A stretch of DNA of 21,218 nt from a virus, in IMG/VR virus record IMGVR_UViG_3300030718_000386, positions 1 through 21,218 of that record; one strand, 5' to 3'. A program made the translations under genes and the position numbers. Every line of letters starts with the position of its first letter. Position 1 is the stretch's first letter. The notes beneath the pieces were generated by a model that worked only from the letters and a program-made list of their open reading frames with translations, was not told the origin of the DNA and made no database searches. Below, in pieces: positions 1 through 21,218 of this stretch.

Positions 1-1
1 T

Positions 2-316
2 GAGGGACCGCCTGCAACACCAGGAAACGTTCGTACAGCAACACTTGCAGCAATTGTTGAACTCGTCGAACTGCTGCAAGAGATTCCATGGAAGTCTTGG
101 GCGAAGCCAAAGTCTATCGACACACAGAAAGTTGTCCATGAGTTCGCTGACGTCTTGGCGTTCATCAGTCTTCTGATGAACTATCTGGAGAAGTTGGCGG
201 ACATCACGCCCGAAGACCTAGCGGCTGCGTATGCTGATAAAATGGACATCGTCAATCAGCGTATGCTCGGCAATGTTGAGGGGTATGTCGCGCAACTAGA
301 GGAGCAAGCAGAATGA
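2..316 (+). CDS. All-alpha NTP pyrophosphatase (dimeric dUTPase/MazG-like), 5' truncated
   Basis: The gene is cut by the window edge; the last 104 residues are visible. They show the metal-binding layout of the all-alpha NTP-PPase superfamily: a helix with ExxE (E20, E23, numbered from the window edge), then PWKSW (29-33), then a second helix with ExxD (E47, D50) in HEFADVLAF. The WK.W element followed by E..DVL.F is most like phage dimeric dUTPases, but MazG-like or dCTPase activity cannot be excluded. Expected role: removing pyrophosphate from a dNTP, probably dUTP to dUMP, in the cytoplasm. ThyX, which uses dUMP, lies four genes downstream, which supports dUTP as the substrate. The stop codon TGA overlaps the ATG of the next gene (ATGA), so the two are translationally coupled. 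The true start is outside the window. Confidence 0.72.
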   Translation, partial: EGPPATPGNVRTATLAAIVELVELLQEIPWKSWAKPKSIDTQKVVHEFADVLAFISLLMNYLEKLADITPEDLAAAYADKMDIVNQRMLGNVEGYVAQLEEQAE

Positions 317-552
317 CACGTCGTTTTGGAGCGCAGTGTATTCCAACACTGCGAGTATCGCGGGATGTTCCGCTTTCAATCGCCCACATTCCTGGCGTGT
401 GGTCGCTTCGTTCAATCATGTGGTGTGGCGACCAGGAGTTCGCCCGCCTTGTCCCATTCAAGCGCCGTGCAGACCCGGGTCTAACAGAGGTTGTCGTCAA
501 GGTAACTGATGTGAGTATGCTTCGCGCCGCAGGTGGCGCTACTCAGGAGTAA
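313..552 (+). CDS. Hypothetical 79-residue protein
   Basis: I do not recognise this protein. It starts with ATG inside the ATGA overlap with the pyrophosphatase stop, with a GAGGAG site about 9 bases upstream, and ends 3 bases before the GTG of the HNH gene. That operon packing is the main reason to call it real. It is basic at the N terminus (MTRRF) and at 50-52 (KRR), has two cysteines (C9 and C38) and two tryptophans, and shows no membrane segment or signal peptide. An open frame on the opposite strand (252-500) lacks this gene context and is a shadow. A small phage protein of unknown function is all that can be said. Confidence 0.6.
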   Translation: MTRRFGAQCIPTLRVSRDVPLSIAHIPGVWSLRSIMWCGDQEFARLVPFKRRADPGLTEVVVKVTDVSMLRAAGGATQE

Positions 553-555
553 GCA

Positions 556-1107
556 GTGAATCTCCAGGATTCCTTGCTTCGCTATGGAAGCGCCGTGCGC
601 CAGAAGTATGGGTTCACGGCGCTTGTAGAGCGAACATCCGGTGGATACTACGTACGCCTGTCTGAAGGAAGCGAAGAGCCACACTTTCAAGAGGTTTACG
701 AAACTCTTGATGTCGTTGTCGGCTTGTTCGCTGAAACATGTTCTTGGCGACCAAGTGTCGATCAACCCTGTGTTGTCATTCCATTCCCAGCAGAATCGAG
801 CAGTCACGGCGCTCCCTACTCGCGAATATACGTCGAGCGGTTTTGGTCGAAGGTCGATACAACCGGCGAGTGCTGGGTATGGACGGGCAATCGTAACACA
901 TCAAGCGGTTTCGGAATGGCGCGTACTGAGCACGGCCGTATGCTTGCGCACCGTGTTTCTTGGGAGTTGACACACGGAATGCAACTTGCCGCAGATGAAT
1001 ACATTCTGCACAATTCCCAGGAAGATGGCTGTGGCAACATCCTTTGCGTTCGTCCACAACATCTCTACAAGACAACCGAGCGCCGTGTAAACAGACGCAC
1101 TGCGTAA
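556..1107 (+). CDS. HNH endonuclease-type protein with extra N-terminal region
   Basis: The start is GTG at 556, with AGGAG at 545-549 overlapping the preceding stop; no ATG fits better. Residues 96-183 match the phage HNH layout of the form FW.KV...G.CW.W.G, then AHR.SWEL..G, LH, C..P.HL and a final Asn: FWSKVD (96-101), CWVWTG (106-111), AHRVSWELTHG (131-141), LH (151-152), CVRPQHL (164-170), N179. C159 and C164 could help hold a metal. The central position that is often Asn (CVNP) is Arg here. The first ~90 residues are not part of the HNH fold and I do not recognise them. HNH proteins of this kind are usually free-standing homing or nicking enzymes; its place inside a nucleotide-metabolism operon fits a homing insertion. 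Catalytic activity is not certain. Confidence 0.75.
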   Translation: MNLQDSLLRYGSAVRQKYGFTALVERTSGGYYVRLSEGSEEPHFQEVYETLDVVVGLFAETCSWRPSVDQPCVVIPFPAESSSHGAPYSRIYVERFWSKVDTTGECWVWTGNRNTSSGFGMARTEHGRMLAHRVSWELTHGMQLAADEYILHNSQEDGCGNILCVRPQHLYKTTERRVNRRTA

Positions 1108-1122
1108 CTGAAAGACGAGGCT

Positions 1123-1131
1123 TGGTATAGA
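1123..1131 (+). promoter_or_regulatory. Candidate extended -10 promoter before the DUF1643-thyX pair
   Basis: The 130-bp spacer 1108-1237 is the only sizeable gap in the + strand block, so a promoter would be expected here. TGGTATAGA fits an extended -10 (TG, one base, TATAGA). No convincing -35 is seen about 17 bases upstream, so this is weak. Confidence 0.25.
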
Positions 1132-1195
1132 CGCCCAACTTCCGTATCGTTGTGGTGTAACGGGAAGACACTGGAGTCATTACCATCACACACGA

Positions 1196-1221
1196 GATAC
1201 ATACTCACAACGTCATGTATC
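1196..1221 (+). promoter_or_regulatory. Inverted repeat (hairpin or operator) just before the DUF1643 ribosome binding site
   Basis: GATACAT (1196-1202) and ATGTATC (1215-1221) are a perfect 7-bp inverted repeat around a 12-base centre. The right arm ends 3 bases before the AGGAG site (1225-1229) of the gene starting at 1238. In RNA the hairpin could shield or expose that site; in DNA it could be an operator. There is no U-run, so it is not an intrinsic terminator. Confidence 0.45.
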
Positions 1222-1237
1222 AGTAGGAGAAACGACA

Positions 1238-1786
1238 ATGGGAGGTACACCTGAAGTACAAAACGCGGTTATCTCGGACGACGAAAAGTATCGCTATGTG
1301 CTTGTTCGTCAGTGGGATACTTCACGGCCGCTCGTCGTCTTTCTGATGCTCAATCCCAGCACAGCAGACGGCTCGCAGGATGACGCGACAACTCGCTCGT
1401 GTAGAGCAATTGCACAGAATAGCGGGTTCGGCGGAATGCTGTTCGTTAATCTGTATGCCTATCGAGCGAAGAATCCAAGCACGCTGTACATGGTGCAAGA
1501 CCCTATCGGACCCGACAACGATAAGTCGCTTCGTTGGGTGTGCGCTCGCGCCGAGAAAATAATCGTCGCCTGGGGAAACAGGGGACCAAGCGTCGTTGCG
1601 AATCAGATACTCCATGTGATGAACGTGCTGAGCAGCTATTGGGATGTCATGTATTCCCTGGGCACAACGAATCAGGGCCAACCTACACATCCACGGTTCA
1701 TCGCTCCCGATGTAGAACTCATTCCGTTCGACGTTCGGGAATATCTGGTGAGTGAGCGCGCAGTTTTGGAGGACACGTCTGTATGA
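1238..1786 (+). CDS. DUF1643 family protein
   Basis: The start at 1238 is set by AGGAG (1225-1229) with 8-base spacing. The protein carries the DUF1643 signature along its length: R..Y.L.R.W (19-26), MLNPSTAD (37-44), DDATTRSC (48-55), FVNLYAYRAKNP (69-80), GPDND (91-95), IVAWG (109-113), and a C-terminal LGTT..GQPTHPRF, where most members have HPLY. Its length (182) is a little above the usual size. DUF1643 occurs in many phages and bacteria; I know of no established reaction for it. It probably acts in the cytoplasm. It overlaps ThyX by ATGA, so the two are co-translated, which hints at a link to nucleotide metabolism but does not prove one. Confidence 0.88.
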   Translation: MGGTPEVQNAVISDDEKYRYVLVRQWDTSRPLVVFLMLNPSTADGSQDDATTRSCRAIAQNSGFGGMLFVNLYAYRAKNPSTLYMVQDPIGPDNDKSLRWVCARAEKIIVAWGNRGPSVVANQILHVMNVLSSYWDVMYSLGTTNQGQPTHPRFIAPDVELIPFDVREYLVSERAVLEDTSV

Positions 1787-2661
1787 ATCCTGACGACCCG
1801 CGAAGTGAAGTATACAGTGACCCTGAGCCACCACTTCGTGTAGTAACCACACCGCGATTCTATGTTCTTGCTCGCCCGCATCTCGACATGGCCGCCGTGG
1901 AAGCGTACCTGGCGGACGAGGGAAAGATTGCCGAGCAAGGGAGTCCGCTTACGTGGGTGCGAAGCAATCGACCAGAAGACCCATCTGCAAGCGACGCTGA
2001 CTTGCTTGTGGAGTTTGGCGGACGCGTTTGCTATAACTCATTCGGCCACAATCAGGGGCGTCGCTCAACCGCAGCGTACGTAGAGAACATTCTCGAGAAT
2101 CAACACGGCAGCGTCCTTGAACACGCGGTGTGGTCACTTCTCATCGCTGACATCAGTCGTGGATTGAGCCACGAACTTGTTCGTCACCGCCAGTTCTCTT
2201 TCAGTCAGCAATCGAGCCGGTATGTCACGGCGCGCCGTGAAGCGGTCTTGCCGCCACAACTGGATGCGCTGCCGTCGCTGCAAGCAACGTGGGTAAAACT
2301 CGTTACAGAGGAGTTTGAGGCGCAGGAGTACCTGGTGCGATGGTACGAGGTGAAAGATTCGATAACGCAGACGACCACTGAGTCTGTGGCGCAGAACACG
2401 GCGCGAAGGAAGCGGGCAAAAGAAGTCGGCCGGTCGGCAATGCCAACGGCCGCAGTTACACGCTTGCTTATGACGGGGAATGCGCGCGCATGGCGCTGGT
2501 TCCTTGAAGTTCGAGGCAGTCTTGCTGCTGAGCCAGAGATACGCCGTTTGGCGTGTTCGTTGCTTCCCGTGTTCATTGCCGAGTCGCCATTCTTGTTTGG
2601 AGATATGGCGGTGTCAGATGAAGGTGGGGCGCATGTCGTCTGCGCCCATCATAAAGTCTAG
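1783..2661 (+). CDS. thyX: Flavin-dependent thymidylate synthase ThyX
   Basis: ThyX makes dTMP from dUMP with methylene-tetrahydrofolate, NADPH and FAD. The defining motif RHRx7S is at R134-H135-R136 to S144, inside RHRQFSFSQQSSRY. Upstream is the HxSVLEH element (H108 to H114), and downstream the NAR..RWF..VR (233-244) and EIRRLA (252-257) helices that line the active site. At 292 residues it is longer than the typical 220-250; the extra length is a ~30-residue N-terminal extension and a segment at about 180-215. The ATG sits in an ATGA overlap with the DUF1643 stop. The last 48 bp overlap the end of the convergent - strand gene. With the pyrophosphatase at the window edge it forms a dUTP to dUMP to dTMP route, giving the phage its own thymidylate supply. 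Confidence 0.95.
   Translation: MNPDDPRSEVYSDPEPPLRVVTTPRFYVLARPHLDMAAVEAYLADEGKIAEQGSPLTWVRSNRPEDPSASDADLLVEFGGRVCYNSFGHNQGRRSTAAYVENILENQHGSVLEHAVWSLLIADISRGLSHELVRHRQFSFSQQSSRYVTARREAVLPPQLDALPSLQATWVKLVTEEFEAQEYLVRWYEVKDSITQTTTESVAQNTARRKRAKEVGRSAMPTAAVTRLLMTGNARAWRWFLEVRGSLAAEPEIRRLACSLLPVFIAESPFLFGDMAVSDEGGAHVVCAHHKV
2226..2239. repeat. Palindrome made of two head-to-head CACGGCG words
   Basis: CACGGCGCGCCGTG is a perfect 14-bp palindrome inside thyX, formed by one CACGGCG directly abutting one CGCCGTG. It lies within coding sequence and belongs to the window-wide motif described in the findings. Confidence 0.85.
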
Positions 2662-2883
2662 TTGCGCTTTCCACTCAGCGTCGAATGGCGCAGCTTCAAG
2701 GTCACCATGCATGTATCCATGAGTAACCAACCAGCGGGCAAATGTCCATCGTTGTTTGCAAATAGCAACATCACGGTCACTGGCGAACACCGGGTCACAC
2801 CAAAACTGCTCTCGCAAAGCGAGTAACCGTTTTCGTTGACCCGGTGTCCACATATAAGGAGATTGCGCTTTTGGTGCCTCCAT
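2614..2883 (-). CDS. Hypothetical 89-residue protein, last gene of the - strand block
   Basis: I do not recognise this protein. It is soluble-looking, rich in Trp and Arg/Lys (QRKRLLALREQFW at 16-28; CKQRWTFARWLVTHG at 42-56), with no membrane segment. It follows the holin candidate after 17 bp in the same direction. The ribosome site is weak (a CAGGA directly before the ATG); M11 at 2853 is an alternative start but has no site at all. Its last 48 bp are antisense to the 3' end of thyX. Position at the end of a lysis cassette could suggest a lysis or late regulatory role, but nothing in the sequence shows this. Confidence 0.55.
   Translation of the reverse strand: MEAPKAQSPYMWTPGQRKRLLALREQFWCDPVFASDRDVAICKQRWTFARWLVTHGYMHGDLEAAPFDAEWKAQLDFMMGADDMRPTFI
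2627..2647. terminator. GC-rich hairpin in the convergent overlap
   Basis: GGGCGCA (2627-2633), a 7-base loop, and TGCGCCC (2641-2647) form a perfect 7-bp GC-rich stem inside the region shared by the 3' ends of thyX and the 89-residue gene. It could stop or slow transcription from both sides. Neither side has a U-run, so it is not a classic intrinsic terminator. Confidence 0.3.
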
Positions 2884-2900
2884 GTCCTGCCGGGCGCTTT

Positions 2901-3374
2901 CTATACGAGTGGAACGCCTGGCGCTTCAGGAGCAGCCGCCGTGACCGGTTGCACGCCTGGCGCTTCGGCGTCTGACGGCATCTCGGCCGCAGCGAGTTGT
3001 TGTGTCAGAGTAGTCTCGACACTTTCCACGGCGGGAGTAATCGCAGCAGCGGCGACCGCCGTGACAGATGTCGGATTGCTTTTCGTCAGCGCAGTCTTCC
3101 ATTGCATAGCGGCGCGTAGTGTAGCAAGCGTCGCGGCAATGAGAAAGACGTAGATAACTTGCTGCCAGTTTAGTGCAGCGAAGTTGAGGGTGTAGAGATA
3201 CTGGCCGACCACGGTGCAACCACCGGCGAGGCCCGCGAGCAAGAAGCCGCCAACGAGTTTGAGGATGGCTTGCTCTAGCGGCGTGAGTGGAACGAGTGCT
3301 TTTGCGCGATACCAAATACCCAGCACAGGAATGTTCTGGAGATTACGCGGCTGCTTTGGTTGTACTGTCGTCAT
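2901..3374 (-). CDS. Putative two-helix holin
   Basis: The start is ATG at 3374, preceded by GAGGAA (complement of 3382-3387) at 7 bases; the open frame runs further upstream but that part lies wholly inside the Ntn hydrolase gene and has no site. The 157-residue product has two membrane segments, about 36-60 (ILKLVGGFLLAGLAGG) and 69-91 (WQQVIYVFLIAATLATL), joined by a short turn, then a ~60-residue Ala/Val/Pro/Thr-rich soluble tail. Small two-helix membrane proteins next to an endolysin are usually holins, which open the inner membrane at lysis. Its start overlaps the previous gene by 32 bp, so translation is probably coupled. No specific holin family is recognised, and another small membrane role is possible. 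Confidence 0.6.
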   Translation of the reverse strand: MTTVQPKQPRNLQNIPVLGIWYRAKALVPLTPLEQAILKLVGGFLLAGLAGGCTVVGQYLYTLNFAALNWQQVIYVFLIAATLATLRAAMQWKTALTKSNPTSVTAVAAAAITPAVESVETTLTQQLAAAEMPSDAEAPGVQPVTAAAPEAPGVPLV

Positions 3375-3981
3375 CTGCCTGTTCCTCGTCTTCGTCTTCG
3401 TCTTCATCTTCATCATCCGGCGGACCTTCGTATGTCCGTTCGCTTTCATGGACGTGGAGAATAGTAAATGGCGCGCGTACACCAAGCGAATGGTATTCAC
3501 TCGCACGTAATGCAAGCTCAATTCGCGCCTCGGGTTCCATGCTCGGCGTAGCATAAAATACTCCGAGCGCAATATCTTCGCCTGACCCTGACGCGTCATA
3601 GAGTGTTGCTGCTTCTCCCACTTGGAAGTCGGACGTAATCTGAAACAAGTGACCGCGGTATCCAATAAGGAAGTTGCCGCCGTATTCCGCTTCATCTAGT
3701 TTGCGAGTATAGCCACCCGCCGTGAAGACGTCGCGGACTGCTTCGATGAAGCGAACGACCATGTATTCCTCGACGTCCATAGTGTCTGGGTGTCGAGGAA
3801 TAATAAGTCCGTAGTGCAAAAGTTGCATCATACGGAATGAGCCACAACCTGCAATCAGAGTGTCGCCGACGCGGAATACTTTCTTGTCAATACGCGTCGT
3901 TATCTGTGACATGTTGCTCGCGGCTGAGTCCGCAGCGACATACACGGTGCCATCTTGCACAATCCCAGCAATGCACGTCAT
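3343..3981 (-). CDS. Proteasome-beta/HslV-like Ntn hydrolase with acidic tail
   Basis: This 212-residue protein begins MTCIAGIVQDG and fits the T1 (proteasome) peptidase family residue by residue. After loss of Met, Thr becomes residue 1 (nucleophile), D17 lies in VAADSA and K33 in IDKKV, the canonical spacing. Later come AGCGS (44-48), the SGSG..IALG element (131-140) and a final strand VRAPFTILHV (168-177). This is the fold of self-activating N-terminal-nucleophile proteases. The last 24 residues are almost all Asp/Glu (189-205), encoded by a GAAGAC/GATGAA simple repeat. The site GGAGG is 6 bases from the ATG. It sits between the C39-like lysin and the holin candidate. No regulatory ATPase partner is visible here. 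Its substrate is unknown; the acidic tail may be a docking or solubility element. Confidence 0.8.
   Translation of the reverse strand: MTCIAGIVQDGTVYVAADSAASNMSQITTRIDKKVFRVGDTLIAGCGSFRMMQLLHYGLIIPRHPDTMDVEEYMVVRFIEAVRDVFTAGGYTRKLDEAEYGGNFLIGYRGHLFQITSDFQVGEAATLYDASGSGEDIALGVFYATPSMEPEARIELALRASEYHSLGVRAPFTILHVHESERTYEGPPDDEDEDEDEDEEQADDDSTTKAAA
3387..3417. repeat. Simple repeat coding the Asp/Glu tail
   Basis: A GTCTTC/ATCTTC-type hexanucleotide run (on the + strand) encodes the alternating Asp-Glu tail of the Ntn hydrolase and borders the ribosome binding site of the holin candidate. Such runs can change copy number by slippage. Confidence 0.7.
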
Positions 3982-4041
3982 TCTATACCTCCGCCAACGA
4001 ACTCCTGACGTAGCAGGACGACCAGCCCGCCGTGTAAGAAG

Positions 4042-5082
4042 TTAGGCGGTTGGCGTAGCGATAGCCGCTTGCAAGGCTTTGTCGAATGCGATGAGCGCAG
4101 CAAGCGCACTTTGTCCTTCAGCGTTGATAGCAATTTGCTTTTCCAGCGTGTCGATTTGTGCTTGAAGACTTGCGTTCAAGGCGTCGAGTTTCTGCACGGT
4201 GGCGAGTGCGGCGTCGCGTCCCGTTCGCGCGAAAAGCAGTTCAGCGCCGGTGGGTGCGCGCATGACGGTAGGACCGCTTGCGACTGCTTTGTCCGGCGTA
4301 GGAGCATACGCCAGGACTGAATCTTGGAAGTATTGCAGCGAGCCGTATCCCCAGCGTGTGTCAGATTCGACCACGGTGGCGACTTGCAATTCTTCGGTGA
4401 TAGGCTCGTCTGCTGCGCTCCAGGCGTTTGTGCGGATGAAGTCAGCGAAACCGTGTTGTACGTTCTTGCCATTCGGCGCCGTGATGATGCCGTTGGCGTC
4501 AGTCCAGCCTGCTGGTACCACGGATGTACCTCCAATGTTGATGATGTCGAGGACGAGCATACCACACGGTGTGGCTGCATTCAAGTCGGCGTATGAGTAG
4601 AGAACGAGGTTCTGGTTCGCCGCCCAGTTGTCGCCATCTGCAACCCAGTAACCGAGTGTGTCGAGGCCCAGAATGCAAATGAAGTGGTAGTGTACGCCAG
4701 TTTCGTCACCAGGCAAACCTGCGCCCGCCGTGGCAACCTGCATGACAATGGGACGGATGCCTGCTTGCGCAAGAATCTCAGCGTGCCAGTCATGTTGAAA
4801 GGGTTCTTGGTATGCCCAGTTCGTGAAAATGACGCCATGTTTTACAGCGACTTCTTGCGCCAAGTCCCAGATTGTACTTGCTCCATTGGCGCTCGCCCAA
4901 CCTTTGCTCTTCATGTCTTGTGTCATAGCGAGCATGTATTGAGATTCTTGCGCAATGGTTTCAACAATTCCAAACGCAGAAGCAAGCGCGACGGTCAGGG
5001 CGGTTTCACCGCACGTACCGGTATATCCTCCCCAGAACTCACTGAGGTGTGTTGGGTTAGGGCACATTCGTATAATAGACAT
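4042..5082 (-). CDS. C39-like cysteine peptidase, putative endolysin
   Basis: The start is ATG at 5082 with a GAGAG site about 9 bases upstream; a TTG three codons earlier is less likely. Residues 1 to about 175 look like a papain-fold C39-type peptidase: catalytic Cys24 in GTCGETAL at the start of a helix, His133 (or His131) in VHYHFICILG, and Asp149 or Asp151 in YWVADGDNW. The middle has no motif I recognise. The C terminus (about 280-340) is a likely coiled coil (ATVQKLDALNASLQAQI), which could serve oligomerisation or wall binding. Next to a holin candidate, the obvious role is peptidoglycan cleavage at lysis. There is no signal peptide, so it would need the holin to leave the cell. A virion-associated role is the main alternative. 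Confidence 0.68.
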   Translation of the reverse strand: MSIIRMCPNPTHLSEFWGGYTGTCGETALTVALASAFGIVETIAQESQYMLAMTQDMKSKGWASANGASTIWDLAQEVAVKHGVIFTNWAYQEPFQHDWHAEILAQAGIRPIVMQVATAGAGLPGDETGVHYHFICILGLDTLGYWVADGDNWAANQNLVLYSYADLNAATPCGMLVLDIINIGGTSVVPAGWTDANGIITAPNGKNVQHGFADFIRTNAWSAADEPITEELQVATVVESDTRWGYGSLQYFQDSVLAYAPTPDKAVASGPTVMRAPTGAELLFARTGRDAALATVQKLDALNASLQAQIDTLEKQIAINAEGQSALAALIAFDKALQAAIATPTA

Positions 5083-5153
5083 AGCGAGCAACTCTCATTC
5101 TGTGACTGGTGTCTTCTCTCATTGTATGGCGTCGGGTTTAGGTGCGGCTTTCT

Positions 5154-5636
5154 TTATCCCAGGAGTCCTGGGAACTGAGGCGCAAGCGCACGGGCGATGT
5201 CATTGGGTGAAACAAGGCTAACGTCGATGTCATCTGGGGGCAAGGGATATTCTGCCATCCAAAGAAACGAAACAACAAGATCGCTGCAATCAAGCGTCTT
5301 CGTGTCAATAAGGTAGGGACCGTACGGAAAGACCATTGTCCATGCTTGCGCGAGAATATCAAGCCACCCGTACCTATCTCCAACGCGTTTGATCGCCCAC
5401 ATCAAAGCCTGCGCAAGTTGAGGACCGGTCGGCAATTTTTCTCCAACGGGCACGCAGACAACACGGGGCCCAGTTGGTATATCGTGCATCACGACGCCCC
5501 GTGTCAACGCCCCGATTGACTGCCCGTTTCCTATGTCCACTTCGACGTGACAGTATTGTCCTTTTGTACGCCACATAATCAAGCGGTCGCCCAAACTGTT
5601 TGGATTGCCACGTACGAGCAAGATGTCACCACGCAT
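5154..5636 (-). CDS. Permuted papain-like (YiiX/NlpC-P60-type) cysteine hydrolase
   Basis: The start is ATG at 5636, preceded by AGGGG at 7 bases and lying 4 bases after the stop of the BppU-like gene; an in-frame ATG at 5666 would overlap that gene. The order of active-site residues is His first, Cys second: MRGDILLVRG at the N terminus, H30 in YCHVEVDIGNG and C117 in LDCSDLVVSF. That is the circularly permuted NlpC/P60 arrangement. Family members cleave amide bonds in peptidoglycan or lipids. Placed between tail-fibre genes and the C39-like lysin, it could be a second wall hydrolase carried on the virion or used at lysis. No signal peptide or membrane segment is visible. A 7-bp stem with a three-base loop (5157-5173) lies directly before its stop codon. 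Confidence 0.68.
   Translation of the reverse strand: MRGDILLVRGNPNSLGDRLIMWRTKGQYCHVEVDIGNGQSIGALTRGVVMHDIPTGPRVVCVPVGEKLPTGPQLAQALMWAIKRVGDRYGWLDILAQAWTMVFPYGPYLIDTKTLDCSDLVVSFLWMAEYPLPPDDIDVSLVSPNDIARALAPQFPGLLG
5157..5173. repeat. Tight hairpin at the end of the permuted hydrolase gene
   Basis: TCCCAGG, AGT, CCTGGGA is a perfect 7-bp stem with a triloop, ending at the TAA (5154-5156). It precedes the 71-bp spacer before the C39-like gene. On the - strand it is followed by an A-rich stretch, not a U-run, so transcription termination is not supported; RNA processing or translation spacing is possible. Confidence 0.5.
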
Positions 5637-5640
5637 TGCA

Positions 5641-5970
5641 TTACCCCTGTAGAATCGTGAAGTCAACAGGCAGACTTTTCCACGTCTTTCCGTTTGGCAT
5701 GACTGCTTGTATTAAAAAGCGATAGGTTCCTGCTTGCGCGACATCTGCATCAGCGAATGCATACGTTATCTGCCCAGCGGTTGCTGTAATGATCGTTACA
5801 CTACCAGCAAGCGCCGTGAAGACATTCGGGGCTCGCCCGTCTTTTCGTTGTACTCGCGCCGTGATGCTTGCTGCTGAAACTCCCGTGAGGTCAAGTGCGC
5901 TCGTCGCTGACTGCTTGAGCGTCAGTGGCAGCTGTGTATACGTGTGTCCCTGCACCCAAACAATACCCAT
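5641..5970 (-). CDS. BppU-like baseplate domain protein
   Basis: This 109-residue protein resembles only the N-terminal domain of the BppU/DUF2479 baseplate upper proteins: a hydrophobic first strand (LPLTLKQ), DLTGVSAASITARVQR.DG, then a GSVTIITATAGQITYAF..ADVAQAGTYRF core and a closing strand VDFTILQG. The GQITY.F..ADV..AGTYRF pattern is the best mark. BppU attaches receptor-binding proteins to the baseplate; here the C-terminal part is missing, so it is probably an adapter or a small decorating protein. A GGAG site lies 6 bases before the ATG, and only 3 bases separate it from the stop of the long repeat protein, so the two are likely made together and may bind each other. Confidence 0.7.
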   Translation of the reverse strand: MGIVWVQGHTYTQLPLTLKQSATSALDLTGVSAASITARVQRKDGRAPNVFTALAGSVTIITATAGQITYAFADADVAQAGTYRFLIQAVMPNGKTWKSLPVDFTILQG

Positions 5971-5973
5971 TGT

Positions 5974-7899
5974 TTACTCCAAGTCTTCATCTGTGATGTA
6001 TGGACTGAATAGCATACTCACTGATAACTGCACGCTGTCTTCCAATTCTACCACATCGCCCGTGAATGCAAGCAATCCGATGGGTGTCATTACGAAAACG
6101 GTTGAGCGCTGAATAACTTCATACCCAACACCGCTGTCTGTTATAGTTTTCGCATACCCGGTTGCATTGACAACAGTGACGCTCTCTCCGCCCGTTCCAC
6201 TATCTTGCGCCACTGTGACCGTTACGACGGCGGCTTGTAGCACGGCGCCACTCGCGGTGTCGAGCAGGGCTACATGGATGGGAGCAAGCGCTGGATTGTC
6301 ACTTCCTACCGCGCTGTCTTGCTTTGTGATGTGAATGCTGAGCGTCACGACTTGTTGTCCACTTGCAGCGCTGTTCAGAGGAATAGTGACGGGCGCGTAG
6401 GTGAAGCGTTCAGCGCTTACACCGACGTCTTGTAGTGATACATGCGCCGTGAGCGGAAGCAATTCAGCGCCGAGGCCAGCGTCCGTTTTCGCGACACTCA
6501 CAGTAACGTGGAGAGACACTGCGCCACTTGCTGCGTCAGTAGCGGGAACAGTAGCGAGTACGGCGAACGTTTGGTTTCCTGTCGCCGAGTCCGTGAGTGT
6601 AATTGGCGTTCTACTTAGTCCAGAAAGCGCCGTGCTTCCCACCGCAGTGTCAGTAAGCGGAGCGTGTATCACGGCGCTGAACGTTTGGTTCGCCGTAGCG
6701 ATGTCTGACAGTGGCGCCGTGATAGTGAACGCTTGTACCACGGCGCCAGTTGCGGCGTCAGTAAGAGCAAAGTGAGCGGCGATAGTGTGAGCGTCGTTTC
6801 CTCCCGCCGTGTCAAGGAGTGACAGGTGTGTCGCGACTGAAAGCGATTGCGCTGCCAATGCAGTGTCGTTCAGAGGAATATGCGCTGTGAGTGTTTGTAC
6901 TGTAGCGCCGACCGCCGTGTCACTGAGTGGTACGTGTACAACAATGCCCGTTGTTGTTGCTCCGAGTGCAGTGACAGTTTGCGGGATTGTTGCGTGCACG
7001 GTGGGAACGTCACTGCCGGCCGCCGTGTCAAGAAGAGTAACTTCGTGGATGAGGGCGAGTACGCTTGCTCCCGCGCCTGTATCTGAGAGCGCAAGTGTTA
7101 CGTGTGCGGAGAATGTTTGGTTTCCTGCGCCAGCATTCGCTAGGGGTATCGCAGCGTTTGTTGTCATACCCTGACTACCTGCACCGGCGTTCGATAACGG
7201 GAATGACGCCGAGACAACAGGTGAGCCACTTCCCGTCGCTGAGTCGGAAAGTGCTACAGGAGTGGAACTTGCGGCTGCTTTCAAGACGACGATGCACCCT
7301 GTCCATGTCGATGCGGAACTGATCGTGACGACACAATCTGCTGTGCCTGTTGCGGTTGCAACTTCGTAACAATCAGTGACATTGGCGCCGTGAGTGCTAT
7401 TTGTCGCGTGAGTTGTCTGGTCTTCAGTCCAGCCACTTGTTACTGAACTGACGGTACGAGTTGCGCCCCACCAAGCGCAAGCAGCGTAGCAGAGTTCGCC
7501 GATAGTGTCAATCGTTGCGCTTCCAGAGTCCACAGTTGTGGTTGCTGTATTATCGAAGTTTGAGCTTGATGCAGCAAGAATGCTGGACAATGCGGCGCCC
7601 GAAAACTCTGACACGGTGGCGCTCATTGCGTCAGCTGTTCCAGTGTAAGAGAATGTAAAAGACGCGAGACTGCCAGGATTGTCTACGTAGACGGCGATAG
7701 ATACCCAGCCACCACCGGACGAGTTTGAGACGAGTTCAGTCCAACCCGACGGATATGTTATTGCGGAGGCTTGTTTTGAGCACACAGAGGCAATGAGAAG
7801 ATTATGTATTGTGGATGTAGAGGTGGGTGTGACGGTAATGCTGTTGACGGCGGTAGTAAGTGCGCCCGCTTCTGCGCTCTGAACGAAGGAGTATCCCAT
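5974..7899 (-). CDS. Fibre/adhesin protein with about 21 tandem 18-residue repeats
   Basis: The product has 641 residues and a strong site (TAGGAG, 6 bases before ATG). Residues 1 to about 210 form a Ser/Thr/Gly-rich beta domain of a type common in phage and bacterial surface proteins (SFVQSAEAGA at 4-13, ITYPSGWTEL at 47-56, SEFSGA at 97-102). From about 214 to 600 the chain is built of 18-residue units, consensus (P/A)L.D(T/S)A.G......A.(I/V). Asp or Asn falls at 219, 237, 255, 273, 291, (V309), 327, 345, 363, 381, 399 and 417 with exact spacing of 18, then continues at 437, 455, 473, 491, 509, 528, 547, 566 and 588 with small shifts. The last ~50 residues differ. Such a repeat should form an elongated beta stalk. 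Between fibre and BppU-like genes, a tail fibre or side-fibre role is likely; the receptor is unknown. Confidence 0.75.
   Translation of the reverse strand: MGYSFVQSAEAGALTTAVNSITVTPTSTSTIHNLLIASVCSKQASAITYPSGWTELVSNSSGGGWVSIAVYVDNPGSLASFTFSYTGTADAMSATVSEFSGAALSSILAASSSNFDNTATTTVDSGSATIDTIGELCYAACAWWGATRTVSSVTSGWTEDQTTHATNSTHGANVTDCYEVATATGTADCVVTISSASTWTGCIVVLKAAASSTPVALSDSATGSGSPVVSASFPLSNAGAGSQGMTTNAAIPLANAGAGNQTFSAHVTLALSDTGAGASVLALIHEVTLLDTAAGSDVPTVHATIPQTVTALGATTTGIVVHVPLSDTAVGATVQTLTAHIPLNDTALAAQSLSVATHLSLLDTAGGNDAHTIAAHFALTDAATGAVVQAFTITAPLSDIATANQTFSAVIHAPLTDTAVGSTALSGLSRTPITLTDSATGNQTFAVLATVPATDAASGAVSLHVTVSVAKTDAGLGAELLPLTAHVSLQDVGVSAERFTYAPVTIPLNSAASGQQVVTLSIHITKQDSAVGSDNPALAPIHVALLDTASGAVLQAAVVTVTVAQDSGTGGESVTVVNATGYAKTITDSGVGYEVIQRSTVFVMTPIGLLAFTGDVVELEDSVQLSVSMLFSPYITDEDLE
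6102..7260 (-). repeat. 54-bp tandem repeat region encoding the 18-residue units
   Basis: The DNA under residues 214-600 of the repeat protein has a 54-bp period kept exactly for twelve units (Asp/Asn or equivalent at residues 219 to 417), then drifts by one to four codons. The copies have diverged in sequence but keep the D-(T/S)-A-x-G core, often spelled GAC ACG GCG or similar. Confidence 0.8.
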
Positions 7900-7944
7900 A
7901 TGAATCTCCTATTCAGAACACGAGCGGGCGCCGTGTAATTGCAC

Positions 7945-8766
7945 TCAACTGATAGACAGAGAGAATGAGGGGACCCAAGATTGACCTGCCGCCTTGGTTC
8001 CTTGCGCACTCACGACGTGGTCGAGCATGGTGCCGCCGGAGCGAGTTGTCGATGTCGCGTTTGAGCCACCGCAATTGTCGATGCCGAAGTTATTCCAGGC
8101 GTAGTTCGCATCGCCAGTTCCGAACGTCGTTGTGAACGCCATCGTGTTCGTTGAGACAACAGGCGCACCACTCACTACGAGCCATTCTTTGTTGCTTCCC
8201 GTCGATTGGATGTCACTGTCACTCGCCGCTGCCGCCGTGGTACCATCAGCGACGCCGATGCGGGATTGCGTTGAGTTAAACTCAGCAGTCGCAAGAGCTG
8301 CAGAGCCGCTTGTATTCGCTGTACCTACACCAGAAAGTGCAATTGTGAAGAGCGTATTTACGCCGGTCGTAGTGAAAAGATTCTCGAACGTGTCCTCGAA
8401 GTCACTTGTTTCTGCGCGATTATTCTTCGCCAGGAGCGTATGCGCTTGGGACATCACGGCGGCAGGAACGATGGTGTTGGGCACGTCAGCTTCTTTGATA
8501 CCCATCAATCTCGCAATGTAGTACTCGATGGGTACTTTATAGCGGTCGATGTGCCAGCGGCCAGAGACACGGCCGTGAAACGCCTCGGCGACGTCAGGAT
8601 GTTCTGGGCCAAGATGCTTGATAAGTTTTACCAGGGGTTGCCCCAGAATGTTATGAACAGTTTCTGAGACGTGGGCGTGGGTCAATTCACGGCCGAGTTC
8701 GTCGACTACGCCCGCGAAAGCAAGATGCCGCGCCGTGTAGAGACGGGGCTGAGTGACGAGTGGCAT
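7945..8766 (-). CDS. Phage virion-type protein (tail or fibre associated)
   Basis: The start is ATG at 8766 with GAGGAG 6 bases upstream; an earlier in-frame start at 8784 has no such site. The 273-residue protein has a His-rich, helical N-terminal ~110 residues (HVSETVHNILGQPLVKLIKH at 32-51; GRWHIDRYKVPIEYYIARL at 69-87) and a beta-type C-terminal half. Its end, ANYAWNNFGID (220-230) and MLDHVVSAQGTKAAGQSW (247-264), follows a pattern common at the C terminus of phage virion proteins (WNEFG..., then GTK..G..W). The head of the protein I do not recognise. Its position inside the fibre and baseplate cluster suggests a structural role. Confidence 0.55.
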   Translation of the reverse strand: MPLVTQPRLYTARHLAFAGVVDELGRELTHAHVSETVHNILGQPLVKLIKHLGPEHPDVAEAFHGRVSGRWHIDRYKVPIEYYIARLMGIKEADVPNTIVPAAVMSQAHTLLAKNNRAETSDFEDTFENLFTTTGVNTLFTIALSGVGTANTSGSAALATAEFNSTQSRIGVADGTTAAAASDSDIQSTGSNKEWLVVSGAPVVSTNTMAFTTTFGTGDANYAWNNFGIDNCGGSNATSTTRSGGTMLDHVVSAQGTKAAGQSWVPSFSLSIS

Positions 8767-8801
8767 GTGATTCTCCTCGAACAAAACGACAGTCTAGCAG
8801 T

Positions 8802-8829
8802 ATTCTACACTGCATGACTTCAGGTGCAA
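8802..8829 (-). promoter_or_regulatory. Candidate promoter in the 75-bp spacer before the virion-type protein
   Basis: On the - strand, TTGCAC (8829-8824) and TAGAAT (8807-8802) stand 16 bases apart, between the stop of the coiled-coil gene (8842) and the start at 8766. The -10 matches 5 of 6 bases of a sigma-70 box, the -35 only 3 of 6. Confidence 0.28.
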
Positions 8830-8841
8830 GTGCCCGCCGTG

Positions 8842-9285
8842 TCAAAGACGCGCAAGGTAGGGAGCAAGCTGAATGAGTATCCAGATGAGCATGACGACGA
8901 CACTTGCTCGACTGATTGCTCGGTCCCATTGACCTGTTTGCGAAGTTTTCATCGCCATGAGTGTATCGGTCAGTTCTTTCATCGCAACACGGCGCGTTTC
9001 TTCTACAACACGCTGTGCTTCAGCAACCTGAGCAAAACGCATATCAAGCAATTCGCGTGAGTACGTTCGACCTTCAACTTCCTGCACTGAATGCTTGACA
9101 TCTGTACGAAGATTATCGAAGTCCTCACGAGTTGGTCGGTTTGCTGACTCAATGTTGAGTTGCTTGACTTCTTGAGCGAGTTCGCCAATAGACTGATTCA
9201 CAGGATGTAGAAGTGTTGTAATGGCTTCGTACATTGCTTTGTAGTCGACAGGCGGTGGAATGCTGTCTGAGTTGGGCGTGGGCAT
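8842..9285 (-). CDS. Coiled-coil protein with C-terminal membrane anchor
   Basis: The 147-residue product has a Pro-rich N terminus (SIPPPVDY), a long amphipathic helical stretch from about 17 to 115 (GELAQEVKQLNIES, YSRELLDMRFAQVAEAQRVV) and one membrane helix near the C terminus (about 124-144, ISRASVVVMLIWILIQLAPYL), ending in a short basic tail. This shape resembles XhlA-type hemolysin/holin-partner proteins and some spanin-like products, but no diagnostic motif is present. A GAGGT site lies 9 bases upstream. It sits among fibre genes, away from the holin candidate at 2901-3374. It may be a second lysis membrane protein or a membrane-contact tail component. Confidence 0.6.
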   Translation of the reverse strand: MPTPNSDSIPPPVDYKAMYEAITTLLHPVNQSIGELAQEVKQLNIESANRPTREDFDNLRTDVKHSVQEVEGRTYSRELLDMRFAQVAEAQRVVEETRRVAMKELTDTLMAMKTSQTGQWDRAISRASVVVMLIWILIQLAPYLARL

Positions 9286-9353
9286 AGCAAGGTGACCTCG
9301 ATTCTATTGAGTCGCGTGTTCGTTTCATTATACTGCACGATATTGCGAACATG

Positions 9354-9971
9354 CTATGAGGTGTATTGCCATGCGCTCCCATCCCAAGATTCCGCGGTGC
9401 ATACCTGCCATGCGCTCCCATCCCAGGATTCCACGGTGCATTCTTGGAATGAACTTACGCCATCCCAGGCGCTGCAGCCTGCTTCTATCCAGTCAGCGTA
9501 GCTACCGAAGTCTCCGACGACGCCACTTCCGAATGACGAGGTGCCGGTGAATGAGGATGGGACAGAGCCAGGTTTATTCCCATAGATTGCGCCATCACTG
9601 GTTCCTTGGCAGGAGAGGATGAAGTTCCCCATGCACGCAATGCCAATCCAGATGTTTGCTCCTGCAGCGACGAATGGTTCAGCATTCAGTGCAGACACAC
9701 TGCCACTTCCGCTTTTCCACCAGTCAAGCGCATCCGTTGCTCCCTTGTTATTCAGTGTAAATGCGTTCGTGTGTGCAAGCACGGCGCCACTGTTGTCCCA
9801 GATGACGAGATATGCTGATGGTGAAGACAAGTATCCATCAAACTGGCAGGCAATGTCTTTAATCAAGCCGCCAGGACTTGGCATCGTGTATTTACAGGCG
9901 ACTTGGTACATTGCGCCCGTGGAATAGTAGTACAAGGAGCCACTCGCTGTTGTACCCACAGTTCCGCTCAT
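9354..9971 (-). CDS. Fibre-like protein ending in 13-residue Trp repeats
   Basis: The 205-residue protein starts with ATG at 9971 behind GGGAGA. It is a beta-rich protein with many Gly, Ser, Tyr and Trp residues. The core (about 20-165: IKDIACQFDGYL, AYLVIWDNSG, VAAGANIWIGIACMG) looks like a jelly-roll or lectin-type sandwich. The C terminus carries two near-identical 13-residue units (CTVESWDGSAWQV and CTAESWDGSAWQY), preceded by a more degenerate unit (CSAWDGVSSFQE). Short W-D-G-S-W repeats are common in surface-binding or carbohydrate-binding proteins. It lies directly behind the PA14 fibre gene, so a receptor-binding tip is plausible. The family is not recognised with certainty. Confidence 0.6.
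   Translation of the reverse strand: MSGTVGTTASGSLYYYSTGAMYQVACKYTMPSPGGLIKDIACQFDGYLSSPSAYLVIWDNSGAVLAHTNAFTLNNKGATDALDWWKSGSGSVSALNAEPFVAAGANIWIGIACMGNFILSCQGTSDGAIYGNKPGSVPSSFTGTSSFGSGVVGDFGSYADWIEAGCSAWDGVSSFQECTVESWDGSAWQVCTAESWDGSAWQYTS
9367..9441. repeat. Two-copy 39-bp tandem repeat in the fibre-like gene
   Basis: Positions 9367-9402 and 9406-9441 match at 34 of 36 bases with a period of 39 bp. A degenerate third copy (CCATCCCAGG again near 9461) follows. The unit encodes the 13-residue C-terminal repeats. It is short, direct, and has no spacer variation of the CRISPR type. Confidence 0.88.
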
Positions 9972-9983
9972 GATGTTCTCCCA

Positions 9984-11126
9984 TCAACTGAATGGCGTGT
10001 GAATCCAAACGTCGTATTTTGCAGGCGAACTTGGCGCCGTGGGACTGACAGTGTAGTTTCGTCCGTCTAGTTTATCTGCGTCGAGTCCACTTCCTACGCC
10101 ATCATTCCCAGCATGCCAAACGATATTCCCAGCAATGTGTGCGTCATAATGGAAGTACCCATGGCGTACAACCACGGTGCCATGGTCCTGTGGGAATTGC
10201 CATCCCATTGCGGAAGCAGGCACGTCTTGTCGAGTCTGAGAGCTCGATTGCCACTCAAACTTTAAGCTTTCGCCAGAAGCAGCGTTGGTGTGTTCAATGA
10301 TAACAGGATACCATTGTCCCCCAACAAGCGAGATTGTCCCAGAATACGTTGTTGCGCTTTGGTTTATCCATGCAGAATTACCGACGATCTCCTGGTCCCC
10401 TACGTACAAGCGAACAGCATCATTTGACGTTACGTAGAATGTGTATGTCTGACTATACGTTGGTTTAATCATCCCAATAATACGCATGTAGTATTGCGCT
10501 GTTTGACCGCCGAGAGAATAGTTCGTCCAATCAATCGGCCCAACAATTTGAGCGCCGAGAAACTTGCCTGGAATGTCGTCGGGACCTGCTGACGGCATCG
10601 CATAGACGAGTGCAAGCATGCCACCCACCGTAAGGCCGCCCACTGTGGGCATGGCTGCTGAATGAACTCCGCCCGTCGTCGACTGGTTTATCACGGCGGT
10701 AATATTGGAACTGCCGTCCGTCGTAATCGTCGCCACCGTGTAATAGTTCGAGTGTGCTGTGTGTGACGTTGCGAATGACCATCCATAGGTCGGCGCGACA
10801 CCAAGCGTACTGGCGACAGGATAGATGTCGAGGTAATATGTTGTGCTTGCCACGGCGCAGGTAAATGTGGTTGCTGTTGTAGCGAAGCGACGCAGTGTCG
10901 AATCTTGTGTCGAAAGTAGGTAGATAACACCAAGTGGAACGGTGACGACTTTCTGCCCGGTTGCGCCAGAGATAGCGAGGCCACTCGCAATGAATGGAGT
11001 ATGCAGGTCAGCATGAAGCGAATTGATTGCTTCTGTGTATTGCATCTCGTCCGCATTGAGATTTGATGAAGCAACTGGTGTTGCCGTGCTGGGCGCGTTC
11101 TGGTAATTTACTGGTACATACGTCAT
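9984..11126 (-). CDS. Tail fibre with PA14 domain
   Basis: The start is ATG at 11126 behind AGGAA at 8 bases; the open frame further upstream overlaps the previous gene and has no site. The product has 380 residues. The N-terminal ~190 include NADEMQYTEAINSLHADLHT and a domain with GLAISGATGQKVVTVPLG, as in fibre shafts. Residues about 195-305 are a PA14 domain: YYMRIIGMIKPTYSQTYTFY, then SNDAVRLYVGDQEIV and TISLVGGQWYPVIIEHTNAA. PA14 domains bind sugars in several known proteins. Near 335-356 is the phage-fibre signature WHAGNDG.GSGLDAD.LDG, a strong sign of a tail fibre. The likely role is host recognition through surface glycans. Confidence 0.82.
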   Translation of the reverse strand: MTYVPVNYQNAPSTATPVASSNLNADEMQYTEAINSLHADLHTPFIASGLAISGATGQKVVTVPLGVIYLLSTQDSTLRRFATTATTFTCAVASTTYYLDIYPVASTLGVAPTYGWSFATSHTAHSNYYTVATITTDGSSNITAVINQSTTGGVHSAAMPTVGGLTVGGMLALVYAMPSAGPDDIPGKFLGAQIVGPIDWTNYSLGGQTAQYYMRIIGMIKPTYSQTYTFYVTSNDAVRLYVGDQEIVGNSAWINQSATTYSGTISLVGGQWYPVIIEHTNAASGESLKFEWQSSSQTRQDVPASAMGWQFPQDHGTVVVRHGYFHYDAHIAGNIVWHAGNDGVGSGLDADKLDGRNYTVSPTAPSSPAKYDVWIHTPFS

Positions 11127-11145
11127 CGTTCGTTTCCTACTTCCA

Positions 11146-11679
11146 CTAGCCGATACTGTCTGTACGAGTAATCGTAATTGATTGCAGAGACGTCTTTGAG
11201 ATAGATGTCCCAAGGAGAATGCGAGCAATCATAATACCAGAGTTCGCTGTACTCGTCGCCGTTGGTGACGCAAACCAACCTATCTCTGTGATGGTGAACG
11301 TGTTTGCGTCGGCGGGCGCAATGTAACTTATGGTCTGTACCTGTCCTGCGCCAAGTCCCGACGTTGAAAACTTCGTGACTACTTTACGAAACTGCTCAGT
11401 TACGAGTGTAGTTTGTGTGTTGCTTTCAACCGTCGTTCCACTTCCCAAAGCAACCCAGCGAACTATTCCGTCAGTTTGCGCTCCCTGGAGAATGTCGCGA
11501 AACATATTCTTTCCGACATTCGTAATAACATTTTCTGCACGGTGGACTTCAATTGACCCGTCTGTATAACGAATAGCAATCGTTACACGGCCGGCCCAAG
11601 GAAGTTCTGCGCCGCAGGCGATCGCCACCGTGCGCAGAACTCGCTTCTTTAGTTGTCTGAGCAGAAAACGTAGTTTCAT
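11146..11679 (-). CDS. Tail-tip/baseplate protein, unnamed family
   Basis: The start is ATG at 11679, 7 bases after the hub stop, with GAGGA close by. The N terminus of the 177-residue product is very basic (MKLRFLLRQLKKRVLR). The rest is beta-rich and shows a pattern frequent in phage tail proteins: a strand pair ending in ENVITNVGKNMFRDIL, then VRWVALGSGTT, TLVTEQFRKVV, and FTITEIGWFAS. The NV(I/T)TN.GKN..RD...V..ALG.G order is common in small proteins located after the hub gene in siphoviruses. A role as adapter between hub and fibres is inferred from position; no enzymatic motif is seen. Confidence 0.6.
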   Translation of the reverse strand: MKLRFLLRQLKKRVLRTVAIACGAELPWAGRVTIAIRYTDGSIEVHRAENVITNVGKNMFRDILQGAQTDGIVRWVALGSGTTVESNTQTTLVTEQFRKVVTKFSTSGLGAGQVQTISYIAPADANTFTITEIGWFASPTATSTANSGIMIARILLGTSISKTSLQSITITRTDSIG

Positions 11680-11686
11680 CACGTCC

Positions 11687-14600
11687 TCATATCGGATAGA
11701 ATGTTGTGCTTGGGTACAATGTTGTACTGGGAGCGACGCCGGTCTCGACATTTGTCGCGACACTTTCCGCCCAGGGTGTTGATTCGCTGGGTGTGAGTGT
11801 CGTTGCGAGTACTTGGTTCGTTCCAAGGTTCACTTGGTTAATGACGACGGGCGCTTGCGCCGTGAGGCGTTGGAACGCCGCTACCCAGTCTCCCGTTACT
11901 GGACCTTCAATCGCTGAGACTGTCCAGTACGTAACACCGCCGGGTCCTTCATATGGGTCTGCTTGCTCCACGAGAAAACTCTCGTAGTTAATGTCATGTT
12001 CTGGCAAGTTAATCATAAGCAACTGGCCAGGAATGATGCCCGCTTTCTTTGTCACGAACTTAATCGTTAGTCCTGAAACACCATAGGTTGAAAGCAAGAG
12101 TGATGCTGACTGCTGCGCCATCGTCGCAGAAGTGTCGTTCGGTTCGTCGGTTACTTGCTCTTCCCAACCGGTTCCGCTTCCTTCGAGCGCAAGTTCTTCT
12201 GCAATCAGACCGTCGTCTTCTGAGATAACGATAATGTCGAATTGGCCGACGTATGTGATACTGAACATCACTCCGTCAGCAAGCGGCGTTGCGCCTGTAT
12301 CTTGGGTCACGGTGGGACTTCCTTGCGCCCAGTACCACTGGTCACCTGTATCCACACCTTTGACGCCGACTGTCTGCGTTACGCCGGCAACCGTGATTGC
12401 CGGGACTGCATCGAGAGGATACCCGAAGGTGAATGCTTTCGTATGACCATCTCCAAGTCGCGTCTCTGTTTGTGGGTCAGTGACGTCAGTTACACCACGG
12501 ATGTACTGACGATTACGATACAAGGGCGCAGCGTGGTCTATCTCAATTGTTTCGAGGAACATAGTTGTCCCGTCTGCAATCCAGGGAGCGAGCACCGCCG
12601 TGCGAGGCATAAACCACAGCTGCTTGTTGATGTCAATCATCCAGAAGAAGCCGGCTTTCGTCGCAAGATCGTTGATTGCGTCCGCGATGGTCGGATAGGA
12701 ATACACGGCCGAAAGAATCAATGGGCCGTCTTGAATATACCATGACCGGCAGCTGAGTGTGATGTCCAGAAGTTCGGGTGTTTGCTGTGGGTCACTGCTC
12801 GTCAGATGTTCTCGTACGGTAGCACTGACGCCCGCAAGACTTTCACCTAGGGGCTGGATGTTAAAGTCATAGAAGAATGCTGAACTGCCAGAGCCAGCGG
12901 GCACATTAATTAAGCCGACATACGTTCCTGCCGTAATGGAGGAGTCAATGACGGAAAGCAATGTAGCGCCATCAAACATGACTGTGTGCGCGTTTCCTTG
13001 CACTGTCCAGAAAACACGGTGCATTGTTCCGCGTACCCAGCTGACTTCACCGCTCTCAGCAATCTTTGTTCGCGACCCGCTTACTTCTTTCCACAATTCC
13101 ACGGTCGCAGTTCCACTTGATGAACTGTTGTCAGAGAGAAGTACGAAGTAGAAGTCCCCCGTGTCAGACATACGCGCAACAAGGCCGCCCGCGTCGCTTT
13201 GTGTCATGTCCACCGTGAGTGTTACGTCTGATGACTGGATGCTTTGTGCAAACTCCAATATTGCATGGTCGCCTCCCGATACTTCCAGGCGGCTGTTTGT
13301 GAGGTCCCACGTCCAGACAGCGGTGCTTCCCAGCGTGTCTGCTGTTGAGATATAGTCAGCGGATGTGTCTGCTTGGAATGTGTCAAGCACGGCGCCATCT
13401 GCGTAACTGATGCCCGGAATGTTTTCCGCCGTGACAGCCTGTGTCGACCATACCTGGAGATTATCAAACCAAGCGCCCATGTTCGTGAGACAACTGAGCC
13501 CGAAGTACGTCCCGTCACCAGATAGATTCAGCGTTGCAGCGTACTGGTAGTTCACGTATCCTAGCACGGTCCCCGCCGTGAAAACAAGTGTAATGTGCTG
13601 CCACGCGCCGGTAGGAACAGTAAGTGAGTAGTTCGGCGCACCATTGCTTGCTCCCCAGGTTTGCCATGCAGATGATGACGCAAAGCCAAGCGAGAGACTG
13701 CCTGTCGATGGCGCTTGCCCGCTGACGATGAACATATGACCGCCGCCACTTGAATTGCAACCAAACAGAATACCCGCAACTGGTGTTGTTGCTGCAGCGT
13801 CAATCCACACGTCAACGTCAATAACCTGACCGTCAGTGATGGGCATTGACTTCCACATGTAGCTTGCTGCGGAAACATGCCAACTCTCCGAATCACCATT
13901 CCCTCGCGTTGTGTCAACAGCGACCGTGCCTGATGTCGTCCATCCAGACAGCGAGGATGCGGGGTCGGGAGTTGTGAGTGTAGAATCTACACGCACGGCG
14001 GTGTTCGCTGGGAGTGTCGTCTCCCACACAAGGGGCGCACTTCCCGCCGTGCCAGCCGGTGATAAGTCAAGCGCAGGGTGAATACGAGCACCGCCACTCT
14101 GGTACACAGCGGTAATGTAGAGTTGCATTCCGTATAACGCGGGTGTATAGTAGGCGTTCGTCGATGCAAAGTTATAGCGCCAGCAGAGTTGCACGCTCGC
14201 AAGGTTTGTCCCCGCCGTGATACCTGCAATGGAAGAGCCCGATGTGACGCCAAGCGTCCACGTTGTCCCACCATCCAAGGAAACGTCGACACTAAATGTG
14301 CAGTCACTCGGTATCGTGACATCCCAGTTCATGATGCTGCTTGCTGCAAGAATATTCGTGAGGTTATAGACAGGCGAAACGCGAGTGCCTGATATTGCTC
14401 CCAAAGCGCCATGCCAGATACCCAGATTTGCGTAATAACCAGACATTGCGCCACTTGGAGAATAGCAACGCAGCCCAACGCCGCCACCACCCGACGACGG
14501 ATATGTTGTGTCAGTGTAGGGGCCATACTTCGTTCCATTGAGGTAAAATGTATGCGCATTACCGCTTACTTGTATTTGCAAGTGGTAGGTTTGTCCGGCG

Positions 14601-16495
14601 GTAAGACTTAGCGCAATCGTCTGGAGCGCCGTGTAGGCGCCAGTCGACGAATTTGAGCCCTTAGCGAATATCAGGTCTGTTGTTTTGATGAATACGCTGT
14701 ATCCATAGGTGTCATTGGCGTTTGTCCACTCGGTTGTTCTGTAGACAATGCCAATTTCGCCCGCAGCAGCAGGACATACAAGGTCAACGTCGAGGATAAA
14801 GTCACCTGTCGATGGAATATTCGTCAATTGAGACTTAATATCACCTGCTCCTGTAACATTGAGATTACACATCCCATTCTGAATAACTGTTGACGGAGAT
14901 GTACCGCTTGCCCATTGTGTTTGTGCGTCAGACGTCCCTGTAATCCAACTTACCATGTGTGAGTTGAGGGTGAGTTCATTATTCGCAGCGAGTGTATTCG
15001 TTAGTGTTCCTGCGCCAAGTTCAGCAGTTGACCCCTCGTAAATAGAAACGTCGTCTTTCACGGCCGTGTTTGCTGAAGTGATGTTGACCGTCAGTGATGT
15101 GATGTCGGGAGCGCCATTCGTCGGGTCGCTTCCTGGAGAGAGTGTTTGCCGTATGACAACTTCTGCGCTACCGCCAAGCGACAATGCTTCAAGGAGGTTT
15201 GGAATGGGATTGCCAGAGGTACACGTCACCCAAGCGGCGCCATTATTGATGCTTGATTCAATGAGTAATGATGTTCCAGTTGGCGCTGCATCCTGTACCC
15301 ACGAAACACTGCTACTTGCGCATACACCAAGCGCGCTCAGTGAAAGTACTGGGCTTATTCGTACTCCTTCAGCATACGCCGTCACATTACTTCCCGCAGC
15401 GCCCGTAGTGTATCCGAAGTTCGTAACACTCCCAAACGTTTCTGTCCCAGTCGTGGCGTCAAATACCGTATACTTCACGGCGCCGACACTGTTCAACACA
15501 TAAATGTTCTTAAAATAAGCAGTGATTGTGCCTGACGCATTGAGTCCGTCAAAACCAAGGTTCCATTGCGTAACATTATATGTAGCAATCGGCGTAAGTG
15601 AGATAACACGGTGGTACCACTGACCCGTCGCCCACGCTGAGATGTCGGTTTTTGGGTGCGCCTGGTAGTTATTCTGGTCTTCTGCTGAAGTGTTGCGAAG
15701 ATTCGTCGTTGGGCTGCTGTTCTCGTTATCTACGCCACCTCGAATATTTGGGCTGGAAGCAAGAACGAAAACATCAAAGACAAGTTGGTCTCCCGTTGCA
15801 ATTGCTTGTGACACGGCGCCGCCGATAGGTATGTACGCATACCCATTGTTTGTCGAAGAAGCTGACGAGGAGCACGTAAACTTGAGAGCAGGCACGGCGG
15901 CAAGGGTTAAGTGACCAGCCGTCGCCGCAGAGACGCCGCCCGTCAATACGCCTGCTTCCCAGTCTGTTTGTGTTTGCTCAGTTCGTAAAACCGACGTGCC
16001 CGTGGCGAGTTGTAAGTGGCCGTCAGTTCCGTCAGGGGCGGCCGCCGTGTTTACGAGTGTGCCTGTTGTGAAGTCTACGACATTTGAGTCTGCTTGTATA
16101 GCATGCTGACCAATAACACCTTCAGCAGCGAGCGCTTGCGTTACAAAGTCAGAGACAATGTCGCCAGCGAATATGTCCGTGTACGCTTTACCAATCACCC
16201 GCTTTGTAGCAAGACGAACATTGTCAACGCAGTTCAGTGTATGCAAGCGGCCAGGATAGTACCCGTATTTTACTTCCTTACGAGTATCAATCCAGCCAGT
16301 GAAGAAGTTCGTGCCATCAAGCGCTGATACTATCTGAACAGGCTGTCCACGATAGAAGTGCCAGGAGCCAAGCGGGTCGATGACATCGAACGAACACGTT
16401 TTCGGCTGTCCCAATGGACCTGACACTGAGAAACTTGTTGCACGAGTATACACTGTGACGGCTGCTGAGCCAGCGCCGATGGTTGCTTGCGCCAT
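11687..16495 (-). CDS. Giant baseplate hub / tail-tip protein with lectin-like insertions
   Basis: The start is ATG at 16495, 4 bases after the tape measure stop. Of 1602 residues, about 1-130 look like the first half of a hub protein (FSVSGPLGQPKTCSFDVIDP, then FFTGWIDTRKEVKYG, then AGDIVSDFVTQALAAEGV), and about 1235-1550 like the second half (PTIADAINDLATKAGFFWMI, later IPGQLLMINLPEHDINYES). Between them is about 1,100 residues of beta domains. At least three concanavalin/LamG-type sandwiches can be seen (about 508-695, 848-1018, 1048-1218; each ends near a strand such as ANLGIWHG, FDNLQVW or FYDFNIQPLG). A repeated unit with SPV.(N/S)L, SS..W....P, SLDGG..W starts near 377, 703 and, shortened, 801. 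The hub closes the tail tube; the insertions would present binding domains at the tip. Confidence 0.8.
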   Translation of the reverse strand: MAQATIGAGSAAVTVYTRATSFSVSGPLGQPKTCSFDVIDPLGSWHFYRGQPVQIVSALDGTNFFTGWIDTRKEVKYGYYPGRLHTLNCVDNVRLATKRVIGKAYTDIFAGDIVSDFVTQALAAEGVIGQHAIQADSNVVDFTTGTLVNTAAAPDGTDGHLQLATGTSVLRTEQTQTDWEAGVLTGGVSAATAGHLTLAAVPALKFTCSSSASSTNNGYAYIPIGGAVSQAIATGDQLVFDVFVLASSPNIRGGVDNENSSPTTNLRNTSAEDQNNYQAHPKTDISAWATGQWYHRVISLTPIATYNVTQWNLGFDGLNASGTITAYFKNIYVLNSVGAVKYTVFDATTGTETFGSVTNFGYTTGAAGSNVTAYAEGVRISPVLSLSALGVCASSSVSWVQDAAPTGTSLLIESSINNGAAWVTCTSGNPIPNLLEALSLGGSAEVVIRQTLSPGSDPTNGAPDITSLTVNITSANTAVKDDVSIYEGSTAELGAGTLTNTLAANNELTLNSHMVSWITGTSDAQTQWASGTSPSTVIQNGMCNLNVTGAGDIKSQLTNIPSTGDFILDVDLVCPAAAGEIGIVYRTTEWTNANDTYGYSVFIKTTDLIFAKGSNSSTGAYTALQTIALSLTAGQTYHLQIQVSGNAHTFYLNGTKYGPYTDTTYPSSGGGGVGLRCYSPSGAMSGYYANLGIWHGALGAISGTRVSPVYNLTNILAASSIMNWDVTIPSDCTFSVDVSLDGGTTWTLGVTSGSSIAGITAGTNLASVQLCWRYNFASTNAYYTPALYGMQLYITAVYQSGGARIHPALDLSPAGTAGSAPLVWETTLPANTAVRVDSTLTTPDPASSLSGWTTSGTVAVDTTRGNGDSESWHVSAASYMWKSMPITDGQVIDVDVWIDAAATTPVAGILFGCNSSGGGHMFIVSGQAPSTGSLSLGFASSSAWQTWGASNGAPNYSLTVPTGAWQHITLVFTAGTVLGYVNYQYAATLNLSGDGTYFGLSCLTNMGAWFDNLQVWSTQAVTAENIPGISYADGAVLDTFQADTSADYISTADTLGSTAVWTWDLTNSRLEVSGGDHAILEFAQSIQSSDVTLTVDMTQSDAGGLVARMSDTGDFYFVLLSDNSSSSGTATVELWKEVSGSRTKIAESGEVSWVRGTMHRVFWTVQGNAHTVMFDGATLLSVIDSSITAGTYVGLINVPAGSGSSAFFYDFNIQPLGESLAGVSATVREHLTSSDPQQTPELLDITLSCRSWYIQDGPLILSAVYSYPTIADAINDLATKAGFFWMIDINKQLWFMPRTAVLAPWIADGTTMFLETIEIDHAAPLYRNRQYIRGVTDVTDPQTETRLGDGHTKAFTFGYPLDAVPAITVAGVTQTVGVKGVDTGDQWYWAQGSPTVTQDTGATPLADGVMFSITYVGQFDIIVISEDDGLIAEELALEGSGTGWEEQVTDEPNDTSATMAQQSASLLLSTYGVSGLTIKFVTKKAGIIPGQLLMINLPEHDINYESFLVEQADPYEGPGGVTYWTVSAIEGPVTGDWVAAFQRLTAQAPVVINQVNLGTNQVLATTLTPSESTPWAESVATNVETGVAPSTTLYPSTTFYPI

Positions 16496-16499
16496 AGTG

Positions 16500-19400
16500 T
16501 TACACTTTCTTCTGTGTCGTGGTACGAACACGCTGTATTATATGTGAGCCCGCGATGTTGCCAAGTTCTCGGCCATCAATGTAGATATGATTCTCAACGA
16601 CAACGTTCCCAGACATCGTACCACGGCCGCTTCTCGGTGTGACGTCCTCAGGACCATTCTCCCCTAGCGCATACATGCTTCCCGACGCAAGGCCAACACC
16701 AAGCATTGGTTCAGCAATCGTTCCACCGTTTGCCATCTTCGTAATCGGGTTTGCGTTACCATAACGAACACGCGCTCCCCACCATGCGGGCGAGCCATTC
16801 TGCCAGAATCCACCCCAAGGATTCATCGCAGTTAGTACCTGCTTGTTTGCATCCCAGCCGGCGAATGCAATCTCATGGGTTGGTGACTGCGAAGATGCAT
16901 TATTCCAGTCACTCGGGATAGCAGCAATCGATGGAATACCCCGCTGAATGTTTGCAATGACTTGTGAGATAACGCCCGACCCGTTTCCTCCAACATTCCC
17001 AAAGCCAACACCCAACTGTCGTAGATACGCAGCATAACGACCTGGCGACGTTCCTCCTTGATACCCAGCGCCATACACGGCGTCTTTCAACTGGACTGGT
17101 GTAACGATGTGTCCGAGAACGAAAGATGCCGCTGACGCCAGAGAAGTTGGCACGCAGTCATAATCTCGGTTGACATCTGTCAATGCCAACTGGTTGAAGA
17201 GCGGATACCCAGAAAGTACACCCGTGGAACTACCACGACCGCCACTGCCAACTTGCCCCGTGTTCGTAGATGATACTGCATTAAGCATCGTGCCGATGAA
17301 TGACACGGCGTCTTTCTTCAACATAGAAAGCAAACCTGTGGTCATTCCACCAAACACGCCGGGCAGTCCAATCTTGCCCAGACCGAGTGCTTTCAACATT
17401 GCACTGACGAGCGCGTCAGGTCCCTCAGATACCCAACTCGAAACGTCACCCGCGATACTCTTGAGCCCATTCACGGCGCCGCCGACTGCATTCTTCGCAG
17501 AGTTGACGCCATTCTTCAAGTCACCCCAGATGTCGCCGATGCCTCCTGCGAAAGCAGGCACGGCGCCGTGCAATGCATGTACCATCGACTTTGTCTGGTC
17601 AGCAGGCATTACCTTTGTGCCCTTGGGGAGCGTAACAAGCTCAGGGCCTTGTTCGCCGACCATCGCGACGCCACCCTCAAATGAGTCAGTTCCCTTTGCG
17701 AGAGCAGGTACTCGTGACAGCGTGACTGCTGCAATGGGTTTCCCGTTTCCCAACTTGTCAGACAGCCAGTCAATACCACCTCCGATGTCATTCAAGAACT
17801 TTTCGATACCGCCAATGACGCTATTGACACCTCCAATAACGCCGTTGCCGAACGCTTTGATAACGTTCGGCATTGCGCTCGCCGCGTCATTGAACGGTTG
17901 TAGCAACGCATTCTTGATGTCATTTGCTTTTCCAGAGATGATGTTCCACAACGTTGTTACTGCTGTGGTTGCGTCAGATGTCAACGTATTCCAACTGTTC
18001 AACAACTGGGACGAGATGTCATTCCACACGGTGGCGAATACATTCTTGATGTTATTGAGCGCACCGGTCAGTGTCGTCCAGATGGTATTGAGAATACCCG
18101 TAAAGAAGTCGGACAACGCATTCCACACGGTGCTTGTTACACTCGTAATGAACGCCCAGTCGACCGTAATGATGTTCAGAATCTCGTCAAGCACGGCGGT
18201 GAATACTGCGACGATTGCGCTCCAGATGTCGTTAATAACACCCCCGACGATGTTGAGCGCCGTGACAATGATCGTGTAATAGGTGTCGAACATCGTCGTG
18301 AACAGGGCGCCAAGTACGCCAAGCGCGATTGTGATGATATTGACAACGTAATTCCACGCGTCCTGGATTACTCCCCATAGCGCCGTGAGTACGGTTGTGA
18401 TAATAGAAACGTAGAAGTTCCAGGCAGCCGAGATAAGGTTTCCCAGCGCAGTCAACACAGTTTCGATAATTGACACGTAGGCGTTGAAAACGTCGAGAAT
18501 CAGTTTACCGATGATACCGAAGATGGCGCTGAGAAACTGGAAAATGAATTGCCAGATTGCCATGAAGAACTGTTGAATACCTGTCAGCGGTCCTGCAACG
18601 GCGTCGTACATGTTCGTCCCAGTAGAAGTAAGCGAGGAGACGATTGCGTTAATCGGACCCATAACGACACTGAGTATAGAACTCCAGATGGCTGACACGG
18701 CGGAAACGACGTTATTCCAGTTCGTTGTCCATGCATTCGCAAGATAGTCACCAAACGCCGTGAACTTATCTATGAGCCAGGTAAGTCCGTCTTGCACGCC
18801 CTTTACAACAGCCGACCATACCATCGTCAGGAATTGTGACACTTGCTTCCAGTGAGTGACAAGTTCGTATATCCCAATAACAAGCAGGGCAATCACGCCG
18901 ATGATAACGAGAATTGGCCATTCTGCAGCGATAAACGCAGCAGCCGCTGACCATGCCGCCGTGGCAGTTGTAAACAAGCCAGCGATCATACCTGGCAGGG
19001 CTTCGGTGATGAAGGCAAGCGCAGCCTCAATGCCGGCTTGCACAGAAGCAACAAAGCCCGTCCCCATGGCGATGGCCGATTGCCATGCCGCAGCGGCGGT
19101 TGCTTGCAAGTTAATAATGAATGAGAGAAGCGCAAGGCCGGCGTCCGCTGCAGCTCCCAGAATAGCTTGCAGGCCTGCCATGACGAACTGAGCAGCCATA
19201 CTGGCGCCTGCAATGGCAGACTGCACGCCAACTTGTATCAAGGCTGGAAGGAAGAACGCCGTGATAGCGCCGCCCACTGCTAGGATGGGAGTTTTCCACT
19301 GATTAAACCAACCAATCACTGCCATAACTTTGTCCCGAACGTCGTCGAGGCCACCGCCAAGCAGCGTATTGATAATGTCCCATTCTCGTGTAACGGCGCC

Positions 19401-21188
19401 GGTCAGGTCTGACCACGCTTGCTTCCAATTCCCGCTGAGCAAGTCCAGCGCAATCTCGATAACACTACCAAGTACGTTCATCGCAGTCTTGAGGATTGCC
19501 ATGATAATGTCAGCGGTTGCTTTTACCGTTATGGAGAGCGTTGGCCAGAGCGCATCCCAGACAGCACGAATGCCGTTTGTTGTACTCGAAACAGCCGTGC
19601 GTATTTTCGGGAAGTCCGTCGAAAACAGACCAACCAGTTCTTTAATGACGGGCGTTGCTCGCTGTCCAATAGCATTCGCAAACTTGTCGAACTGCGCAAT
19701 AACCTGTTGTACTTCTGGCTGGATACTTTGGAGCAATTGCTGAAGTTTACCAAGCACATCTCGTACAAGAGTTTGCACGGCGGCTCTGAACTGCTCGTTC
19801 GTATTGTACCAGTGAACGAAGAGCAGAATAATTCCTGCAACAGCAACTGCGATGAGAGTAAAAGGAAGCAACGCTGAGTCGACAGCGAAAGCGTTCGCCA
19901 TCCAGGCTTTCGCAGAATCGAGCAACCCAGGAATCAACTTCGCTTTGGTTGTCGCTGCAGCGATGCCCGATTGAATGTTGTAGGCAGCAAAGGCTATACC
20001 TACAGCAATAATGACTCCTTTCAGTGCGTCAGCTGCGGGTGACGCCCCCGTGATAAACGAAGCGAACGCTTTCACTTTCTCGCCGGCTTGCCCTACAGAA
20101 GGACCCAGCCCGGAGTTGAGCACATCAACGACTTTCTTAATCGTTGAGTCCACCGTGTTAAACGCCGGCGTCAGGTATTCATCCATGAATGCAGAAACGG
20201 CATCCATAGCGACGGGAAGCGCTTGGCCGAGCATACCAGCAAGTGGCGCCACGGCGCCCATCAGGTTCCCCATGATAGGAATCAAACCGGCGCCGATTTT
20301 CTCACGCATAAGCTCGAACTGGTCGCTGAGAATTGTCATGCGGCCAGAGAATGTTGAGCCCATTGCTTGCGCAACATTGCCCAAGCGGCCGTGCAGCGCA
20401 GCAAGCACGACACCCTGCGCACCAGCAACATTATTGACTGCCATGAAAGACTTAATAGCGTCTTTCTGTTGCGTGCTGAGTGTAATACCAAAGCGGGTGA
20501 GTTGCGTTACACCTTTTACGGGGTCTTCAAGCGCACGGCCCATAAGGCGGGCGGCCTGTGGAACAGCGATACCCAGCTTTGCCGCCAGGTCGAGCGCCAT
20601 CGACGTTGCTTGGGGAAACGTATTTTTCCCAACCTTGTCGAATGTCGCCATAATGGACTCACCCTGCATGATTGTATTCGCAGAGTACGTCGTAACGCCA
20701 GACAACGATTCAGCAAGCTTATCCGCCATCTCCGAAGTAACGCCCGTTGACTTTCCTGTCATCGCAAGTGAAGCGTTCAATGACGCCATAACTTGCTGCG
20801 CTGCGCTTCCTTCTTCCATTGACTTCTTGATACCCTCGTACAAGAAGTCAAACGCCTGTGACGCTCCGCCAACAACCATACCGCCCGTTGCGAGTGACAG
20901 GAAGCTGTCCGCCAACCCAAGGACTTTCTCCTTTGTTTGCGTGAGCTTGTTTCCATGCGCTTCAGCTGCCGCGCTTGCTTCCTTGTGCGCTTCAGTCAGG
21001 TCTTTCCCAACAATCACAACATCCTTGGCGGCCGCTTCACCCATCTTCGTGAGTTCACTCGTGACACCGCCGCTACTCTTCTTTGCAGAAGCACTCACAG
21101 TGTCTAGACCGTCAGCAATTTTCTTCAGGCCTATTGTTACCGCGTCATTCAATTGTGCTTTGACAACAAGCGTTTTGTCTTCGGCCAT
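16500..21188 (-). CDS. Tape measure protein with C-terminal C39-like peptidase
   Basis: The start is ATG at 21188 behind GGAG at 8 bases; a GTG three codons earlier is less likely. The 1562 residues begin with a helical region and continue with long hydrophobic helices typical of tape measure proteins (ALLPFTLIAVAVAGIILLF, PILVIIGVIALLVIGIYEL). Residues 902-1011 hold five exact 22-residue repeats. GEQGPELVTLPKGTKVMP and, near the end, GENGPEDVTP are tape-measure marks. Between these, about 1325-1475 is a C39-type papain-fold peptidase: C1345 in YDCVPTSLASA, H1438 in THEIAFAGWD, N1456 in AMNPWGGFW. It measures tail length and probably cuts peptidoglycan during DNA entry. By the usual ~0.15 nm per residue, a tail of roughly 200 nm or more would be expected. 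No frameshifted chaperone gene is in view; it would lie beyond the window end. Confidence 0.92.
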   Translation of the reverse strand: MAEDKTLVVKAQLNDAVTIGLKKIADGLDTVSASAKKSSGGVTSELTKMGEAAAKDVVIVGKDLTEAHKEASAAAEAHGNKLTQTKEKVLGLADSFLSLATGGMVVGGASQAFDFLYEGIKKSMEEGSAAQQVMASLNASLAMTGKSTGVTSEMADKLAESLSGVTTYSANTIMQGESIMATFDKVGKNTFPQATSMALDLAAKLGIAVPQAARLMGRALEDPVKGVTQLTRFGITLSTQQKDAIKSFMAVNNVAGAQGVVLAALHGRLGNVAQAMGSTFSGRMTILSDQFELMREKIGAGLIPIMGNLMGAVAPLAGMLGQALPVAMDAVSAFMDEYLTPAFNTVDSTIKKVVDVLNSGLGPSVGQAGEKVKAFASFITGASPAADALKGVIIAVGIAFAAYNIQSGIAAATTKAKLIPGLLDSAKAWMANAFAVDSALLPFTLIAVAVAGIILLFVHWYNTNEQFRAAVQTLVRDVLGKLQQLLQSIQPEVQQVIAQFDKFANAIGQRATPVIKELVGLFSTDFPKIRTAVSSTTNGIRAVWDALWPTLSITVKATADIIMAILKTAMNVLGSVIEIALDLLSGNWKQAWSDLTGAVTREWDIINTLLGGGLDDVRDKVMAVIGWFNQWKTPILAVGGAITAFFLPALIQVGVQSAIAGASMAAQFVMAGLQAILGAAADAGLALLSFIINLQATAAAAWQSAIAMGTGFVASVQAGIEAALAFITEALPGMIAGLFTTATAAWSAAAAFIAAEWPILVIIGVIALLVIGIYELVTHWKQVSQFLTMVWSAVVKGVQDGLTWLIDKFTAFGDYLANAWTTNWNNVVSAVSAIWSSILSVVMGPINAIVSSLTSTGTNMYDAVAGPLTGIQQFFMAIWQFIFQFLSAIFGIIGKLILDVFNAYVSIIETVLTALGNLISAAWNFYVSIITTVLTALWGVIQDAWNYVVNIITIALGVLGALFTTMFDTYYTIIVTALNIVGGVINDIWSAIVAVFTAVLDEILNIITVDWAFITSVTSTVWNALSDFFTGILNTIWTTLTGALNNIKNVFATVWNDISSQLLNSWNTLTSDATTAVTTLWNIISGKANDIKNALLQPFNDAASAMPNVIKAFGNGVIGGVNSVIGGIEKFLNDIGGGIDWLSDKLGNGKPIAAVTLSRVPALAKGTDSFEGGVAMVGEQGPELVTLPKGTKVMPADQTKSMVHALHGAVPAFAGGIGDIWGDLKNGVNSAKNAVGGAVNGLKSIAGDVSSWVSEGPDALVSAMLKALGLGKIGLPGVFGGMTTGLLSMLKKDAVSFIGTMLNAVSSTNTGQVGSGGRGSSTGVLSGYPLFNQLALTDVNRDYDCVPTSLASAASFVLGHIVTPVQLKDAVYGAGYQGGTSPGRYAAYLRQLGVGFGNVGGNGSGVISQVIANIQRGIPSIAAIPSDWNNASSQSPTHEIAFAGWDANKQVLTAMNPWGGFWQNGSPAWWGARVRYGNANPITKMANGGTIAEPMLGVGLASGSMYALGENGPEDVTPRSGRGTMSGNVVVENHIYIDGRELGNIAGSHIIQRVRTTTQKKV
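17559..17570. repeat. CACGGCGCCGTG palindrome (overlapping motif pair)
   Basis: A perfect 12-bp palindrome formed by CACGGCG overlapping CGCCGTG, inside the tape measure gene. It is one of the 65 occurrences of the word counted in this window. Confidence 0.85.
18156..18485 (-). repeat. Five 66-bp repeats in the tape measure gene
   Basis: Residues 902-1011 are five consecutive 22-residue units, e.g. NFYVSIITTVLTALWGVI plus QDAW, most ending in Trp or Phe and starting near (N/D).Y(V/Y).II. A sixth, weaker unit follows. A period of 22 is two hendecads, which suits a straight helical bundle. Confidence 0.82.
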
Positions 21189-21218
21189 TGGGCGCACTCC
21201 GTCTGTTGGGCAGCAAAA

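Follow-up and report, generated by a model that had tools for sequence, protein, structure and literature searches.

The window, that is, the whole stretch of 21,218 bases that was analysed, is a virus fragment in which the head genes of the source phage lie outside view. Near the end of its minus-strand late operon, which runs from the tape measure gene through other tail-region ORFs to an ORF of 157 aa, lies a gene that codes for a proteasome-like hydrolase (Table 1). The preliminary description had placed an ORF here and given no strand; the ORF is real, with exactly the boundaries listed and on the minus strand, the plus strand being interrupted there by stops. No earlier in-frame start was found upstream of ATG 3981, which is preceded by a good ribosome-binding site, GGAGG (GGCGGAGGTATAGAATG). 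Plus-strand genes at 556-2661, convergent with the late operon, code for an HNH endonuclease (phrog_826), a DUF1643 protein and a ThyX thymidylate synthase, and the tape measure protein carries near its C-terminus a stretch that, by eye only, looks like a C39 peptidase (DYDCVPTSLASAASFVLGH). Searches of viral contigs through the neighbouring ORF, the tail protein or ThyX found no close relatives of the source phage.

Table 1. Features of the hydrolase gene and of its surroundings in the window.
Feature	Position	Strand	Basis
Proteasome-like Ntn (Thr1) hydrolase gene, group I / AAH-like, phrog_1040, 212 aa	3343..3981	-	ORF, PHROG, AF2, structural alignment, conservation
Codon ACG, Thr2 (mature Thr1 nucleophile), right behind the start Met	3976..3978	-	Sequence, 100% conservation, structural register
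Acidic C-terminal tail, residues 181-212, low confidence, outside the conserved fold, absent from relatives	3343..3441	-	pLDDT about 50-67
Hexanucleotide repeat encoding (DE)n within the tail; also provides a purine-rich stretch shortly before the start codon of the next ORF	3386..3414	-	Tandem Repeats Finder, sequence
Next ORF, 157 aa, two hydrophobic segments, candidate holin, overlapping the hydrolase gene	2901..3374	-	No PHROG match
Preceding ORF, 349 aa, 'C39-like lysin' of the preliminary description, no lysin-family match	4042..5091	-	Pfam, PHROG, PDB
ORF with weak sub-threshold NlpC/P60 match	5154..5666	-	Pfam E 0.03; phrog_1128 E 5e-15
Tail tape measure protein	16500..21197	-	phrog_167 E 2e-55

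The gene product matches phrog_1040, annotated as 'peptidase HslV family' (E 3e-23), and its sequence hits BPH (E 7e-5), both well outside what chance would give. The Pfam family PF00227 (Proteasome subunit) scores below threshold (18.7 bits vs a gathering cut-off of 22.4) because the protein is too divergent for the curated cut-off; assignment to the superfamily is based instead on fold and catalytic register. Among NCBIfam models, no HslV model matched and the archaeal proteasome beta model did so only weakly (26.3 vs a cut-off of 224). Homologs are present in 167 phage records, the closest at 47% identity, and in the PDB a profile built from 107 relatives retrieves BPH, HslV and beta chains of proteasomes; the copy in the window is divergent, with at most 51% identity to its relatives and a long branch in a poorly resolved gene tree. 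AlphaFold2 predicts an alpha-beta-beta-alpha fold with high confidence (pLDDT 91.7, pTM 0.82), the tail being the one low-confidence part, and more than 1000 PDB entries match the model at E <= 0.001, those of BPH, HslV and 20S heading the list. With VIA-align the nearest structure is BPH (Z 21.1, rmsd 2.4 over 171 residues), followed by 20S beta and HslV (Z about 18-19). In its predicted secondary structure the protein is a compact group I subunit with helices H1-H4 (H1 at residues 49-58, H2 at 70-88) and a core of about 180 residues, lacking both an insertion and S12/H5.

In the structural alignment, residue 2 of the model superposes on residue 1 of BPH, HslV and 20S beta, and Thr2 (mature Thr1), Asp18 (Asp17) and Lys34 (Lys33) are 100% conserved among 142 relatives, a figure that is partly circular for Thr, since one of the two search patterns included MTCI, while Asp17 and Lys33 were in neither pattern. 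Ser47, Arg49, Phe77, Gly101, Gly131 and Gly133 are likewise invariant, the last two being the glycines (mature numbering) of the SGSG..IALG element, which is present in the sequence. The catalytic triad at canonical proteasome-beta positions and the retained SGSG..IALG element, both proposed in the preliminary description, are thus borne out, and the objection that the fold might be a different one fails. Given the known specificity of methionine aminopeptidases, a Met that precedes Thr should be removed, and the start context, with Thr directly behind Met, supports the view that Thr1 can be exposed. The gene product is almost certainly a proteasome-like threonine hydrolase; it is probably catalytically active, and a ring seems somewhat favoured as the state of its subunits. 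At residues 41-52 (3826-3861), beside the position of the S1-pocket and oxyanion residues, the GFTSSFRMG of nearly all relatives is replaced by AGCGSFRMM, a difference in sequence suggesting that the substrate preference of this copy may differ from theirs.

The C-terminal tail is as acidic as had been claimed, with 15 Asp/Glu in its best 20 residues (the next highest relative has 7 in 20), owing to the short hexanucleotide repeat in the DNA. It is unique to this copy, and its interpretation as a conserved functional element was rejected for that reason. As the repeat forms a purine-rich stretch before the start of the next ORF, the composition of the tail may partly reflect a translation signal.

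The gene context of the relatives was surveyed by scanning the neighbours of 67 dereplicated viral copies against PHROGs. The commonest neighbour families are the small and large terminase subunits, the portal, the head-maturation protease and the major head protein. For the 37 copies to which a BLAST-based classification gave no head call, the neighbours include some further terminase/portal genes and DNA methyltransferases and, for the large phages in this set, a metal-dependent phosphohydrolase and an NAD-dependent DNA ligase. Distances were calculated from terminase and portal positions taken from whole contigs, with random positions as the expectation and with limits (3 kb and 70 kb) that were the analyst's choice, the 70 kb limit being set together with the distance analysis itself. 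In contigs of <70 kb with a marker, 23/32 copies lie within 3 kb of a terminase or portal gene vs 7.3 expected (P about 3e-9); for all 39 contigs the count is 23 vs 7.6 expected, none of the seven copies in contigs of >100 kb being so placed. Phylogeny entered the P values by identity collapse only: after collapsing at 70% identity, 18/26 copies remain close vs 5.6 expected, at 60% the signal is weaker (6/11 vs 2.1 expected, P 0.01) and at 55% there is none (n = 4). Among control genes taken from the same contigs, those for DNA methyltransferase (1/13) and integrase (0/15) are rarely or never within 3 kb, and those for the head protease nearly always are (19/21).

The recurrent head neighbours are all on the same strand as the hydrolase gene, which occupies different slots (before the terminase, between terminase and portal, or between portal and protease); HNH endonucleases are also found in head-block slots. 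Since an intact head-maturation protease (phrog_80) is usually present as well (in 17/23 head-located contigs), the hydrolase is an addition and not a substitute, and a replacement of the prohead protease was rejected. A second, different conserved context is found in a set of large phages (contigs of 62-481 kb; L047, L065, L066, L067, L073 and L078), in which a conserved protein of roughly 210 aa directly precedes the hydrolase, a protein of roughly 620 aa follows it in most cases and the phosphohydrolase and DNA ligase families recur. In other large phages the copies lie among hypothetical, replication or nucleotide genes. No head genes were found within 3 kb of the bacterial relatives from Azospirillum, Frankia and Dactylosporangium, and the bacterial copies (a subset of L098-L166, from these genera and Rhizobium), which group by host clade, look like resident chromosomal genes.

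The location in a head/packaging block in most contigs of mid-sized tailed phages that carry the gene is new with respect to the 2021 survey of the superfamily discussed below, and points tentatively to a function in the late stages of virion production. A main role at this stage is the preferred reading, held tentatively at a probability of about 0.4. It gives indirect support to one of the functions proposed earlier, the processing of virion proteins; no virion proteomics papers on Geobacillus virus E3 or Moorella MTATph1, phages that carry close homologs, were found in the library searched. The argument from head genes covers the relatives, the copy in the window being located where a tail-gene operon ends and outside any head block, and a location in the head module may reflect no more than late co-expression or an insertion site at which accessory genes are tolerated. 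The protein would act as a free-standing threonine peptidase subunit and not as the partner of an ATPase: the host methionine aminopeptidase would strip Met1 and expose Thr1, and the subunits would form a closed double ring like that of BPH, with a chamber open to peptides and unfolded chains only. It would be expressed late and act during virion production, where its most likely task would be the clearing or trimming, without ATP, of scaffold or maturation fragments and misassembled structural proteins, the head-maturation protease staying in place alongside it. That such loose polypeptides are the particular substrate class is in itself unlikely, and it is equally unlikely that the phage proteins of AAH type provide a dedicated ATP-independent, proteasome-like chamber for head assembly or DNA packaging, used for instance to dispose of scaffold and maturation fragments. 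If true, this last reading would add a second proteolytic machine to virion morphogenesis, beside the standard head-maturation protease. Phage proteasome-like proteins have been known since 2021 without a functional clue, and the concentration of the present subfamily in head/packaging regions, with controls within the same contigs, gives a first testable direction, towards expression late in infection, head assembly and the processing of virion proteins.

An explanation that is possible rather than probable is that the hydrolase is an accessory (moron-like) protease directed against host proteins, such as regulators or defence proteins, and that the late module is simply a tolerated insertion slot. 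The variable slots, the at least 15 context switches counted on the (poorly resolved) tree of viral copies and the different placement of the gene in large phages are all consistent with this. Cargo of this kind, however, should not cluster in head blocks, and the methyltransferase and integrase controls do not; the PADLOC defence models also gave no match, although this says little about anti-defence. The immediate neighbours of the gene bear on another idea, contained in the preliminary description, namely that the hydrolase belongs to a lysis cassette and sets the timing of lysis by processing or degrading the neighbouring lysis proteins. The gene is flanked by a putative peptidase-like ORF and by an ORF with two hydrophobic segments, and its 32 nt overlap with the latter (157 aa) suggests translational coupling. 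The candidate C39 lysin and candidate holin, however, were named from a motif and from hydrophobicity, and no lysin or holin family match was found for either of them in Pfam, PHROG or PDB (single-sequence AF2 modelling of the 349 aa neighbour gave a mean pLDDT of 38.9). Lysis families are, in addition, absent from the 25 commonest neighbour families of the relatives in each of three surveys, these neighbours being mostly head/packaging genes, so that the cassette finds no support as a functional clue, the timing of lysis gains no support from the relatives and a lysis-timing protease appears improbable.

The takeover or blocking of host HslUV, likewise proposed in the preliminary description, is neither favoured nor contradicted by the results. 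HslU is common in bacteria and one of the nearest folds is that of HslV (Z about 19), as would suit a subunit that serves as a decoy for host HslV or takes its place, capturing or blocking HslU. Such a subunit is quite improbable, because the closer match in both fold and sequence is BPH, for which no unfoldase is known, and an identity to HslV of about 18% would make a mixed ring unlikely. Finally, archaeal connectase has a proteasome-like fold and acts as a ligase (PMC8665760), and the head-module location is compatible with a specific protein ligase/transpeptidase of this sort that would, for example, join virion proteins; connectase, however, lacks helices H1 and H2, both present here, and carries a helical insertion in their place (PMC8665760), and the closest fold is BPH, which makes this function highly improbable.

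With respect to known systems, Fuchs, Alva and Lupas (2021) described 22 proteasome-like subfamilies, three of which (AAH, PPH and CPH) occur in phages, without AAA+ partners and without informative gene context (PMC8665760). The window likewise contains no ATPase partner, as already noted in the preliminary description, and no AAA+ unfoldase is found among the commonest neighbour families of the relatives, in agreement with the survey. PPH is also a phage-borne proteasome-like protein, but it has about 140 residues and lacks H2, and this identity was rejected on the size of the hydrolase core and the presence of that helix. HslV (ClpQ) shares the group I fold, the MT start and Thr1/Asp17/Lys33, but the identity is low and the window has no HslU gene; the database label 'peptidase HslV family' is loose. 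BPH (5ovs, 5ovt, 5ovu) is the closest solved fold and shares the Thr1 register and the absence of a known ATPase partner, although it is only 22% identical and clusters separately in the 2021 survey. AAH, compared by description, has a compact core with H1-H4 and no H5, and it is spread over alpha-proteobacteria, Actinobacteria, some Firmicutes and phages (PMC8665760), as are the relatives found here, which span alpha-proteobacteria (Azospirillum, Rhizobium), Actinobacteria (Frankia, Dactylosporangium), Bacillota and phages. The family was thus already described in 2021, phage copies included, most likely as AAH, and the gene in the window is a divergent member of it, distinguished by AGCGSFRMM in place of the family's GFTSSFRMG and by its unique acidic tail.
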